Source: a virus
Length of the DNA stretch: 60,723 nt
IMG/VR virus record: IMGVR_UViG_3300027963_000084
Coordinates: 1 to 60,723 of that record
Strand: one strand, 5' to 3'
Part shown: positions 1-60,723 of the stretch, in pieces
How positions within the stretch are numbered: position 1 is the first letter of the stretch
Layout: each line of letters begins with the position of its first letter
Notes under the pieces: generated by a model
What the model was told of the DNA's origin: nothing
The model's database searches: none
What the model saw: the letters and a program-made list of their open reading frames with translations, nothing else
Position numbers and translations under genes: made by a program

Positions 1-644
1 CTGCTCTTTCAGCCAATCCAAGATGGTTTCCATGTTTTCGGCGCACCAACCGGGGGTTTCGGCCTCCCGGCGGTCCATCTCCGCCGCGCGGGCATTGCAG
101 GAGCAATTGGGGGTGGCGACGATGCCGATGTACTTCAGCAGTGTTTTTAGCTCAGTCCCCGGGCCACCAGTGACGGGCACTGGCTCCGAAACGGACTGCG
201 GGGCGACATCGGGGCAGGGGTCCACCGTGGTGGAAAGGGTGACTTCAAATATCCCGCTGTTGTCATTAACGCATGTGTCGTTAGCGCGGAATGAAACAGC
301 CCCAGCCCCGGGGATTCCAGAGTACGAAGTGCCAATTGAAAATACCGCGCCACCGACCTGCATCATTAAACGCATGTGACAGCCAGGGTACGGCGAACAG
401 CCAGGGCAGCAGTCGCATGCGCCGGATGTAACACCGCTTGGAGTGGCGGTGCTGCCGGGACCGTTCCACTGCACAGTGCCGGTTGCGGAGACACTGATGG
501 CTTGGCCCGCAGTAAGCGTCACACCAGCCGCTTGCCAGCCGTTCACGGCGACATTAACTTGGATATTGTAAATGGCAGAGGTTGGTTTACATCCTGCGTC
601 ACCGCAGCACTTCTTCCCATCCCCGCAGCCGTCAACGCATGTGC
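1..644. repeat. Terminal direct repeat, left copy
   Basis: This stretch is repeated at 60080-60723 in the same orientation at a constant offset of 60079. The copies differ at 11 positions (117, 211, 262, 268, 274, 275, 314, 354, 403, 463 and 517), about 98% identity. The simplest reading is a circular or circularly permuted genome assembled slightly past its own start. The differences alter ten codons of the overlapping gene, six silently and four conservatively (Ala/Ser, Thr/Ser, Ile/Thr, Asn/Ser), which looks like real strain variation rather than read error. Confidence 0.9.
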
Positions 645-1110
645 CGTTCTTGCATGTCTGACATGGCCCACATGGAGGATTGCAGTCTGCGGGAGGCACA
701 TTGGCCTTGCACTTTCGGTCGCACTCTGCTGCAGACCACCACCGATCCTGACCAGGAGGGCAAAATCCTATTTGCTCGCTGCAAGTTCCGTTGTCTTTGT
801 TGCAGCAGTAGACGGGTACTGGGCCGGGGTCTGGAGGGTCCGGCGGAGGAGGGGGGGGTGGCTCTGGCCCATTGCCGCTGTCTGGGCACGTTGAGCCCGC
901 ACCGGAAAACTCACCCCCTTGGAACTCGCAGTCGCATGGATCGGTTTGAAGGCACGTAAACTCGCCATCGACTACAACCCAGCAGGCTCCTGGGGAACAC
1001 AGGTTATCAGAATGCCATGTTCCGTTTTGGCATGTCTGGCATATGCACTGGCCTACATCTGTATCGCACTTTCTATCGACACAACATCTACCAAGTTTTC
1101 CGCAAGTCAT
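1..1110 (-). CDS. Cys-rich virion-associated protein, 5' part (wraps the contig ends)
   Basis: The frame opens at the ATG at 1110, four bases after the stop of the upstream gene, and is still open at base 1. Across the terminal repeat it continues to the stop at 59972, giving about 405 residues. The N-terminal 190 residues hold many Cys pairs (CxxC, CC) in short blocks such as CQTCQNGTW and CQTCKNGTC, split by a proline run near residue 85. A beta-rich part with CDCC and CPGC clusters follows. The pattern suggests a disulfide- or metal-stabilised protein outside the cytoplasm or in the virion. It lies between the tail-fibre genes and the internal-protein genes, so a tail or surface component is likely. 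No family was recognised. Confidence 0.8.
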   Translation of the reverse strand, partial: MTCGKLGRCCVDRKCDTDVGQCICQTCQNGTWHSDNLCSPGACWVVVDGEFTCLQTDPCDCEFQGGEFSGAGSTCPDSGNGPEPPPPPPPDPPDPGPVPVYCCNKDNGTCSEQIGFCPPGQDRWWSAAECDRKCKANVPPADCNPPCGPCQTCKNGTCVDGCGDGKKCCGDAGCKPTSAIYNIQVNVAVNGWQAAGVTLTAGQAISVSATGTVQWNGPGSTATPSGVTSGACDCCPGCSPYPGCHMRLMMQVGGAVFSIGTSYSGIPGAGAVSFRANDTCVNDNSGIFEVTLSTTVDPCPDVAPQSVSEPVPVTGGPGTELKTLLKYIGIVATPNCSCNARAAEMDRREAETPGWCAENMETILDWLKEQ

Positions 1111-1113
1111 ACG

Positions 1114-1914
1114 TTATGGCGCAAGGTAAGTGATGTAGTCCGGTGACGTGGACACTGTGAGAGTTAGCGGAACGTCAACTTCTTCATACGTTAACTTTAT
1201 CTCACAATCATCTCCAAGCTCTGCTTTGGTGACGGTTGACACAGGACAAAATCCGCTAATAGACACACTAGTGATAACTCGCGCGCGGGCTGGCCGACCG
1301 TTCCGACCACCACCCCCGCCACCACCACCTCCGAAAATAGGCATAATCGGCTGAAGGTTAGGGAAGCTAATCGTCGGCGCGCTGACGGCACCACCGCCGC
1401 CGCCAATCTCGCTTGGACCAGACTCGGGAGGCGATCCGCCGTTGATGGTCGTTACGTTGATGTTTTGCGTGGTTATGTTGTTTGTTGTCAGGTTCTGATA
1501 CGTGGCGTTGTTAGCAGTGGTGTTATCAAAGAAACTGTTTCCACCCACGTTGAACGTAGGCCCGCCGTAGTAGCTGTTGGCTGCAAACTCTTGGTTGGTG
1601 GGAAATGAAAACTGCGCGCCTCCGTAGTTGGTGGTGTACCAGTTGCCGTTTGTGTACCCGCCAATGTTGGGAGCTTCGTAGTAGTATTGGGATGAGTTTT
1701 GAGGAAAGACGTTTTGGTATAACTGCGGATTCCACATGCCCGGTGCCATAACGCCATTGCGATTTGTGGGCTGCGGAGGCGATAGGGTTACCGCTCCACG
1801 GTGAACGAGAGATTGCTGACAGTTTCCCAGAGACTGGACAAGAGCTTTGACTGCAACGTCTGGAAGATAGCCACCGACAGCGTTGAAGAGAGAGGGTGCG
1901 GATTGAGTAAACAT
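1114..1914 (-). CDS. Asn/Thr- and Gly-rich putative tail fibre or spike protein
   Basis: 266 residues starting at the ATG at 1914, which overlaps the stop of the upstream gene (TGATG). The N-terminus (QSAPSLFNAVGGYLPD) is followed by a Tyr/Asn/Gly-rich stretch, an Asn/Thr-rich stretch of short beta-like repeats (TTNNITTQNINVTT) and an uninterrupted run of nine glycines before a basic RPARAR segment. The last 60 residues look globular. Low-complexity, beta-prone composition and a place directly after the nozzle-like gene suggest a structural tail protein. No catalytic motif is visible. The coding assignment is firm; the role comes from composition and position. Confidence 0.75.
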   Translation of the reverse strand: MFTQSAPSLFNAVGGYLPDVAVKALVQSLGNCQQSLVHRGAVTLSPPQPTNRNGVMAPGMWNPQLYQNVFPQNSSQYYYEAPNIGGYTNGNWYTTNYGGAQFSFPTNQEFAANSYYGGPTFNVGGNSFFDNTTANNATYQNLTTNNITTQNINVTTINGGSPPESGPSEIGGGGGAVSAPTISFPNLQPIMPIFGGGGGGGGGRNGRPARARVITSVSISGFCPVSTVTKAELGDDCEIKLTYEEVDVPLTLTVSTSPDYITYLAP

Positions 1915-4529
1915 CAACCAACTCCTTCGATTGTGAGTCCGAACAAGCGGACGGCATCTCCAGATAGCGTTGCGGCCTGAGTACCACCGACGGCTATTGC
2001 GACATGTCTGTCGCCGCCCACGTTCTTGTCGTCTCTGTGCCCAGAGAAATAGGCACGCGCAAACCCGTTTGCCGATCCAAGTGCAGATCGGGCAGTCTTC
2101 ATATCCAGCACTGCGGCGGTTCCACCAGCAGTGGACGTGAAGCCACCACGGTCACCTGCTATCGCGGCGGGCCGGGGCGTGGATGAGTTGTTGTAGTGCA
2201 ATCGCACCTGGAGGGCAGACGAATTGACGGTCGGGCTGTACAGCACACCAACCGACCTGCTCCCGCCGTCAGGGGCAGGGTCTGTCAGGGTCATATTGCC
2301 GGTGCGGAACTCATAAGGGATGGGAGCGCCCTGCAGATCGGTGTAGCCACCGTAATACACAAACATCCCGCCGCCCGTTCCCCATAGGGTGTCTTGCCGA
2401 CCAGAAATGTTTCCAGATGTGGAGGATGTTATTGGAGTGGCATACCTCTCCTCCCACCAAGCCTTTGTGGCCACGCCGTAGCACAAGGCCCGTACCGGAA
2501 GGGTTTCACCAGACCGGCAGTAGAAGAACCGCACTATCTGCGTGGCGTGATCAGCGCGGACATGGAACGATGCAGATGCTTGGAAGTCGATTACACGCTC
2601 GCGCCAGTAGTTGTCCACGGGAATAGACACTGGGTCAGCTTGGTTGCCGTCAAAGGCATACAGCCCATAACTGTCAACGATATACGCGGTGCCGGAAAGG
2701 ACATCCCAGCACTGCGAATTCAGAAGTCCGCGATAGGCCACAAGGGTTATCGACGCATCGATGACCGGCTGAGCAACATACTGCAAGCGATAGAGGTGGC
2801 GAGACTGTGCAATTGCCAGCATTGACCCAAGCGGGATGAGGCTGACGATTGCGTCCGGGTCTGCGACGTTCTCCTGCAAAACCATCTCGTTGCTCTCTGG
2901 GACAGCTTCTGGTTCGTCCACTTCGCTGTACAGCATTGAGTTGGGCCGGTCGCCGGATGTGTCCACCGCGTACCACGCACGGTCTTGGAACATTGTCGCA
3001 ACGGCAAAGTTCCCTGACGGGGGCGTAAAGCGGCGGGCGTTGATCTGACCGTTGGGCAGCGTGACGGGCATCAGACCGTACTGAGATCGCCCCGTGTCTT
3101 TGAGGTCGTCGTCAGACAGCGTGTCCACATACGAACCAAAGAAATCTGGGGAGGATCGCTGAATTGTTGCAACGCGGAACAGGATCACAGACTGATCGGC
3201 AGTAGTACGCCAAAGCTCCATGGCGGTTACGCGGTCCTCCAGACCGCTATGGGAAAAGTTCCAAGTCATCGACCCCGCGCCAGTCGTAGCCGCCACTTCA
3301 ACAAGGTCCGATATTGAGGAAGGCATAGGCCCGCCACGGCTTTCGGACGTGGAATCCAAGTAGCGAACGCAGCACTGGTATGTGCCGCTAACCGGCTCTG
3401 AGAGCGTGGCTGTAGCTTTCGCCGTGGAGTCGTTGATGTATGCCGTTGGTATGCCGCCGTATTCGCCGCCCGCGTACACCGTCGCCCCTGTCAGTCTTCC
3501 ACCAGATATCACCGCAGTGGCGGCTGCGCCGGACCCAAAAGAATCTTGGGCTTCTGGGAGAAACGTGATGATGGGCACGGATCGATAGCCAGACCCACCG
3601 TTTGTGACGGTGAGGGCTTTAACGCGGTACAGCATGTCAACCGAAACCTCCGCCCCACTGCCGACTCCAACCAGCGTAGCAGTCACGCCGCTGGTTGTGG
3701 CACCCGTGCCAGCCGATAACAGCTTCACTTCCGTGACCTTGCCGCCAGAAACTGTGACGGTTGCCGCCGCTTTAATTAGTCCTTGGGCGCTGGAGAACAC
3801 CAACTGTGGGGCCGACGTGTAGTTAGTGCCCTGCGAGGTTATCGATATTGTGTCTACGCGGCCCAGTACGGCTACAGACAAAGTGGCACCACCAGCGATC
3901 CCACCGGACAAAGCGACGGTGGGCGTGTCTTGGTAGCCCGCACCACCATCCGTGACTTCGATCTGGGTTACACGTCCATTGAGGAGGGATGCCTTGGCAG
4001 CTGCCGCGCGTTCTGGAGTGCCGCCAGTGAATACAACTGATGGCACGTTGTTGTATCCGCCTCCGTAACTCACCAACTGGACGGCGCTCACGTACCGGCT
4101 TGTGGAGGATGAGCCCACCGTGATCGTCGGCCCAACGGCTGGCTTAGTTATTCCAAGTTTCTCCACGGAACCAGAGTCGCCGTTCCACCGCATGCCACGC
4201 CCCATGCCGTCAACACCGTACATGTCGTTGCCGCGCCCCTTAAAGAAGGACATGGGCCGCAGCGATCCGGTGTAGGCAAACGCACTGGCAGAAGCACCAG
4301 TGCCTCCACCGCCGGAAAATTGGATTGTTGGCGATCCGGTGTAGCCGGTTCCTCCAGCAGTGACAACGACAGACTCCACGGCAGTGCCCGCCATATGGGC
4401 CACGGCAGCTGCGCCAGTCCCGCCCCCGCCGACAACAGCGACGGTTGGCTGGGAGGTGTAGCTTGCGCCACCAGTAAGGACAGAAATGCTGACGACAGAC
4501 CCAGGCTGGCGGGTGGAGATGACGGTCAT
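1914..4529 (-). CDS. Tail nozzle-like protein with Gly-rich repeats (C-terminal part of a split nozzle?)
   Basis: 871 residues. The start chosen is the ATG at 4529, which overlaps the preceding stop (ATGA). Residues 1-370 hold about eight degenerate modules of the form V-x-x-GGxGYxxxPTV followed by GxGAxAxA, a repeat common in phage tail proteins. The rest resembles the beta-propeller body of podovirus tail-tube B / nozzle proteins: a segment like FQDRAWYAVDTSGD, then LYSEVDEPEAVPE, then a 'sites of contact' block around SLIPLGSMLAIAQSRHLYRL. The usual N-terminal segment of that family is instead found at the start of the upstream gene. It would form the distal channel of a short tail. The nozzle call rests on motif similarity read by eye. 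Confidence 0.65.
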   Translation of the reverse strand: MTVISTRQPGSVVSISVLTGGASYTSQPTVAVVGGGGTGAAAVAHMAGTAVESVVVTAGGTGYTGSPTIQFSGGGGTGASASAFAYTGSLRPMSFFKGRGNDMYGVDGMGRGMRWNGDSGSVEKLGITKPAVGPTITVGSSSTSRYVSAVQLVSYGGGYNNVPSVVFTGGTPERAAAAKASLLNGRVTQIEVTDGGAGYQDTPTVALSGGIAGGATLSVAVLGRVDTISITSQGTNYTSAPQLVFSSAQGLIKAAATVTVSGGKVTEVKLLSAGTGATTSGVTATLVGVGSGAEVSVDMLYRVKALTVTNGGSGYRSVPIITFLPEAQDSFGSGAAATAVISGGRLTGATVYAGGEYGGIPTAYINDSTAKATATLSEPVSGTYQCCVRYLDSTSESRGGPMPSSISDLVEVAATTGAGSMTWNFSHSGLEDRVTAMELWRTTADQSVILFRVATIQRSSPDFFGSYVDTLSDDDLKDTGRSQYGLMPVTLPNGQINARRFTPPSGNFAVATMFQDRAWYAVDTSGDRPNSMLYSEVDEPEAVPESNEMVLQENVADPDAIVSLIPLGSMLAIAQSRHLYRLQYVAQPVIDASITLVAYRGLLNSQCWDVLSGTAYIVDSYGLYAFDGNQADPVSIPVDNYWRERVIDFQASASFHVRADHATQIVRFFYCRSGETLPVRALCYGVATKAWWEERYATPITSSTSGNISGRQDTLWGTGGGMFVYYGGYTDLQGAPIPYEFRTGNMTLTDPAPDGGSRSVGVLYSPTVNSSALQVRLHYNNSSTPRPAAIAGDRGGFTSTAGGTAAVLDMKTARSALGSANGFARAYFSGHRDDKNVGGDRHVAIAVGGTQAATLSGDAVRLFGLTIEGVG

Positions 4530-7500
4530 ACTGTGGGATACCAGAAGGGGGAATTCGGGGTTTGGAATGGCACCCAATACCTACCCAGAGCGGTCACGCG
4601 GAGCAGCGGAATTCTGAATGACGCAAACGATTGTGCGGAGCTTGGGTATGACGTGGTGCCATCGCCAGCGCCAGACGAAAAGCCGGACTTAAATGAAGCC
4701 TGCGCACCGTTGATGAACACGGTGTAGCCACCGCTACCATTTGACGGGTATAGCTCCATTGCAATATGCGCCCACTGCCCGCGCAATGAACTTAGACTGA
4801 CGGTGCTTGTGATATACGGGTTGCTTGTCGCAAACACTGCAGTTGATGCTATGCGAGTAAAAACCAAATCCCCACTGACGAGTGCAACTTTCATTACCGA
4901 TGACACAAACGATGATCCAGCCGAGAAACTACCGGATTGCACTTGCATTACATCATCGTTGGTGCCCGTATCGGGGATAAACATCCACCACTCCACGCAC
5001 TGAGCGCTCACCTTGGAAACGTCACTAGGAGCGGATGCGCCGGTAGTCAGGTTGTATGCAAAATCAACATAACCATATTTCCAAGAACGACCAAAACGGT
5101 CGGAAGAAGCTGCGGTGTCACCCAAGGAAAGCGTCGATGATGTGAGCGAACTATCAGACGCGCGGGTCACAAGCCTCTGACTGTTAGCGTCCCACAAAAA
5201 GCACACGCGGCTCCAATATGGGTCGGAAGTGCTGCCAGTCGATATCCCGCTGGTTGTCACGTAGTCATTCAGAGCGGTTCCAGACGAATCCATCAACCGC
5301 GTTCTGACGCTGAACGGACTAGAAGGCGGAGGCGATATCCAGTAACGACTTCGCCCTGTGTAGTAGGGAGTCCATGTGACTGCGGACGGTGCGGTCGGAT
5401 AGGCGGCAAACGAACTGCCGCGCTTGGTAATCGCCGTCCAGGTTGCGCCCGAGTCCAAGCTGTACTGGCCGTCGATGTAGGACACCGTTGGACAGCCCTT
5501 GGTCGGCAGGTTCACGGTCAATGCAACATTGCCATCCAATGTCAGTGTTTCGGTGACTGTGTGCGGGCCGGTAGAACCGGAGGCAAATGGCGTGGACAAA
5601 GCGGACGAAACGGTGGATGAGCCAGTGCCAGCAAAATTTGTCAGCGACACGTTCCAGCGCCCCTGTGATTCCCCTCCGTAACATGCCGGTACCGTGATAG
5701 TGCGAGCCGAAAGATCCAGCAACGCATTTGGTATTTGATTGGCAGTAGCATTTCCGGTCCATACCCCAGATATGTAATAACCATACCACACCGAGGCACC
5801 GGATATTGCAGCGCCGCCATCATTTTGGGTAGTCCAAGACAGCGTGACCGTACCATCGGATGCGGTGGCTGTTAGGGCCGAGGTAATGGACGGTGCGGTT
5901 GCAATGCGTCCAGATGCAGGGCTAGTGCTATACGGACCAGTGCCTACAGTGGATATAGCAGCTACGCGGTAGTAGTATGTCGTTGTGGCATTAAGCCCAG
6001 TAATTGTGGCCGTGGTTGTTGTGCTTGTGGTTTCGGCATACACAGTCCATGGGCCAGACGAGCTTGTGCCGTACTGGATGAGGTAGTCTGTGATCCGCGA
6101 TCCGTAGGAGTTTGGAGCAGTCCAAGACAGCGTGAGAGTGGTGTCCGTAAGGCTGGTGGCATATCCAGCCGACAGGGTTGGAGTGCCCACGGCAGCGGGA
6201 ACCTGACCGACGACTACACTGGCCGACTCTGTGCTGTAGCTGCCTGTGCCGACAGAGTTCACCGCCGCCACGCGGAAGTAATAGGTGTAACCGTTTGTCA
6301 GGCCCGAAATGGTGTACTCCAGCACATTGCCCACCGTTCCATAGGTGGTGTAGGAGGAGGTGGTGGAACGGCGATACTGCAGGACATAGCCGGTGACTGC
6401 CGACCCGCCGTCATCTGAAGGAGCGGTCCAGTTGGTGAACATCTGCGTGTTGCCACCGCTTACCAGCGCGTTTATTGGCGCTCCTGGTGGGCCGACTGGC
6501 GTTACCGCGGCGCTCACTGTGCTGTAGTTTCCAGTGCCCACAGCGCTGACGGCGGCCACGCGGAAAATATAAGACGTGCCATTTGTCAGGCCCGTCACGT
6601 TTGTTTGAAGAACAGTCGAAGTTCCATCCGTAAAAGTAGTCCACGTCGAACCAGCGTTTGAAGAATACTGAACCACATAGTCTGTGATGACGCTGCCGCC
6701 ACTGTCGGATGGAGCAGTCCATCTCACGGTCACGTAAGCGTTGTTTGCTGTGCCGATAACGCTTGTCGGGGCTAGCGGGACGGTCTGCGGTGTCACTGAC
6801 GATGATGTGACATACGCGCTTGCGCCTTCAGAATTAACCGTAGCAACACGGAACGTGTAGGCGGTTCCGTTCGTCAACCCTGTGGCAGTGTAGGACGTTG
6901 TGGTGCTGGCGCTCTTGGTGATTGTGGAATACGCCCCACCGGCAACGGACACCTGGATCTGGTAGTCGGTGATTGCAGCCCCGCCAGTGCTTGCCGGTGC
7001 CGTCCAAGACAACGCCGCTTGCGTGTTCCCTACGGAGACGGTCAGGTTTGTTGGTGCCCCGGCGAGGGTGCGCGGAGTCACGTTGCCTGTCGAAACGGAA
7101 TACGGACCAGCCCCAACTGAATTGCTGGCCGATACGCGGAACTGATAGGCAGTCCCGTTTGTCAGCCCAGTTACCGTGTAGTTTGTATTGGTGTTCGTCC
7201 CATCCGACAGCGTTGTCCACGTAGCCCCAGAGTCTACGGATCTCTGGATGGTGTAGTCCGTTAGGCCAGACACGTTGTTGGCGGCGGGTGCCTGCCACTG
7301 CAACTGCACCTGAGTGTTGCCGTAGGTCGCCGTCAGGCTTGCCACTTGGTCGGGAACACCAATCGGGTACACGGGGGTCAAATAAGTTGTGTACGCACTG
7401 GTTCCTGCGGAGTTCTTTGCAGCCACGCGGAAGACATAAGCCTGACCGTTTGTCAGGCCAGATACGTTTGTGGATGTTGCTGTGGATGTGCCGTCCGCAA

Positions 7501-8227
7501 ACACCGTCCACGTCTGACCAGCGTTGCCGCTGTACTCCACCACATAATCAGTGATCGCTGTGCCGCCATTATTGGTCGGTACCGTCCAAGACAACGATGC
7601 GCCAGAGTTGGCCGCAGTAGCTGAAAGGGAACTGGGGGAGTCGGGCGCGCCAACTGGCGTTACGGACGAGGTGGCAGAGCTATAAGGACCGATGCCGTAG
7701 TTGTTCGTAGCCGCCGCCCGAAACACATACGCCACACCGTTGGTCAGTCCGGTGACCGTCGCAGATTGTGCGGTAGCCGACAACGCATAAGTCCACGTTG
7801 TGCCCCCGTCAGTGGATCGCTGGACCGTGTATCCGGTGATGTCACCGCCGCCCGTGAATGTCGGGGAATCCCAAGCAACCGTCGCTGAAGCGTTGCTGGC
7901 AGTAGCGGTGATGTTGAGCGGGGCAGATGGAACGCCAGTGAGCGACGGGCCACCGCTAGATTGCGTCGGCTTTCCTGAGAAAATGTTTCCGACCGCATCT
8001 TGGTACACAATGATGCTGCCGCCGGAATGCGGGAAAGAAAACGATGCGACCACCGGGAGGGTGGCGGAAACGGTGCTAGACAGGGTGTAGGCTTGGAGGC
8101 CGGGGCGGACGTTTAGCTGACCAGGAGACAGGCACTGCACATTGACCTGCGTCACAGCCGCCCCCGGTGGGAGGGCATACGGAGACGCATTGGTGACTAG
8201 ACCGGCGAACTTCTCAATGTTGATCAC
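4526..8227 (-). CDS. Multi-FN3 tail protein with nozzle-type N-terminus and LamG-like C-terminus
   Basis: 1233 residues. Residues 1-95 (FAGLVTNASPYALPPGAA, then QVNVQCLSPGQLNVRPGL) look like the first domain of a podovirus nozzle or tail-tube B protein. From about residue 97 to 885 there are seven clear fibronectin type III modules, each with W-x-x-P, TDYxVQ/GYTVQ, TVTGLTNGxxYxFRVAA and GxGxYS signatures, plus an eighth divergent one. The last 300 residues resemble a concanavalin/LamG-type lectin (WWMFIPDTG, RGQWAHIAMELYP, YTVFINGAQ). FN3 modules in phages commonly decorate tails and bind surfaces; a lectin end suits receptor or glycan contact. It overlaps its neighbours by 4 nt on both sides, so it is translated with the tail adaptor and the nozzle body. 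Confidence 0.8.
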   Translation of the reverse strand: MINIEKFAGLVTNASPYALPPGAAVTQVNVQCLSPGQLNVRPGLQAYTLSSTVSATLPVVASFSFPHSGGSIIVYQDAVGNIFSGKPTQSSGGPSLTGVPSAPLNITATASNASATVAWDSPTFTGGGDITGYTVQRSTDGGTTWTYALSATAQSATVTGLTNGVAYVFRAAATNNYGIGPYSSATSSVTPVGAPDSPSSLSATAANSGASLSWTVPTNNGGTAITDYVVEYSGNAGQTWTVFADGTSTATSTNVSGLTNGQAYVFRVAAKNSAGTSAYTTYLTPVYPIGVPDQVASLTATYGNTQVQLQWQAPAANNVSGLTDYTIQRSVDSGATWTTLSDGTNTNTNYTVTGLTNGTAYQFRVSASNSVGAGPYSVSTGNVTPRTLAGAPTNLTVSVGNTQAALSWTAPASTGGAAITDYQIQVSVAGGAYSTITKSASTTTSYTATGLTNGTAYTFRVATVNSEGASAYVTSSSVTPQTVPLAPTSVIGTANNAYVTVRWTAPSDSGGSVITDYVVQYSSNAGSTWTTFTDGTSTVLQTNVTGLTNGTSYIFRVAAVSAVGTGNYSTVSAAVTPVGPPGAPINALVSGGNTQMFTNWTAPSDDGGSAVTGYVLQYRRSTTSSYTTYGTVGNVLEYTISGLTNGYTYYFRVAAVNSVGTGSYSTESASVVVGQVPAAVGTPTLSAGYATSLTDTTLTLSWTAPNSYGSRITDYLIQYGTSSSGPWTVYAETTSTTTTATITGLNATTTYYYRVAAISTVGTGPYSTSPASGRIATAPSITSALTATASDGTVTLSWTTQNDGGAAISGASVWYGYYISGVWTGNATANQIPNALLDLSARTITVPACYGGESQGRWNVSLTNFAGTGSSTVSSALSTPFASGSTGPHTVTETLTLDGNVALTVNLPTKGCPTVSYIDGQYSLDSGATWTAITKRGSSFAAYPTAPSAVTWTPYYTGRSRYWISPPPSSPFSVRTRLMDSSGTALNDYVTTSGISTGSTSDPYWSRVCFLWDANSQRLVTRASDSSLTSSTLSLGDTAASSDRFGRSWKYGYVDFAYNLTTGASAPSDVSKVSAQCVEWWMFIPDTGTNDDVMQVQSGSFSAGSSFVSSVMKVALVSGDLVFTRIASTAVFATSNPYITSTVSLSSLRGQWAHIAMELYPSNGSGGYTVFINGAQASFKSGFSSGAGDGTTSYPSSAQSFASFRIPLLRVTALGRYWVPFQTPNSPFWYPTV

Positions 8228-9363
8228 GTAGGGTTGCCCCCATCAAAGTTGTCGCTTTGGAGCGGAGTCCTCCATGCCATGGCATCGAAGATGACTCGCT
8301 GCGGTTGCTGGAACGGAGTCAGCTGATCGGACTCCATCGCCAGCCTGAGATCCCGCTGGTACATGGCGAAGGCATTGTCGGGCTTGGCGTTTCGCACCCG
8401 AGCCAGCCAGTAGGTGGCACAAGACAGGAATCCGTTCACCATGCCGGGAGACATGTCGCAGATGTCCGTGACCAAATATAGGACGTTCGTCCCGGTCAGC
8501 GGAGTTGAGATGGTGCAGGACGTTGCGCTTGCAACCGCTGTGATCACCGCTTCGTCCGCATAGGGCTTCATCGACCCGTCGCTGCCGGGAGACTCTGTAG
8601 CGGTCCCGATCCGAAGAACCGAACCCACCATGCCCTGAGTGAAAGCCGTGCCCGTGCCCGTAACAGTGGTGCCAGAGATGCTGACCGTGCCCTGTCGGGA
8701 CGCTGCCTCATGCCCAGAGATCCGCAAACGCCTGGGGAGGCGACGATAGGTGAAGTCCAAGTTGCTGTTCTCAACCGGATACCCAACAACCTTAATGGCC
8801 CAGCCCGTGCCCTGCGGGTCTTTGATGACCGTCCACGCATGCGGAGGGCCAGCCAGGTTGTTTGCGTTCTCCAGCTTCATTGCTTGGTCAGCGGTCACGT
8901 AGATGAACCGAGTCCACGCTACGTGATCGATGGGAGAATCGACCGTGCGGAAGTCCGCTGGGAGAGGGAATGTGTCTTGGTAGATGATTGCAGGCGTTGG
9001 GTCTGTCAAATCAGTTGGGTGGGTCAGGACGGGATCGCAGAGCAAGCGTGTGTTGCTGACCCGCTGGGCGATCTTCAGCACCGTGTTGTTCACACGCATC
9101 CGACACAGCACCGCATTGGAAGGAAAGGCATCGCCAGACACCAGATCGATGTAGCGGGTGTCTTTGCTGTACGTGATAGTCCCGTGCCACACGGTGAGGA
9201 ACTTAATCCGGCCATGCATCTGGTAGTAGTTCCAGTCTCGCAGCGTTGAGAATTCGCTGTAGGCCCGCTGGGCTGACGTGCGGATGTCGGCCTGCTCCGC
9301 GTCTTGCGGCCCGCCGTAGCTGGCGGTGATCAGATGTTCGATTGCGTCGTAGTACGTGAGCAT
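8224..9363 (-). CDS. Head-tail adaptor / tail-tube A-like protein
   Basis: 379 residues. The N-terminus (AIEHLITASYGGPQDAE, AQRAYSEFSTLRDWNYY) is an alpha-helical opening typical of podovirus adaptor or tail-tube A proteins, which form the ring under the portal. A beta-rich insert follows at about residues 225-310 (GTVSISGTTVTGTGTAF, MVGSVLRIG), a module often embedded in such adaptors. The C-terminal helix (LSCATYWLARVRNAKPDNAF) again matches that architecture. It lies immediately upstream of the nozzle-type genes with a 4-nt overlap, the expected order. Function is assigned from domain pattern and synteny. Confidence 0.7.
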   Translation of the reverse strand: MLTYYDAIEHLITASYGGPQDAEQADIRTSAQRAYSEFSTLRDWNYYQMHGRIKFLTVWHGTITYSKDTRYIDLVSGDAFPSNAVLCRMRVNNTVLKIAQRVSNTRLLCDPVLTHPTDLTDPTPAIIYQDTFPLPADFRTVDSPIDHVAWTRFIYVTADQAMKLENANNLAGPPHAWTVIKDPQGTGWAIKVVGYPVENSNLDFTYRRLPRRLRISGHEAASRQGTVSISGTTVTGTGTAFTQGMVGSVLRIGTATESPGSDGSMKPYADEAVITAVASATSCTISTPLTGTNVLYLVTDICDMSPGMVNGFLSCATYWLARVRNAKPDNAFAMYQRDLRLAMESDQLTPFQQPQRVIFDAMAWRTPLQSDNFDGGNPT

Positions 9364-9364
9364 G

Positions 9365-9823
9365 TCACCCAGCCTTTATGATGTAGAGAGTCGTTGATGC
9401 TGGGGCAGAGATGGCGTTGTATTGCGTCAAAGTGAGAGCGACGATGTTCGTAACGGTGGACGCGCCGGTGCTGCCAGTGACGTTGGTAGCCACAACTCCA
9501 GACACATCGCTGGCGACGTGGCTGTGGGAACTAGGGGCAAAGGTGCTTGGAATATCCGTTAGCGAGCTATAGGAAGGGATCGGATGAACATGGTCACTGC
9601 GGCTTGCCGCACCACTCACGCCCGCCGATGCGGTGCCAAGGCTTGCTGGGGTGGCATTTGAAAGCGTGGCTCCACCGGAACCCTGAGCCACCGACCCTAC
9701 TCCTCCAGCTGCAGTGCGGTAGTACAGAATCCCGGTGCTTTGATTAATTGCCAGTTCACCGTCCTCCAATGACGAAGGGACGGCAGAGGGAGTGTTGCTG
9801 CGCTTTATCCGCGTTGGTGGCAT
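9365..9823 (-). CDS. Small tail fibre protein
   Basis: 152 residues. The N-terminus (RIKRSNTPSAVPSSLEDG, then ELAINQSTGILYYR) is the short fibre-attachment module seen in many phage appendage proteins and recurring in two neighbouring genes. The middle has the SDHVHP and SSHSHV motifs of phage fibre and collar proteins, followed by a Ser/Thr/Ala-rich end. It is the last of four fibre genes placed before the tail adaptor. A structural role in host contact is likely; the receptor cannot be inferred. Confidence 0.7.
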   Translation of the reverse strand: MPPTRIKRSNTPSAVPSSLEDGELAINQSTGILYYRTAAGGVGSVAQGSGGATLSNATPASLGTASAGVSGAASRSDHVHPIPSYSSLTDIPSTFAPSSHSHVASDVSGVVATNVTGSTGASTVTNIVALTLTQYNAISAPASTTLYIIKAG

Positions 9824-9877
9824 TCTCGCTCCTATAAAGCTGCAAGGGCTCGTACTACGCTGGTCATCCGGCTTTCC

Positions 9878-10360
9878 TCACGTTGCGTAGACGCTTACGG
9901 TGTCAATTAGTTGCGATGCCCAGTCGCCGGACGATGCGTTCGCCACAATAGTAAACACGTCGCCAGAGTTCCCGGTTGTGTTGCCCGAGAAATTGGACTG
10001 CCCTCCGTTTCCGCTTGTGGCAAAAGCTGTCCCGTTCTTTTTGAAACTGAAGGTCTGTCCGCTATCGGTTTCGTCTGCGCAATTGCAAGACATATAGACA
10101 GTTGTGCTAGTAGTTAGTGTGAACGTATATCGCAGCATGCCGTCTGATTCGTTGTAGTACACTGCAGCGGCGCGGGCGTATGGTGTTCCAGAAGCACCCG
10201 TTCCGCTGAACGATGCTGTGCTGCCGTTGTTCCTGGCGATTGTTAGCTTGGCAGAAGCGGCGACAGGCCAGACCTGCGTTGTCCCGAGATACACCTTGCT
10301 AACTGACGCGGTTCCCAGTTTGTAATCAGACGGTGTTGCTGTGCCGAGATTGATGCCCAA
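9878..10360 (-). CDS. Putative tail appendage protein
   Basis: 160 residues. The N-terminal segment contains the motif LGTASVSKVYLGTTQVWP, a short element common at the start of phage tail or appendage proteins that ends in a conserved Val-Trp. The rest is Ser/Thr/Gly-rich and beta-prone, with one CNC motif near residue 93, and could form a small carbohydrate-binding-like domain. It sits between two fibre genes. A structural role is likely, but no specific family was identified for the C-terminal part. Confidence 0.6.
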   Translation of the reverse strand: MGINLGTATPSDYKLGTASVSKVYLGTTQVWPVAASAKLTIARNNGSTASFSGTGASGTPYARAAAVYYNESDGMLRYTFTLTTSTTVYMSCNCADETDSGQTFSFKKNGTAFATSGNGGQSNFSGNTTGNSGDVFTIVANASSGDWASQLIDTVSVYAT

Positions 10361-10363
10361 GGC

Positions 10364-10711
10364 TCACCCCGAGATGATGTATAAGGTGCTGGCCGACTTG
10401 GAGCCGAGAGCCGTGTACGCAGCTGAAGTCAGGTAGACGATATTTGTTACCGCGTTAGCACCCGTTATGCCGGTGGTGCTGCTTGTCAGGTTTGCGGACA
10501 CAGTTCCAGATGAAACTGAGAGTCCGGCCCCAACGATCACCGTGCCCAAGGTGCTGTTCGTAGCCGCAGGAGGGGCGAACGAAGTCACCACCCCTGATCC
10601 GTTTCTGTAAAACAGCTTGCCGTCTGCTTCGTTAATTGCGATCTGTCCACTCACCAAAGTTGGCGTGTTGCCAGCCGTGGTAGAACGGAGGATTCTGACG
10701 ACATTGGCCAA
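10364..10711 (-). CDS. Small tail fibre protein
   Basis: 115 residues. It starts with the same attachment module as its neighbours (RILRSTTAGNTPTLVSG, then QIAINEADGKLFYRNGSG), followed by a Ser/Thr/Val-rich beta-repeat stretch and a C-terminus ending TLYIISG, which echoes TTLYIIKAG at the end of the 9365-9823 product. The matched ends suggest the two genes are paralogues. It probably forms a short trimeric fibre or an adaptor for one. Confidence 0.65.
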   Translation of the reverse strand: MANVVRILRSTTAGNTPTLVSGQIAINEADGKLFYRNGSGVVTSFAPPAATNSTLGTVIVGAGLSVSSGTVSANLTSSTTGITGANAVTNIVYLTSAAYTALGSKSASTLYIISG

Positions 10712-11485
10712 CTAAAACGTGCCCCCATCAATCGAAGAAGAAGGACTGAGATAATCGGTGTCAACAACAGCCGCGCTGTAGGCCGATCCGTTTCCTTTCA
10801 GCAACCCCGTGATTGCCGAAGTAAGCCCCAGACCGCCGTAACCAACAGCGACCGTGGTGCCCTGCCACACGCCAGTGCCAATCGTTCCGACACTCGTCAA
10901 CGAAGAACTCACAACAGCGGACCCAAGAGCCGTGGCCGTCAGGACGTTGGTCCCGTTGATCTTGTATGCCTTGCCAGTAAGGAGATTGAAATTCTCGCTG
11001 CTGGTCCAAGACGAGGTGGATGACACCCAGTTCAGTGTGTAGTCGCCGGTTCCGTGGAGAGTGATTCCGCCGCCATCCGCAGCGGCATCGGTTGTGCTGC
11101 CCTTTGCCAACTCAATGTTTTTGTCGGCAACCGACAGAGTTGTAGAAGAGATGGTGGTGGTCGTACCGTTGACAACCAAATTGCCACCGACAGTGACGTT
11201 GCCGCTGAACGAAGCACCGGACAACAAAGCGTAGTTGGCAAGCTGCGTGGATACGGCAGATGCCACGCCAGATGAGATGGCGCTGTCCACATAGGATGTT
11301 GAGGCAAACGCACCGCTACCGCCGATGGAGATGATGCTCGTTGCCGTGCCGCCAGCACCACCAGTGCCAGTGCCGTAGTACAGTATGTTTGTCTGTTCGT
11401 TGTAGCACAACTCGGCGTTAGCCAGGCTACTTGGTGCCCCAGCCCCGCTGCCACTTGCCCGTCGCTTAATACGAATCGTTGCCAT
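10712..11485 (-). CDS. Tail fibre protein with trimeric beta-repeat module
   Basis: 257 residues from the ATG at 11485, which overlaps the preceding stop (TGATG). Residues 1-45 are the fibre-attachment module (RIKRRASGSG, ELCYNEQTNILYYG). The central part has a repeat common in marine and freshwater phage fibres (FSGNVTVGGNLVVNGTTTT, LSVADKNIELA), where strands of three chains intertwine. The C-terminus ends in DGGTF, close to the DGGNF end of the gene before it. The product is probably a receptor-contacting fibre or a connector to one. Confidence 0.7.
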   Translation of the reverse strand: MATIRIKRRASGSGAGAPSSLANAELCYNEQTNILYYGTGTGGAGGTATSIISIGGSGAFASTSYVDSAISSGVASAVSTQLANYALLSGASFSGNVTVGGNLVVNGTTTTISSTTLSVADKNIELAKGSTTDAAADGGGITLHGTGDYTLNWVSSTSSWTSSENFNLLTGKAYKINGTNVLTATALGSAVVSSSLTSVGTIGTGVWQGTTVAVGYGGLGLTSAITGLLKGNGSAYSAAVVDTDYLSPSSSIDGGTF

Positions 11486-11841
11486 CAGAAATTCCCTCCA
11501 TCTAAAAGTGTCGCTTCGGGGTGGTTCCGCCACTTCCCGTTCGACCAGCGCATCACATCGCCGGTCCTAATGTCTGTCATTTCCACATCGCTGGAGGACG
11601 GTAGCGAAAACCGGAGGGCCGTCAGGAGATAGGGGAGATCCTTCCACCGCGTCACCCCGTCCCCTATCTTTATTGCCCCTACACCGAATGCCCCGTCGCT
11701 GTAGCTGAATGTGTCCGCTGACGGGTCGGTGCCTGTGGGAACGTCTCGTTCGTAGCCCACCTCACCAGGCAGCAAGACGGGGTTTTTGAACAGCCATTCG
11801 GCAGACGTTCCGCGTCGAAACTGGAACTCCTTGTAGCTCAT
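11485..11841 (-). CDS. Fibre protein with major-tropism-determinant-type N-terminal domain
   Basis: 118 residues. The sequence opens FQFRRGTSAEWLFKNPVLL, continues with PGEVGYERD and then has an IKIGDGVTRWKDLPY block. These are the hallmarks of the beta-prism N-terminal domain of phage tropism-determinant and fibre proteins, which anchors the fibre to the virion. The usual variable C-type lectin domain is absent; a short tail ending DGGNF follows. It starts the fibre cluster downstream of the portal. No reverse transcriptase or template repeat was found, so no diversity-generating system is claimed. Confidence 0.7.
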   Translation of the reverse strand: MSYKEFQFRRGTSAEWLFKNPVLLPGEVGYERDVPTGTDPSADTFSYSDGAFGVGAIKIGDGVTRWKDLPYLLTALRFSLPSSSDVEMTDIRTGDVMRWSNGKWRNHPEATLLDGGNF

Positions 11842-12371
11842 ACCCCACGCCCCTTTGGCCGATAGGCATGCTTCTCAATTACTCGCTCGCGGAGATCCGC
11901 AGTTTTGGCAGACGGCGTTAGCCGTTTCTCACGGGCGATCTCTTCCCTGAGAATCTTGTCGCTGATCAGCTTTCGCTTTGGTGCTGCGGGGCCGGGGTCA
12001 TAGTTCACCGTGCCGCTGACATGGAGGCGACGGGCTTGGGCAACTTTGAGGATCTCGTCATTGCTAGACACCCATGCCTTGGGATCACGCCAGCCACGCT
12101 TGTCAGCCAATCCGCCCACGTAGTATTTGCCAGAGATGCTTACACCGGCCTTCGTCGCCTCGGCCACAACGTACTTGGCCTGACGCTCTGGCATGTCGTC
12201 CAGCTGCTGGTTGTTCATCCGGCCTTCCATAAATGCACGGTCTGTACCGGAAGTTCCCGGGGCGACCTGCATCGCCACCATGGTCGCCCACTTCTCACCG
12301 TAGGGCAGGGCACGCTTGTACGTGGCGATGGCTTCTTCGCCAGCGCGCTTAACTTCAACCGGGATTTCCAT
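11838..12371 (-). CDS. Unknown protein downstream of portal
   Basis: 177 residues from the ATG at 12371, chosen because AAGGA precedes it; upstream codons overlap the portal gene and are Arg-rich noise. The protein is charged and mostly helical, with a central GKYYVGGLADKRGWRDPKAW segment and a Lys/Arg-rich C-terminus. It overlaps the end of the portal gene by 17 nt and the next fibre gene by 4 nt. In this position phages often carry a head-completion or assembly protein, but no family is recognised. Confidence 0.65.
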   Translation of the reverse strand: MEIPVEVKRAGEEAIATYKRALPYGEKWATMVAMQVAPGTSGTDRAFMEGRMNNQQLDDMPERQAKYVVAEATKAGVSISGKYYVGGLADKRGWRDPKAWVSSNDEILKVAQARRLHVSGTVNYDPGPAAPKRKLISDKILREEIAREKRLTPSAKTADLRERVIEKHAYRPKGRGV

Positions 12372-14361
12372 TTGGCGGTCCTTGCGGTGGGGGCTGCGGC
12401 GGTCCTCCCTGTGGCGGCGCACCAGGGGGAGGCGGAGGAGGAGGCGGAACCATATAGCGGCTCACGTCCACGTTTAGTGCCTTGCCCCAGTCCTCCAACA
12501 AGGCATTGAATAGCTCTGGCCGACCGGCTTGTAGCATGCCCTGACTGACAGGAGCGAGGATCTGCATTGCGTTGGTGATGTTCTCAACGCGGGTTGCGTT
12601 GTTTGGCTTCTTCACCGAACCGGCTTCAACGCGGTACGAATACTCGCGCACCACCGACTCCGGGTCTTCGCCCTGCACATGCATCTGCCACGCTTGCGCA
12701 GCCATTGGCCCCAGCATCGGAGCAACGTCCTGCGGGCCAATCAACCACCGCGCCAACAGCGCTTCCTTGCGGGCACAGAGCGACAGCGCGTCTTCCAAGA
12801 TGTTTGCATAATCGTCGGGCCTGACCGAAATTTGCTCCGCTTTCACCTGCGCTTCTGCAGCTGACCGGAACTGATTCCTGGTCATACCATAAATGAGTTC
12901 TGTCAAACCCACGCGGCGGTCGAAAAGCGCGGTGACCTCTGAGATAATCTGATACATGTCGGACGTGACACCGGGCATCTGGAAGACCGATATCACATCG
13001 TTGACAGACCGACCAACTGCCTCGGCAATTTCTACGATCTTAAAGCCGCCTTCATCCTTTTCCAAAATCTTAGCTTTTAGGTCTGGGTCTGCAGATTTCG
13101 CTACACCAATCAGCACCTGTGCGCTGGTGGCAATGCGCGTAGCAAGGAAGCTCATCGCCCAATTAATAAATCGAAGCTCACCAATACCGGGCCGGATCAG
13201 ACTGATTGGCCAGCTGTAACCGGGCTTGCCATGCAGGGAGTACAATGTGAACGGCCAGCCATTCGGCTCAGCCCAAAAGGGGATCGGCCATTGCGATGCC
13301 ATAAACATCGCCTGCGACACACCCGTATCGTCCACTTCGTCCTTCAGCAACTCTTCCGGCATGTTCAAAGGGTGGTCCACGCCTTCTGCCACAACGATGT
13401 AGCAGTTGGGTCCGAACGCATCAAACTTGCCGCGCAGGTCTTTGTCGGCATTCTTCAGCCGGTCACCAAACCCCGTCTTAGAATAAATCTCCCAGTAGAT
13501 GATCATATCGTTGGTCTTGCCCAACTTGCGCTTGTACTCAAAGCCGCGCTCGTTGTTGTCACCACGGGAAGCGTAGCTCTCCAAATGACCTTTCAGATCC
13601 TCACGGTTCAGACCGAACTTTGCAGCTACCTCATCGACTGGCTGCACTCGCTTGCGAGCGGCCCAGCGGATATCAGAAAAGTCGTCCGCATCGGGATCCC
13701 AGACTAGGTTGTCGATGGTGTCGTAGAAGGAACCCGCCATCTTTGTCTGTGAGCCTGGGGCGGAATAAAGCTCATGCCACCAGACACCAGCACCCTTAAT
13801 GAACGCTTCTTCAACCACCTTGCGGGAGTGGCCTTTGAGGTCCAGTTCGTTGGGGGTGTAGTTCAGATAGTCTTCCAAGAGGCGGGAGACGAGCTTTCGC
13901 TTCTCCAGCATTTCCTGCTGCTGCTGGAGTCCCTGCTGGTACATCTGGACCCCGGGATCGGGCATCATCACCGGCTGGCCATCGGGGCCGATGATGGGCT
14001 GACCGTCTGGCCCCATTGCTGGAACCGGGGGCTGTGGCTGAATGCCAAGCAGCGCCGGTCCAATGATGGGGTACTCCTTGGGGGTAACGGCCCGGTTGGG
14101 GTTGCGGTGATGGATGACTGCCGTGAAGAGCCGGACTGCTTCCCAAACACGGTTGACCTGCATGCGAAACGCAGGTGGGGTCATACCCTTGTTGTAGCCG
14201 CGCTCGCCCCGGGCATACCCGTCCTTCCACATAAAGTCCGGGTCACCCGCAAAGAAGTTCATCGCCTCGTCACCGTCTTCGGTGAACGGCTTCTTATGAG
14301 ACTGGGCCTGCTTAATGCATTCCAGCCAGCGGGCTACGATGGGGCGAAGCGGCTTTTCCAT
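12355..14361 (-). CDS. Portal protein
   Basis: 668 residues, a usual size for P22-type podovirus portals. The opening (ARWLECIKQAQSHKKPFTED, then NFFAGDPDFMW), the central dimerising core (WWHELYSAPG, YDTIDNLVWDPDADD, RFINWAMSFLATRIA) and the Gln-rich helix before it match that family. A proline/glycine-rich tail (PPPPPPPPGAPPQGG) closes the protein. Twelve copies would form the DNA channel at one capsid vertex and dock the terminase and tail adaptor. It lies after the large terminase gene with one small gene between. SD TAGGAG lies upstream of the ATG. The family call is strong. Confidence 0.9.
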   Translation of the reverse strand: MEKPLRPIVARWLECIKQAQSHKKPFTEDGDEAMNFFAGDPDFMWKDGYARGERGYNKGMTPPAFRMQVNRVWEAVRLFTAVIHHRNPNRAVTPKEYPIIGPALLGIQPQPPVPAMGPDGQPIIGPDGQPVMMPDPGVQMYQQGLQQQQEMLEKRKLVSRLLEDYLNYTPNELDLKGHSRKVVEEAFIKGAGVWWHELYSAPGSQTKMAGSFYDTIDNLVWDPDADDFSDIRWAARKRVQPVDEVAAKFGLNREDLKGHLESYASRGDNNERGFEYKRKLGKTNDMIIYWEIYSKTGFGDRLKNADKDLRGKFDAFGPNCYIVVAEGVDHPLNMPEELLKDEVDDTGVSQAMFMASQWPIPFWAEPNGWPFTLYSLHGKPGYSWPISLIRPGIGELRFINWAMSFLATRIATSAQVLIGVAKSADPDLKAKILEKDEGGFKIVEIAEAVGRSVNDVISVFQMPGVTSDMYQIISEVTALFDRRVGLTELIYGMTRNQFRSAAEAQVKAEQISVRPDDYANILEDALSLCARKEALLARWLIGPQDVAPMLGPMAAQAWQMHVQGEDPESVVREYSYRVEAGSVKKPNNATRVENITNAMQILAPVSQGMLQAGRPELFNALLEDWGKALNVDVSRYMVPPPPPPPPGAPPQGGPPQPPPQGPPNGNPG

Positions 14362-14384
14362 GGATACTCCTATAGGTAAGTGCC

Positions 14385-14702
14385 CTACTTACCCCTACGG
14401 GATTCCAGATCGGCCACCTTCCGCTCCAGAACAGCCACTTTCTCGCTGAGAATGGCGTTCTTCTGAGGCTTGTGTTCCCAGAACCCGTAATCGCCCCACG
14501 CCGGGAAGTCGTTCACGCCCGGGTCGGTGGTGTGGTGGACCGACTGCTTCTCAACCCCGCCGTACCCCGGGGCGACCGCCCACAGCGTTAGGGTCCGCGA
14601 GGCCGCTTTCGTCACCATAGCCGGGACAACATCCGCGTCTTTGTGGGCACGGAACAAAACCCAGTCACCCACCTCGGCGGTAGGCATTACATAATCACTC
14701 AT
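14385..14702 (-). CDS. Small protein between terminase and portal
   Basis: 105 residues. The N-terminal half (VGDWVLFRAHKDADVVPAMV) looks like a small beta-barrel. The C-terminal 25 residues (ILSEKVAVLERKVADLESR) form a heptad-like coiled coil that would oligomerise the protein. It overlaps the terminase stop by 4 nt. The position suggests an assembly or virion accessory protein; no named family was recognised. Confidence 0.65.
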   Translation of the reverse strand: MSDYVMPTAEVGDWVLFRAHKDADVVPAMVTKAASRTLTLWAVAPGYGGVEKQSVHHTTDPGVNDFPAWGDYGFWEHKPQKNAILSEKVAVLERKVADLESRRGK

Positions 14703-17263
14703 CGTCGGCTCCCCATTGGTCCCAAGATAATGCAGTTGTCTTCGGACGACTGCGACCTGCGGCGTTTATCCGCCAGGTATTTCACCCACCACGGATCTGG
14801 ACCGTAGGTTTTCGGTGGCGGGTGGTATTTCGGCTCATAGGCGCAGAGGTACTCCACGCACTGACAGGCGTGGACTTCCCCTCGGCTTTGCGGTTCGTCG
14901 GTCACGTATATCTGACCATTGACGGTGGTCGTCTTTTTGCGGTAGCGGCGGATCTCCCGCATCAGATTGGGGCAGGTGCCCTCCAAGAACTTCAGCCTGG
15001 TGGTCCCGTCCCCACGGACGTGGAGCATCTGCCGGACGAGCGCGGTGCGGGCCGGAATGTCGTCGGACCCAGGCATAAACCCAAACCCGCTGATCTGGGC
15101 GCGGATGTTCCGCTTCTTTAGCTCTTCAGAATAAAGCTCATGCGGTAGCCGACCAGACCCCAAGTCACGGAGCATGCCGCCGTGCATGTCCATTATGAAG
15201 TTGTAGTAATGCTGTCCATCGGCCTTCTGGGCGAACTGCTCGCCAAAGATGAGAGAGTTTGCCTGCCGGATATAGAGTTCGTCGTAGATCAGAAGAAACT
15301 TCTCGTCTGGCGGCACTGCTCCAAATATGCAGGCAAGGACCGTGTGGCCCGGGTCAATTGCTACGTACTTCGTCCAGTCTGATGGAACTTGCCCAGCGGG
15401 TAGATCCTCTCGCCGCAGTACATGCACCGCTGGATTGAACGTCGGGTACATAAGCGTGGACTCTGTGGTGAACTCGCCTTCGGCGCGCATCCGAAGCTCG
15501 TCCATCCCCAAGGCAGACCACCGTTCAATGTTCTTCTTCTTTTCCTCTTGGTCAATGTGGGCGTTATCCAAAAACCGCAGGGTGAACTTCTTAATGATTG
15601 GGTTCTCACGCCCCTCTTCCTCTGCCTTGTCCGCACGTTCACACAACCCCAGCAGCGCATCGTTTTGAGAATGTGGCATAGCCGACCAAACAAACCGGCC
15701 TTTGCGGTCGGCAAGCCTCGCCTGCATTTCTCCCACCCATCGCTCGTTGTTAATATCCTCATCAATATGTACCAAGTCGGCTTGGAAACCTTGTGGGGGT
15801 TCGCCCTCTGAAGAGAAGCAATTAATAGTCCAACCGTTAGTTAGCTCGCACTTATTGAGGTAACTGGCGTTCTTCAGCACCCAACTCATATCCTTTATCA
15901 TCCGGGGCGGGATGAGGGGCGGAGCCGGTTTCGCCTTGGAGACATCGTCTTGCCCAGGCCGGAAAGCTCTCCACTGACCTGTCGTCTCGTCCTTTATCAT
16001 TTTGAACGCGCCCGCCCGAAACAGCATCGGCACCACCACCAGTCCTATGTGGGGCCAGTTCCGGCCTACTATCACCAGATTCCCGCCCTCCTTCGGATAT
16101 TTCCCGTATGGGTCTTGTCCGGTGGCTGCGCGTGCATCCTCTATGAAACTTGCGGCGCTCTTGCCCGAGTTGTGGTTGGGCACCCCGGCGATGAGGTAGT
16201 TGTGATAACCGAACACCTCTATGTCCCATATTTCTCCTTGCCCTAAATACTCGCAGGAGGTAATATACACATGTTCATTACCCCCCGAAGGAGCATTGCA
16301 TGGGTCGTCACAATAAGATCGACTGGCCGGTTGAGCAGTTAAGAACGTGGTATGAGGTTGAGCGCAAAACAGTGGTTCAGATAGGTGAACTGATGGGCGT
16401 GAGTTCAAAGGCTGTGAATAAGGCTTGCAAGCGTCTTGGCTTTCAGATGCGCCGCCGGGGGCCGAAAAATGGCGCGGAACATCCTTGCTGGAAGGGTGGC
16501 CGCACAGTGGACAAGGGCGGATACATTCTTCTGTATGTGCCAGATCACCCAAACTGCAACAGCAACGGCTATGTGCGAGAGCATCGGATCGTTTGCGAAC
16601 GTGTCCTTGGACGGCCTTTGTTGCCGTCTGAAGTAGTTCATCACAAGAACGACGATCCTTCCGATAATAGGCCCGAGAACCTCCAACTGTACGACTCAAA
16701 CGCAGATCACCTTCGGGAGACACTTGCAGGAAAATGCCCTCAGTGGAGCGAGGAAGGGAAGCAGCGAATTCTGGAGTCAATAAACTCCAGATCGACTTCC
16801 ATTGACCGGAGGCAGCTAGCACAAGGTGGTCGCGCGTACAACGAATCTCCCCTCCATTGCTCAGGCGAAACGCATAAAGGTCGCCCCAGCCCTTAACGAA
16901 GGGCGCTGTTGCCTGCCCGCCAACAACCTCCCCTTTACACAAAGCCTCCACCCAGAAGCCGCTATTGATCTCGCTGACAGTGCGGTGTTTTTGGGTCAGC
17001 GGGTCATAGATTTTTTGGTCGCCAGCCAAGCACCGATTGCCGCCGATCAGAAGGCGTTCGCTCGCCATGCACTTGTGGAACTCCTCCTGCTTGGGCATGG
17101 GGACATACAGACGCAGAGCTTCGATCCTGCGCTCTGCCAGTTCAATCTGCACATCCCGCAGCTGATTCAACGCATGCTGCGTGATGCCTTGGACCGCAGG
17201 CTCGTCAGGTGGGGGCGGCGCTGGGATCTGTGGGTGTTTTCTCATATTCTCCGCAGTAGTCAC
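14699..17263 (-). CDS. terL: Terminase large subunit (DNA-packaging ATPase/nuclease) interrupted by an intein
   Basis: 854 residues before splicing, about 566 after. The Walker A loop is split: GGNR lies at residues 74-77 and SGKS at 366-369, with a 288-residue intein between. Joined, they read GGNRSGKS, a normal packaging P-loop. Walker B is the hydrophobic stretch ending in Asp501-Glu502 (LVHIDED). The RNase H-like nuclease domain begins near YVAIDPGHT with Asp637; a later MDMHGG segment is probably part of the same site. The enzyme would translocate DNA into the prohead and cut it. Splicing is required for function because the ATP-binding loop is otherwise destroyed. It overlaps the upstream gene by 4 nt (ATGA). 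The family call is firm. Confidence 0.93.
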   Translation of the reverse strand: MTTAENMRKHPQIPAPPPPDEPAVQGITQHALNQLRDVQIELAERRIEALRLYVPMPKQEEFHKCMASERLLIGGNRCLAGDQKIYDPLTQKHRTVSEINSGFWVEALCKGEVVGGQATAPFVKGWGDLYAFRLSNGGEIRCTRDHLVLAASGQWKSIWSLLTPEFAASLPRSTEGIFLQVSPEGDLRLSRTVGGSRAYYRKDRRSCDELLQTATKAVQGHVRKRSDALAHSRCCCSLGDLAHTEECIRPCPLCGHPSSKDVPRHFSAPGGASESQDACKPYSQPLNSRPSVHLSEPLFCAQPHTTFLTAQPASRSYCDDPCNAPSGGNEHVYITSCEYLGQGEIWDIEVFGYHNYLIAGVPNHNSGKSAASFIEDARAATGQDPYGKYPKEGGNLVIVGRNWPHIGLVVVPMLFRAGAFKMIKDETTGQWRAFRPGQDDVSKAKPAPPLIPPRMIKDMSWVLKNASYLNKCELTNGWTINCFSSEGEPPQGFQADLVHIDEDINNERWVGEMQARLADRKGRFVWSAMPHSQNDALLGLCERADKAEEEGRENPIIKKFTLRFLDNAHIDQEEKKKNIERWSALGMDELRMRAEGEFTTESTLMYPTFNPAVHVLRREDLPAGQVPSDWTKYVAIDPGHTVLACIFGAVPPDEKFLLIYDELYIRQANSLIFGEQFAQKADGQHYYNFIMDMHGGMLRDLGSGRLPHELYSEELKKRNIRAQISGFGFMPGSDDIPARTALVRQMLHVRGDGTTRLKFLEGTCPNLMREIRRYRKKTTTVNGQIYVTDEPQSRGEVHACQCVEYLCAYEPKYHPPPKTYGPDPWWVKYLADKRRRSQSSEDNCIILGPMGSRR
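16238..16266 (+). promoter_or_regulatory. Promoter-like pair before the antisense HNH gene
   Basis: TTGCCC at 16238-16243 and TAATAT at 16261-16266 are separated by 17 nt, a sigma-70-type spacing. Transcription starting near 16273 would leave a short leader containing the AAGGAG ribosome site before the ATG at 16300. All surrounding genes read the other way, so the endonuclease needs its own plus-strand promoter. The match is 4/6 in each hexamer, so the call is tentative. Confidence 0.35.
16300..16896 (+). CDS. HNH homing-endonuclease-type protein nested antisense in the intein
   Basis: 198 residues on the strand opposite to terminase. ATG at 16300 is preceded by AAGGAG with about 7 nt spacing, and a TTGCCC-N17-TAATAT promoter-like pair lies just upstream. 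Residues 20-55 form a helix-turn-helix-like segment (TVVQIGELMGVSSKAVNKAC). Residues 58-145 are a classic HNH_3 domain: EHPCWKGG, GGYILLYVPDHPN, NGYVREHRIVCE, VHHKNDD and DNRPENLQL. The last 50 residues overlap intein block-B DNA and look less constrained. It would cut intein-free terminase genes and spread the element. Being coded antisense inside the host intein is highly unusual, since intein endonucleases are normally in frame. Confidence 0.88.
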   Translation: MGRHNKIDWPVEQLRTWYEVERKTVVQIGELMGVSSKAVNKACKRLGFQMRRRGPKNGAEHPCWKGGRTVDKGGYILLYVPDHPNCNSNGYVREHRIVCERVLGRPLLPSEVVHHKNDDPSDNRPENLQLYDSNADHLRETLAGKCPQWSEEGKQRILESINSRSTSIDRRQLAQGGRAYNESPLHCSGETHKGRPSP

Positions 17264-17895
17264 TCAGCATTGTCGTCGGCTGAGTGTCCTCTTCCTGCGT
17301 CACTTGCGGTGGGTAGCGGTGGCACTTCCCGAACCGGGACTTCGGTCCCACTGGCTCCCACCATCGGCATGTTTGACACTCCATGCTGTATCTCCTTCAA
17401 AGGGATTCCTTGGACCGTGATCGTTGTGGCCGCTTCCAAAATGCGGTCGCGTAGCTCGTCTTCCAACTCCTCTTCAGTCCAAGCTGTGAGGGGTTTCTTG
17501 GCTCCGCCCATCGCTGTGTTGGCAGAGACGAGCCGGACTACAGTGTCCAGCATCTTGGTGCGGAACGCGCCGCCGGAAGGGGAGTCGAACAGCTGCTTCA
17601 TATAGCAGTTGGCAAACCCTCTCACCCCGCCGAAGTATTCCATCAGAACCTCCAAGAGTTCTGACGAATGCGGGATGTTGGCTCCGCCGATGCGGGCCGA
17701 AGCGATGAACAGATCCACCGCGCCCTTCTCAATCTCCGCGAGTTTCTTGTTGCCCTTTTTCTTACGAACCTTCTTCTCATGGGCATTGCGGCACTTGCGA
17801 CACCGCGCGTGGAACCCATCCTTTGACTTATGCCAGTTCGCCTGGGTCAACTCATAAGAGTGACCGCACTGGATGCATGCCTTGTATTCAGCCAA
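17260..17895 (-). CDS. Putative terminase small subunit with zinc ribbon
   Basis: 211 residues. The N-terminus has a four-Cys zinc-ribbon pattern (CIQCGHSYELTQANW, then ARCRKCRNAHEKK) followed by a Lys-rich patch, suggesting nucleic-acid binding. The middle is helical and the last 40 residues are Pro/acidic and probably disordered. It lies directly before the large terminase with an ATGA overlap, the normal place for the DNA-recognition subunit. The family is not a clear match, so the role comes from position and the DNA-binding features. Confidence 0.6.
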   Translation of the reverse strand: MAEYKACIQCGHSYELTQANWHKSKDGFHARCRKCRNAHEKKVRKKKGNKKLAEIEKGAVDLFIASARIGGANIPHSSELLEVLMEYFGGVRGFANCYMKQLFDSPSGGAFRTKMLDTVVRLVSANTAMGGAKKPLTAWTEEELEDELRDRILEAATTITVQGIPLKEIQHGVSNMPMVGASGTEVPVREVPPLPTASDAGRGHSADDNAE

Positions 17896-18775
17896 TGGTC
17901 GGTTTCGCTGGTCGGTAATCCCACTTGGGTCGAAGGTCCATCATCTTCACGCCGCTGTCGCACTTAGCCTCCCAGCAGCTCCGAAGTTTTTCACTTACAC
18001 CCTTTGCGTCAATGGCCACGGGCTTGCCAACGCACTTGGGTTTCCAGTGACCAGCCCAAGCATCCCAGTTGCAGAAGACTGGGCAGTAACCAAGACGCTG
18101 GGTGCCGACCAAAGAAATATCCCTGGTCATCGTCACGTCTTCTGTAGATGCCTTGTGCGCTGCGTACTTGTCCGACCACTCATAGTAGAACCACGGTTTG
18201 TCTGCTTCGGTCTGCGGCTCCGTAAGCTCAAACACCCGCATGTCGTACATAATCAGACCAGTAGGAAGGGCGGCGCATTCTTGGATGCCAGCCATCTTTA
18301 TGGCTGTGTGCCTGTCGTACATCTCCAACTGAAAGTCTGGGTTGGGGTTGTCGTTCTGGTGGTTCTGCCACCGGAAGACATAGACGCACTCAGCGGGCGG
18401 CGGGCCACAGTAGGGGGCACCGATGACCACTGGCCCCTTCTGGTAATGGTCTACCAAGAAATCGAAGGACGACTGAAAGAAAGGCTTTGATCCTTCCGCA
18501 GTCACCAGCATGTCTGGCTTCATATCGGAATCGACCATCACCAGAACATCACACCCATATTCCCGCGCCATTAGAACGGCGCGGTTGCGGGTCATAGTGA
18601 TTGGCGTGTCGGCCAGGTTCCAGATGCGGATGTCTTGGATGCGAGGATCTTTGCTCGCCTCCGACACCATGGGCACCATCCATTCCCTAATGTCGGGAAC
18701 TTCAGAACTGATGCCTCCATTGCCGCCGTAACTGAACGTACAAATACCGACCGTGTATTTCTGCTGCATTGTCAC
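17888..18775 (-). CDS. GT-A-fold glycosyltransferase
   Basis: 295 residues. The start VGICTFSYGGNGGISSEV, the NRAVLMAREYGCDVLVMVDS segment and the Asp82-x-Asp84 motif (VDSDMKP) match the nucleotide-sugar-binding half of GT-A glycosyltransferases. A later region with conserved aromatics (WFYYEWSDKY) could shape the acceptor site. It would act in the infected cytoplasm on a virion protein, DNA or host glycan; the acceptor cannot be read. It lies directly before the terminase genes with an 8-nt overlap. GAGGTG precedes the ATG. Confidence 0.8.
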   Translation of the reverse strand: MTMQQKYTVGICTFSYGGNGGISSEVPDIREWMVPMVSEASKDPRIQDIRIWNLADTPITMTRNRAVLMAREYGCDVLVMVDSDMKPDMLVTAEGSKPFFQSSFDFLVDHYQKGPVVIGAPYCGPPPAECVYVFRWQNHQNDNPNPDFQLEMYDRHTAIKMAGIQECAALPTGLIMYDMRVFELTEPQTEADKPWFYYEWSDKYAAHKASTEDVTMTRDISLVGTQRLGYCPVFCNWDAWAGHWKPKCVGKPVAIDAKGVSEKLRSCWEAKCDSGVKMMDLRPKWDYRPAKPTIG

Positions 18776-18804
18776 CTCGGGGGATGGTGATCTATTGTAC
18801 AGTA

Positions 18805-19497
18805 TTACTTACCTGTTGCAAACGGATTTGCTTGGGTATACGGATTACTCCAACCGCTCTTCACCATCTTGCCAGCGGTGTCCCACATAGACCGAATGTC
18901 GTAGCTGGGAGGAGGAGCGTTTGAGATTGGAGATACGCCGCTCTGGTAGCGAGAGAGACGGTCGTTCAGCTGTGAGATGAATGCATCTCTGCGGGCATAG
19001 TCTGGGCTTGCGCTCGTTGCGCCACTGAAGTCAGTCGCTTGCTGGGTGAACGCATCTGGGCGATATCCCTGCTGAGCGTAGGAGTAGTTCCCCGCATCGC
19101 TGTTGCCCATCAACACCGGAGCCGCCTGTGGCTGGCCGTCGAACCGCAGTTGCTGGCGATAATGTGTCCCAGGTGCAGAGTATGACACTGCTGGCGTGTA
19201 CTGCCCTGTGGACGGGGTGGGGAAGTCTTGGCGGGACTGATTCCACGCCTGAGTCCACGTTTGATTGCTAGGAGTCGGAGCGGTGGACGCTGGCACTTGC
19301 GTCACTGGACCGTAATTCGCATAGCCGTAATTCTTCATTAGCTCCGCTGGGTTAAACGGAGACTTTGCCGTTTGGTATGCCTGCTTGTATTCGCCGGAAG
19401 TATTTGTTGCGGGCGGTTTGTATTGCGCTGGGGGTTGTTTGTATTGACCCGTCCGCTCATCAAAGTTTGGACTTCCGCCCGCGTACACTGTGCCCAT
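18805..19497 (-). CDS. Gln/Tyr/Pro-rich putative structural protein
   Basis: 230 residues. The composition is dominated by Gln, Tyr, Pro, Ser and Asn with repeated KQPPAQYKPP-like and AYQTAK segments, indicating a largely disordered protein. The start ATG at 19497 overlaps the stop of a 51-residue gene (TAATG). Similar low-complexity proteins are found in phage virions or as assembly factors. No domain was identified. Confidence 0.65.
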   Translation of the reverse strand: MGTVYAGGSPNFDERTGQYKQPPAQYKPPATNTSGEYKQAYQTAKSPFNPAELMKNYGYANYGPVTQVPASTAPTPSNQTWTQAWNQSRQDFPTPSTGQYTPAVSYSAPGTHYRQQLRFDGQPQAAPVLMGNSDAGNYSYAQQGYRPDAFTQQATDFSGATSASPDYARRDAFISQLNDRLSRYQSGVSPISNAPPPSYDIRSMWDTAGKMVKSGWSNPYTQANPFATGK

Positions 19498-19652
19498 TAG
19501 CGATCTCCCTGTTGCGCCGTTAAACCGTCAGTGCCCATGCCGGTGCCATAGAGCATCCGCAGCCGATCTGCATCTTCCTGCGGGAGCGATCTGATTTCCG
19601 CAATCAGTTGCCGCAAGAAGTCCAAGTTCTGAATTGCTGGTGGTTGGTCCAT
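19497..19652 (-). CDS. 51-residue protein after the capsid-operon terminator
   Basis: Reads from the ATG at 19652 to a TAA overlapping the next start. The product is a charged helical peptide (MDQPPAIQNLDFLRQLIAEI, then RSLPQEDADRLRMLYG). There is no strong ribosome site, but the gene lies exactly between the transcription terminator and the coupled downstream gene, so it is a plausible first cistron of the packaging operon. Function is unknown. Confidence 0.5.
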   Translation of the reverse strand: MDQPPAIQNLDFLRQLIAEIRSLPQEDADRLRMLYGTGMGTDGLTAQQGDR

Positions 19653-19654
19653 AT

Positions 19655-19692
19655 AAGAAAACGGGGCCAGGATGCGTTCACACCCTGGCCCC
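19655..19692 (-). terminator. Rho-independent terminator after capsid genes
   Basis: On the minus strand GGGGCCAGG pairs with CCTGGCCCC around a 12-nt loop, followed by GTTTTCTT. It lies 27 bases after the stop of the decoration gene and before the next cistron. It would limit read-through and favour high capsid expression relative to packaging genes. Confidence 0.85.
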
Positions 19693-19718
19693 GCCCCCGA
19701 AAGCCCGTTAGGGCAGTA

Positions 19719-20336
19719 TTACGAGGCCCGCGTCCGAACCAGAGCGAGAACCGCCGAGCCGGTGGTCGCACCGGACGAGGCCGCAAAGGCAATGACACCG
19801 ATGCCGTTGTCGTTCGCAGCAGCAGTGCTGGACGACAGCGGAGACACCGTGACCCGTCCCGCCGTGGTGGCACCACTGGTCGCAGCCGTCACCACCGACA
19901 GACGATCCCGAACCGCAACGTCCGACCCCGAGAGGGCAACAGCCACCTCAGTGGGACCGTCAACGGTCACCCAGAACACGTCGTTGGAAACAACGCCAGC
20001 GGCTGGCAGGAACTCATCGACAACGCCGCAGAGCGCCTCGTTGGCCACGGCAGCGTAGCCATCGGCGGCACCCCACAGCACCGCGCCCGAACCAGCCAGA
20101 CGCACAACCCGCTTGGGCAGGAGGGCGGCACCGGAAGTGTTGCGGACGGCGATGCACACCTTACGGCGATTACTGCGGACCTTGCCGGTGGTGGGGTCCA
20201 CGTCGGTGAACTCCTTCACACAGCCAACCCAGTTGTCGCCATACGAACCAGACGAAATACCATACATACTGTCGTTAGGATTGGTCACACCAAGAGTCTG
20301 ACCAAGACCGAACGGAGGATCAACTTGCAGTCCCAT
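19719..20336 (-). CDS. Putative capsid decoration protein
   Basis: 205 residues, Ala/Val/Gly/Ser-rich and beta-prone, with segments such as VCIAVRNTSGAALLPKRVV and FWVTVDGPTEVAVALSGSD. Proteins of this look and place, just downstream of the major capsid protein, are commonly trimeric head-decoration or stabilising proteins. It is followed by a strong terminator. The role is inferred from composition and synteny. Confidence 0.65.
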   Translation of the reverse strand: MGLQVDPPFGLGQTLGVTNPNDSMYGISSGSYGDNWVGCVKEFTDVDPTTGKVRSNRRKVCIAVRNTSGAALLPKRVVRLAGSGAVLWGAADGYAAVANEALCGVVDEFLPAAGVVSNDVFWVTVDGPTEVAVALSGSDVAVRDRLSVVTAATSGATTAGRVTVSPLSSSTAAANDNGIGVIAFAASSGATTGSAVLALVRTRAS

Positions 20337-20354
20337 TTTTAGTAGAAACCTTTC

Positions 20355-21464
20355 TCAGGCAAGGGAGGTGAGTTTGAAGAAGTTACGCGGCGACTTAAAC
20401 TTAAGGTTGCCGAGCGTTGACACCACGTAGCGATATTGCTGCGTGATTTCGTCATAGAATGGACCCTCGCTATTCAGCAGCTGGCCTTCCATGCAGAGAA
20501 GCTCCATGTTCCCAATTGCCAAGCCGTATCCGGTGTTGGCGGGAATAGAATTTTCCCCCGAAATTTCGACGCCGTCCAACTCAAACACGTCCGTAAAACC
20601 GTAGGAACGAAGGCCGTTCGCACGGCTTACAAGGACGCGCTCCTTGGAGTCCAGCGTGTTCATAAAGTCGATGAACAGACGGCGGTCCAGCAGTACCATG
20701 TCGATCTGATCCTCTTGCGAATCATTTCGGCGGGTCTGATGGATCGCCTCACGGACTGCCTTGGTGCAGTTGTCCTTCCACGTCGAACCACCGAAGTAGG
20801 TCGAAGTGTAGTTACAAACCACCGGAGAGAAGAAATCCAGTTCCGGGTCCGCGTAGCCGTTGGGCCACACGCCCGTGGTCTGCGAACCGCCATAGGCACC
20901 AAGCACGGTCGAAATACCGGCATAGGTGTCGTTGGGATAACCAAACGGATCGGCGGCATTCGCAGTGCGCTGCGCACCCGTGCTGACGTTCACCGTGCCG
21001 TTGGTCGCCATAAACGACTCCAGGCCGTGGAACCGAAGCTCGTTGCCAGAAGCGTAACCATCGACGGTCCATTCCTTTGCGAGGTACTGCTCCATGCTCG
21101 TCAGGAGACGGCTGGCCATTTTACCTGCGACGTTAACAAGAGCCTGAGCGCTGCGATTTTCCAGCATCTCCTTCTTGTAGATAGCGTCGGTCACCTGTGC
21201 GCCCCGAAATTCTAACTCGGCTCGCTTCCAGAGGTTCTGACGTGCGAAGGTACGCGGAGTTTCTCCGTTGTTACCACTCGGCGTATGATTTCTGTACTGT
21301 AACTCCCAATCAAAACCCCGGCCAGACATGTTAGTACGGACCTGACCGGAACCTTCCAGCGCGGCAAAGACCTTGTACTTACGGAGCGAGGCAATCTCCT
21401 CTTCCCGCAAATGATTTACAATCGTAGTAGCAATACTACGCGCCCAATCTGTACTACTGCTCAT
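20355..21464 (-). CDS. Major capsid protein
   Basis: 369 residues from the ATG at 21464, coupled to the scaffold stop (TGATG). The N-terminal helix (SIATTIVNHLREEEIASLRK) and later segments (QIDMVLLDRRLFIDFMNTLD, GYGLAIGNMELLCMEGQLLN) resemble podovirus capsid proteins of the HK97 fold. The final part (QQYRYVVSTLGNLKFKSPRN) is the kind of conserved strand near the C-terminus of such proteins. Its place between scaffold and decoration genes with a terminator downstream supports this. Hundreds of copies would form the icosahedral head. Confidence 0.85.
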   Translation of the reverse strand: MSSSTDWARSIATTIVNHLREEEIASLRKYKVFAALEGSGQVRTNMSGRGFDWELQYRNHTPSGNNGETPRTFARQNLWKRAELEFRGAQVTDAIYKKEMLENRSAQALVNVAGKMASRLLTSMEQYLAKEWTVDGYASGNELRFHGLESFMATNGTVNVSTGAQRTANAADPFGYPNDTYAGISTVLGAYGGSQTTGVWPNGYADPELDFFSPVVCNYTSTYFGGSTWKDNCTKAVREAIHQTRRNDSQEDQIDMVLLDRRLFIDFMNTLDSKERVLVSRANGLRSYGFTDVFELDGVEISGENSIPANTGYGLAIGNMELLCMEGQLLNSEGPFYDEITQQYRYVVSTLGNLKFKSPRNFFKLTSLA

Positions 21465-22492
21465 CAAATTACTCCATCATTTACAAGTTGGCTTTTCAGC
21501 CGGTCCTCAAAACTCATCCGCGAGCGCGGTGCGCGCGGTTCCGTGGTTCCTGCAGATCGATTCGGAGTGCGAGTGGCTCGCTCTCTGAGGAACTGCATGT
21601 TCTGCTGCGCAACTGGGTCTGCCGGTGGGGCAGGAGGGGCAGGGGGTGCGAATGCTTGGGGGGCAGGCGGCTGCATCTGAACCTGCTGCATCTGCTGATA
21701 CCGCATGTTCAGCAAGTCCCGCTGAAGCATCCCGGTGGCGTACTGCCAGCGAGCCTCGGGGGTTCCGATGCCCAGCTTCGACGCCTGGTCGATGTACTGC
21801 GAGATAGCCTGACCTTCCCGGGTGGGATTGCCCTGCTGGTCGTACAGCCAATCGGAGTTCTGACGCTCCAGATCCTGCACGTAGTTCTGCGTCTTGTAGG
21901 TATTGAGATGGTTCTGGACCATCTCCTGCGCCTTCTGGATGGCGACCTGCTCAACGAAGGGCTTTAGCGTTGCTTCGGGGTCGGTGACCAGCTTGCGGGC
22001 GAAGTCCGCCGTGTAAGCCTGGTATTCCCTCAGAGACTGCTGAGCCTCATACGGAGCGTCAGGAGAAATGATCTCCTTGCCCGTGGAGGGATCGCGGACG
22101 ATGTAGTTCCGCCAAGTGTCTTTGACCTGGGGAGGGTTCCACCACTTCGGAGCTTCTGGCTCTTTCGGCTTGGCCGCTTCGGCCTGTGACTTCTTCCACG
22201 TCTCAAATTCCCTCTGGTTGCGCAGGTATTCCTGTGCGTAGGGAACGACTGACTGGTACTGCTGCAGCTGCCGCTGGGTTTCACCGTAGCCGTTGTAAGC
22301 ACGGTAAAGGTTCTGGGCGATTGAGAGATCGTCCTGACCCTGGAAGTCCGGCAGATGGCGGAATGCAGAGTAGGGGGTGTCAAACCCAGGAGAAGAACTC
22401 TCTGAACTGGGCGTACTCTCAGCGGGTGCTTCGTAGCTTGTATCAGCTACTGGAGCGTCCTGCGTCTGAATGTCTGGTGTTTCGTCTGACAT
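21464..22492 (-). CDS. Scaffolding protein
   Basis: 342 residues, acidic at the N-terminus (SDETPDIQTQDAPVADTSY), strongly helical and Gln-rich in the middle (ETQRQLQQYQSVVPYAQEYL), Pro/Ala-rich near residue 285, and ending in a basic helix (RMSFEDRLKSQLVNDGVI). This profile and the position directly upstream of the capsid gene are typical of phage scaffolds, which direct prohead assembly and leave or are cut before packaging. GAAAGGA precedes the ATG. No inhibitor or protease domain is fused. Confidence 0.85.
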   Translation of the reverse strand: MSDETPDIQTQDAPVADTSYEAPAESTPSSESSSPGFDTPYSAFRHLPDFQGQDDLSIAQNLYRAYNGYGETQRQLQQYQSVVPYAQEYLRNQREFETWKKSQAEAAKPKEPEAPKWWNPPQVKDTWRNYIVRDPSTGKEIISPDAPYEAQQSLREYQAYTADFARKLVTDPEATLKPFVEQVAIQKAQEMVQNHLNTYKTQNYVQDLERQNSDWLYDQQGNPTREGQAISQYIDQASKLGIGTPEARWQYATGMLQRDLLNMRYQQMQQVQMQPPAPQAFAPPAPPAPPADPVAQQNMQFLRERATRTPNRSAGTTEPRAPRSRMSFEDRLKSQLVNDGVI

Positions 22493-22515
22493 GTAAATCC
22501 TTTCGGGGGAAGGGT

Positions 22516-22532
22516 CTACATAGTCAGTGTCC
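22516..22532 (-). promoter_or_regulatory. Conserved 17-nt element before the scaffold gene
   Basis: On the minus strand this reads GGACACTGACTATGTAG and ends 23 bases before the scaffold start codon. It matches an element upstream of the gene at 27136 in 14 of 17 positions. Both sit at the head of minus-strand late genes, so a late promoter or activator site recognised by the phage sigma factor is possible. Two copies only, so confidence is modest. Confidence 0.4.
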
Positions 22533-22565
22533 TAATCTTCGGGTTTTGTTACGGTCTTGCGTCAA

Positions 22566-23432
22566 TCAGTTCCCGCAGTAGCCTTCGCACTCATCTTGGA
22601 ACCCACTGAAAAGATGCTTCTGCCCGCTCTTCTCGTCAGCCGGTCGAAGGTCTACCTGACCAAGAGGCTGACAGGATTTGTGCAAATACCTGTGGGCGTC
22701 TAAGCCCGTTCCCGTGCGGCACACTGTGTCAATGTGCAATGCCCGCTGCCAGCCTTTCGGGTCTTCGTCCCGCAACTGTCTCCATTCAGAGTCGGATTTG
22801 AACGGACAAAACACGCACGCGGATCGCGGAACTTCATACGGCATTCTGCCGCGTAGATATGATTGGCAATCGCCTCGCGTGTACTGCATCTCCCAGAGCG
22901 GGAAATGCACCTTCCAGTTCGATGGCTTGCATAGGAACCTTTCTTTCACGCGGATAACACGTTTGGGTTCGTCAAACGACAGACCCATGTATTGGTGGAT
23001 GATGATGTCTTTTGGAACCGGCCTGCCTGGCTGCGCACCAACACTGGCCCGGATCATCTTGTCGATTGGCTTTACTTTGAAGTCTGCCGTGCATTGACGC
23101 TGAATGATTACCCTGTCACCCGTATGAGGATTCATCGTAAACGCTGGGATCGAAATGTAGTGCCCGCCATCGGTTCGTTGGTTGCCACTGGCATCTGAGC
23201 CTGCCTCCAAGGCATCTCCGAGTTTGCCAGCAGTTGTCCGAATAATCTGCGGCCCGCCTTGGCTCTCCAGCCACTCCAGATGGCGATAGACTTCGTCCGG
23301 CTCCTCCTGCACGTCTGCGAAGATTGCAGCATCAAACTTTGGCACCTCCGGTTCGTCGCCGTCAATGCTCATCAGGTAAAGCGCAGTAGACTGGACGCCT
23401 GCACCGAGATTTAGAAAGTGATGCTCAGGCAT
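22566..23432 (-). CDS. PAPS reductase-like adenine nucleotide alpha hydrolase
   Basis: 288 residues. It begins HHFLNLGAGVQSTALYLM, the phosphate-binding loop typical of phage-borne members of the PAPS reductase / PP-loop ATP-pyrophosphatase group. A Cys-containing segment (SACVFCPFKSDSEWRQLR) gives the CxxC-type element of these proteins. Relatives activate substrates with ATP; in phages their substrate is usually unknown, and roles in sulfur chemistry or nucleic-acid modification have been suggested. It lies between the scaffold and a group of unknown late genes, overlapping the upstream gene by 8 nt. Confidence 0.8.
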   Translation of the reverse strand: MPEHHFLNLGAGVQSTALYLMSIDGDEPEVPKFDAAIFADVQEEPDEVYRHLEWLESQGGPQIIRTTAGKLGDALEAGSDASGNQRTDGGHYISIPAFTMNPHTGDRVIIQRQCTADFKVKPIDKMIRASVGAQPGRPVPKDIIIHQYMGLSFDEPKRVIRVKERFLCKPSNWKVHFPLWEMQYTRGDCQSYLRGRMPYEVPRSACVFCPFKSDSEWRQLRDEDPKGWQRALHIDTVCRTGTGLDAHRYLHKSCQPLGQVDLRPADEKSGQKHLFSGFQDECEGYCGN

Positions 23433-23781
23433 TGGTATTTCTCCAAGTTGTCATGCCATGCACATCCACCACCATGTATGTCTTCTGGCCTAGCTCGCGG
23501 CAAAGAAGATCGCCCATAGCGTCAACGAGAGACAGGAGCGCATTGGCGTCTGTCGGAAACTTTGGGTAATTGCGAAAGCCGATTACAAACCCGGCCTCCT
23601 CGCCTCCTGGGTAAATAAACGCGGTCTGCACAACAGAAACGCAACATTTTTTGTCGCGGCAAAAGGGGCGGACTAGTTGCTTGGCGTGGCCGATATCGCC
23701 AGCCATAAACAACTCCACAACGCGAGTCGGGGCGTGCAGGGAATTCTCAGACTTAGGGAAGGTGCGTGCGTTTCCGTACAT
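23425..23781 (-). CDS. Unknown protein coupled to the PAPS reductase-like gene
   Basis: 118 residues. The only landmark is a Cys pair in RDKKCCVSVVQ followed by alternating strands (FVIGFRNYPKFP) and a helix (ALLSLVDAMGDLLCREL), giving a small alpha/beta domain. The end overlaps the next start by 8 nt, so it may serve the same pathway. SD TAGGAG precedes the start. No family recognised. Confidence 0.65.
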   Translation of the reverse strand: MYGNARTFPKSENSLHAPTRVVELFMAGDIGHAKQLVRPFCRDKKCCVSVVQTAFIYPGGEEAGFVIGFRNYPKFPTDANALLSLVDAMGDLLCRELGQKTYMVVDVHGMTTWRNTNA

Positions 23782-23828
23782 AGGGCGCTCCTAGTGATGC
23801 ACAAATGTACACAACTGGCGGGGCTTTG

Positions 23829-24386
23829 TCAACGCAAACGCCGGATCAATTCATCGGCATTTATGACACGCATGCCTACTGGAGATGGTTGGCGATATCG
23901 GGCGCGGAGTGCTTGGCGATCCTCAAACAGCCCTTTAGCCAAATTAAATACATCTTCTTCTGGCGGTTGAATTGGGGTCGGGTATCTTGCCGTGCCGTCC
24001 TCGGCTATTGAGCGAAGGTTTGCCACCAACGAACCGCGATCAGCAAACATGTTTGGATTTTGCACATACTCGCCATACCTGGCCACCATGGAAGGAGCGA
24101 CCCCAGTAGCGGCATCGTCTATCGCGTGACCTTGGGACAACTCAGACCAATTGTCGCCAACATCCGTCAACGCATCGTCCATCTTCTCTTGCCAAGCGGC
24201 CAGGCGGGCATCCCACTGTTCAGCACGCGAGTTGCCGGATGCATAGGCGTTGTCAATCTTTTGGGCGATCCGTGCGTGTTGCGTTGCTCGCGGGCTTATG
24301 TGCGGCGACTCAGCCTCTTTCGCTAACCTAATGACTTGTCGGACGGCATCTCCTGCTTGGTCAGCGAACCGGACGGGATTGGGCAT
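23829..24386 (-). CDS. Unknown late protein with shared MPNPVRF N-terminal tag
   Basis: 185 residues. The first 19 residues (MPNPVRFADQAGDAVRQVI) closely match those of the gene just upstream (24420-25046), although the rest of the two proteins is unrelated. The body is helical and charged and contains ARIAQKIDNAYASGNSRAEQ. SD AGGAACAGC precedes the ATG. The shared tag suggests a common targeting or docking signal, for example for capsid entry. Function is unknown. Confidence 0.65.
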   Translation of the reverse strand: MPNPVRFADQAGDAVRQVIRLAKEAESPHISPRATQHARIAQKIDNAYASGNSRAEQWDARLAAWQEKMDDALTDVGDNWSELSQGHAIDDAATGVAPSMVARYGEYVQNPNMFADRGSLVANLRSIAEDGTARYPTPIQPPEEDVFNLAKGLFEDRQALRARYRQPSPVGMRVINADELIRRLR

Positions 24387-24419
24387 TGCTGTTCCTGTGG
24401 TTACGGTGATGGTTGTTCG

Positions 24420-25046
24420 CTACTCTGATCCGTATTGATAAGCCGCAACACCCGCACCCACGCCCGCCGCTGCGGCAGCGAGTGGGTTGTCGCGCACCGC
24501 CCGCGCTGCTGCTTGCACCGGCATGGCTATTGAATACGCCAAAGGATCGTTGGACCTGTACGATTGCATGGGCCAATCCAGCAATGCTCCTGGCTGACGC
24601 TGGGCAAGCCTTGCCAGAAGCTCGTCCGCAAAAGAACTTGGTCCTGCACCGCGTGCCCAAGTCGGCAAGGCATTGGCAACCGATGGATCGGTGCGAGCCA
24701 CATGCGATATGCCGTGCATTATCTCATGCCTTCTCGCACCCCGATTCCCGGGCAAGTAGAGCGCCATAGATCGCTTCAGCCCCAGTTCTGGCACCGGGGC
24801 ACCTGCAGACAGAGGGCTGCGGTAATACGTGCCGGACAGACCGTCGCCGTTTGCAAAGCGAAGAAACGCCTGCGCGGGAACTTTTCCAGATTCCACATTA
24901 TCCAAACTTGCCGGTCGGACATCGAACTGGCGTCGGGCGGCAAGCATTGATTGGAAGCGGCTGGGTTGATCACTGGCACGCATGCCACCAATCACCGCGC
25001 GAATCGCATCGCCTGCTTGGTCAACGAACCGGACTGGATTTGGCAT
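24420..25046 (-). CDS. Putative zincin-type metalloprotease with MPNPVRF tag
   Basis: 208 residues. After the shared 19-residue tag the protein contains His107-Glu-Ile-Met-His111 (ARRHEIMHGISHV), an HExxH zinc-protease signature, with acidic residues downstream (SSFADELLARL) that could give the third ligand. The C-terminus is Ala/Gly-rich and hydrophobic (AAAAAGVGAGVAAYQYGSE), possibly membrane-interacting. It could process virion proteins or be delivered with DNA. SD GGAGGAACGGCT precedes the ATG. HExxH is a short motif, so the enzyme call is moderate. Confidence 0.6.
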   Translation of the reverse strand: MPNPVRFVDQAGDAIRAVIGGMRASDQPSRFQSMLAARRQFDVRPASLDNVESGKVPAQAFLRFANGDGLSGTYYRSPLSAGAPVPELGLKRSMALYLPGNRGARRHEIMHGISHVARTDPSVANALPTWARGAGPSSFADELLARLAQRQPGALLDWPMQSYRSNDPLAYSIAMPVQAAARAVRDNPLAAAAAGVGAGVAAYQYGSE

Positions 25047-25929
25047 AGCCGTTCCTCCGTGCTTTCTCCATGGCTTGGCGTTCTAGGTACTCGCTGGAAC
25101 CAAGGAATGCGCCGGGAAGTGCCGCCTCAGAAGCCATGTGCCCCGCAGCCCGACGGATCTGTCCCTTCAGCAATGCTCTGATGCCAGAAGTGAATCCAGA
25201 CACGGGATCGGTGGCGATGTCGATGCCTAGACCAAGAACCTTCCCTGCGGTTCCGTGGACACCCATCTCTCCTGCGACCTGCCTGCCATCGGTCAGCCCC
25301 TGCATGGCGTATGCTTCGTAGGGAGAAGGCGTTGGGAGAACTCTTGCGCCGTTCTGCTTGGGTTGCGTAGCGAACCCAAGGTCTACGATGGGCTTGTTCT
25401 CTTCTGCGACTCGCTCTGCTTCCCACGCGGTCTGATGGTCGTTACCGCCATGCATCATTGCGAATGGAATACCAAGCAACGCACGGTCTGCCGACTTCTC
25501 AAAGTCCGCATCGGCATCGGGCACCCCGGCCACCATGCGAGCGGCGTTGAGTCCTGTAGAAGAAATAGACTGCATCCAGTCGGTTCCGTTACGCAGGGGC
25601 TGGCCGTAGGCAAGGACTCCCCGGTTCCAGTAGGGAGTGGCCTGTTCTTGGCGGCGCTCCACGGCATTACGCAGGGATGGGTGGATGGATTGTTCGTATT
25701 CCAATCCCCTGCCTTCCTGCACCATCTTGTCTCGCATATTGGCGACCTTGCCCAAGAACGATGCCCGCTGCATGTCCCGCTCATAGTGCGGCTGTGTTTT
25801 GACTTGGTACGCCAAGATGCCAGGGTGATTTATGGCAAGAGACATGTAGCCGGGAAGCTGGTGCTTCTCCTGGGATGCCTCTTTCTCATACTGCTGTAGT
25901 TCCCCAATCAGATCCCGTATCTCAGCCAT
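25021..25929 (-). CDS. Unknown late protein, possible internal virion protein
   Basis: 302 residues. The N-terminal third is helical and charged (IGELQQYEKEASQEKHQL). The C-terminal part has a Gly/Ala-rich hydrophobic run (GTAGKVLGLGIDIATDPVSG) like the segment ELLLDPLTYASLGLNAVLG of the 1221-residue protein encoded at 51426-55091. That similarity, and position in the late block, suggest a virion-internal role. It overlaps neighbours on both sides (8 and 26 nt). Confidence 0.6.
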   Translation of the reverse strand: MAEIRDLIGELQQYEKEASQEKHQLPGYMSLAINHPGILAYQVKTQPHYERDMQRASFLGKVANMRDKMVQEGRGLEYEQSIHPSLRNAVERRQEQATPYWNRGVLAYGQPLRNGTDWMQSISSTGLNAARMVAGVPDADADFEKSADRALLGIPFAMMHGGNDHQTAWEAERVAEENKPIVDLGFATQPKQNGARVLPTPSPYEAYAMQGLTDGRQVAGEMGVHGTAGKVLGLGIDIATDPVSGFTSGIRALLKGQIRRAAGHMASEAALPGAFLGSSEYLERQAMEKARRNGYAKSSPVR

Positions 25930-26233
25930 GCTTTGCTCTCTCCAGTTTGGCCCGATAGCGGGCGCAGTCTTCCCTCACGTCGGGATTGAATCTTGTCCAA
26001 CTCATCAGATGTCCATGGACAAAGTGACAATGATCCGCACACAGCGTGACCAGATTAGCGGGGTCCAATTCCAATCCGGGGTCTTTGCTGTAGGGGACAA
26101 TGTGATGGACCTCCAGATCCTTCGCTCGTCCGCAGGCCACGCACTCGGGTTCTTTGAGTAAGTGTTCCCGTCGCACTCGGGGCCACGCACCAGCGCGGAG
26201 TGCTTCGACGGCATAGGACAGCCAGCGGAACAT
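25922..26233 (-). CDS. HNH endonuclease
   Basis: 103 residues from the ATG at 26233, which overlaps the previous stop (TGATG). CVACG, then the His pair in LEVHHIVPYSKDP, then NLVTLCADHCHFVHGH give a complete HNH core with two structural Cys pairs. Free-standing HNH proteins in phages act as homing nucleases or assist packaging cleavage. This one is embedded in the late operon away from terminase, so a homing role is as likely as a packaging role. Confidence 0.85.
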   Translation of the reverse strand: MFRWLSYAVEALRAGAWPRVRREHLLKEPECVACGRAKDLEVHHIVPYSKDPGLELDPANLVTLCADHCHFVHGHLMSWTRFNPDVREDCARYRAKLERAKHG

Positions 26234-26502
26234 CAGCACTTCCACGCCCGTCTAGCTTTGCGCAATCGGCTATTCGGATCTTTCGCCGCCTCGGGCCACA
26301 TCTTCATTTGCCCTGCACTGCGGGCACAGAAAGAATCTCTGCGTGGTCCACCTTCCGGCTGCGGAGCTTGGAGGTGCGCCCCATGGGCGTGGTTGTAGGC
26401 CGCTCGCCCCTTGGCATTCAGCCCGCCGTCAGGGTCTTGCCCTTCCTTGCGGGTCCACGCATCGGCCTTCAGCTTACGAATCTTGTCGCCGTGGTGATCC
26501 AC
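26233..26502 (-). CDS. Small basic protein, DHHG paralogue B
   Basis: 89 residues from a GTG at 26502. The first 17 residues (VDHHGDKIRKLKADAW) align with those of the preceding small gene (DHHGHKIRELKKGLW), so the two look like tandem duplicates with different tails. The tail has HAHGAHLQAPQPEGGPRRDS, a single Cys and basic residues. An alternative earlier start exists but overlaps the paralogue. Function is unknown. Confidence 0.55.
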   Translation of the reverse strand: MDHHGDKIRKLKADAWTRKEGQDPDGGLNAKGRAAYNHAHGAHLQAPQPEGGPRRDSFCARSAGQMKMWPEAAKDPNSRLRKARRAWKC

Positions 26503-26641
26503 TGAGCTTCTTCCATTGCTTGGAGTCTGGATACCCCTTGTCCCCGGGCTTGGCCGGTGCCTCGCCGCGCTCACGCTTGGCCTGGATGTTGGCCCACAGC
26601 CCCTTTTTCAATTCCCGAATCTTATGACCGTGATGGTCCAT
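26474..26641 (-). CDS. Small basic protein, DHHG paralogue A
   Basis: 55 residues, ATG at 26641, starting MDHHGHKIRELKKGLWANIQ and rich in Lys/Arg. It overlaps the next gene by 29 nt and starts within a TAATG overlap with the stop of a 12-codon frame upstream. The His-rich start shared with its neighbour might bind metal or nucleic acid. It is too short for family assignment. Confidence 0.5.
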   Translation of the reverse strand: MDHHGHKIRELKKGLWANIQAKRERGEAPAKPGDKGYPDSKQWKKLSGSPRRQDS

Positions 26642-26679
26642 TACTCACACCAATCATCGTCAAAGAGGAAGTCAAACAT
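26641..26679 (-). CDS. 12-residue micro-ORF bridging two genes
   Basis: The frame MFDFLFDDDWCE starts inside the stop of the 154-residue gene and ends in a TAATG that is also the next start codon. Both ends are therefore positioned for translational coupling. It is acidic and aromatic. It may be a real micro-protein or only a coupling device; it is recorded because the double overlap is unusual. Confidence 0.3.
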   Translation of the reverse strand: MFDFLFDDDWCE

Positions 26680-27136
26680 CGACCCACTGTCCATTGATGA
26701 ACTGCCGCGTAGTAACACCAGAAGATAACTGCTTCTGGAGAATACGGTCCTTGTTACGTTCCTGCTGCTCTATGGCAAGCCTTTGCAGCAATCCCTCCTG
26801 CCGCATGGACTCCATGTCCCGCTCCTGCTGCATGCGCCGCATCTCCCGCTCTTGGGCTACGCGGGAGTCGTTTTCGTCCTGGTAGGCTTGGTTCACCTGC
26901 GCTGCCATGCCAGCTAGGTGCTGTCCTTGCTCTGCTGGACTCATAAGGCCACTCATCATCGGATGGGGTACTCCATAGGCTGGCATGTGGAACGGGCTTG
27001 TACGGGCCTGTGGTGCGCTCACAGGGGCATCTGGTGGCTCGGGGGCATTGAGATCCAGCTGGTTCTGCAGATACTCGGCCCGCTCTTCTGGGGTGAGCGT
27101 GGACAGATACTGGCGAAGCTGCGGATTGATCGGCAT
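26672..27136 (-). CDS. Met/Gln-rich first gene of the late block
   Basis: 154 residues. The N-terminal helix (LRQYLSTLTPEERAEYLQNQ) is followed by a Pro-rich linker and a long charged coiled-coil stretch (REMRRMQQERDMESMRQEG) before a short strand at the end. The composition suggests an elongated oligomer, perhaps an assembly factor. It is preceded by a conserved 17-nt element and by AGGGGG nine bases before the ATG. No family recognised. Confidence 0.65.
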   Translation of the reverse strand: MPINPQLRQYLSTLTPEERAEYLQNQLDLNAPEPPDAPVSAPQARTSPFHMPAYGVPHPMMSGLMSPAEQGQHLAGMAAQVNQAYQDENDSRVAQEREMRRMQQERDMESMRQEGLLQRLAIEQQERNKDRILQKQLSSGVTTRQFINGQWVDV

Positions 27137-27145
27137 CGATGCCCC

Positions 27146-27162
27146 CTATCTAGCCAGTGTCC
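27146..27162 (-). promoter_or_regulatory. Conserved 17-nt element heading the late block
   Basis: On the minus strand this reads GGACACTGGCTAGATAG, matching the element before the scaffold gene in 14 of 17 positions. It ends nine bases before the ATG at 27136, so either the transcript has almost no leader or the element is an activator or sigma-contact site rather than a -10 box. It is the most upstream signal of the continuous minus-strand virion block. Confidence 0.4.
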
Positions 27163-27551
27163 AATTGCGACAGCGGACACGCAGAGTGCAGGAAAACAGG
27201 GCTAAGCGAGCGGCGACACGCGGGGCTTTTGCGTTTTGCGAAATGCGAAACGCGGGAAAAGCGACATATGGGGGCCAGAGGGTGGGAAAAATCTGGGAGT
27301 GGGTATGACAAGAAACCGTTTTAGCGCCGGGGGGGAAGGGGGGCCTGGTGGACGGCTGTACACCGCTGCGACAAGCCGTAACCCCCTGCCGCTGCTAGAC
27401 TTACGTCACCCGTCCAGCACACTGGCCGGAAATGCCCCTACCTTACTTTTCCGACAGGTGGCTGTTTTCCCCGGAGATTTCTCGCCATGCATTACCCCTC
27501 CCCACTATCCACCCGTACACTGGCAATCCGTACACTATCCCCCCGGGAAAC
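27163..27551. other. Intergenic region upstream of the late block
   Basis: About 390 bases between the late-block element and the terminator of the 331-residue gene. I see no convincing gene: plus-strand frames here run into the antisense of the next gene and have Pro/Gly-rich noise composition. The stretch contains runs of C or G and a short repeat (CCGTACACT, twice near 27508-27541). It probably holds late-promoter sequence plus spacer. Confidence 0.5.
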
Positions 27552-27589
27552 AAAAAAGCCCCGCTCCCGGTTTCCCGGAAGCGGGGCTG
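27552..27589 (-). terminator. Strong rho-independent terminator
   Basis: On the minus strand a long GC stem (AGCCCCGCT with its complement AGCGGGGCT, extended by CCGG pairing) closes on a GAAA-containing loop and is followed by TTTTTTG. It lies ten bases after the stop of the 331-residue gene and would isolate that gene from the late operon. Confidence 0.93.
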
Positions 27590-27598
27590 ATCGTCGGC

Positions 27599-28594
27599 TC
27601 AGTCCCCGTAGTATTCCCGGAGCCGTTCCCTGTAGGTTTCAACGTCAGCAGCGTAGGCTACCGTTCCCGTGGGACGGTACGTGGTCCGGGTTTCCCGGGT
27701 TTCCTCAGACCACGGGGACGGTCCGGGGACGGGGGTCGATACGTGCCGATCCAATTCGGTCCCCGCATCGATAGCATGGGGAACAAACGTACGGGGATAT
27801 TCTTCCCGAGTATGACCAGCGACCATTTTGTAGCGGGTTTCCGCCGCTTCAACGGTTTCAGTCCCCCCGTCTGGAATCCATCGGCCGTCGATCCGTTCCC
27901 CCGTATGAAATTGGAACACTACGGTCCGGACCGGGACACGCTGAATCTGGCCATCGGTTTCCCGGTTGACGATCCCTCCGGAAACCGCCACCCCTTCAAA
28001 AACAACTTCGGCCATCGGCTCGCCCACAATGGCGATCCGTGCCACGTTGGCGGAAACAATCTTTGTTTCCTTCCGGGGTCGACCCCTTCCGGCGACACTC
28101 CCAGACACTCCCCGCCTCTCCGCTAGTTCGGCGGCAATCGCCACCGCTACCGGGGAGGGAGCGGAGAGAGACATGCTGGCCACGTATGACCGATACTTCC
28201 GGACCGCCTTACGTCCCCCGTGGTTTGCGAACCGATCCCTCCACCGCATCCGACGGAGTCTCGCCCGGACTGCGAGAATCGCACGGTAGCGGTCCCCGTA
28301 GCCGATTCCCAAGCGTTGCCACGTTTCCCCAGTTGTGGTCCAGAGAAGCCAACGGGCGAGCGATACGGCATCGTCAACGTCCCCGGGGGAATAGGATCGA
28401 CCCGCCAACGTCCCCATGTCCCAACGGAATGCCCGTTCGAAATAGTTGTCGACGGTTTCCCAGACTTCCGGGGAGCTGCCGAAACAAGCGGCAGAAAACG
28501 GTTCAATCGGTCCGGCTTTCCCGGGAATGATCGGACACGTATCGCAAGACAAAGCGGCGGCGGCGGTTCGGACTGTTTTTAGACTTCGGATCAT
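27599..28594 (-). CDS. Unknown monocistronic protein beside the control region
   Basis: 331 residues from the ATG at 28594, chosen because GGAG precedes it at good spacing; an ATG at 28648 is preceded by a repeat of the same GTATCTGCA sequence but no ribosome site. Four early Cys/Pro residues (SCDTCPIIPGKAG) are followed by a Trp/Arg-rich helical region (ARWLLWTTTGETWQRLGIGY, RARLRRMRWRDRFANHGGR) that looks DNA- or RNA-binding. The C-terminal half is beta-rich. Divergent from the early operon and ended by a terminator, it has the setting of a regulator, but no HTH family match is clear. Confidence 0.6.
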   Translation of the reverse strand: MIRSLKTVRTAAAALSCDTCPIIPGKAGPIEPFSAACFGSSPEVWETVDNYFERAFRWDMGTLAGRSYSPGDVDDAVSLARWLLWTTTGETWQRLGIGYGDRYRAILAVRARLRRMRWRDRFANHGGRKAVRKYRSYVASMSLSAPSPVAVAIAAELAERRGVSGSVAGRGRPRKETKIVSANVARIAIVGEPMAEVVFEGVAVSGGIVNRETDGQIQRVPVRTVVFQFHTGERIDGRWIPDGGTETVEAAETRYKMVAGHTREEYPRTFVPHAIDAGTELDRHVSTPVPGPSPWSEETRETRTTYRPTGTVAYAADVETYRERLREYYGD

Positions 28595-28709
28595 TGCAGA
28601 TACTCCGTTGGTAATGCCGGGACGACGTTGTCCCGGTTGGTAAAGCATTGCAGATACTATCGGCCATTACAATACCGCCGCACAATAAATCCGAACCGCC
28701 ACCAACAAT

Positions 28710-28732
28710 AATTCTCTCCCCCGTTGTATAGG
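28710..28732 (+). promoter_or_regulatory. Promoter-like repeat, copy 1
   Basis: AATTCTCTC at 28710-28718 and GTATAGG at 28726-28732, separated by seven bases. The same pair recurs 160 bases downstream at identical spacing. Conservation of both blocks and of the gap points to a protein-binding site such as a non-standard promoter. A canonical -35 at 17 nt upstream is not evident. Confidence 0.45.
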
Positions 28733-28822
28733 TGTGTTCTTGCGGCGACCGTCGCCGCTTTACGATTCTCGCCCGCCGCCGCCGCGTTTTTCGCGGTTCG
28801 CGGCGTGTCGGGTAAGTAACAG

Positions 28823-28845
28823 TTAACTCATACGCACGCGGGCAG
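28823..28845. repeat. 23-bp repeat, copy 1 (control region)
   Basis: A 23-bp sequence beginning TTAACTCATACG and ending GCGGGCAG that recurs at 28920-28942 with three differences. It may be an operator or a leader element. Confidence 0.55.
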
Positions 28846-28869
28846 TTACCGCGGATTAACTTCCGTTTT

Positions 28870-28892
28870 AATTCTCTCGCTTGTCGTATAGG
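28870..28892 (+). promoter_or_regulatory. Promoter-like repeat, copy 2
   Basis: AATTCTCTC at 28870-28878 and GTATAGG at 28886-28892 repeat the upstream pair with the same seven-base gap. This copy is 64 bases before the first early gene and would fit a start site giving a leader of about 55 nt. Confidence 0.45.
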
Positions 28893-28919
28893 TTCAACTT
28901 TCCCCCTTACGCCCCACGT

Positions 28920-28942
28920 TTAACTTAAACGCATGCGGGCAG
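28920..28942. repeat. 23-bp repeat, copy 2 (control region)
   Basis: Second copy (begins TTAACTTAAACG, ends GCGGGCAG), ending 13 bases before the first early start codon and directly before its ribosome site. It lies downstream of promoter-like copy 2, so a repressor or RNA-level role is possible. Confidence 0.55.
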
Positions 28943-28955
28943 CGAAAGGTAGGTT

Positions 28956-29165
28956 ATGTACTGCACTCGTAATTTCCAGACTAAGAAACAGCTGAAAGAG
29001 GCTGTCAGTCAGGGGATGCTGTTCGGGCTGCACCAAGTCGGCCCGTTCGGTGGCGGTGACTGCCGGAACGGTACGTTCACCGTCGAAGGCCCGCACTATC
29101 CCCAACCGCACAGGTGGTACGCCAAGGTCACCATGCGGGATGGAAAGCCGGTGAAGGTCGTATGA
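28956..29165 (+). CDS. First early gene, small unknown protein
   Basis: 69 residues (starts MYCTRNFQTKKQLKEAVSQG). Purine-rich AAGGTAGG lies six to ten bases before the ATG. The Lys-rich helix and the later YAKVTMRDGKPVKVV strands suggest a compact alpha/beta protein. It heads the rightward early operon, so it is expressed first after infection. An identical start pattern (RNFxTKKxLKEAV) is common among small phage proteins of unknown role. Confidence 0.75.
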   Translation: MYCTRNFQTKKQLKEAVSQGMLFGLHQVGPFGGGDCRNGTFTVEGPHYPQPHRWYAKVTMRDGKPVKVV

Positions 29166-29230
29166 CCAACACTGGTGCGGTGTGCGTGATTCTGGTCTGC
29201 CTGGTGCTGCGGCTACTGGGCAGCTGGTAA
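29162..29230 (+). CDS. 22-residue membrane micro-protein
   Basis: ATG at 29162 overlaps the previous stop (ATGA). The product is one hydrophobic helix (VCVILVCLVLRLLGSW), long enough to lie in or cross a membrane. Coupling by overlap supports real translation. Small early membrane peptides in phages often act on host membranes or exclude superinfection, but nothing more specific can be said. Confidence 0.5.
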   Translation: MTNTGAVCVILVCLVLRLLGSW

Positions 29231-29352
29231 CGACTACGGATCACGGGCAGGTGGATGCGGCTAACGGGCGCTCGCCCAACTAAGTCCGAATGCTACCTGC
29301 CCGTATTCCGGTGCCGTTTCTGGTATCGGGTTCTCTTTCACGGAGGTATGTT

Positions 29353-30207
29353 ATGGCGAAAGCCAGACGTGCCGCCCGTCCGCTCGGTGTTATCTTGCAC
29401 CGGGGCGAGTCTCCGTTTGACGGTAAGCCGTATGTGGTGATAATGCCACTGGGTAAATCGTCCAACAAAAAGACCGGCTCCATGCTTCAGACCTATATCA
29501 TTAGGTCAGATATGCACCCAGTAGAAGCGGTGCGGCAAGAAGAAGATGGTACAATCTGCCACAACTGCCCGATGCGTGGTCTGGTTGGTTTCCCCAACCG
29601 TACTCACAACTACGTTACAATCGGCAAGAATGGCAAGCCGAAGAAGCCCAAGAAAACTAAGAAGTTTCGGGCATGCTATGTCAACGTCGGCCAGGGGCCA
29701 GCAATGGTCTACGGTGCCTACCAACGGGGCAGGTACGTTGACTACGATCCTGCCCTGCACAGCCAGTACATCGTCGGTCGCCGCGTGCGCTTCGGCACAT
29801 ACGGCGAGCCGGTGCTGATTCCTCTGGACGTTGTCGCCCATCTGGCCAGTCTTTCGACCGGCTGGACAGGCTACACACACCAGTGGAGCAACCTGCACTA
29901 TGCGGGCTACAAGCAGTTCTTTATGGCAAGCGTCCACGGTCTTACCGGGCCGTGGTCACGCGAGCATGCGAAGTCTCTCGGCTGGCGCACCTTCCGCACC
30001 ATGCGTGGAGGTGAGCCTGCCCCCGATGAGGTTCTGTGTCCAGCATCCGTGGAGGCTGGCCATCGTCTCAGCTGCCTGACTTGCAGACTGTGCGACGGTG
30101 CCGGTGTCCGCAAGATCGGTCTGGACATGGTTGATGTCTACATACCCGGGCATGGTGGCAAGGCGATTATGACCGCTGTCGCCAACCTGCCCATCCTCCA
30201 AGCGTAA
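29353..30207 (+). CDS. Conserved phage protein with Cys motifs (DUF7227-like)
   Basis: 284 residues from the ATG at 29353, preceded by GGAGG. Recognisable blocks are CHNCPMRGL, ACYVNVGQGP, VYGAYQRGRYVDY, YTHQWSNLHYAGYKQFFMAS, LGWRTFRT and CPASVEAGHRLSCLTCRLCD. These occur in a widespread phage and mobile-element protein family of unknown function. The Cys sets probably bind zinc, suggesting nucleic-acid contact, perhaps in replication start. Most of the early operon lies downstream of it. Confidence 0.75.
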   Translation: MAKARRAARPLGVILHRGESPFDGKPYVVIMPLGKSSNKKTGSMLQTYIIRSDMHPVEAVRQEEDGTICHNCPMRGLVGFPNRTHNYVTIGKNGKPKKPKKTKKFRACYVNVGQGPAMVYGAYQRGRYVDYDPALHSQYIVGRRVRFGTYGEPVLIPLDVVAHLASLSTGWTGYTHQWSNLHYAGYKQFFMASVHGLTGPWSREHAKSLGWRTFRTMRGGEPAPDEVLCPASVEAGHRLSCLTCRLCDGAGVRKIGLDMVDVYIPGHGGKAIMTAVANLPILQA

Positions 30208-30216
30208 AGGTGCAAC

Positions 30217-30357
30217 ATGGAATGTGAGCAATGCGGCTGCGGCGAGTGTCGCTATGCAGCCCCTCTTGGATGCCTGCTGCATTGGTGCTGCCGTGCATGT
30301 GGGTGGATCACTGCCTTTCACAATGAGGAGGATGCCGATGTTTCGACTGGAGATTGA
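30217..30357 (+). CDS. 46-residue Cys-rich zinc-ribbon-like protein
   Basis: ATG at 30217 preceded by AAAGG. Nine Cys in 46 residues occur in patterns CEQCGCGEC and CLLHWCCRACGW, fitting one or two metal sites. It overlaps the next gene by 20 nt. It may be a small nucleic-acid-binding or host-interacting protein. Confidence 0.6.
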   Translation: MECEQCGCGECRYAAPLGCLLHWCCRACGWITAFHNEEDADVSTGD

Positions 30358-30526
30358 TACGGACAACGATGCGTTCAGTCCGTGGACAACGGAGGTGGCG
30401 AGGTTGCTGCGTGTTGCAGCCGCCCGCATCGACAGGAGCGGAGACACCGAGGGGTCGTTTCGGGACACCAACGGCAACACCGTAGGTGTGTGGTCCATCG
30501 ACCCCATAGACGAGGAGGATGAGTGA
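30338..30526 (+). CDS. Small acidic early protein
   Basis: 62 residues, ATG at 30338 with GAGGAGGATGCC upstream. It is acidic (FRLEIDTDNDAFSPW start, DPIDEEDE end) with a helix VARLLRVAAARIDR and then a Gly/Asn turn. The stop overlaps the next start. Similar short proteins are frequent in phage early regions and their role is not known. Confidence 0.65.
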   Translation: MFRLEIDTDNDAFSPWTTEVARLLRVAAARIDRSGDTEGSFRDTNGNTVGVWSIDPIDEEDE

Positions 30527-30738
30527 TGAGTGATGTGCGTCTGCCGCTGAACGTGCGGCTAAGTGATCTGAAGAGTGTGTTGGCATGGAAGGATGGCGAT
30601 GTCGATCCCGAGATGTATGTGCGGATCGAATCGGGCCGGGCTTTTCTGTATGCCGTGAAGCGTATGCATGGGCAGAACGGCATCGGCAAGATGGTGTGGA
30701 GCCGTGAGATTCCGGTGCTACCGGGGGAGGATGACTGA
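30526..30738 (+). CDS. Small early protein
   Basis: 70 residues from the ATG at 30526, overlapping the previous stop. Core segment: RLSDLKSVLAWKDGDVDPEM, then YVRIESGRAFLYAVK. Mixed alpha/beta with no motif. It is translated with its neighbours by stop-start overlap. Unknown function. Confidence 0.65.
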   Translation: MSDVRLPLNVRLSDLKSVLAWKDGDVDPEMYVRIESGRAFLYAVKRMHGQNGIGKMVWSREIPVLPGEDD

Positions 30739-30935
30739 TGGCTAAGACTGTTGCGGTCCACCTGACCGCTGACGAGATCGATGGTTTGTTCGATGCGTTG
30801 GATGACCAAGTTCGCCACTGGGAGAACTGTGGTGGCAACGATGAGGAGCACGCACGTTATGCCCGCATCATCGCTGGCCTGACTGCGACCGCTCGCAAGT
30901 TGGAGAACGCCCGTGACAAGATGGAGGGCGACTGA
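30738..30935 (+). CDS. Small helical early protein
   Basis: 65 residues (VAVHLTADEIDGLFDALDDQ, then HARYARIIAGLTATARKLEN). Helical hairpin, acidic first half, basic end. Overlaps both neighbours by one base. Unknown function. Confidence 0.65.
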   Translation: MAKTVAVHLTADEIDGLFDALDDQVRHWENCGGNDEEHARYARIIAGLTATARKLENARDKMEGD

Positions 30936-31210
30936 TGCACCGGATAGCACCTGTGCCCAATCTCAATGGGTCATCGGCCCAAGATTTGGCCGATCAGATG
31001 ATGCGAGTCAGTGCCATTCTGAAAGATGCTGTCGGTCTGATGGCAACGTGGCAACCGCATGGGCGGGACTACCAGATTGGCGGTGACTACCAGGCGGACA
31101 GGACTGAGTTCCTGCGACGGGTGGGTTTAGTGGAGGCACTGGCCCAGCAGTACGAACGTGAGGCGATTACGGTGAGTGACTACAACTACAAGAAAGCGAG
31201 GGTCGGATGA
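30935..31210 (+). CDS. Small early protein
   Basis: 91 residues. Helical with a central Tyr-rich turn (HGRDYQIGGDYQAD) and a closing ALAQQYEREAITVSDYNYKK. GGAGGGC upstream of the ATG. Overlaps the next gene by 4 nt. No family recognised. Confidence 0.65.
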   Translation: MHRIAPVPNLNGSSAQDLADQMMRVSAILKDAVGLMATWQPHGRDYQIGGDYQADRTEFLRRVGLVEALAQQYEREAITVSDYNYKKARVG

Positions 31211-31623
31211 GACTGAGGGAGCGGTTCAATGCGTGGTTGCAGGGCATGGTTGTTGATGCCGTCAGGGCCAACCTGCCCCGCACGGATGACCTGCTGTACG
31301 AGGTTGTCAATCGCATGGATTTGGGTGCGTTGGCCTGCTTAGTTGCGGCCAACGATGACCTGACTAGCAGGCTGGTCAGCGAGGTACGCGAGCAGCTGGA
31401 GGAGGACATCGACACGGACGAGATCGCCCGCAAGGTGGCCAAGACGATCAGTGCCGCCGACGTTGCCGACCACATGGATGCGGAAGATGTTGCCGGACAT
31501 GTGGATGTGGATGCTGACGAGATCGCTGAGAAGGTGGCCGAGGATATCGATGTGTCCAGCTGCATCGACTACGACAAGCTGGCCACGGAGGTGATTCAGA
31601 AACTGAAGGAGGCACTGGTATGA
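31207..31623 (+). CDS. Acidic repeat protein, early
   Basis: 138 residues. The second half carries repeated acidic helical units (DTDEIARKVAKTIS, DMDAEDVAGHVDV-like, DADEIAEKVAEDID), each near 14-18 residues, giving a strongly negative protein. DNA-mimic proteins used against host nucleases can look like this, but charge alone does not prove it. The final helix (LATEVIQKLKEALV) is amphipathic. Overlaps both neighbours by 4 nt. Confidence 0.65.
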   Translation: MRLRERFNAWLQGMVVDAVRANLPRTDDLLYEVVNRMDLGALACLVAANDDLTSRLVSEVREQLEEDIDTDEIARKVAKTISAADVADHMDAEDVAGHVDVDADEIAEKVAEDIDVSSCIDYDKLATEVIQKLKEALV

Positions 31624-31868
31624 GCAGATACGTTGTGAAGGTAGGTGAGACGACGTTCGCCTACGGGTTTGACCGTCCGCTGCAGGAGTATTTCCTGCAG
31701 AAGCATACGCCTACGGACGGCGACTACCCGGACGTGGAGGATTTGGTGGGCAGTCTGACCGGCGGCGGCTACGGCACCGCTGGTGAACTGCTGGATGCGG
31801 TGGCTAAGTATGAGATTCCCCTGCCAGAGAACCATCTTCTGGCAGCAATGATGGACCTACCTTTCTAA
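31620..31868 (+). CDS. Small early protein
   Basis: 82 residues: beta start (YVVKVGETTFAYGFDRPLQE), acidic loop, Gly-rich GSLTGGGYGTAGELLDAVAK helix and a hydrophobic end. ATG overlaps the previous stop. Unknown function. Confidence 0.65.
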   Translation: MSRYVVKVGETTFAYGFDRPLQEYFLQKHTPTDGDYPDVEDLVGSLTGGGYGTAGELLDAVAKYEIPLPENHLLAAMMDLPF

Positions 31869-31878
31869 GGAGACAGCG

Positions 31879-32319
31879 ATGCTGCGTGAAGACTGCAAGA
31901 TCGGGATGACCGTGTCGTTTGGCCGTGGCCGTGGTGCCCATACGCGGGGCCGGGTGCTGAAGGTCAACGACAAGAAGGCCAAGGTGGAGACGCTGGAGGC
32001 ACGCAATAGCCACCCAGTGGGCAGCATCTGGCAAGTGCCATACTCCATGCTGACAGCGTGTGAGTTCGTCGCACCGGAGAAGCCGCCCTATCCCAATGGG
32101 CTGACGATCACGGGTGTGCGGTATCTCACCCACACTGAGCGTACCAACGAGGGATGGGATGGTGGCTACGACCCTGCGGTTGCCATCACCCTGTCAGATG
32201 GGTCCGTGATCTTCGGGTCGCAGGACTACGAAGGCAATGGGCCGGGGGCGTTGTTTGGTAGAATGTGTACGGGCGAACAGTTCATCCTGTCTCCAGCACA
32301 GAAAGAGGTGGCGGTATGA
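31879..32319 (+). CDS. Unknown early protein with SH3-like N-terminus
   Basis: 146 residues. The first 50 residues (DCKIGMTVSFGRGRGAHTRG, KVNDKKAKVETLE) look like a KOW/SH3-type small barrel of the sort found in nucleic-acid-associated proteins. The second half has GVRYLTHTERTNEGWDGGYD and an aromatic core. AAGGAGACAGCG precedes the ATG. The barrel call is by eye only. Confidence 0.6.
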   Translation: MLREDCKIGMTVSFGRGRGAHTRGRVLKVNDKKAKVETLEARNSHPVGSIWQVPYSMLTACEFVAPEKPPYPNGLTITGVRYLTHTERTNEGWDGGYDPAVAITLSDGSVIFGSQDYEGNGPGALFGRMCTGEQFILSPAQKEVAV

Positions 32320-32540
32320 CAACCAAGGCGAACTACAAAACGTGGGCACGGGAGCGATGCGAGGCATGGAACTGGAACTGCAACACGGCTGACATCGCAA
32401 AGGAACTGATTGACGATGGCGACTGCGAGCCGGACAGCCCCAAGTGGGAGGTGCTGGCCAAGGAGTTTAAGGAGTTCTTTCCTGAGAGCGGTGAGCGTGA
32501 CTGGGAAACCATCACCAACATCGTTGAGGTGTTCGGTTAA
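32316..32540 (+). CDS. Small early protein
   Basis: 74 residues from the ATG at 32316 (AGAGGTGGCGGT upstream). Trp-rich start (KTWARERCEAWNWNCNTA), acidic helical end (KEFKEFFPESGERDWETI). Overlaps the previous stop (ATGA). Unknown function. Confidence 0.65.
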   Translation: MTTKANYKTWARERCEAWNWNCNTADIAKELIDDGDCEPDSPKWEVLAKEFKEFFPESGERDWETITNIVEVFG

Positions 32541-32542
32541 CC

Positions 32543-32677
32543 ATGCAGGTGGGAGAACCAGACTCCCAGTGGACAGAACAAGTTAGGGCCATCGCCGGAT
32601 CGGTGGAAGATCCGCAGTGCTACCTACCCCGGTATTGCACATGCGATGGCTACCCAGTGGGGTGTGGAGAGAAGTGA
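32543..32677 (+). CDS. 44-residue Cys-containing protein
   Basis: ATG at 32543, two bases after the preceding stop; the stop overlaps the next ATG (TGATG). The second half has four Cys in CYLPRYCTCDGYPVGC, which could bind a metal. No strong ribosome site, so translation would depend on coupling. Function unknown. Confidence 0.5.
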   Translation: MQVGEPDSQWTEQVRAIAGSVEDPQCYLPRYCTCDGYPVGCGEK

Positions 32678-32982
32678 TGGCTAAGACCAAGACCGTGGCT
32701 CCGGTTGAGAAGAAGTGGAAGTTGTATGAGGGCATCGGGTTCACGCCGGATGCGGATGCCTCGCATGGTGAGTGGGCACCCGCTCACCACTGGGTTGTGC
32801 TGATGCAGTCGATGCACAGTGGGACTACGGTGTTCGGGCCGTTCGTATCGGAGGATGCGGCCCACAAGTGGGTGCGAGAGGAGGCAGACAGCGAGATGTA
32901 CAACCACTTCAGCCGTTCGTCTGTGCCTGGTGTGTCGTTCCATGTGGACTATCTGGACATCCCAACAAGGAGGAATGTGTGA
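32677..32982 (+). CDS. Small early protein
   Basis: 101 residues from the ATG at 32677, preceded by GGAGAG. It has Trp- and His-rich strands (HGEWAPAHHWVVLMQSMHSG) and FGPFVSEDAAHKWVREEADS, resembling small alpha/beta phage proteins of unknown role. Start and stop overlap both neighbours. Confidence 0.65.
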   Translation: MAKTKTVAPVEKKWKLYEGIGFTPDADASHGEWAPAHHWVVLMQSMHSGTTVFGPFVSEDAAHKWVREEADSEMYNHFSRSSVPGVSFHVDYLDIPTRRNV

Positions 32983-33209
32983 TGAGCAAGGTTAAGCGCA
33001 GGAAGAAGACGCTGTTCCCATCTATTGCGGATGCAGCGACGGTGACCCTCACGTCTGACGAGGCAGCTGCCATGCTCAGTGCGGTAGGGGTGGCGATCCA
33101 GTATGAGGAACCGCCAACGCGGGTGGCACCCCACCTCGCCCGTGCGTTGGAGAAGTTCGATGTGGCGTTTGGGTTTGGGATCACACCGAAGGAGGACGGC
33201 GATGAGTGA
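32982..33209 (+). CDS. Small basic/hydrophobic early protein
   Basis: 75 residues. Basic start (SKVKRRKKTLFPSIAD) and a helical middle (LTSDEAAAMLSAVGVAIQYE). AGGAGG lies about six bases before the ATG at 32982. Overlaps the next gene by 8 nt. Unknown function. Confidence 0.65.
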   Translation: MSKVKRRKKTLFPSIADAATVTLTSDEAAAMLSAVGVAIQYEEPPTRVAPHLARALEKFDVAFGFGITPKEDGDE

Positions 33210-33528
33210 ACATACGCCGGGACCGTGGGGGATTGTGTGGCAGGCAGATGTCGAACGCATCCGCCTCAATGGATCGACGGTCTACCAAGTGAGCGATGTG
33301 ACAGACCCGGAGTTCCCATCCGGTAAGCCACGCTACAACCTGGCTGACCTGCATCTGATGTCGGCAGCACCCGATCTGCTTCACGCCTGTCGGGCCGTGG
33401 CCAACGATCTGCATCGGTTGCTGGATGGCGATGACTTCTGCGGGATGAGCGACACCGAGTTGTTCACCTGTTTCCTGACTGCGCTGGAGCCAGCGCTAGA
33501 CAAGGCAGAGGGGAGGATCAATGTCTAA
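33202..33528 (+). CDS. HTPGPW-family small phage protein
   Basis: 108 residues. It starts MSEHTPGPWGIVWQADVERI and later has NLADLHLMSAAPDLLHACRA. Both blocks are diagnostic of a very common small phage protein family (HTPGPW ... AAPDLL) whose role is unknown. GGAGGACGGCG precedes the ATG at 33202. Overlaps the next gene by 8 nt. Confidence 0.8.
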   Translation: MSEHTPGPWGIVWQADVERIRLNGSTVYQVSDVTDPEFPSGKPRYNLADLHLMSAAPDLLHACRAVANDLHRLLDGDDFCGMSDTELFTCFLTALEPALDKAEGRINV

Positions 33529-33799
33529 GCGCAGGAAGATATCCAAGGAGGAGCGGGCTGAGCGTGATCGTCTGATGGAGCTTGTGAAGTGGGCGACGAT
33601 CCTGTGCATGCGGCGGATGATCGAAGCGGGATGGACCAACTCCCGTATAGCCGGTGCCTACGACCAGATGAACCGGGACATCGGCAATCTGGTTGTGACC
33701 CACGCCATGCCGGACCACCATTATGTGGAGTGCAACGACATCGCAGACATGGTGTTCTGTGCTTATGAAAGCGAGAAGGTGCTGGAGGCTAACCCTTAA
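33521..33799 (+). CDS. Helical basic early protein
   Basis: 92 residues; basic, charged start (SKRRKISKEERAERDRLMEL) and a long helix (ATILCMRRMIEAGWTNSRIA) with a possible helix-turn-helix at EAGWTNSRIAGAYDQMN. This suggests nucleic-acid binding but is not a strong match. Overlaps the previous gene by 8 nt. Confidence 0.65.
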   Translation: MSKRRKISKEERAERDRLMELVKWATILCMRRMIEAGWTNSRIAGAYDQMNRDIGNLVVTHAMPDHHYVECNDIADMVFCAYESEKVLEANP

Positions 33800-33813
33800 C
33801 AAGGAGGACAGGG

Positions 33814-33969
33814 ATGTCTATGCTGGACGTTTGGAAAGACGAGACGATTGAGAATGCGATTCGCCTGCTGGTCCAGGCCGAGCGGTTGTTGGAACCGTTC
33901 CGTGACCAGGAGGGGGATTGGGGTAGGGTGTACGAACAGATTCACAGGTTCTTAAAGGAGGAATGCTGA
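33814..33969 (+). CDS. 51-residue helical protein
   Basis: ATG at 33814 with AAGGAGGACAGGG upstream. Helical and acidic (MLDVWKDETIENAIRLLVQA, then ERLLEPFRDQEGDW). Its end carries the AGGAGGAATGCTGATG cassette that sets the next start. Unknown function. Confidence 0.6.
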   Translation: MSMLDVWKDETIENAIRLLVQAERLLEPFRDQEGDWGRVYEQIHRFLKEEC

Positions 33970-34256
33970 TGGCTTGGACAATGAACAACCCGCCGGACTA
34001 TGAGGGTGGAACGCCCAAGGATTGCGACTGGGGTGTGGTCTACCGGGACGAGACTGAACCCAGCCTGCCTGAGTACATCTGCATTCTCTGGCAGACCCGT
34101 GACGGGCTGGCAAGCGTGGTGGGTGGCTTGCAATCTTTCTGCCCGTTCTCCGCAAAGCCAGAGAATGCGGTCGTATCAGCGAAGGCACTGTCGATTAAGT
34201 TTGACTACCCTGCCAAGGACAACATCGTCTGGTGGGGTGTACTCAGAAACCACTAG
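33969..34256 (+). CDS. Small early protein
   Basis: 95 residues. The start chosen is the ATG at 33969, seven bases after GGAGG; the ATG at 33963 is too close to the ribosome site. Aromatic and Gly-rich (PKDCDWGVVYRDETEPSLPE, WQTRDGLASVVGGLQSFCPF). Unknown function. Confidence 0.65.
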   Translation: MAWTMNNPPDYEGGTPKDCDWGVVYRDETEPSLPEYICILWQTRDGLASVVGGLQSFCPFSAKPENAVVSAKALSIKFDYPAKDNIVWWGVLRNH

Positions 34257-34267
34257 GAGGAATGCTG

Positions 34268-34522
34268 ATGGACGAAGACATTGTGAACGGCGTGAAGACA
34301 GCGGTTGGCTACCACAACTACTACAACATCGGCGTGTACGATGCAGTCGCACACGTTGCAAGGTCGCTGGCAAAGGCTGGTCTGAGAGGAGGATGGCTCG
34401 CCACTCACCTTGGGCATAAGCAGCCGCTGCCTGAGTACGCGGTGCGTGTTGGGCAAGTGCGAGTGCATCACGGCGCTCCCGATTTTCAGTTGATTATCAT
34501 ACGCAGACAGGAGGAATGCTGA
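34268..34522 (+). CDS. Small early protein
   Basis: 84 residues from the ATG at 34268, again set by the AGGAGGAATGCTGATG cassette. Helical start (DIVNGVKTAVGYHNYY) and basic His-rich end. Unknown function. Confidence 0.65.
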   Translation: MDEDIVNGVKTAVGYHNYYNIGVYDAVAHVARSLAKAGLRGGWLATHLGHKQPLPEYAVRVGQVRVHHGAPDFQLIIIRRQEEC

Positions 34523-35223
34523 TGCTGACATTCTTAGGGGAGGGCTACGGCATGGCCGCACATGCCGTGCGCTGCAAGCGAGAGGTTGAGCGAACGCTGG
34601 CCCGCCTGGGCGGAGACAGGAGTTTGCAGTATGTTTATTACTGGGACGGGAGCGACGACCGATATGACGATTACAACCGAGAGCCAGGCAGTGCTTGGAC
34701 AACAACCACACTGCGTAAGTTGCTTACCGATCTGGTGGAGTACCGCTACAATGGGTACGCAAAGTCCGCTGACTTTGGAGAACTGAAAACGCTGAGTGAT
34801 GTTAGCGACTTGTTCAGCGATTACTGTGATGGCGGGGTGTCTCGTCTATACACGGACGATGAGGCACACACCGAGAGGCTGGAGCGCACGCGGGTTACGC
34901 TAGAGTCCACAGCTGCAGGGTTTGCTGCACAGTGCGGACACAAGGTCGGCACCAAGGGATACGTCTTGGCAGCGAGGAAAGCTTTGGCCGGTGTGGCTTA
35001 CCAGCGAGAGCGATGGAACGACCCGGAAGTCCGGGCCGAGCAGTGGGCTGCGTGTAGCTACTCCGGTGGCGGCAGCAGCGTGTACTTCGATGATCTGAAC
35101 TTTGAGAACAGCCGCTACGACAGTCGGCTTTCCGGTTTGCAGGGTGTCTTGGATTGGTTGGAGCAAGCCTGCCCGCTGCTGATGCGTCAGATGGAGATGG
35201 AACCTACGGACGAGGAGGAGTGA
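34522..35223 (+). CDS. Largest unknown early protein of the cluster
   Basis: 233 residues from the ATG at 34522, overlapping the previous stop through a third copy of the AGGAGGAATGCTGATG cassette. The start (FLGEGYGMAAHAVRCKREVE) is helical; the middle is rich in Asp/Tyr (YYWDGSDDRYDDYNREPGSA); a second helical part ends in an acidic tail (EMEPTDEEE). No catalytic motif is visible. In an early operon a protein of this size is a reasonable candidate for host takeover or anti-defence, but nothing in the sequence proves it. Confidence 0.65.
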   Translation: MLTFLGEGYGMAAHAVRCKREVERTLARLGGDRSLQYVYYWDGSDDRYDDYNREPGSAWTTTTLRKLLTDLVEYRYNGYAKSADFGELKTLSDVSDLFSDYCDGGVSRLYTDDEAHTERLERTRVTLESTAAGFAAQCGHKVGTKGYVLAARKALAGVAYQRERWNDPEVRAEQWAACSYSGGGSSVYFDDLNFENSRYDSRLSGLQGVLDWLEQACPLLMRQMEMEPTDEEE

Positions 35224-35474
35224 TGTCTACCAGCTACACCACGTTGAACGAGACGATCTACGAGAGCGACGATGGACTGCGGCGAGCGGTCATCTACCGC
35301 AAGCACACGGGGCAGGGCTACGCTGTTCACTGCGAGGACAACCCGAGCAGCAGGTTTGATAGGGACGGTGTCATCTACGGCTACACGGCACCGCTCACCA
35401 GGAAGATGGCGCTGGAGATAGCCCAGCGTTTTGTGGACGGCAAGAAGATTCCCAAACGATTGGAATGGAGGTAA
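35223..35474 (+). CDS. Small early protein, possible paralogue of the 36500-36766 product
   Basis: 83 residues. The ending (MALEIAQRFVDGKKIPKRLE) matches in pattern the ending of the 36500-36766 gene (AKDLAKRFIAGQSVPEELG), and both begin with a strand-rich half in a similar order. The ATG at 35223 overlaps the preceding stop and follows GAGGAG. The two may have come from a duplication. Unknown function. Confidence 0.65.
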   Translation: MSTSYTTLNETIYESDDGLRRAVIYRKHTGQGYAVHCEDNPSSRFDRDGVIYGYTAPLTRKMALEIAQRFVDGKKIPKRLEWR

Positions 35475-35477
35475 CAA

Positions 35478-35870
35478 ATGAACTGGACATGCCAACCCAA
35501 GCAACGCCACCAATCTCCGATGGCTGGTGAGTGGATCGACACTGATGCGCAGGCGGCAGAGTTTCTCTCCACGCATCCATCTGTGACACTGCATGCGACC
35601 CGTAAGGGAAAGGGCTGGGTGGCCTGTGTGTCTGGCACAACCATATGCCCAATGCCGCACAGCGCCATGTCCAAGTCCAGCCTGCACAACACGCTGCTGC
35701 ACCGCTACCTAGCCACCACCAATGGGTCTGGTGTATACCGCATCAACCTGCACTGGGCGAAGGACATGCCCAACTGGGCTGGCAAGTACGGCGCGTTGCC
35801 GGAACTCGCATCCGCAATCCTGCGGGCTGAACGAATGATGGCAACTACCCCGGAGGTGATTGATGAGTGA
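35478..35870 (+). CDS. Unknown early protein
   Basis: 130 residues, ATG at 35478 with TGGAGG upstream. Mixed composition; landmarks are GKGWVACVSGTTICPMPHS and a helical end (LPELASAILRAERMMATT). Overlaps the next gene by 8 nt. No family recognised. Confidence 0.65.
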   Translation: MNWTCQPKQRHQSPMAGEWIDTDAQAAEFLSTHPSVTLHATRKGKGWVACVSGTTICPMPHSAMSKSSLHNTLLHRYLATTNGSGVYRINLHWAKDMPNWAGKYGALPELASAILRAERMMATTPEVIDE

Positions 35871-36255
35871 TATCGATGTGATGCAGTCCCTGTTTGACAC
35901 CAAGCCCATGGGCCTTGCGATGAACTGGCCCGTTGACGTTGCCCGATTCGTTGGTGCCATTAAGGAACTGCGGGCCTTGTGCCAAGACGACCTTGCCCCA
36001 CCGGACGAGATCGCCAAGCAGTGGCGTGTCGCTACGGCGGCGCTTGGCGTGGAGGGTATGGGTTCACTGCTGCTGGAGCGTGGCGAGTGGCAGAAGCTGG
36101 TGTATGTGGATGCCGGGAGTCGTAAGCCCTGGCGTGAGCATGATGATTACGTTGTTGTCTGGGACCAGCCGACCGGCTGTGTCGTTGCGAACGTGCGGAT
36201 GCGTGGAGATTCTGTGGACGAGGTGTCGTTCGACGTGAAGAAGGAGGTGAAGTGA
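35863..36255 (+). CDS. Unknown early protein
   Basis: 130 residues from the ATG at 35863 (GGAGGTGATTG upstream). Helical first half (DVARFVGAIKELRALCQDDL), then LGVEGMGSLLLERGEWQKLV and a beta-rich end. Stop overlaps the next ATG. Unknown function. Confidence 0.65.
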   Translation: MSDIDVMQSLFDTKPMGLAMNWPVDVARFVGAIKELRALCQDDLAPPDEIAKQWRVATAALGVEGMGSLLLERGEWQKLVYVDAGSRKPWREHDDYVVVWDQPTGCVVANVRMRGDSVDEVSFDVKKEVK

Positions 36256-36503
36256 TGGCTGTTCGGAAACGATGGCAGATAGACGACTCCTATCCACCTA
36301 TGAAGATGGTGGAATTCAAACCGCTGATGGACCGCGTGATGGCTGAGCTTATGATGGCGGCGCATGTCACATGCGATGAAGAGTGGCAGGTGTCTAGCAT
36401 AGCAGACAAGGTAGTGGCGTTTGTGATTGCACAACTCCGTGAGCAGGCCCAGCCGCATCGGCTAGACCTAGCTGACTGGATCAAACCGGAGGGCGAGCGA
36501 TGA
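36255..36503 (+). CDS. Small early protein
   Basis: 82 residues, ATG at 36255 after GGAGGTGAAGTG. Helical (LMDRVMAELMMAAHVTCDEE, IADKVVAFVIAQLREQAQPH). Overlaps the next gene by 4 nt. Unknown function. Confidence 0.65.
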   Translation: MAVRKRWQIDDSYPPMKMVEFKPLMDRVMAELMMAAHVTCDEEWQVSSIADKVVAFVIAQLREQAQPHRLDLADWIKPEGER

Positions 36504-36766
36504 AAGTTTCACAAGAGGACGGGATGATTTGGTACGAGGGCAACGACCGCAAGGCTGTTGTGGGCAGGACATCTAGCGGCGGATACAGTGTTACTTCTTT
36601 CTGGGACAGTAACGGCACACATTGGTGCGGAGGCTATGGAGAGGGGAGCCGACCCATGCTCACGCTGGATGAGGCCAAGGACTTGGCTAAGCGATTCATT
36701 GCCGGTCAGTCTGTACCGGAAGAACTTGGTGGATACGACGACAACAAACCCGTGGAGGTGAAGTGA
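36500..36766 (+). CDS. Small early protein, possible paralogue of the 35223-35474 product
   Basis: 88 residues. Beta-rich first half (MIWYEGNDRKAVVGRTSSGG) and the helix LDEAKDLAKRFIAGQSVPE that resembles the end of the 35223-35474 product. Overlaps neighbours at both ends. Unknown function. Confidence 0.65.
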   Translation: MKVSQEDGMIWYEGNDRKAVVGRTSSGGYSVTSFWDSNGTHWCGGYGEGSRPMLTLDEAKDLAKRFIAGQSVPEELGGYDDNKPVEVK

Positions 36767-36858
36767 TGTTTGCAATGAGCGAGATGATGGACTTCCTATT
36801 GGGTGGCGCTGGCGTTCTGCTTTTGCTATGGTGGAGTTCACACAGTGGAGGTAACTGA
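36766..36858 (+). CDS. 30-residue membrane micro-protein
   Basis: ATG at 36766 overlaps the previous stop, with GGAGGTGAAG upstream. One hydrophobic helix (FLLGGAGVLLLLWW) with a short polar end. It lies two bases before the serine recombinase gene and carries that gene's GGAGG site at its end. Probably a real membrane peptide; role unknown. Confidence 0.5.
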   Translation: MFAMSEMMDFLLGGAGVLLLLWWSSHSGGN

Positions 36859-36860
36859 CC

Positions 36861-37634
36861 ATGCTGTACGGGTACGCACGGGTATCAACCGACAAGCAGG
36901 AAGACTCAGCTGATGACCAGGCTATCCGCCTGCGTGAGTACGCCGAGCGGTCTGGCATGGAGTTCGGTGGCGTGTTCGTAGACGAGGATCAGTCTGCGTC
37001 CAAGATTAAGTTCAGCCACCGCAGGCAGGGGCGGATACTGTGGGACAAGCTCCAGCCTGGTGACCGCGTAGTCTTCACCAAGAGCGACCGTGCCTTTCGT
37101 TCTGTGCTGGATGCCGTCACTACCATCGCTAGGTGGAAGAGCTTGGGCATTGGTGCCATCTTCCTAGATACCGGCATCGATGTCACCACTCCAGCTGGCG
37201 AGTTGTTCTTCAACCAGATGAGTGCGTTCGCCCAGTTTGAAAGCCAGATGATCGGCCAGCGGCAGAAGGAGAGCATCGCCTACCGCAAGAAGTCTGGCCG
37301 TCCATACGGCAAGCTCCGCCCCTTCGGCTGGGTGTCGAAGGACAAAGCATTCGTCCCGTGCAAGGCAGAGCGTGAGATCGGTGACATGGTGGTTGCCATG
37401 CGGGCCGAGGGCAAGTCCTATAGCGCCATCTGCTTGCACCTGTGCAAGCGTGAGCTACGCAAGCCGCCCAACATAAAGGGTGTGCGTGGCTACTACGGGC
37501 TAACGGATGTCACGTATCTGCACAGGGCAGCGGAAGCTGGATACCCAAGGCTTCCGCCAAGGCTTTCGCATTCTGAGTGGATCGACGGGCTGCAGCGCGA
37601 AGCGATATTCCATGCGACTCAGCAAGCGCTCTGA
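36861..37634 (+). CDS. Serine recombinase (resolvase/invertase family)
   Basis: 257 residues, GGAGGTAACTGACC before the ATG. The N-terminal catalytic domain begins YGYARVSTDKQEDSADDQ, with the nucleophile Ser in the RVSTDKQ motif, then GDRVVFTKSDRAFRS with the conserved Arg residues and AFAQFESQMIGQRQKE on the E-helix. The C-terminal part is short and helical with a possible HTH (GKSYSAICLHLCKREL). Small members act as invertases or resolvases. It is the last gene of the early operon; its final 125 bases overlap the end of the sigma-factor gene on the other strand. Confidence 0.9.
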   Translation: MLYGYARVSTDKQEDSADDQAIRLREYAERSGMEFGGVFVDEDQSASKIKFSHRRQGRILWDKLQPGDRVVFTKSDRAFRSVLDAVTTIARWKSLGIGAIFLDTGIDVTTPAGELFFNQMSAFAQFESQMIGQRQKESIAYRKKSGRPYGKLRPFGWVSKDKAFVPCKAEREIGDMVVAMRAEGKSYSAICLHLCKRELRKPPNIKGVRGYYGLTDVTYLHRAAEAGYPRLPPRLSHSEWIDGLQREAIFHATQQAL

Positions 37635-38049
37635 GCGTTTGCCCATGGATGAACCTGTCTGTCGCCAGCTCCTGCTCCCATTCCGGTAGCTCGTCAATCG
37701 CCAGCCGGATGTGGTCCAGCTGGTCGAACTCAGGCAGCAGTTCAGCCGCCTCCTCCAGCGTGATGCGGATCTCCCCAGGCTGGCGGTTGATCTTCTTTAT
37801 CTGCTTGTACATTGCATTGAGGCAGGCCCGGGCGAAGTACGCCTTGGGGTAGGGCAACCTCTTGGGATCGTATGTCCTGGCCGCTTTGCACATGGCGAGG
37901 AACCCCTCGCTCTGCAGGTCTTCGATCAGCACACCGCGCTGCCAGTGCGGTCGGTTCTGCACAAAGTATTTGGCGAGGATCTCTGCGAGGGGAACGTATT
38001 CAACGACCAGGCGTTGCCGCTTGGCGGAGAGTCGTAATCTCTTGCTCAT
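37510..38049 (-). CDS. RNA polymerase sigma factor (sigma-70 family)
   Basis: 179 residues from the ATG at 38049; an earlier ATG at 38070 is possible. Region 2 is visible as LIEDLQSEGFLAMCKAARTY, then DPKRLPYPKAYFARACLNAM, the usual DLxxEG ... FDP ... YA pattern. Region 4 is a helix-turn-helix (GQTLRALAESHGISLRAAAR). It would redirect host RNA polymerase to phage promoters, probably late ones. It lies at the far end of the leftward operon and overlaps tail-to-tail with the serine recombinase. The family call is strong for both regions. Confidence 0.85.
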   Translation of the reverse strand: MSKRLRLSAKRQRLVVEYVPLAEILAKYFVQNRPHWQRGVLIEDLQSEGFLAMCKAARTYDPKRLPYPKAYFARACLNAMYKQIKKINRQPGEIRITLEEAAELLPEFDQLDHIRLAIDELPEWEQELATDRFIHGQTLRALAESHGISLRAAARRSTQNAKALAEALGIQLPLPCADT

Positions 38050-38227
38050 GCTGGTTGAGGCGATGCTCATGCTCTTCGATGGTCTGCCTGAGTTCGTCCA
38101 GCATGCGGGGTAAGGACTCCACGCTGTTCGCAATCACGGCCACTTTTGCGTGGAGCGAAAACGCCCACGGGACAATTGCTGCGGCTACGGTTATGCCCAG
38201 CATCCAAAGTTCAGTCTCCGGTGACAT
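38000..38227 (-). CDS. Small membrane protein with coiled coil
   Basis: 75 residues, GGGGGAGCG before the ATG. One membrane helix at about residues 7-25 (LWMLGITVAAAIVPWAFSL) is followed by a heptad-like coiled coil (LDELRQTIEEHEHRLNQHEQ). This is a common layout for phage lysis-cassette or membrane-anchoring proteins. The gene follows other membrane proteins and the two protease genes. It overlaps the sigma-factor gene by 50 nt. Confidence 0.7.
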   Translation of the reverse strand: MSPETELWMLGITVAAAIVPWAFSLHAKVAVIANSVESLPRMLDELRQTIEEHEHRLNQHEQEITTLRQAATPGR

Positions 38228-38456
38228 CGCTCCCCCTCGCTATCGAAATCAAAAGTAATCCCGCGTATGGATGCAGCTGTCCCTCTCCGACGTGCTGCTT
38301 AATTACGTGGGTAATCTCCGCTACTGCTTCTTGTGGGTAGCGGTACATGTAGGTATGCCCGCCGTATGTGGCAGAGAGCCTAATGCGATCCCCGCTTCCC
38401 ACTGAATATGTGCCAGGCTTGTCGGGTGTTCTTGGAAAATCCATTTGGCTAGCCAT
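38211..38456 (-). CDS. Small unknown protein
   Basis: 81 residues if started at the ATG at 38456 (a second ATG is at 38444). Landmarks: DFPRTPDKPGTYSVGSGDR, then YGGHTYMYRYPQEAVAEITH. It lies in another frame across the last third of the preceding gene (136-nt overlap). No ribosome site is clear, so the start is uncertain. Confidence 0.5.
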   Translation of the reverse strand: MASQMDFPRTPDKPGTYSVGSGDRIRLSATYGGHTYMYRYPQEAVAEITHVIKQHVGEGQLHPYAGLLLISIARGSDVTGD

Positions 38457-38677
38457 GCCGTGACGAGGTTGACGATGATCGGTATGAGGATCATCAGAAG
38501 AATCGACCCGCACTCCTTGTGCCGGTCGCGGAACTCTTGCCGCACTGCCTTCTTCCAGGCTGGCTTGTCTTGGTCTGCTTTGATCAGTGCGATCAGCGTT
38601 ACCTCTTCGCTGTATCGGGACAGTCGGGAGGCACCAGTCTCTTCGGCGCAGCGTCTGGCTATTTGGCTGGCAAGCAT
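38321..38677 (-). CDS. Membrane protein in the protease cluster
   Basis: 118 residues, ATG at 38677 after GGAGTGCAAGG. Charged helical start (LASQIARRCAEETGASRLSR), then one membrane helix (ILLMILIPIIVNLVTAWLA). The C-terminal stretch overlaps the next gene and looks unconstrained. A holin-like or anchoring role is possible but unproven. Confidence 0.55.
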   Translation of the reverse strand: MLASQIARRCAEETGASRLSRYSEEVTLIALIKADQDKPAWKKAVRQEFRDRHKECGSILLMILIPIIVNLVTAWLAKWIFQEHPTSLAHIQWEAGIALGSLPHTAGIPTCTATHKKQ

Positions 38678-38904
38678 TCCTTGCACTCCTTCAGCAGGAC
38701 CGACTTGGTTCTGCACAGGCAGTCCTTCGGGCACGGGCAGTCGGTCACATGCCCGTCGCCGTGCGTGATCTTGCCGAGCTTGCACTGGCCGCAGCACTTG
38801 CTCTTGGGCGCGGTGTAGGTTGTGCAGACATAGGCCGCTTCCACTGCCACCCGCTCCGGGTAGAAGGGCACGGGGAAGAACAGTGAGAAGATGAGAAGTA
38901 TCAC
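38659..38904 (-). CDS. Secreted Cys-rich small protein
   Basis: 81 residues from a GTG at 38904 that overlaps the previous stop (GTGA). A hydrophobic signal-like segment (ILLIFSLFFPVPF) is followed by about eleven Cys in CCGQC, CPCPKDCLC and CKEC patterns. This suggests export and disulfide or metal binding in the envelope. It directly follows the papain-like protease gene and may act with it. Confidence 0.6.
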   Translation of the reverse strand: MILLIFSLFFPVPFYPERVAVEAAYVCTTYTAPKSKCCGQCKLGKITHGDGHVTDCPCPKDCLCRTKSVLLKECKECLPAK

Positions 38905-39836
38905 GTTTGCAGTAGTCCTATTGCGCCGTAGTCGGGCAGCTTCTGCGGTGGGAATCCATCGACGCTGCCGTAGCTCCATGCGTCACCATCTGTCACGCAC
39001 ACAGCCCAGTCGTCTGCCTTGGTGACTATCATCCCTGGCACCTGTTCCGGGTAGGAGGACGGCCAGTCTTTCACTGGCTTGTTCCACCCGCCCCAGCTGT
39101 TCTGGATGAAGAAGACGGTGAACGGCCAGAACTCTTTAGTGTCGTCATAGCCGACAGTGGCCATGTCATGCGCCCAGCCACCAGGCAGACGGGCATGGAT
39201 GTTCTGTGAGTTAGGCGCGCTATCCCACTTGGCGAACTGCCCTGAGTGGATGCCGTATCCATTAGCCAGTGCATCCATGGCATCACGCACCGTCTGTATC
39301 TGGCGGATGATGCCGACCTTGTGCTGGCGGCAGATGTCTGCCACATCCTTGGGAACCCCAGAAGATCCCCAGTTGGCACCGATGCTGCCGTTGTACTTCG
39401 ACAGATCGACTGGCTCATACTTCTGCCGGATACAAAAGCCAACGTCTCGCTCAAACGTGGAAGCCCTAGCAGGGATCATCCCTTCGCCGCTGTGCCCTCT
39501 GGCCCCGTAGGTTGGCTCAGTTGCACCGCGCTTAACGAAAGACTCTGGCCTGTTCTCCAGCAGAACCTGCACGGCACGGGTGCAGTCGCGGGCATTGCGG
39601 CTTCCATGGCTGACGCAATCTGATTCCGTTTGGACTTCGGTGAACGACAGTGGGTCCAACTTACGAACGTACTGCCACAGCAATGCGCGCTTGCCTTCTC
39701 CTGACCCTACGCTGTTAGGCTCAGAGTAGATTGGGCGAGGCTGCGTCTCCTGCCAACGGACACGGTCGCGGGGGCTGTTGATCCAGCCTTGCAGTCCATC
39801 GTCATACGCTTTGAGGGGAACGAAGTCGCTACTCAC
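38901..39836 (-). CDS. Papain-like (C1-type) cysteine protease
   Basis: 311 residues. The catalytic set can be read in papain order: Gln69 and Cys74 (VQTESDCVSHGSRNARD), His223 in GGWAHDMATVGYDD and Asn246 in FIQNSWGGWN, which closely matches the KNSWG block of papain. No signal peptide is visible. It could mature virion proteins, act on the host envelope at lysis, or be delivered with DNA. The subtilisin-like protease lies two genes upstream in the operon. Overlaps both neighbours by 4-8 nt. Enzyme class is well supported; substrate unknown. Confidence 0.75.
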   Translation of the reverse strand: MSSDFVPLKAYDDGLQGWINSPRDRVRWQETQPRPIYSEPNSVGSGEGKRALLWQYVRKLDPLSFTEVQTESDCVSHGSRNARDCTRAVQVLLENRPESFVKRGATEPTYGARGHSGEGMIPARASTFERDVGFCIRQKYEPVDLSKYNGSIGANWGSSGVPKDVADICRQHKVGIIRQIQTVRDAMDALANGYGIHSGQFAKWDSAPNSQNIHARLPGGWAHDMATVGYDDTKEFWPFTVFFIQNSWGGWNKPVKDWPSSYPEQVPGMIVTKADDWAVCVTDGDAWSYGSVDGFPPQKLPDYGAIGLLQT

Positions 39837-40218
39837 TTTGCTTCGCTACCTCCCGGCATGCCCCTGCGATCTTGCCTGCCATGGCAGGGGACATAGCCAC
39901 GTCATCCAGAGGAAAGCCATCGGACATCACCTTCTCAACGGCCACGTCCAGACCGGGATACTTGCCCTTCAGATCAGACGCGGCCAGCTTCAGCGCATTG
40001 CTGTGCAGCTGCCGCCACATGCCGACCGTGGTGATGAGCTTGCCGCTGTCCTTCTCGGTCACGTCGGCAAGCGATAGGTAGATGCCTTTCAAATGGGCAC
40101 GGTCTGATCGACTGGAGGCTATCAACGCTGCAGCGACTGGGCCTTCGGACTTCTTTGAGGGAGGTAGGAATGCGAGCGCGGCCACCAAGCAGGCGATGAT
40201 GATGGGTAGGTGCTTCAC
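39829..40218 (-). CDS. Exported or membrane-anchored small protein
   Basis: 129 residues from a GTG at 40218, set by GGAGGTGAAGGC. A signal/anchor helix (LPIIIACLVAALAFLPP) leads to a helical, charged domain outside the membrane (AVEKVMSDGFPLDDVAMSPA). It overlaps the papain-like gene by 8 nt, suggesting linked expression. Function unknown; a spanin-like or chaperone role is conceivable. Confidence 0.6.
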   Translation of the reverse strand: MKHLPIIIACLVAALAFLPPSKKSEGPVAAALIASSRSDRAHLKGIYLSLADVTEKDSGKLITTVGMWRQLHSNALKLAASDLKGKYPGLDVAVEKVMSDGFPLDDVAMSPAMAGKIAGACREVAKQSE

Positions 40219-40430
40219 GCCTTCACCTCCAGCAATGCCTGGAGAAGTGCGTTGCATGCCGTCAGGACTGCGGGTTCTGTGTGCGCTTCCCTCACTGCAA
40301 CCACCGCTTCGATCTGCTGCAGCACAGTGGGCTTCTTGGCAGACGGCAGTCGGATGGCACTGAACGGAACGTAGGTTGCGATGACGGCAATCACCACAGC
40401 CACCACTGAAAGAATCTGAATTGAACTCAT
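40215..40430 (-). CDS. 71-residue membrane protein
   Basis: ATG at 40430 overlaps the subtilase stop (ATGA). An N-terminal membrane helix (IQILSVVAVVIAVIATYVPF) is followed by a helical cytoplasmic or external tail (VLQQIEAVVAVREAHTEPAV). Placed between the two protease genes. Unknown function. Confidence 0.65.
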   Translation of the reverse strand: MSSIQILSVVAVVIAVIATYVPFSAIRLPSAKKPTVLQQIEAVVAVREAHTEPAVLTACNALLQALLEVKA

Positions 40431-41365
40431 ATGACCTTGGCTCCCGGGATAAAAATTGTCACCCCACCGATGTTGGCCTGCATGGTGTAGTTGAGGAGCG
40501 AGTGCGGATCGACCAGACCCCAGCCGTACACATCGTCCTTGCCTGCCACGCCAACGTCCTTGCATGTCTTGGCGAGTGCGGCCATCACGTCTGAGTGATG
40601 CACCTCCCGGTCCAGCTTGCGCTCCGCGCTGATGTACAGTGCCAGCACACCGGAGACGAACGGTGCGGCCATGCTCGTCCCGCTCACTGTGGCATAGCCA
40701 CCAGCCAGCCAAGTGCTGGTGATGTCCTGCCCTGGTGCGGCGACTGCGATCTCTTTCCCACGGCAGGAGAACTCACACGCGGCACCGTTCGCATCGACTG
40801 CGCCCACTGCCACAGTCTCCTTGTATGCAGCTGGGTAGTTCACATTCCCAGCGTCGTTTCCTGCTGCGCAGACCACAATGATCCCGGCGGCATACGCCTC
40901 GCGGATCGCTGAGTGGACACCATCGTCAGGCTTGCTTGCGCCCAAGGACATGCTGATGATCTGGACCTTGGCCTCTGTGGCGTGACGCACAGCCTTGGCC
41001 ACCCAGTCATTCGACCCCATGCCGCTGTGCCCTAGCACCTTCAACGACAGGATCTTGGCGGCTGGCGCAATACCCTTGGCCAGCCCGTTGCGGGCGGCGA
41101 TGATCCCGGCGACGTGCGTCCCGTGACCGACAGTGTCCTCTGCCTCAGAGTCACTGGTGAAGTTACGCCGGTCGATGACCGCTTCGTCTAGGGCAGGGTG
41201 GTGGGCCACTCCCGTATCGACCACCGCCACAGTCACGCCTTCGCCTTGGCTCTTCTGCCATAAGGAGGGGATGCCGTAACTGCTGACACCCCAATCCACA
41301 CCGTGTTGAAGTGCGCGGGGAGCGTCTAGGTTTACCCGGTAAGGGGGTAGGTGGACTACGCTCAC
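40427..41365 (-). CDS. Subtilisin-like serine protease (S8 family)
   Basis: 312 residues from a GTG at 41365. The full catalytic triad is present: Asp50 in VTVAVVDTGVAHHP, His81 in GHGTHVAGIIAARNG and Ser231 in VSGTSMAAPFVSGV, with the oxyanion Asn170 in CAAGN. There is no signal peptide or long prodomain, so it starts as an almost mature enzyme. Subtilases are uncommon in phage genomes. Candidate roles are envelope degradation at lysis, processing of virion proteins or cleavage of host factors. It sits among small membrane and secreted proteins and near the papain-like enzyme. Confidence 0.9.
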   Translation of the reverse strand: MSVVHLPPYRVNLDAPRALQHGVDWGVSSYGIPSLWQKSQGEGVTVAVVDTGVAHHPALDEAVIDRRNFTSDSEAEDTVGHGTHVAGIIAARNGLAKGIAPAAKILSLKVLGHSGMGSNDWVAKAVRHATEAKVQIISMSLGASKPDDGVHSAIREAYAAGIIVVCAAGNDAGNVNYPAAYKETVAVGAVDANGAACEFSCRGKEIAVAAPGQDITSTWLAGGYATVSGTSMAAPFVSGVLALYISAERKLDREVHHSDVMAALAKTCKDVGVAGKDDVYGWGLVDPHSLLNYTMQANIGGVTIFIPGAKVI

Positions 41366-41706
41366 TCCTCTTTCCCGGCGGCGAGCGCCTTCAGAATGCT
41401 AAGAACAATCGGAACGATCACATCCAGCATCAGCTTCCAGTCGATGCCGAGAGCCGCCACCTCTGCGCCGGTGGACAACAGGTGGTGTTCGTAGGATTCG
41501 TCCTCATCAAACAGCTGGTATTTGCACAGCGCCTTGGGGGCGAGAGCCTGCGACTCCAAGATCGGGATCAGCAGGCGGGCAATCGAATCGACCATCGCCC
41601 ACTGGTCTGCGAACGGCAGGTCTTTGCGCCAGCCTTTGGCGATCTCAACGATCTTCAGCAGCGCAGCTTGGTTGGCAAGCAGGAACTTAACAACTTTAAT
41701 GTTCAT
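41362..41706 (-). CDS. Helical protein before the subtilase
   Basis: 114 residues, ATG at 41706 after GGAGAG. Helical and partly hydrophobic (KVVKFLLANQAALLKIVEIA, then WKLMLDVIVPIVLSILKALA), ending in an acidic tail. The C-terminal helix could sit in a membrane. Its stop overlaps the subtilase start, so it might be a partner or inhibitor of the enzyme; this is inference. Confidence 0.6.
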   Translation of the reverse strand: MNIKVVKFLLANQAALLKIVEIAKGWRKDLPFADQWAMVDSIARLLIPILESQALAPKALCKYQLFDEDESYEHHLLSTGAEVAALGIDWKLMLDVIVPIVLSILKALAAGKEE

Positions 41707-42091
41707 TATTAGTCTCTCCAGCAGCGTGGTCACGGAGGGCAATTCCAACTACGGCATGTCCGGCAATGTCCAAGAGGGTTTCCCTAATAGCTAGTGTCCC
41801 GCCACCGTCAACCATCCCCCGGAGGCGGCGGCACTTCTCCCCGATCCTGGCAAGCTGGTAGACCCACGGGTCTATACCCTCTTCCTTAACGCCTAGCGCG
41901 TTCTCTAGCGGGTGTTCGTCAGCGCACCCGTAATACCCCCGCTTTCGGCTCAGAAGCCGCCAGAGGGCCACGCAGACGGGTAGGTAGGGATCGTCTGGCA
42001 GCAGGCCCAGCGCCTCACCAAGAGCGTTCTCGGCAAGCCTTTGTGATTCTGCCAAACTCTGCCCAGAAACTTGGGTGGTGGTAGGGGTCAT
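41696..42091 (-). CDS. DUF1599-like (nucleotide-modification-associated) protein
   Basis: 131 residues from the ATG at 42091 (GAGGAGGAGACAGACG upstream). The segment DPWVYQLARIGEKCRRLRG followed by AIRETLLDIAGHAVVGIALR matches in pattern the helical domain of DUF1599-type phage proteins, where ExxxDxAgYa-like positions line the site. KRGYYGCADEHP precedes it. Role unknown; relatives occur near nucleotide metabolism genes. Moderate confidence. Confidence 0.5.
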   Translation of the reverse strand: MTPTTTQVSGQSLAESQRLAENALGEALGLLPDDPYLPVCVALWRLLSRKRGYYGCADEHPLENALGVKEEGIDPWVYQLARIGEKCRRLRGMVDGGGTLAIRETLLDIAGHAVVGIALRDHAAGETNNEH

Positions 42092-42365
42092 CGTCTGTCT
42101 CCTCCTCGTCGCAAAGAAACGCAGTTCTGGCATGTGCCCATTCTTCAGCAAATGTTTCGATCAGAGCGTCCCGGTCCAGGCTATCGCGTAGCGCGATCAC
42201 CCCTCGGTCTGCGTCGTCGTTGAGGGTGAAGTACCCCAGATGTTCCGGCATCGCTGCCGCTGACCTGACGCACACCCGCACCGGGAACGTGCAGGGAAAC
42301 CGCTCCTCCGCCCACAGCTTCAACCTGCGGGCCAGCTTGCGCCTCCAGCACAAATCTCGGGGCAT
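42015..42365 (-). CDS. Small protein with degenerate HExxH-like motif
   Basis: 116 residues from the ATG at 42365, seven bases after GGAG. The block LIETFAEEWAHARTAF followed by DDPYHHPSFWAEFGRI resembles phage metallopeptidase-like proteins that read HEWAHA then DHxxxFW. Here the first His is Glu (EEWAH), so zinc binding and activity are doubtful. It overlaps the end of the resolvase-like gene by about 185 nt and the next gene by 77 nt, a dense arrangement. Confidence 0.5.
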   Translation of the reverse strand: MPRDLCWRRKLARRLKLWAEERFPCTFPVRVCVRSAAAMPEHLGYFTLNDDADRGVIALRDSLDRDALIETFAEEWAHARTAFLCDEEETDDDPYHHPSFWAEFGRITKACRERSW

Positions 42366-42651
42366 CGGAAAGCTCCACAATCATTATCCAAGGCTGGTTA
42401 TTACGGCGGTGAAGTACAACTGGGCACTTACCCTGTGCGTCCCGGCGGGCTTGGTCCAGCCAGTCATAGGGGTTGCCACGCTCAGTCCGCTTCACCTCTA
42501 AGTGAATGCCCGGGAAGGATGACACCACGTCCGGTGACTCGTTTCCCCCGGAGAATTGCTGGCCACGGCGGGCCTTGCCGCCCATCACGTTGGCCCAGTT
42601 CTTGGCAGCTTCCAGTTCCCCACGGCAACCCTTGGCTCGTCCATTGGTCAT
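42181..42651 (-). CDS. PD-(D/E)xK resolvase-like nuclease
   Basis: 156 residues. GCRGELEAAKNWANVMGG, then SPDVVSSFPGIHLEVKRTER, carries the E...PD...ExK site (Glu12, the Asp of SPDV and the LEVK pair), as in archaeal-type Hjc resolvases and related phage nucleases. WLDQARRDAQGKCPVVLHRR is the usual Gln-containing helix. The last 60 residues lie in DNA shared with the next gene and look like frame noise, so the functional domain probably ends near residue 95. It would resolve recombination intermediates. Confidence 0.7.
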   Translation of the reverse strand: MTNGRAKGCRGELEAAKNWANVMGGKARRGQQFSGGNESPDVVSSFPGIHLEVKRTERGNPYDWLDQARRDAQGKCPVVLHRRNNQPWIMIVELSDAPRFVLEAQAGPQVEAVGGGAVSLHVPGAGVRQVSGSDAGTSGVLHPQRRRRPRGDRATR

Positions 42652-42911
42652 TGCTCAAACCTCCCTAGTAGCCCGTTGGAATGCCGACACTCCACCAATG
42701 AGAGGTTGGGGAATTGTTCGCACACCAGGCGGATGGCATCCATCGGAACCTTTTGCTTGTCGATGGCCCGCTCATTCAGCGAGAGCCACTTCCCCAGCCT
42801 GCCGCCCATGTTCAGATCCGTATTCGGACCCTGTGGTTCCCAGTACAGAAGGAATGTATAGCTGGCCGTGCGGAGCATAGTGCCTGTGATCACGGTGATC
42901 TCTCCTGCCAT
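42648..42911 (-). CDS. Small unknown protein
   Basis: 87 residues. A beta start (ITVITGTMLRTASYTFLLYW) is followed by LGKWLSLNERAIDKQKVPMD and a helical end. It overlaps the HNH gene by 22 nt and the resolvase-like gene by 4 nt. No family recognised. Confidence 0.6.
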   Translation of the reverse strand: MAGEITVITGTMLRTASYTFLLYWEPQGPNTDLNMGGRLGKWLSLNERAIDKQKVPMDAIRLVCEQFPNLSLVECRHSNGLLGRFEQ

Positions 42912-43288
42912 GCGGAGGTATTACGTTCTCGTTCTTGGAGGTAGTAATCCGGCAATGGTTCCGGGTCATACCCAAGATGCTTCTTGTGTTTCAATGAAGC
43001 GAGGAACGCAGGGTCGTAGTTTTCGGGGTCGCACTCTTGTTTAATGCCGAGAAGTATACGCCTGTCTAGGTCAGGCTGTCCACTGAAAATCTTGCCGCTA
43101 TGTAACACACCATGGCAGCGATCACAGAGACGAACGTACTGTCGAATGTCATGCTTGCGACCGGAGCCACCGATCAGATGGTGCACCTCCAGCCTGCGGC
43201 GACCATCGGACTCAGGCCACCAGCACACCGCACAGCAGCGGTGCTGTTCAACCCACGCCAGCAATTCCTTTTGCTCAGCCTTATTCAT
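42890..43288 (-). CDS. HNH endonuclease
   Basis: 132 residues from the ATG at 43288, which overlaps the preceding stop. CCAVCWWPES, LEVHHLIGGSGRKHDI and VRLCDRCHGVLHSGK form a complete HNH core with two Cys pairs. The C-terminal part (KKHLGYDPEPLPDYYLQERE) is charged. In this recombination operon it could be a homing nuclease or a DNA-processing enzyme. The fold is well supported, the role is not. Confidence 0.85.
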   Translation of the reverse strand: MNKAEQKELLAWVEQHRCCAVCWWPESDGRRRLEVHHLIGGSGRKHDIRQYVRLCDRCHGVLHSGKIFSGQPDLDRRILLGIKQECDPENYDPAFLASLKHKKHLGYDPEPLPDYYLQERERNTSAWQERSP

Positions 43289-43559
43289 TCCAAAGAGTAT
43301 ACGGTTGTGCAGCGCCCAGCGCAATTGATTCTTTTACCCACAAGTCCATGTCATACCTCTCGGGGTGGCACAGTGAACACAGCTGCGTCGGCGGCTCACA
43401 GCGGACCACGTAGGTCTTCTTGCTATCGGCCAGGTTGGTTGACCACATCCGACAAACGGTGTCGTAGCCAGTCCACAGATGAGACTTACCGCTCACACCA
43501 CCAAGGCTGTTACACCGGACCAGGAAACCCTTGTGTTTCGGCAGGCTACGCTCGCTCAT
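43281..43559 (-). CDS. Cys-containing small protein
   Basis: 92 residues. Four or more Cys in spaced pairs (LVRCNSLGG, VCRMW, VRCEPPTQLCSLCHPERYDM) suggest a zinc-ribbon. Its stop overlaps the HNH start (ATGAATAA) and its start overlaps the previous stop. Possibly nucleic-acid binding. Confidence 0.65.
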   Translation of the reverse strand: MSERSLPKHKGFLVRCNSLGGVSGKSHLWTGYDTVCRMWSTNLADSKKTYVVRCEPPTQLCSLCHPERYDMDLWVKESIALGAAQPYTLWNE

Positions 43560-43780
43560 AAAACCCCCAATCTGTTCGGCACGGAAGACAGACCGACTCC
43601 CTGCAACGTGCAGGAAGCCGAAAGAAATCTGTTCGGCTGGAGCCGACAGACCTCTACCCCAAGCGTGACCTTTGGTATCGCAGTTCTGCTTGGTTCAACC
43701 CTGACACTGCGCTGCGATTGGCTTACGCCTCGGTGGGAGTGGAGTCGGCAGACAACCACCTTTACCGCAGAGAATCCCAT
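43556..43780 (-). CDS. Doubtful small ORF
   Basis: 74 codons (starts MGFSAVKVVVCRLHSHRG). The only support is an ATGA overlap with the next gene; there is no clear ribosome site, the composition is Arg/Ser-rich, and a short duplicated stretch (CCGAACAGATT, twice) lies within it. About 130 bases upstream (43781-43909) hold no convincing gene. It may be spacer or leader sequence instead. Confidence 0.3.
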   Translation of the reverse strand: MGFSAVKVVVCRLHSHRGVSQSQRSVRVEPSRTAIPKVTLGVEVCRLQPNRFLSASCTLQGVGLSSVPNRLGVL

Positions 43781-43909
43781 CCATCCGCGTGATTGCCCGT
43801 AGGCGCGTCTACGCGGTGTTGCCCCCTCTTATTGCGTCCATTCCATGGGCCGGTAGGTGGGAGGCCGATCTTCAGACCTGTTGCCCATCCGGGGGCTATG
43901 TGTGCGGAG

Positions 43910-44056
43910 TTATTTGCTTGCCATCATCCAGAGTCCAATGTTCGCAGCTGCATACGATGCGTAAGTTATTGTCATCGCTACGTTTCCGTGCAGTGCCTGC
44001 TCAAAGGACACATACAAGTAAATGATCCCAGTGAGGATTATTAGGTGCGCGCTCAC
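43910..44056 (-). CDS. 48-residue double-spanning membrane protein
   Basis: Starts with a GTG overlapping the previous stop. Two hydrophobic helices (LIILTGIIYLYVSF and MTITYASYAAANIGLWMMA) joined by a short polar turn make a small membrane hairpin, as in some phage holins. No own ribosome site; translation would be by coupling. Function unproven. Confidence 0.55.
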   Translation of the reverse strand: MSAHLIILTGIIYLYVSFEQALHGNVAMTITYASYAAANIGLWMMASK

Positions 44057-44229
44057 AGGTCAGACATCAGTGGGCACTGACGCTCCTCTGGCAGGCTCAG
44101 ACTATTACAAAAGCACTTTGATTTGTCGGCCTTCGGCGCTGGCTTCTCTGCAACCGGCACAGCGTGGACCGCGCCGTAGCTCCAGATGAGTAGCAGGGCG
44201 GCGGCTATCGCCAGGATCAGCTTGGTCAC
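44053..44229 (-). CDS. 58-residue exported Cys-containing protein
   Basis: GTG at 44229 overlaps the previous stop (GTGA). A signal peptide (TKLILAIAAALLLIWSYG, then AVHA) precedes a Pro/Lys-rich mature part with CFC and one more Cys. Size and layout resemble small outer-membrane spanin or envelope peptides, although no lipobox is seen. It forms a coupled chain with the membrane hairpin gene after it. Confidence 0.55.
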   Translation of the reverse strand: MTKLILAIAAALLLIWSYGAVHAVPVAEKPAPKADKSKCFCNSLSLPEERQCPLMSDL

Positions 44230-44705
44230 TTGGTTCGCTCCAGTAGTTTGCGGAGCGTGTCTGTGTGCGTTGCGAACAGTCCGTAGCCCTCATTGTGAAT
44301 CGCTGCAAAAAACTCAACCGCTTCCCGCTCCTCGTCGGTGAGACTGATCGTATTTGAAACACCACACATATCGTCGCTTTTCACATATGACTGGTTTCCA
44401 TTCACCATGCGATCACGCAGCCGCTGGCCATCTTCCACTAAGATGCTGATGACCTTGCCGTCCTGCTCGCGTAGTTCCTCCAGCAACAGCACCTTGGCAA
44501 TGAGCTTGCAGATGAGCCTGGCTGAGTAGCGGTCCTTCAGATGCGTCGGCAAGCTGGCAATGTGCGCCCGGGCGGCGGAGACGATGTCGCCAGGATCTCG
44601 CGTCCCGCCCATCTGTTCGATGAGATCCGCAGCCTCCTCGCACAGGGCATCCTTGCGATAGGTGCAGTAGGCCCGATCACGCAGGCGTTCTACGATGTCT
44701 TCCAT
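44226..44705 (-). CDS. Ead/Ea22-like regulatory protein
   Basis: 159 residues, AGAGGATGGC before the ATG. The start DIVERLRDRAYCTYRKDALC followed by EEAADLIEQM is the pattern of the common small phage Ead/Ea22-like proteins. The rest is helical (ICKLIAKVLLLEELREQDGK) with a C-terminal SLTDEEREAVEFFAAI block typical of this group. Function in the family is poorly known. Probably cytoplasmic. Confidence 0.65.
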   Translation of the reverse strand: MEDIVERLRDRAYCTYRKDALCEEAADLIEQMGGTRDPGDIVSAARAHIASLPTHLKDRYSARLICKLIAKVLLLEELREQDGKVISILVEDGQRLRDRMVNGNQSYVKSDDMCGVSNTISLTDEEREAVEFFAAIHNEGYGLFATHTDTLRKLLERTK

Positions 44706-44771
44706 GCCATCCTCTGTGTATTAAACGCTGGGTTTTTGATGCCCGGGAACCCAAAGCAAACCCGGATGTGA

Positions 44772-45065
44772 TCACCAGTAGCGGGCGCAGGCGAACCAGC
44801 CTCGGGCACCACGGACAACGGCAACTTCCTTCAGCTTGCGTGTGCCCCAGAAACAACAGTTGGCCTTGGCCTGCTCTGGAGAACTGCTGGAGTAACCTAC
44901 CCCTTCGCATCCAACGCCACCCCGGTGTGCGAGGCGACCAGTGCGGGCCATCTCACAGGCATCCTCATAGGCGGAGCGGGTCACGGTGCGAGTGCGGACC
45001 ACAGTGGTTTCAGCCTGGGCGGCAGTGACGGTCAGGGCAAGGACAAGGAACAGAAAGTAACGCAT
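44772..45065 (-). CDS. Exported small Cys protein
   Basis: 97 residues, GAAAGGA upstream. A clear signal peptide (MRYFLFLVLALTVTAAQA) ends in AQA before Glu. The mature part has Cys in ACEMARTGRLAHRGGVGCEG and NCCFWGTRK and ends FACARYW, suggesting disulfides. It is expected in the periplasm or outside. The role is unknown; another sign that this operon targets the envelope. Confidence 0.7.
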   Translation of the reverse strand: MRYFLFLVLALTVTAAQAETTVVRTRTVTRSAYEDACEMARTGRLAHRGGVGCEGVGYSSSSPEQAKANCCFWGTRKLKEVAVVRGARGWFACARYW

Positions 45066-45077
45066 AGGAATCCTTTC

Positions 45078-45314
45078 TCAATTGTTAGAAAAATTAACCC
45101 GGGCACGTTCGTAAGCATGGTTCACAACGGTCGTAATGTAGGCAGCGATCCGGCGAGAATGGGCGGCGTCGGTGACATTCTCGTCAACCTCTTCCTCTTC
45201 GTCCTCGTCCAGCTGCTGCACGTACATGTCAGCCTCATCTGCAGCGACATCCAATGTGCCGCAGATAATTCCCCAGTCAGTATCAGAAAGCTCAATGGAA
45301 ATGATCACGTCCAC
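45078..45314 (-). CDS. Small acidic protein
   Basis: 78 residues with an acidic centre (QQLDEDEEEEVDENVTD) and helical ends. The ATG overlaps the end of the previous gene by 10 nt. An acidic early protein might mimic nucleic acid, but charge is the only hint. Confidence 0.6.
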   Translation of the reverse strand: MDVIISIELSDTDWGIICGTLDVAADEADMYVQQLDEDEEEEVDENVTDAAHSRRIAAYITTVVNHAYERARVNFSNN

Positions 45315-45601
45315 CTCGGGTAAATAAGAACTCCGTTCGTCTTCGCTCCGTTCATAACCTCAATCGCACAGATCCTCGGGAACTGCTTGGCGACCATCGC
45401 AGCCGATTCCATCAAAGGCTGGCCGTCGATTGTCGGTCGGTTCACTTGGATGTAAGCGTTGATATCGGAGAAGTCTTCTTGGTCGCTCGGGCCTTCCTCT
45501 GTCCTCTCAACCCACGTTCGTATCACCGTGGAGTGAGTGCGGAATGCGAGGATGTTTTCGTACAACCGCTGCGGCTTGTTGAACATTGGCAAGAAACTCA
45601 T
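45305..45601 (-). CDS. Small unknown protein
   Basis: 98 residues; GGTGAGGT precedes the ATG four bases after the upstream stop. Landmarks: RLYENILAFRTHSTVIRTWV, acidic turn, PLMESAAMVAKQFPRICAIE. Alpha/beta, no motif. Unknown function. Confidence 0.65.
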   Translation of the reverse strand: MSFLPMFNKPQRLYENILAFRTHSTVIRTWVERTEEGPSDQEDFSDINAYIQVNRPTIDGQPLMESAAMVAKQFPRICAIEVMNGAKTNGVLIYPRWT

Positions 45602-45604
45602 ACC

Positions 45605-46210
45605 TCACCCCATGTTGTTATCAGTTTTGCTCGGAGCCTTGCGACCTCGGCCTCTAGCCGCCGGATCTTCTCTGTTAACTGTCTCAACTTTTCCTCCCCC
45701 GCATCGGAACAATCCTGTGTCACCGTCAACAAACTCCAGCAGTGTATGGGGGTACAGTAGTTGTAGTAATTCTTCTGCAGAACGCAAATGACTTTTTGGC
45801 GCAACCAATGTCGGCACTGAGTACCCTCGCCCCCGGTCAAATACATCCTGCTCAGTCCACGTATCGTCTCTGTCCAGTGCGCTGATCCATACCCACTTGC
45901 CGGTCGGTTGACTGATGAACACGTAGGCAAAGTGTCTGATCCGTTCCTTTGCCAGACCATTCAGATCGTCAACGAATACGGTGTCGTATGGGTAATCGTT
46001 TGGCGAGGTGAATGTGATCGACCGGCTCTTTATCTCCAGGCTTACCATCGCCACCGCATCCGGCGTCTCACAGTGGTCGGTGTTTTTGTTGTGCCCCTTA
46101 ATAATCAGCTTGCGACCGTGAGCCGCAGACCGACCGGCGGAGCGGGTGGTATCAACCCACGCCCGCTCCGCCCGGTGGCCGTCAGCTAGTGCCGATTTGA
46201 ACGAACGCAC
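45605..46210 (-). CDS. PD-(D/E)xK nuclease-like protein
   Basis: 201 residues if started at the GTG at 46210, seven bases after GGAGG; an ATG at 46228 is the alternative. GHRAERAWVDTTRSAGRSA, then DAVAMVSLEIKSRSITFTS, gives an E...D...ExK arrangement as in restriction-like and Holliday-junction nucleases. YDTVFVDDLNGLAKERIRHF and YVFISQPTGKWVWISALDRD continue the core. It probably works with the recombination genes upstream. The C-terminal 50 residues are Gly/Arg-rich. Confidence 0.65.
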   Translation of the reverse strand: MRSFKSALADGHRAERAWVDTTRSAGRSAAHGRKLIIKGHNKNTDHCETPDAVAMVSLEIKSRSITFTSPNDYPYDTVFVDDLNGLAKERIRHFAYVFISQPTGKWVWISALDRDDTWTEQDVFDRGRGYSVPTLVAPKSHLRSAEELLQLLYPHTLLEFVDGDTGLFRCGGGKVETVNREDPAARGRGRKAPSKTDNNMG

Positions 46211-46688
46211 CAGTGGACCTCCATGCATAGGAACGAAGGACAGCGGGCACCCGCCGTTCCGACCGGCGGCGCACTTCCTTGGCGCGTCGGTACAACTCTT
46301 CCGGCTCTGGATCGCTGGGCTGCAACCCCTCGTCAATCCACTCCATGTGCATGGGGATGTATTCCGCTGCCCGAATCTCGTCTGCTCGGCGTCGAACATC
46401 CGCAGACCACGCGGGGGTCATCCCAAATATCTCGGCAATATCTGCATCACCCAAACCCCAGTCCTTCTGGGAGATGAGAGCCAGTCGCTCTTGGCTCGGG
46501 ATGCCTTTGAACTTCCTCAGAATGCGAACCACACCACGGCAGGTGTTGGTTTCAAAGTCCATCTGCGTGGCCACCCTGGCCGCGCTCTCCTTGTTCATCA
46601 CGCAACGCCGGTACAGCACTGCGGCGAAAGCCAAAGGATGCCGCAATTCGATTCCACAATCGTTTCCAGAAACTGACAGGTTGAACAT
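46182..46688 (-). CDS. Helix-turn-helix DNA-binding protein
   Basis: 168 residues from the ATG at 46688, preceded by AAGGAGGTGACG. After a helical start the segment RLALISQKDWGLGDADIAEI, then FGMTPAWSADVRRRADEIRA, reads as a helix-turn-helix. The C-terminus is basic (YRRAKEVRRRSERRVPAVLR). A regulatory or DNA-processing role in the leftward operon is likely. Overlaps the next gene by 29 nt. Confidence 0.65.
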   Translation of the reverse strand: MFNLSVSGNDCGIELRHPLAFAAVLYRRCVMNKESAARVATQMDFETNTCRGVVRILRKFKGIPSQERLALISQKDWGLGDADIAEIFGMTPAWSADVRRRADEIRAAEYIPMHMEWIDEGLQPSDPEPEELYRRAKEVRRRSERRVPAVLRSYAWRSTGAFVQIGTS

Positions 46689-46800
46689 CGTCACCTCCTT
46701 GTACAAATGCATGCTCCGGTGGGAACGCATGCGGGACATCGAACACCTCCAGAATTTCGGACACCGTCTCATCGACTAACAAATCTGTCTTCTCGTCCAT
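46552..46800 (-). CDS. Doubtful acidic ORF overlapping the HTH gene
   Basis: 82 codons, ATG at 46800 inside the end of the helicase gene. The first 38 residues (DEKTDLLVDETVSEILEVFD) look coding, but the rest lies in another frame across the HTH gene and is Arg/Gly-rich noise. It may be a short real protein with an overlapping tail, or the relic of a frameshifted gene. Confidence 0.35.
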   Translation of the reverse strand: MDEKTDLLVDETVSEILEVFDVPHAFPPEHAFVQGGDDVQPVSFWKRLWNRIAASFGFRRSAVPALRDEQGERGQGGHADGL

Positions 46801-47830
46801 GTCGTCTACCCAGTTCCTTTCTGAACATTGCCCTGATCCAGCCGTTCAACTTCTCATTGCCAGCGGCCCATCCGACATAGTGGTCTGGCAGTTCGCTCAG
46901 CTTGTAACCTGCGTAACGACCCTTTAGCGGATTGTTGTATGTGCCGACTGAGCGGACACCCTTCCACGTAATGTCAACGTCTTTGCCGTGGATGCGGCCC
47001 TCGCCACGGCCTTGTGTGTTGCGGCGCATCTCTTCGATGAGCTTGGCGCTGGCGATCTTCGCCGCCTTCTCTTCCGCCGCCGCCTTCGCAAGAGCGTCTA
47101 TCTCTTCTTGCGTGAGTGGTTTTTTCGCCGCCGCTTCCCGTACACCTGCTTTGACTTCCTCGTCGTCTGAGGTGCAGAACATGTCCACGCTTGTGATAAC
47201 TGTGTGGTTAAGAGTTCCTGCTGTGCAGTCAACGATCTTAAAATGAGGTTTGTCAGAACGTGCGATTGCAGCAATTCGGTCGGCAGGTGTGAGAAGGTTG
47301 TCCCCGTCAACGACACCGGGGAGAGGACGAGTGGCTCGCCCAACGCACTGCAGCCAGAAGGATCGGGATCGGGTTGGTCTGGCGAGGATGAGGGTTGCGG
47401 TCGGTGGGTAATCGAATCCGACTGCGACGACTTGGCAGTTGACAAGGACTCTGGCTTGCTTGGATTTGAAGGCGGATAGTGCATCGTTCCTCTCCTCGTC
47501 AGGCATCGTTCCCCACACACACACCGCTGGTATCCCGTAGTTCCGTGTCAGGTATTCGGTCGCACCCTTGGCTGCGAACACGCTGGCTGTGAACAAGACT
47601 GTCTGACCTTCCATCTCGTCAGCGGTGATGATGCAGGCTCGGTGCAGGTTCGCTTCCTTGTTCAGTTCCGCCTGGAGCTTCGTCTGATTGAAATCCCCAC
47701 CAACAAGGTTGACCTTCGACAGATCCAGCGACTCCACCTTGCTCAGCTTGCAGATGGGAGGCACTGCCCATCCGTTGGCGATGGCCCACTGCAGGTCGTA
47801 GTTACAGACTGATCGTTCGTAGAATTGCAT
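46769..47830 (-). CDS. SF2 helicase, C-terminal domain (separate ORF)
   Basis: 353 residues, ATG at 47830 preceded by AGGAG. It begins YERSVCNYDLQWAIANGWAV, the region that normally follows motif III of UvsW/RAD25-type helicases. It holds motif IV/V-like blocks (GQTVLFTASVFAAKGATEYL, VLVNCQVVAVGFDYP) and motif VI (LQCVGRATRPLPG). The ATPase half is in the gene just upstream, which runs 88 bases past this start in another frame. Either two polypeptides assemble, or a one-base change has split one gene. The C-terminal 150 residues include a Lys/Glu-rich helix and a zinc-free tail. Confidence 0.8.
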   Translation of the reverse strand: MQFYERSVCNYDLQWAIANGWAVPPICKLSKVESLDLSKVNLVGGDFNQTKLQAELNKEANLHRACIITADEMEGQTVLFTASVFAAKGATEYLTRNYGIPAVCVWGTMPDEERNDALSAFKSKQARVLVNCQVVAVGFDYPPTATLILARPTRSRSFWLQCVGRATRPLPGVVDGDNLLTPADRIAAIARSDKPHFKIVDCTAGTLNHTVITSVDMFCTSDDEEVKAGVREAAAKKPLTQEEIDALAKAAAEEKAAKIASAKLIEEMRRNTQGRGEGRIHGKDVDITWKGVRSVGTYNNPLKGRYAGYKLSELPDHYVGWAAGNEKLNGWIRAMFRKELGRRHGREDRFVSR

Positions 47831-48333
47831 GCTTCGCTCCTAAGCATTGGTTGGCCATCCATGCGGAATGGTGTGGCGGTGAATCCAATGACCATCGCTC
47901 CTTGGTCTTGGAAATACTTCAGCATCTCAATCACTGGCTCGCTGCACTGCATATGAGCCTCGTCAACAATCACAAGCTCAAAGCCATCGAATCTCCGGTA
48001 TCGCTTCGCACCTTGGCGGCTGGAGAGCAGCGTCTGCTTGCTGGCCACCACAACCTTGGCGGGCCAGTAGTCGCGCTCGGCAACGAAGTCAGCCATCTCA
48101 ATGTCTGGGTCTGTGTCGGTGACCTGCCGCACCTTGTCGGCGGCTTGCCAGACAAGCTCACGCATGGGGGCGACGATCAGCGTCCTGCCTTTGATGCGGT
48201 CGGCCAGCGCGGTGAATACGATTGTCTTGCCCGCGCCGGTAAACAGGCCGACCAGTGCCGACCGAACGCCTCGGGCCTTCGCATCCAGCAGCGACTCAAT
48301 CACTTCCGTTTGATAGTCACGTAGTCTCAGCAT
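47743..48333 (-). CDS. SF2 helicase, N-terminal ATPase domain (separate ORF)
   Basis: 196 residues, GGAGGTAGGG before the ATG. Q-type start LRDYQTEVIESLLDAKARG, Walker A TGAGKT (32-37), motif Ia APMRELVWQ, Walker B DEAH (124-127) and motif III TATPFRMDG (152-160) are all intact. After about residue 163 the frame leaves helicase sequence and ends after a Ser/Thr-rich tail, while the C-terminal domain continues in another frame. As it stands it could bind ATP but not unwind alone. Confidence 0.85.
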   Translation of the reverse strand: MLRLRDYQTEVIESLLDAKARGVRSALVGLFTGAGKTIVFTALADRIKGRTLIVAPMRELVWQAADKVRQVTDTDPDIEMADFVAERDYWPAKVVVASKQTLLSSRQGAKRYRRFDGFELVIVDEAHMQCSEPVIEMLKYFQDQGAMVIGFTATPFRMDGQPMLRSEACNSTNDQSVTTTCSGPSPTDGQCLPSAS

Positions 48334-48353
48334 CCCTACCTCCGTGTAAGAAC

Positions 48354-48401
48354 CCCCGGGGAGAGCGACGAGCGGAGGATCTCGCCGCTCTCAACCCGGG
48401 G
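48354..48401 (-). terminator. Long stem-loop between ssb and helicase genes
   Basis: CCCCGG/CCGGGG and GAGAGCG/CGCTCTC pair to form a strong hairpin in the 79-base gap between the SSB stop and the helicase start. It is not followed by a clear T-run (GTTCTTACAC), so it may be an attenuator or mRNA-processing site that sets SSB above helicase levels rather than a full terminator. Confidence 0.5.
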
Positions 48402-48412
48402 TCGCGCGTTCG

Positions 48413-48754
48413 CTAGAAAGCGTCGATGAACTCGTCCTTCTCAGCCTGGTCCTTCTTGCCTCCGACCAGCCGGATGTCAGAAACATTGAGGACGATCTTG
48501 CTCCTCTTCTGGCCATCCTTCTCCCAGGTCTGCTGATCCAGTTCGCCTTCGACCAAGACCGCAGTGCCACGGTGCAGGAAGTCCAGCACACCGCCGCCAC
48601 GCCAATACTCGCAATCCATAAACAGAACCTTGCCCTTCTTAAAGGGGCTGTTCACTGCGATAGCGAACTTGGCCACATCACGCTCACCGGCCTGACGCAC
48701 TTCAACGTCATTGGTGATGTTGCCCAGAAGAATCGTCCGATTGAAACTAGCCAT
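48413..48754 (-). CDS. ssb: Single-stranded DNA-binding protein
   Basis: 113 residues. ASFNRTILLGNITNDVEVRQ, then VAKFAIAVNSPFKKGK and TAVLVEGELDQQTWEKDGQK are the strands of an OB-fold SSB; family members usually carry about 100 such residues. It ends DEFIDAF, an acidic/aromatic tip like the one that recruits partner proteins. It lies between the annealing protein and helicase genes and would protect ssDNA in recombination and replication. GGAGGTAGTGACC precedes the ATG. Confidence 0.92.
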   Translation of the reverse strand: MASFNRTILLGNITNDVEVRQAGERDVAKFAIAVNSPFKKGKVLFMDCEYWRGGGVLDFLHRGTAVLVEGELDQQTWEKDGQKRSKIVLNVSDIRLVGGKKDQAEKDEFIDAF

Positions 48755-49409
48755 TGGTCACTACCTCCTTGTCCCACAGCCGAACAAATTCGGCCTTGCA
48801 TCGGTCATACACATCACGCCCAATCGCCTTCTCCCGAAGACGAAGTTCCACGGTCTTCATCACGCGGACGGCACCAGCGCGGTCGTCAGCGTTCGCAATG
48901 TCGGTCTTCCAGCCCTGCTCCAGCTGCAGGTTGCGGATGGCCTTGGTGGGTTCCTGACGCTGCGGTGTCCTCTGCGGAGCCGCCTCGGGACGAACGCTGT
49001 CGCCATCGTCATCCGCTTCGCCAGAGAAGCCGCCGGTCAGGGCCATCAGCAGGGTGCGCTTGGCATAGGTCATCGCGGCACCAAACCCCTGCATGTCGCC
49101 CTTTGGATTAACAAGAGGGGCAATGCCGGTGAGGTACTGGCCGCTCTTGTGACGAAGCGTCCCAACCACAACCCACTGCCCGTTGACCATCCCTGGCCGG
49201 AAGTCCGGCAGGGCGATCCCATTCCGTGTCAGCGGGCCACGCAGAGCGTCACAGCAGGTCGCGTAGCTGCTGAACTTGCTGCGGAAGTGCGGGTTGCTGG
49301 CATCCAGTTCAACGTGCTTAAACTCAGCCTGCGCCTTTGCCAACGCCTCAGTGAGTGCGCTGGTGTCAGGCGAAGTGCTGGGTCCGAGAATGTCATTGGA
49401 ATCGTTCAT
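48747..49409 (-). CDS. erf: Erf-family single-strand annealing protein
   Basis: 220 residues. ALTEALAKAQAEFKHVELDA, then NPHFRSKFSSYATCCDALRG, and the block DMQGFGAAMTYAKRTLLMAL followed by GGFSGEADDDGD are characteristic of the ERF family (the QG.G.A.TYA.R...L...G...DDDG pattern). These proteins form rings that anneal complementary strands. It overlaps the exonuclease and SSB genes by 4 and 8 nt, so the three make a classic recombination module. The C-terminal 75 residues are helical and probably contact partners. Confidence 0.92.
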   Translation of the reverse strand: MNDSNDILGPSTSPDTSALTEALAKAQAEFKHVELDASNPHFRSKFSSYATCCDALRGPLTRNGIALPDFRPGMVNGQWVVVGTLRHKSGQYLTGIAPLVNPKGDMQGFGAAMTYAKRTLLMALTGGFSGEADDDGDSVRPEAAPQRTPQRQEPTKAIRNLQLEQGWKTDIANADDRAGAVRVMKTVELRLREKAIGRDVYDRCKAEFVRLWDKEVVTNG

Positions 49410-50260
49410 AGTGTGATTACCTCCTCCTTTTCCTTGTTAGTCCACGCCGGGAACTGAAGCTCCGTGATCTCGCCAACGTCGGCGGATTCGTAGATGCCAG
49501 TCTCCCGGCGAAGGCGAACCTCCTCCATCACGCGGGTCATACGCTTGCCCGCTTCCTCAACGATCTCTGTCGGCAGATAGAAGACGCGGCACCCAAAGGG
49601 CGGCATCGTCTGAACAAAGACGAACGGCATGCGGAAGTGATCCATGCCCAGAGCCATAGCCCCTTGGACATAGAACCACTCCTGCTCCGCATAGCCAAAG
49701 TCGATGGCACTGCGGAACACCTTGTCCCAAGTGGACGAGGTGGACTTCAGATCCCACCACAGGCTGGGGGTGCAACCGTCAGGCCGCACCTTGCAGCGGT
49801 GGCCCATCAATTCAAAGAACACACTGACCTGAGTCTCTGTGGTTCGCTCAACTAATTCTCTGGCAGCAGGGTTGGCCAGCAGATGTTCCACCATCATCTC
49901 CAACTGCCATGCCTCTTCAGCATTGCAATCGACCAGCCCCTTCCGGTCGGCCTCCAGTTTCCAAGCGTCGTACTTCAGACCCCGTCTGTGCCCGTTGCTG
50001 GCAAGGACATCCGCCGGGGGGATGGCGAGAATGTCAGTAAACTTTTTCCCCTCGCAGATGCCGGTCACCAGCGTGTCGAACTTGGTCCCGGTTCTCGTCC
50101 CAGCGTTTCCGCTGAAGAGCGAGTAGCCCCGGTCCATCCACTGCTGTGCCTCGCCGCCGAAGCGGTAGACCGCATGCAGGTAGGAGCGACCGAGAAAATC
50201 GTTCTGAGTTTGGTAGTCGGAGTTCGACATACCGATGATCTTCCGTGGCAAACTATCCAT
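49406..50260 (-). CDS. RecE-like PD-(D/E)xK exonuclease
   Basis: 284 residues from the ATG at 50260, preceded by TTAGGAGGTGTACGC. The catalytic site reads as RPDG with Asp161, then DLK with Asp170 and Lys172 (SLWWDLKSTSSTWDK), followed by the Gln of FYVQGAMALGM. The N-terminal domain (YLHAVYRFGGEAQQWMDRGY, TGTKFDTLV) fits the RecE/DUF3799 group of phage exonucleases. It would resect double strands for the Erf protein that follows. It begins the recombination module of the leftward operon. Confidence 0.85.
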   Translation of the reverse strand: MDSLPRKIIGMSNSDYQTQNDFLGRSYLHAVYRFGGEAQQWMDRGYSLFSGNAGTRTGTKFDTLVTGICEGKKFTDILAIPPADVLASNGHRRGLKYDAWKLEADRKGLVDCNAEEAWQLEMMVEHLLANPAARELVERTTETQVSVFFELMGHRCKVRPDGCTPSLWWDLKSTSSTWDKVFRSAIDFGYAEQEWFYVQGAMALGMDHFRMPFVFVQTMPPFGCRVFYLPTEIVEEAGKRMTRVMEEVRLRRETGIYESADVGEITELQFPAWTNKEKEEVITL

Positions 50261-50271
50261 GCGTACACCTC

Positions 50272-50520
50272 CTAAAAAGAAGCCGCCTCCGTGCGGCGAA
50301 TCGACTCCATCCGAAGGTCGCGTCGAAACAAAACGACAGCCCGACCTAACTGTCCAAGAGCGAGAAGCGTGAGCAGAGTGCCCACCGCATGCAGAAAGAG
50401 GAGCGTCACCAGCGAGGCTAGGACTGCACCGCGTATGATTCGGGAGATCCACCCCGATGGGGGGATTCTGCGACCGACACTATCCAATTGAGCTAGGGGT
50501 GCCATACGGAACTGAATCAT
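50272..50520 (-). CDS. Possible small membrane protein heading the recombination operon
   Basis: 82 residues from the ATG at 50520, or 77 from 50505. A long hydrophobic segment (LASLVTLLFLHAVGTLLTLL) is followed by a basic end. Its stop lies just upstream of the exonuclease gene's ribosome site, as expected for a coupled gene. Against it, no ribosome site precedes either ATG and a tRNA-like sequence lies in the same DNA. The open frame continues antisense through the recombinase gene. Confidence 0.4.
   Translation of the reverse strand: MIQFRMAPLAQLDSVGRRIPPSGWISRIIRGAVLASLVTLLFLHAVGTLLTLLALGQLGRAVVLFRRDLRMESIRRTEAASF
50426..50502 (-). other. tRNA-like sequence, possible attachment site
   Basis: 77 nt that open GCACCCCTAGCTCAATTGG, a near-perfect tRNA 5' end: a seven-base acceptor strand, T8 A9, the GCTC D-stem, A14, GG18-19 and A21. 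The last seven bases (GCGGTGC) pair with the first seven in six of seven positions and the length fits a tRNA. The anticodon and T arms do not fold convincingly and no CCA is coded. It ends 43 bases from the tyrosine recombinase start, where an attP overlapping a tRNA fragment is expected. A degenerate phage tRNA is the alternative. Confidence 0.4.
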
Positions 50521-50544
50521 ACCAGGGGGGTTGGCGCTCTGAAA

Positions 50545-51429
50545 GTGGGCAATATCTTCACCCCCCGGGGCGGGAATTACACCACTGATTTTCAAACCAC
50601 AAAACCCATGTCCTTGGCGGATTTTGCGCGAGCCTATGCCCTCCGTGCGGGGGCTAGTCCCGGCTACACGGAGCAACTCGTTGTCCTGACCAAGCGGCTG
50701 CCTTGGGGGGTGGGTGATTTGACAATCGACAACATCGATGCCTACCTCACCAAAGCGCTGGGTCATCTCGCCGCCTCCACGGTCCACAACCACAGAAGAA
50801 TGCTTAGCACCCTTCGCAAAGCCGCCCTCCGGGACGGCCTGTTGGTGGACGATTGTACACGTCCGATCCGCAGAGTCAAACACAATCTTCCGATGGTCCG
50901 TGCTTGGACTCACCAAGAGATGGCTCACCTGCTTGCGGTAGCCTCGGAGATGCCGGGGGGTACGCTGCATTGCCCGCACAAAGTGCTGCTGCCCGCGTGG
51001 ATTCTGGTGGGCTACAGCAGCGGGCTGCGGCTGGGTGATCTGCTGGCAGTCACCTACGACTCCCTGCGGGGAGATCGCTTGGCTACGGTTCTGCAGAAAA
51101 CTCGCCAGCAACATGTGGTCGTCCTTGACGCAAATGCTCTAACAGCGATTAGCTCGCTACCCCGGAGAGGGCCGAAGATTTTCGGTTCCCTCGTCGGTCG
51201 GTCGCGGATTATTGTCGCTATGCGAAATTTGGTCAAACGGTCTGGGCTGACCGGAAGTGGCAAATACCTGCGAAGAAGCAGTGCCACATACGCCCAATTA
51301 GCTGGAATTGATCCAACTGGACACTTAGGTCATTTGACCCCGGGGATGAAAAAGCACTACCTAGACCCCGTGATTCTTGCGGATCTGAAACGAGCCGTGC
51401 CCAGCATAGAGATGGCTGGGATGCGCTAG
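50545..51429 (+). CDS. Tyrosine recombinase / integrase
   Basis: 294 residues from a GTG at 50545 (ATG at 50609 is the alternative). An N-terminal SAM-like core-binding domain (residues 20-105) precedes the catalytic domain. Catalytic residues: Arg162 in YSSGLRLGDLL, Lys185 in LQKTRQQH, Arg243/244 in YLRRSSATYAQ, His263 in GHLGHLTPGMKK and Tyr272 in HYLDP. The usual His of HxxR is replaced by Lys or Tyr, a tolerated change. It would integrate or excise the phage at a host site. It is the only plus-strand gene in this area and overlaps the end of the 1221-residue gene by 4 nt. Confidence 0.9.
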   Translation: MGNIFTPRGGNYTTDFQTTKPMSLADFARAYALRAGASPGYTEQLVVLTKRLPWGVGDLTIDNIDAYLTKALGHLAASTVHNHRRMLSTLRKAALRDGLLVDDCTRPIRRVKHNLPMVRAWTHQEMAHLLAVASEMPGGTLHCPHKVLLPAWILVGYSSGLRLGDLLAVTYDSLRGDRLATVLQKTRQQHVVVLDANALTAISSLPRRGPKIFGSLVGRSRIIVAMRNLVKRSGLTGSGKYLRRSSATYAQLAGIDPTGHLGHLTPGMKKHYLDPVILADLKRAVPSIEMAGMR

Positions 51430-54400
51430 GCGTTCTGGACGACACCCAGCATTTGCAGTGGGTCTAGCATTGTGTCGGCTTTTTTCTTTGCCCTAGCCCG
51501 CTTGGCGGCTTCAGACTGGATGATCTTGTAGAGCAAATACATCTGCCGCTGCTTCTCGGGCATGGCCCGCAGAACCTCGTCTGGGACCGTCACGTTCTCA
51601 TAGGTCCGCACACCTGGGGTAGCCGTGAGGAGTTGGTTGAGCGTGTCCCTCGCGGCCAGCTGCCGCGTCCTCTCTTGGTCAACGTCCTGCAGCTTTAGCC
51701 CCGTCAGTGCGTTGACTCCGAACTTGGCCAGCTTTTCTGGCATGGAGAGACGTTGGTCGGATAACTGCCTGACGGTTCCCACCAAGCGACTGCCGCCCGG
51801 GGAGTTCATCAACACGTTCTCTAGCGTCCGGCCCGGGGTGCCAAGGCTTTGCTCCAGCATGGAGTACAAGTCCGACAGCTGGCGACCGCTGAAGAACTGC
51901 CTGTTGGTAGCTATCTCCAGTGGGCCTTTGATGAGCGGGTTGGTCTGGCCCAAGAGATTCAGCGCGGTCTTCTGGGCAGTGTGGCCCAGTGCGTCAAAGG
52001 CGTTGTTGCCGACACCAGGCGTGAAGAGATTGATCACGCTCTCAAATGGAAGATCGATGTTGGTCAGGTAGCGGCGCAGGTTGGAGTTGTCACCAAGCCC
52101 GATGCCCGGGAACCCGCCCGGGACAGGAATGCTCGCGGACTGCCGCAGGTACTCGGGCGTGAAGTTGTCTTCGCTCGCAGCCCCGGCACGGTTGATGCCA
52201 CGGATGCTCTGTCCCATCAGACCGGCTGGCTTGTGCAGCAACTGATCTGCGATGAGCGGAGTAATGCCACGGCTGTAACTATAAAACGGCAGAATCCGTT
52301 TCAGATAGTCGCGCTCAAAGTTGGTGAACGCTTCTGGGGAATAGTTAACCTGAGTCAGGTCCGCGATGCGTTTCGCCTCAGAGGGCGATGCGCCGTTGCG
52401 GATCTGGGTGAGGTAGGTGCCGTAGCGATTCATTGCGTCCGTTGTCTCGGACGTGCGGTCTGCAAGTTCTAGGAGAGGGTTGCGGTTACCCGATCCCGTC
52501 CGCGTGGCGAAGATGTTCAGCCAGTCTTTCCAAGAAGCGTTCTTCGCTCGTTCGCCAAGGTCGCTCCATGTCGGCCTAGCAGCGCCGGGGAACAATTCTT
52601 TCAGCTGCGTACCGGCTGCATCCGACAGAGTCTCGTCTGTTGCAATGCTCGTCCCAAGACCCTCTCCACCTGCTTCCGTGAGGAACTTGCGGATCTTCTC
52701 CTCGTCGGTCATTGGTCGGCGGATGCCGTTCTCAACAACGTCGGTGAACGCAGGGACACCCTCCAGCCGCTTCAGCAATGCGGAGTAGTCTCCGTTCCTC
52801 ATCAAACGTCCGGCGTTGCGATCTAGCGGGTTGTAGGAACCCTTCATCGCCGCAGCGAATGCGCCAGAATAGAGATCGCGTGAATAGCGTGAGGGCCAAG
52901 CGAGGGCGAGCGTCTTAAATGACTTTGTGTAGTTGTCGTATGCGTCACGCAAAGGATTGAGAACGGGGTCTAGCTTGCCCCGTTCCATCACGCGCGAGTA
53001 GTCATCGATGAACTTCTTGTTGAACGACACGTTGTCTAGAGGGCGACCCATCGCATTCTCTAGAACATCCATCGCCGTGTCGCCATTCAACCGCAGTTTG
53101 GACAGTGCTTCCTGCGGAGTGTAGTTCAGAAGCCCTTCCGCGTCGTCTGCATGGAAGTCATCTGCATGCTGCTTCAGCAGGCCCAGCATCTGCGATGCGT
53201 TGCTTCGCACCCGGTCTTGCCCCAACACATAGCGAGCCATCTCGTTGAACGTGTTCTGCCCAAAGATCGGAATCTGCTTGGCGGCATGCTGCGGGTCCAT
53301 GTTCGCAACAAACCCGCTCAGCTGACGGTACATCTGGTCCCGGTAGGCTTCACGCTGTGCTTCTGGAATCTGGCTGGCAATCGATTTAGCCTGCGCTTCC
53401 AATGCCGGGACACGGTGTAGCTCCCCAGCTGCTGTCGCTCGTTTTAGCTCGTCGTTAATTCTGGCCGCATCGGCTGCGAGCGGGTGATCCTTTGGTAGAT
53501 CGGGGGCTTTGTGGATGTAGTTCCCTTCATCGTCCACAGCATCCATCCAGCCGTACAAATCGGGCGAGTCGTCTGGGAGGTTGTCCCTCCCCCATCCCTC
53601 AAACATCTCGCGGGCTTGCTGAAGGTTGGATTCTCTCAGCCCCTTCTGTAGCTCAGCATCCATCGACATGCGGTTGAGGATGTCCGTGCCGCCCACCACG
53701 TCTGTGTAGTCTCTTCGCCCACGCCCCATGTTGTCGTTGAACATCACAGGCCGGTCGCCCTTGGCATAGGGGCGGGCGGCGCGGTCTGGTGTAATAGCCC
53801 CTGCTGGCCACGCTGCGTTCTGCGGAACGTCAAAGTGCAGCTGCTGGCGAGGGAAGAAGCCAGTCCCGGCCCGGGAGTTGTATTCCTCCAGAGGCATGCC
53901 CAGCTTCTTGGCGTTGGCTACTGCCGTGTCCCGATAACCCTCAAAGAATCCGGTGAGTTTTTGGATGGCTGGCATGTCGAACAGGCCAGCCATCTCTTCT
54001 GGGACATTCTCAGGCCCATGCTCAAAGTATGTCCGCAGGGCACTGGAGAACTGCGGGTCATTCAGCGACGATCCCGCCTCGCGCAGAGCCTTGTCGGCGT
54101 CGTATTGAATCCCAGCCAACTGCTTGCGTCGGGTGGCCATTGCCTGCTGTTCTGCGGCGTGGATGCCTCTGGCCTCCCACTGCCGGTTGTAGTCAGTCAT
54201 CCCCAAGACTGTCGGATCGAATGCCCTGACCAAATTGTTGGCAATTGGCGCGGTGAATCTGTTGGTCTGCAACCCCTCGCCCAATGCGTCGGCGGTCTTG
54301 GCAACGTAATCACCAACCCCTTTCCCAAAGAGATCCGTGGCACCGTCACCCATAAACGGCATGCTGACACGGTTCATCTTGGCAAGCGGTGCAGCAAGCA

Positions 54401-55091
54401 TCTCACGCTGCGCTACGGCATCGTCGGCCACGCCAGCGTTTCGGAAGAACCGCTGTGCTGCTTCTTGGCGAGCGGCAGCGTCTGGGATGTTGTCTAGCAG
54501 TGCCTGTGCCGACTTCTCGCGTAGTGCTTGGCGAGGTCCAGTCTTGGCGACGTTCCTAGCATAGAGGTTGAAGTTGTCTAGCAGGCCGGACTTCTGTGCA
54601 GCTTGGCCAGCAAGCGTCTTAGCGCCGTGACCAAGCACAGCATTCAGCCCAAGGCTCGCGTAGGTCAACGGATCTAAAAGGAGTTCAGCCCCCAATCCGC
54701 CTGCAAAATTCACCCAACTGTCCGTGCTGCCAGCCATGCCGTACTGACGAAGTAGCTCACGTCCATCGACCCGGTCGTCGCTCGTCTCCCATAGGGCAGA
54801 CAAAGCCTTGCCTGGACCGCCAGACAAACCTCCACGCACAATGGCACCGGGGGTATCTAGCAACCATCCAAGCCCCGCAAGGCCGGATGAACCTTGCGAT
54901 GCGAGCGACCGCAGGAGGCTGGACTTCTCCTCTTCCGGCATAAGGTCTGCCAGCTGGGGCTTGCGTTTTCGCAGCGGGGCGATCCCTAGAGGATCTATCT
55001 CCAAGTAGTCGTCGGGAAGAACTCCGTACTGGGCTTGCTGCTGCAAGTCGCCATAAGGATCGTAGATATCGAATAGCGGGGAGCGTGCCAT
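51426..55091 (-). CDS. Large internal virion / ejection protein candidate
   Basis: 1221 residues, the largest product of the right-hand late genes. The N-terminus (DPYGDLQQQAQYGVLPDDYL) leads into a Gly/Ala-rich hydrophobic region (SSGLAGLGWLLDTPGAIVRG, ELLLDPLTYASLGLNAVLG), then long helical, charged stretches up to a Lys/Arg-rich end. Large mostly helical proteins at the end of a podovirus virion operon are usually stored in the head and ejected to build a DNA conduit. No lysozyme or transglycosylase motif was seen. A TADRSAE-like tRNA nuclease or toxin role was considered without support. The ORF is certain, the role inferred. Confidence 0.75.
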   Translation of the reverse strand: MARSPLFDIYDPYGDLQQQAQYGVLPDDYLEIDPLGIAPLRKRKPQLADLMPEEEKSSLLRSLASQGSSGLAGLGWLLDTPGAIVRGGLSGGPGKALSALWETSDDRVDGRELLRQYGMAGSTDSWVNFAGGLGAELLLDPLTYASLGLNAVLGHGAKTLAGQAAQKSGLLDNFNLYARNVAKTGPRQALREKSAQALLDNIPDAAARQEAAQRFFRNAGVADDAVAQREMLAAPLAKMNRVSMPFMGDGATDLFGKGVGDYVAKTADALGEGLQTNRFTAPIANNLVRAFDPTVLGMTDYNRQWEARGIHAAEQQAMATRRKQLAGIQYDADKALREAGSSLNDPQFSSALRTYFEHGPENVPEEMAGLFDMPAIQKLTGFFEGYRDTAVANAKKLGMPLEEYNSRAGTGFFPRQQLHFDVPQNAAWPAGAITPDRAARPYAKGDRPVMFNDNMGRGRRDYTDVVGGTDILNRMSMDAELQKGLRESNLQQAREMFEGWGRDNLPDDSPDLYGWMDAVDDEGNYIHKAPDLPKDHPLAADAARINDELKRATAAGELHRVPALEAQAKSIASQIPEAQREAYRDQMYRQLSGFVANMDPQHAAKQIPIFGQNTFNEMARYVLGQDRVRSNASQMLGLLKQHADDFHADDAEGLLNYTPQEALSKLRLNGDTAMDVLENAMGRPLDNVSFNKKFIDDYSRVMERGKLDPVLNPLRDAYDNYTKSFKTLALAWPSRYSRDLYSGAFAAAMKGSYNPLDRNAGRLMRNGDYSALLKRLEGVPAFTDVVENGIRRPMTDEEKIRKFLTEAGGEGLGTSIATDETLSDAAGTQLKELFPGAARPTWSDLGERAKNASWKDWLNIFATRTGSGNRNPLLELADRTSETTDAMNRYGTYLTQIRNGASPSEAKRIADLTQVNYSPEAFTNFERDYLKRILPFYSYSRGITPLIADQLLHKPAGLMGQSIRGINRAGAASEDNFTPEYLRQSASIPVPGGFPGIGLGDNSNLRRYLTNIDLPFESVINLFTPGVGNNAFDALGHTAQKTALNLLGQTNPLIKGPLEIATNRQFFSGRQLSDLYSMLEQSLGTPGRTLENVLMNSPGGSRLVGTVRQLSDQRLSMPEKLAKFGVNALTGLKLQDVDQERTRQLAARDTLNQLLTATPGVRTYENVTVPDEVLRAMPEKQRQMYLLYKIIQSEAAKRARAKKKADTMLDPLQMLGVVQNA

Positions 55092-55094
55092 TCT

Positions 55095-56630
55095 TTATTG
55101 GTTGTACATCCATCCGCCAATGGTTGATACCGGTGTGTTCTGGTTGCGGTCTTGTTGGATGCGCCTCATAACCTTCTCAGCATCGGCAACGGGCATGCCA
55201 GTGTCATCCGCCAAACGCTGCGCGGCAATCATCACTTCGTTGTCAGTAAAATGCGTGGACACGCCAAGCGCGCCCGGACGAGAAGAGTAGTGCTGATGTA
55301 CAAGGTCATCGGCATGCTGCATAATTGCCGGATCGTTCATACGACCAGCCGCAACGGCTTCTGAGGCAAGCACCTGTGGCGGTTTTCCAGAATTAATCTT
55401 TTGCTGTAAAAGTTGCTGCTGGGCTGGGTCCATATGCTGGAACCCTTGGCCAGTAGCAACAGCAAGCCCAAGTTTAGTAAGCTGCGCGTTGTGCGCGGCT
55501 TCTGCACCTATTGGGGTAACGCCATCGACACCCACCCCAAGCCGCGTAGCCAGGGTGAGCTTTTGCCAATCGCTGACGTTGGGATCGCCAAGCTGGTTGT
55601 AGGCGTTGACTGCATTCTTCCTGCCGTTGCTGCCCGCCAACATCATCTGAGATCGCCATGCGTCCCTGCGCGCGTTGGCGTCGTTGCGCTTTGCGCCACG
55701 CACCGCCTCCCGGCGACCCTCTGGTGTCATAGCCCGCAATTCAGATTCCGAAAGGCCAGAGGCATTAGCAAACCGAGCGAGTTGCGATTCCTCATTGCGA
55801 GCGGCAATTTTCTTATTTAGTTCTTCGCCAGGCCGATAGGCGTACACGGTTCCAGTTGGACCTTGGACGGGCCTTAGCTCCCAGCCAGCGTCTTCTAAGT
55901 CCTGCCGAACGCCTACGCGCCCTGGAGTTCCTGGCACTGTGCGTCCGCCGGTCTGAGGCATGCCGCTGGATTCGTAGTTTGTCCCAACCGAATAGGAGAC
56001 ACTGCCATCCGGCGAGTAGACCGGAAACATTCCACGGGCCATCATATCCCGGTCACGCTGCGATGGCATAAAGGCGGCGTCTGGCTGAGCCATATTTCGG
56101 TTGGCATCAGTCACCGGAACGCGATCCACATACCCAGCCGCCTCGCTCATCTTAGTGAACTGCCTGCCCTGCGGAACCTTGCTTCCACCTCCAGCCGTCC
56201 TCTGACCAGGCTCAGCCTGCGCCATAAAACCTGCCGCCCTAATTTCTTCTGGAGAAACGTCTGGCTCCTCTGCGGGCATGGCGGGCACAGCGGCCTGTGA
56301 GACAGGTGCCCCAGTCACGTCGTTGTAGTGGGCTTCAAACCTTGCTTGGCGGTCTGCTGTGCGATTGCCTCGCTGAACACGCTGGGCTAACGCAGCGTTT
56401 CCCTGCGGCGTGTTGTCCTCGTCAAACATCTCGCGTGGACGAGGGCCGGACCTCGCAATTTCGGCATCTACGATCTTCGCAGCGTCCTCGGGCGTGTGCC
56501 CAGCAGCAACGAGGCGAGCAATCATCTCTTGCCGCGTGACGGCACCCCTCGGCCTAGCTGGGCCAAGCTGGGGGTCAACGGCAATTGGAGTACCGGCGGC
56601 AAACAGCGGATCGTTCTGGCTACCCATCAT
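55095..56630 (-). CDS. Putative internal virion protein
   Basis: 511 residues. A Pro/Ala/Arg-rich N-terminal half with likely disordered parts is followed by helical segments (NEESQLARFANASGLSESEL, RAMTPEGRREAVRGAKRND). MIARLVAAGHTPEDAAKIVD near residue 36 is a UBA-like helical hairpin. It lies next to the 1221-residue protein with 3 bases between genes, so the two are probably made together and packaged in the head. No enzyme motif found. Confidence 0.7.
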   Translation of the reverse strand: MMGSQNDPLFAAGTPIAVDPQLGPARPRGAVTRQEMIARLVAAGHTPEDAAKIVDAEIARSGPRPREMFDEDNTPQGNAALAQRVQRGNRTADRQARFEAHYNDVTGAPVSQAAVPAMPAEEPDVSPEEIRAAGFMAQAEPGQRTAGGGSKVPQGRQFTKMSEAAGYVDRVPVTDANRNMAQPDAAFMPSQRDRDMMARGMFPVYSPDGSVSYSVGTNYESSGMPQTGGRTVPGTPGRVGVRQDLEDAGWELRPVQGPTGTVYAYRPGEELNKKIAARNEESQLARFANASGLSESELRAMTPEGRREAVRGAKRNDANARRDAWRSQMMLAGSNGRKNAVNAYNQLGDPNVSDWQKLTLATRLGVGVDGVTPIGAEAAHNAQLTKLGLAVATGQGFQHMDPAQQQLLQQKINSGKPPQVLASEAVAAGRMNDPAIMQHADDLVHQHYSSRPGALGVSTHFTDNEVMIAAQRLADDTGMPVADAEKVMRRIQQDRNQNTPVSTIGGWMYNQ

Positions 56631-56635
56631 TTCTC

Positions 56636-57565
56636 CTAGCGGGTCTGCATGGCGTTGCGGCGTTGATCACCCATGGCTTGGAGCCGTCGCACCTCGGCCA
56701 TCATCTGAGCGGCCTGTGGAACTTCACCGCCAGCCTGCTGCCGCATGGCGTTGAGCTTGGCGATAATCGACTGGGCCTGCATGTGGTAGTCATATGCACC
56801 ACCAGGCGGCGAGGCGTTGCGGCTCTTGTCGCTCATTGCCAGCAATCGGTTGACATCCGCCATCATCTGCGGAGCTTCCTTCACTTCACCACCAGCCGAC
56901 CGCCGCATCTGGTTCAGCTTTGCAATCAGTGCCTGAGCCTGTTCCCGTGGGTCCGTACTAGCCGGAACTTCGGGGACTGGACGAGATTGGTTGGCAAGCT
57001 CAGCCGTGCCAGACGTGCTGGTCAGGGCTGGCTGGGGGCCGAACAAATCGGTAAGGGCACCACCACCGGCAACGACAGCGCCGACCAGAGCAGCGTCGGT
57101 CATCGCCTCGCCAAGCTGCCGTTGCGGAGCCCGTGCGGCATCCAAAGGTTGTTGCGGACCCGGAAGGCGACGCGGCTGCGGACCCGGAAGGCGACGCGGC
57201 TGCGGACCCGGAAGGCGACGCGGCGGAGCGGGAATTAGCCCAGTTCCCGGGGAGGGTGCTATGGCAGGGGTGGTGGTGGTATTGGCACCCATTTGGAATC
57301 CGCGAGCGCCGTTATCGAACGGGATCATTGCGGTCGGGTTTGTCACTAGATCCCGAACACTCTGACCGGCAGCATCAGAGATTGCGGGGAGCTGTGGGCG
57401 GGCACCAGTAGCCATTTCAGAAACGGCCTTGTAGATGGCATCCGGCTGCATGTCGGGCGTGATCACGCCAGCATCCAACGCCTTCTTAATCCATACGGAA
57501 TTAATGCCAGTTGCCGCAGTGACACCAGACATCCAGCTGCCCATACCGCCAACGGGATTAGCCAT
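56636..57565 (-). CDS. Putative internal virion protein with duplicated helical unit
   Basis: 309 residues from the ATG at 57565, which overlaps the end of the preceding gene; upstream codons are frame noise. A hydrophobic Gly-rich start (GGMGSWMSGVTAATGINSVW) is followed by three tandem RRLPGPQP octapeptides and two copies of a 43-residue helical unit (AQALIAKLNQMRRSAGGEV and AQSIIAKLNAMRQQAGGEV, each ending in an RLxAMxDxxRNA block). Repeated helical units suggest an oligomeric head component. No enzymatic motif. Confidence 0.7.
   Translation of the reverse strand: MANPVGGMGSWMSGVTAATGINSVWIKKALDAGVITPDMQPDAIYKAVSEMATGARPQLPAISDAAGQSVRDLVTNPTAMIPFDNGARGFQMGANTTTTPAIAPSPGTGLIPAPPRRLPGPQPRRLPGPQPRRLPGPQQPLDAARAPQRQLGEAMTDAALVGAVVAGGGALTDLFGPQPALTSTSGTAELANQSRPVPEVPASTDPREQAQALIAKLNQMRRSAGGEVKEAPQMMADVNRLLAMSDKSRNASPPGGAYDYHMQAQSIIAKLNAMRQQAGGEVPQAAQMMAEVRRLQAMGDQRRNAMQTR
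57153..57224. repeat. 24-bp tandem repeat, three units
   Basis: The unit TGCGGACCCGGAAGGCGACG plus four more bases is repeated three times without change. It encodes the RRLPGPQP octapeptides of the overlapping gene. Identical units suggest recent slippage, so copy number may vary between strains. Confidence 0.9.
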
Positions 57566-57860
57566 TCTTCTTGCCCTTCTTCTTCTTAGGAACATCCGGC
57601 AGGTCGTCGCCTTCGTAGGGAAGGTCGTCGTCTGTGACCATCGGCGTATTCGGTTTGCCGTGCATCTCTTCATCTAGGTCGGCCAAATCATTCTTCTGCT
57701 TGTGGGGCTTGCCCTCCGCCTTCTCTTCGGCGGGACTCTGCTTGCCCAACTTCGCAACAATTCTCTGCTCGTCCTTGTCGCTGGCAGAAAGCAGCTGCTT
57801 CACCAGTCGCTTCAATCCTGCCTGCGTCAGGTCGTCCAAATCAAAATCAATGCGGGCCAT
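57558..57860 (-). CDS. Small acidic/basic virion-operon protein
   Basis: 100 residues; acidic start (RIDFDLDDLTQAGLKRLVKQ) and a Lys-rich end (DVPKKKKGKKNG). Probably partly disordered. Overlaps the next start. Charged, two-sided composition could suit a scaffold or DNA-contact role. No family recognised. Confidence 0.65.
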   Translation of the reverse strand: MARIDFDLDDLTQAGLKRLVKQLLSASDKDEQRIVAKLGKQSPAEEKAEGKPHKQKNDLADLDEEMHGKPNTPMVTDDDLPYEGDDLPDVPKKKKGKKNG

Positions 57861-58279
57861 TAGTTAAGCAAGCCTCCAAGAAGCGAATTGACAAAGCTCA
57901 TCTGCTGCTGCTGACGTTGCAGTGCTGCCATAGCGCTGTCGTTGTTTTGTTGTTGCTGAAGCGATGCAAGCTGCTGTGAATACGCCTGCTGCTGCTGGTC
58001 GCCCTGCAGCTGAGTGGTGGCGTTTGACACGGCATCCGCAGACTTTTGCGAATATGCGTCCGCAATGCCCTGCACCATTTTCTGAGAAGCGTCTATGCCA
58101 GCTTGGCCCCACTGCGCGCCGCCGCGTGAGATGCCGCCACGGTCGTATTGCTTCACGTTGAAGCGCGGGTCACCGGACGCCAGTGCGCTGGCATAGTTGT
58201 TGTTGAATACCGACTGAGTCGCCTGCGGGGAAAACCCGGGCGGCTTCTGCTGATTGACGGTTATGGAGTTCTGAATCAT
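57860..58279 (-). CDS. Gln-rich putative internal virion protein
   Basis: 139 residues with long Gln runs in a coiled-coil-like C-terminal half (TQLQGDQQQQAYSQQLASL, then QQQQNNDSAMAALQRQQQQM). The N-terminus (NQQKPPGFSPQATQSVFNNN) is disordered-looking. Ala/Gln-rich proteins of this kind are typical podovirus ejection proteins. Overlaps neighbours by 1-4 nt. Confidence 0.65.
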   Translation of the reverse strand: MIQNSITVNQQKPPGFSPQATQSVFNNNYASALASGDPRFNVKQYDRGGISRGGAQWGQAGIDASQKMVQGIADAYSQKSADAVSNATTQLQGDQQQQAYSQQLASLQQQQNNDSAMAALQRQQQQMSFVNSLLGGLLN

Positions 58280-58620
58280 TGGAACAGCCCAGAAAGAAGT
58301 CCGCTGTATGCATTCATAGCCAAGCCCTGCTTGGCATTCTCAACGTCACGCTGCTGCTTTTGCGCATTGGCCATCGACTGCAGGCCGGTCAGCGTCAGGT
58401 CGTCTTGGGCGCGCTGTTGCTGCAGTGCGTACTCCGTATCTGCCCGCTCTGCGGAATGCTGAAGATTGGCAAGACTCTTCTGCCCAAGAGCATTTAGGAT
58501 GTCTTGGTGATTCGACGGGTAGCCGTATGGCGACTTACGCAGCAAGTCCGCTTTGGCATCTGCCAGAATCGGTGCCGTGGCGGGCGGCGCATTTCGCAAG
58601 CCGCTGTTGTAAGTAATCAT
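58276..58620 (-). CDS. Helical putative virion protein
   Basis: 114 residues, strongly helical (DILNALGQKSLANLQHSAER, then ADTEYALQQQRAQDDLTLTG). Overlaps both neighbours by 4 nt in the ejection-protein cluster. No motif. Confidence 0.65.
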   Translation of the reverse strand: MITYNSGLRNAPPATAPILADAKADLLRKSPYGYPSNHQDILNALGQKSLANLQHSAERADTEYALQQQRAQDDLTLTGLQSMANAQKQQRDVENAKQGLAMNAYSGLLSGLFQ

Positions 58621-59963
58621 CTAACAGCCTTAAAAGAAGAACCGAATGCCGTGTTGGGCGCGTCTTGGTTGTGTCGAAGCTGTGCAAGACGCTGCTCCAC
58701 CATCTGTAGCGTCCGCGCTGCATTCGGGTCACCGGAGTAACCGGCAGCGGAGTAGTCTGCCATGCGCTGGTACAAGGCGGATCGCATACGCTCCAGGTCA
58801 TCAACGACCTCGCTCTGCCCGCCCCACATGGAAGACTTGCCGATGGTGTTGTTGAATATGCTGTCGATTGCGTTGCTGGAATCGCTGTAAGCGGCCTTGT
58901 TGTCATTCCACCCGGAACCCATCTGATTCTGAACTCCGCCGATGCGCCCCGCAGAATCGCCGTATCCATAGGTCAGGCCAGACAAAACATCAGTGACGTT
59001 GATCTGGTGCGGATCCTTTGGCTTGGTAAGCGAACCGTAGTAGTCCTGCATGCCGCGCTGCGAAGCGTCCAAGTTCAGCGCGTTAAGACCGTACAGACCG
59101 CTGAGAGCCTGTCCCATCATCTGTGATGGCATGTTGCGGGAAGACATGTGCTGGTCGGTCAGCATCCCAACCCCACCCGCGTAGTTGCGATCCAGGCGGT
59201 CGGCAATGTCGGTGGAGTTCAGATCCCCGCGCACTGAATCCAGTCCAGCCATGGTGCGATCCAGCATGCCGCTCAGAGCGCCATTGCCCTGCGGGGCCGA
59301 TTGTCCGGCGGAACCAGAGTCATACGTTCCAGATGCGATGGAGCCGTCAGGACCGTTAGCCTGGAAGCCCCCACCGCCGCCCATGCCACCAAACAGACCG
59401 GGAAGGGAGCTTGCAATGCCGAACCCAAGTCCGGCCTTTGCATAAGAATTCCCCAGACTGCCAATAGCGTTGTTGCGACTCTGCCCAAGCTGGCTCAAAC
59501 CCGTTTGGTTGGCCGCGCCAAGGTCGGACATCGCCTTGTTGTACGCCCCTTGGTTTGCAGCCCACGCTTGCATGGCCGCGTTCGACGCGCTTCCGGCGGC
59601 ACCAAGGGCTGCAGATCCTATGTTTCCGATAGCGCCCTGCTGGGCAGCAGCGGCCATGGAGTTGTAGCCGTTCTGAGCATTCTGGTTGTTCAGCGCATTA
59701 GCCTGCGCCTGTGCCACATTTCCAAGTCCCGAAGCATATGCTCCATAGTTGTTGGCATACGAGCCGCCAAGACCAGCCAGAGCTTGCTGGTAGGCATTCT
59801 GGCTTGCAACAAAATTCCCGTAGTTCTTCTGCCGCTGATCGGCAAACGCCGCAGGCTGCGCTATCATCGCCTGCTTGGTCTTGTAGACCTCGGGCAGGAC
59901 AGCTGCGCCTACTCCAGCGTTGATCTTGTCCCAGCTTTTATTCCAGTCGTCAATCGCAGCCAT
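58617..59963 (-). CDS. Ala/Asn/Gln-rich putative ejection protein
   Basis: 448 residues with AATAGGAGGTTCT upstream of the ATG. The first half is a run of Ala/Asn/Gln-rich helical repeats (ALAGLGGSYANNYGAYASGL, AQANALNNQNAQNGYNSMAA), with a Gly-rich GGMGGGGGFQ hinge near residue 195 and a more globular C-terminal part (DLERMRSALYQRMADYSAAG). The composition is like podovirus DNA-ejection proteins. It directly follows the Cys-rich gene and starts the internal-protein group. Confidence 0.75.
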   Translation of the reverse strand: MAAIDDWNKSWDKINAGVGAAVLPEVYKTKQAMIAQPAAFADQRQKNYGNFVASQNAYQQALAGLGGSYANNYGAYASGLGNVAQAQANALNNQNAQNGYNSMAAAAQQGAIGNIGSAALGAAGSASNAAMQAWAANQGAYNKAMSDLGAANQTGLSQLGQSRNNAIGSLGNSYAKAGLGFGIASSLPGLFGGMGGGGGFQANGPDGSIASGTYDSGSAGQSAPQGNGALSGMLDRTMAGLDSVRGDLNSTDIADRLDRNYAGGVGMLTDQHMSSRNMPSQMMGQALSGLYGLNALNLDASQRGMQDYYGSLTKPKDPHQINVTDVLSGLTYGYGDSAGRIGGVQNQMGSGWNDNKAAYSDSSNAIDSIFNNTIGKSSMWGGQSEVVDDLERMRSALYQRMADYSAAGYSGDPNAARTLQMVEQRLAQLRHNQDAPNTAFGSSFKAVR

Positions 59964-59971
59964 AGAACCTC

Positions 59972-60723
59972 CTATTGATTACTGTCCTTCTGGGGCTGTT
60001 TTTTACGCGCATTGGAAATAGCCCTGCGAACAAGCACTTTTGCGCCCATTCGGACGAATGGCAGGCCACGGTTGTCGGCCTGCTCTTTCAGCCAATCCAA
60101 GATGGTTTCCATGTTTTCGGCGCACCAACCGGGGGTTTCGGCCTCCCGGCGGTCCATCTCCGCCGCGCGGGCATTGCAGGAGCAATTGGGGGTGGAGACG
60201 ATGCCGATGTACTTCAGCAGTGTTTTTAGCTCAGTCCCCGGGCCACCAGTGACGGGCACTGGCTCCGAAACGGACTGCGGGGCGACATCTGGGCAGGGGT
60301 CCACCGTGGTGGAAAGGGTGACTTCAAATATCCCGCTGTTATCATTGACGCAGCTGTCGTTAGCGCGGAATGAAACAGCCCCAGCCCCGGGGGTTCCAGA
60401 GTACGAAGTGCCAATTGAAAATACCGCGCCACCTACCTGCATCATTAAACGCATGTGACAGCCAGGGTACGGCGAACAGCCGGGGCAGCAGTCGCATGCG
60501 CCGGATGTAACACCGCTTGGAGTGGCGGTGCTGCCGGGACCGCTCCACTGCACAGTGCCGGTTGCGGAGACACTGATGGCTTGGCCCGCAGTAAGGGTCA
60601 CACCAGCCGCTTGCCAGCCGTTCACGGCGACATTAACTTGGATATTGTAAATGGCAGAGGTTGGTTTACATCCTGCGTCACCGCAGCACTTCTTCCCATC
60701 CCCGCAGCCGTCAACGCATGTGC
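59972..60723 (-). CDS. Cys-rich virion-associated protein, 3' part (right-end copy)
   Basis: The frame enters open from base 60723 and ends at the stop at 59972, so this copy holds the C-terminal 250 residues of the protein whose start is at 1110. It carries the CDCCPGC segment, a beta-rich middle and a conserved-looking end: EMDRREAETPGWCAENMETI, then DWLKEQADNRGLPF, then a basic RRAISNARKKQPQ tail. Compared with the left-end copy it has Ser for Ala, Ser for Thr, Thr for Ile and Ser for Asn at four positions. Confidence 0.8.
   Translation of the reverse strand, partial: TCVDGCGDGKKCCGDAGCKPTSAIYNIQVNVAVNGWQAAGVTLTAGQAISVSATGTVQWSGPGSTATPSGVTSGACDCCPGCSPYPGCHMRLMMQVGGAVFSIGTSYSGTPGAGAVSFRANDSCVNDNSGIFEVTLSTTVDPCPDVAPQSVSEPVPVTGGPGTELKTLLKYIGIVSTPNCSCNARAAEMDRREAETPGWCAENMETILDWLKEQADNRGLPFVRMGAKVLVRRAISNARKKQPQKDSNQ
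60080..60723. repeat. Terminal direct repeat, right copy
   Basis: Second copy of bases 1-644, with 11 substitutions and no insertions or deletions. Joining the copies closes a molecule of about 60,079 bp and restores one uninterrupted minus-strand gene across the junction. A physical terminal repeat of the virion DNA is the alternative. Sequence alone does not decide, but mismatches between the copies favour assembly from a mixed population. Confidence 0.9.

Follow-up and report, generated by a model that had tools for sequence, protein, structure and literature searches.

The large terminase (TerL) gene of the window, by which we mean the complete 60,723 bases of the IMG/VR virus record IMGVR_UViG_3300027963_000084, very probably carries a mobile intein in its Walker A loop that harbors, on the opposite strand, a homing-endonuclease gene of the HNH type, with selection keeping both the HNH protein functional and the linker of the intein free of stop codons. 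The TerL ORF (14699-17263, minus strand), which sits upstream of the portal gene (12355-14361), encodes 854 amino acids in a single continuous frame and not in two ORFs, as a fractured gene with a split intein would. A sequencing error was ruled out, since IMG/VR contig L001 encodes proteins identical to those of the window, and relatives at many levels of divergence show the arrangement too. A tblastn search of isolate phages with the window TerL yielded no useful relative. Directly upstream of terL, the ORF at 17260-17895 (minus strand) gave a short endonuclease VII-like PHROG match and a weak DUF6510 match, and possibly encodes a small zinc-ribbon protein.

The terminase intein and its antisense HNH gene

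The intein occupies 16169-17032 on the minus strand, corresponding to TerL residues 78-365, and was inserted between GGNR and SGKS of the Walker A loop. Its 288 residues run from C1 to a terminal HN and comprise, all on the minus strand, block A (residues 1-13; 16994-17032) with the catalytic C1, block B (TRDH; 16817-16861), a block F region (16196-16237), and block G (16169-16189), which ends in GVPNHN and is followed by Ser as the +1 residue of the C-extein. C1 was invariant in alignment A2; H69 of block B, D270 and V273 of block F, and N288 were likewise invariant, H287 was nearly so, and the +1 residue was Ser or Thr across relatives. AlphaFold2 modeled residues 1-92 and 252-288 with a pLDDT of ~90 and residues 100-251 (16280-16735, minus strand) mostly below 50, with ~30 over most of this stretch. 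When the model was searched with Foldseek, the top PDB matches were the mini-inteins NpuDnaB, Mtu RecA, and Npu DnaE, with TM-scores on the target of 0.78-0.81 (NpuDnaB, 0.79; Mtu RecA, 0.78), as expected of a HINT fold. The conserved blocks and the modeled fold strongly support a genuine intein with a HINT fold, which would be competent for splicing. A first-pass annotation had already placed an intein of this length with blocks A, B, F, and G in the Walker A loop and noted the lack of an in-frame endonuclease between blocks B and F; our coordinates and fold model agree with the former, and the latter stretch proved to be a predicted disordered linker instead of a conventional endonuclease domain.

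It is very unlikely that the insert does not splice and is tolerated solely as a carrier of the HNH gene, like the ShiLan elements known in methylases (PMC11855218). Pfam Intein_splicing (PF14890) did match the window intein at only 22.8 bits (E 8.9e-5), under the curated cut-off of 35.8 bits, which would suit such a reading, and the TIGR intein_Nterm match was also weak and under its cut-off; three relatives with an antisense HNH exceeded the PF14890 cut-off (L120, 53.7 bits; L163, 59.0 bits; L180, 48.3 bits). A non-splicing insert is, however, difficult to reconcile with the conservation of all four blocks including C1, H69, H287/N288, and the +1 Ser, or with a confident HINT fold that matches solved mini-inteins. 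Furthermore, TerL is an essential ATPase, and an insert left unspliced in its Walker A loop should be lethal.

Wholly within this intein, the plus strand carries a complete HNH gene (16300-16896; 198 amino acids), whose wobble position faces codon position 2 of the intein. The first-pass annotation had described both this gene and the minus strand open throughout it, and the ORF coordinates and the Pfam HNH_3 match (E=1.2e-10, 41.3 bits, against a cut-off of 24.8) bear this out; PHROG matches to HNH proteins were strong as well. The catalytic residues H114, H115, N123, N127, and H137 (16639-16710, plus strand) were invariant in 18 aligned relatives, free-standing HNHs among them. In the AlphaFold2 model, residues ~4 to 167 were folded and residues 168-195 unfolded, and residues 11-45 (16330-16434, plus strand) formed a three-helix, helix-turn-helix-like part, which also gave a weak Pfam HTH_6 match (E=0.035). 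The best PDB fold match was the homing endonuclease I-HmuI, with a probability of 0.92 but an E value of 0.18; like the window protein, I-HmuI combines an HNH with DNA-binding helices. The host element of I-HmuI is a group I intron, not an intein.

A Shine-Dalgarno-like AAGGAG, which had been pointed out previously, was found at 16288-16293 (plus strand), 6 nt before the HNH ATG, and 21 of the 23 loci of the window intein lineage had a GGAG-type site ahead of the ATG. For this lineage, such conservation supports a separate translation start for the HNH; other lineages are less clear. A promoter-like pair had also been proposed for the gene. It was not supported, because our promoter scan detected no sigma-70-type site upstream of the HNH gene and one inside the gene only.

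Selection on the two overlapping frames

Across the 70 intein-associated loci, the intein frame contained 0 stops over 12,369 HNH codons, where ~330 would be expected at the rate of 2.66 per 100 codons obtained with uniform synonymous codon choice. By comparison, 69 relatives without a detected intein had 3.97 stops per 100 codons in the same antisense phase, and for the intein-associated genes the two remaining antisense phases held 2.64 and 4.36 per 100. Synonymous permutation of each gene predicted 1.5-9 antisense stops, whereas 0 were observed in every locus; for several single loci, 0 of 2,000 permutations were open. In some single loci with strong codon bias, up to 5-18% of permutations left the frame open, which would fit an open frame arising by accident from codon bias or a GC-rich coding sequence. 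Set against the comparison rates, however, the complete lack of stops over all codons and loci refutes a chance open frame, the probability of which is practically negligible. Zero stops in that phase were also found in three "free" loci, one being L131 (see below). A low stop density was considered as the reason for the phase choice and was unconvincing, as free-standing relatives had 3.96 versus 3.97 stops per 100 in antisense phases 0 and 1.

Substitution counts that account for the overlap gave an omega of 0.14-0.28 for the HNH, indicating purifying selection, and of 0.50-0.96 for the intein. At 16313-16745, it was mostly the HNH wobble positions that varied; the situation was reversed at 16817-16889, where intein third positions (block B) were the most variable. 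Between Pseudoalteromonas phage PHS3 and Pectobacterium phage Sabo, the HNH was 51% identical and the intein ends 54% and 50%, with 28% for the linker. The amino acid sequence of the intein within 16313-16745 is close to free, and avoiding stops is the main demand on it. The maps of folded and unfolded regions in the two models were complementary, and therefore the disordered part of each protein faces the folded part of the other: the intein linker lies opposite the folded HNH domain, and the disordered C-terminal tail of the HNH lies opposite block B. Constraint appears to be divided between the strands and not doubled, with true dual use confined to the overlap ends. The strong dual constraint claimed earlier thus holds at these ends but not across 16313-16745. 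An additional effect, whereby HNH codon choice would lower the hydrophobicity of the linker, was only slight (0.237 versus 0.250; free-standing relatives, 0.317 versus 0.322).

The first-pass annotation had named relatives with a broken plus-strand frame and a conserved minus strand as evidence against two functional genes. Early HNH stops did occur in L012, L018, and L023, which could suggest that the HNH is a decaying relic and the intein alone is functional. None of these stops came before approximately codon 178, so that all were confined to the unfolded C-terminal tail that faces block B, and the catalytic frame was unbroken in the loci examined. A relic would also be at odds with the low HNH omega and the invariant catalytic residues. 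Finally, inteins were collected without using the HNH: a scan with only the N-terminal splicing domain of the lineage, for which a closer intein alignment was used, A2 being too diverse, retrieved 23 loci that were exactly the HNH-bearing contigs L001-L023, and no intein of the lineage without an HNH was seen among these 23 matches. A decaying HNH is therefore highly improbable, and comparison of the sequences strongly supports that both frames are kept open by selection.

Mobility and distribution

The comparison of relatives with and without the intein, which had been suggested as a check, revealed many terminases up to 95% identical in the exteins that lacked both the intein and the HNH, and an uninterrupted GGN[R/M]SGK[S/T] site occurred in 42 intein-free loci. 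Invaded and empty alleles interleaved in the extein tree, with 7 changes of state, of which well-supported branches required at least 4. The window TerL, for which the identical L001 stood in, was sister to the empty alleles L042 and L080, the latter from the same metagenome as L001. Divergence at 4-fold sites between L007 and L009 was 0.45 for the extein, 0.12 for the intein, and 0.03 for the HNH (p=9e-5, uncorrected, for a pair picked as an extreme of ~190 comparisons), a pattern indicating a recent transfer. L005 and L011 showed the reverse, with 29% for the extein and 64% for the intein (p=1e-3, also uncorrected and picked as an extreme of ~190 comparisons). The element appears to be mobile, because the extein tree mixes invaded and empty alleles and the L007 and L009 inteins are far closer than their exteins; the mosaic tree and the incongruent divergences are marks expected of homing and point indirectly to movement into empty alleles.

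Phage HNH proteins near terminases take part in packaging, according to Kala et al. as cited in PMC10448857, and the HNH could accordingly be a terminase partner at cos sites that lies antisense in terL by happenstance. Its absence at the terL site of the closely identical intein-free terminases does not fit such a role, and neither do its joint movement with the intein, its presence in helicase inteins (see below), and a best fold match that is a homing endonuclease. We thus regard a packaging HNH as quite unlikely and favor a mobile intein with an antisense homing endonuclease. In the mechanism we propose, the minus strand encodes the terminase plus the intein, the two HINT halves of which would fold together, self-excise, and restore TerL, as the conserved blocks and fold suggest. 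The linker between blocks B and F would be the antisense reading of the HNH homing-endonuclease gene, whose protein would be made from its own start and ribosome site off an antisense transcript. The empty sites, mosaic distribution, and horizontal transfer suggest that the HNH would cut intein-free terL alleles near the GGNR-SGKS junction and that recombination repair would copy the entire intein with both genes into the break. Selection preserves the HNH function together with a stop-free antisense linker.

Scanning IMG/VR with the window HNH gave 36 relatives. In 33 of these (L001-L033), a single long ORF ran antisense across the HNH homology region in the same phase, and mapping of the boundaries placed this region wholly inside an intein; of the remainder, L035 was truncated, and L034 and L036 were free-standing. 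A wider search of viral and genome contigs added 104 loci, ~35 with the same arrangement. Among 139 scored HNH loci, 70 were intein-associated, all antisense in one phase. Overall, the arrangement was found in ~80 phage and bacterial genomes besides the window, including nine phages with a recorded host (see below); most of the loci were on metagenomic contigs. Bacterial genomes with an antisense-HNH intein included Acidobacteria, a deltaproteobacterial MAG, Methylococcaceae, and Polaromonas. For the most part, the host genes encoded terminases, of families that included Terminase_3, Terminase_6, and some lacking a Pfam name, and non-terminase hosts were a strawberry-notch-type helicase (Polaromonas, 2,774-amino-acid ORF) and an SNF2-type helicase (Acidobacteria). 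In a quick tree of the antisense HNHs, whose support was weak overall, 10 changes were counted, at least 2 of them forced by well-supported branches. On balance, it seems reasonably likely that these elements form a broad, long-lived class of inteins with the endonuclease gene antisense in the splicing element, always in one phase and possibly from a single ancient nesting, whose spread has taken in several families of terminases, helicases of the SNF2 and strawberry-notch types, and both phages and bacterial genomes. With the genes on separate strands, expression of the nuclease may be timed differently from that of the late terminase gene.

Several loci showed further features. In L131 (Nitrospira MAG), a DNA methylase ORF (1523-4489, minus strand) contained an antisense HNH (3157-3423, plus strand) in the same phase and no recognizable intein, which makes it an antisense counterpart to the ShiLan insertions. 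The L005 TerL (1365-4943, minus strand) carried the antisense-HNH intein at Walker A and, farther downstream, another intein (CFDDQTEV...GNC) whose large in-frame insert resembled a LAGLIDADG domain. The terminase ORFs of L153 (1163-4927, minus strand) and L033 (1116-4910, minus strand) had an additional intein-like insert, and that of L153 gave a weak in-frame LAGLIDADG_3 match. Polaromonas sp. CG9_12 held two copies in one genome, L122 and L125; the L125 copy looked decayed, as its intein N match and antisense frame were in separate ORFs. Distant HNH relatives (34-40% identical) also occurred near terL in related phages, some without an intein (L007/L008 1480-1920, minus strand; L047 6220-6582; L078 6197-6571), and might be a source or competitors.

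Nine phages with a recorded host carried the arrangement, belonging to the Pectobacterium/Dickeya group plus Pseudoalteromonas phage PHS3. The TerL intein with an opposing HNH was common to Pectobacterium phages Sabo, Ymer, Abuela, Koroua, Amona, Pappous, and Taid and Dickeya phage Setonix; Sabo was analyzed in full, and matches to the others covered 98-100% of both proteins. The records of Sabo and Abuela list the TerL ORF as a hypothetical protein and leave the HNH unannotated, and the main text of the genus paper, which used TerL for phylogeny, is silent on the intein and the HNH (PMC11445585). In PHS3 (KX912252; L246, 1652-3778), the HNH was annotated by the depositors and TerL only from a Met, a false start, inside the C-terminal part of the intein, whereas the frame of 708 codons was intact from the N-extein through the intein to the C-extein. 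The annotations examined thus gave one protein or the other, never both in full.

Relation to known elements and significance

Like conventional homing inteins, the element combines a HINT splicing domain with a homing endonuclease between blocks B and F; in those inteins the excised protein includes the endonuclease as one of its domains, whereas the window encodes it as a protein of its own, on the opposite strand. To our knowledge, known intein homing endonucleases are all in frame. In the fractured genes that Dassa and colleagues reportedly described in 2009 (a study cited in PMC10448857), the host gene and a split intein are in halves with a free homing-endonuclease gene between them. The window element resembles these in having an endonuclease separate from the intein and differs in its unbroken host ORF, which overlaps the endonuclease gene. 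Inteins in the ATPase domain of mycobacteriophage TerL, which have spread among phages (mBio 2016, PMC5050341), carry LAGLIDADG endonucleases in frame between blocks B and F, in contrast to the antisense HNH of the window; the L005 terL holds both kinds, an antisense-HNH intein and one with a large in-frame insert.

The closest parallel was the HNH of ShiLan and Pacc40 gp60, an out-of-frame ORF in a methylase insertion that is translated from the host transcript (Arsenault, Gosselin, and Gogarten, 2025, PMC11855218). There too, an HNH gene is hidden in an insertion that is open in the host frame, the host-frame product is disordered and the HNH-frame product folded, and a mosaic distribution indicates homing. 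Those elements have no splicing domains and no detectable ribosome-binding site, and antisense coding is unmentioned (PMC11855218), whereas the window HNH is antisense, lies inside a real intein, and has a Shine-Dalgarno site. Our searches of an open-access literature collection turned up no intein described as containing an antisense endonuclease gene. By function the element is likely a homing intein, although its architecture is not conventional.

Since annotation tends to retain a single strand, many genomes may contain nucleases of this kind that have been overlooked. In PHS3, splicing, cutting, and antisense expression can all be tested directly. The overlap is an antisense one in which both products are recognizable by homology and open to selection tests, and it provides a natural example of one gene dictating a long linker in the protein of another. 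The arrangement would represent a new mobile-intein architecture, in which a nuclease and a splicing element share the same DNA on opposite strands.
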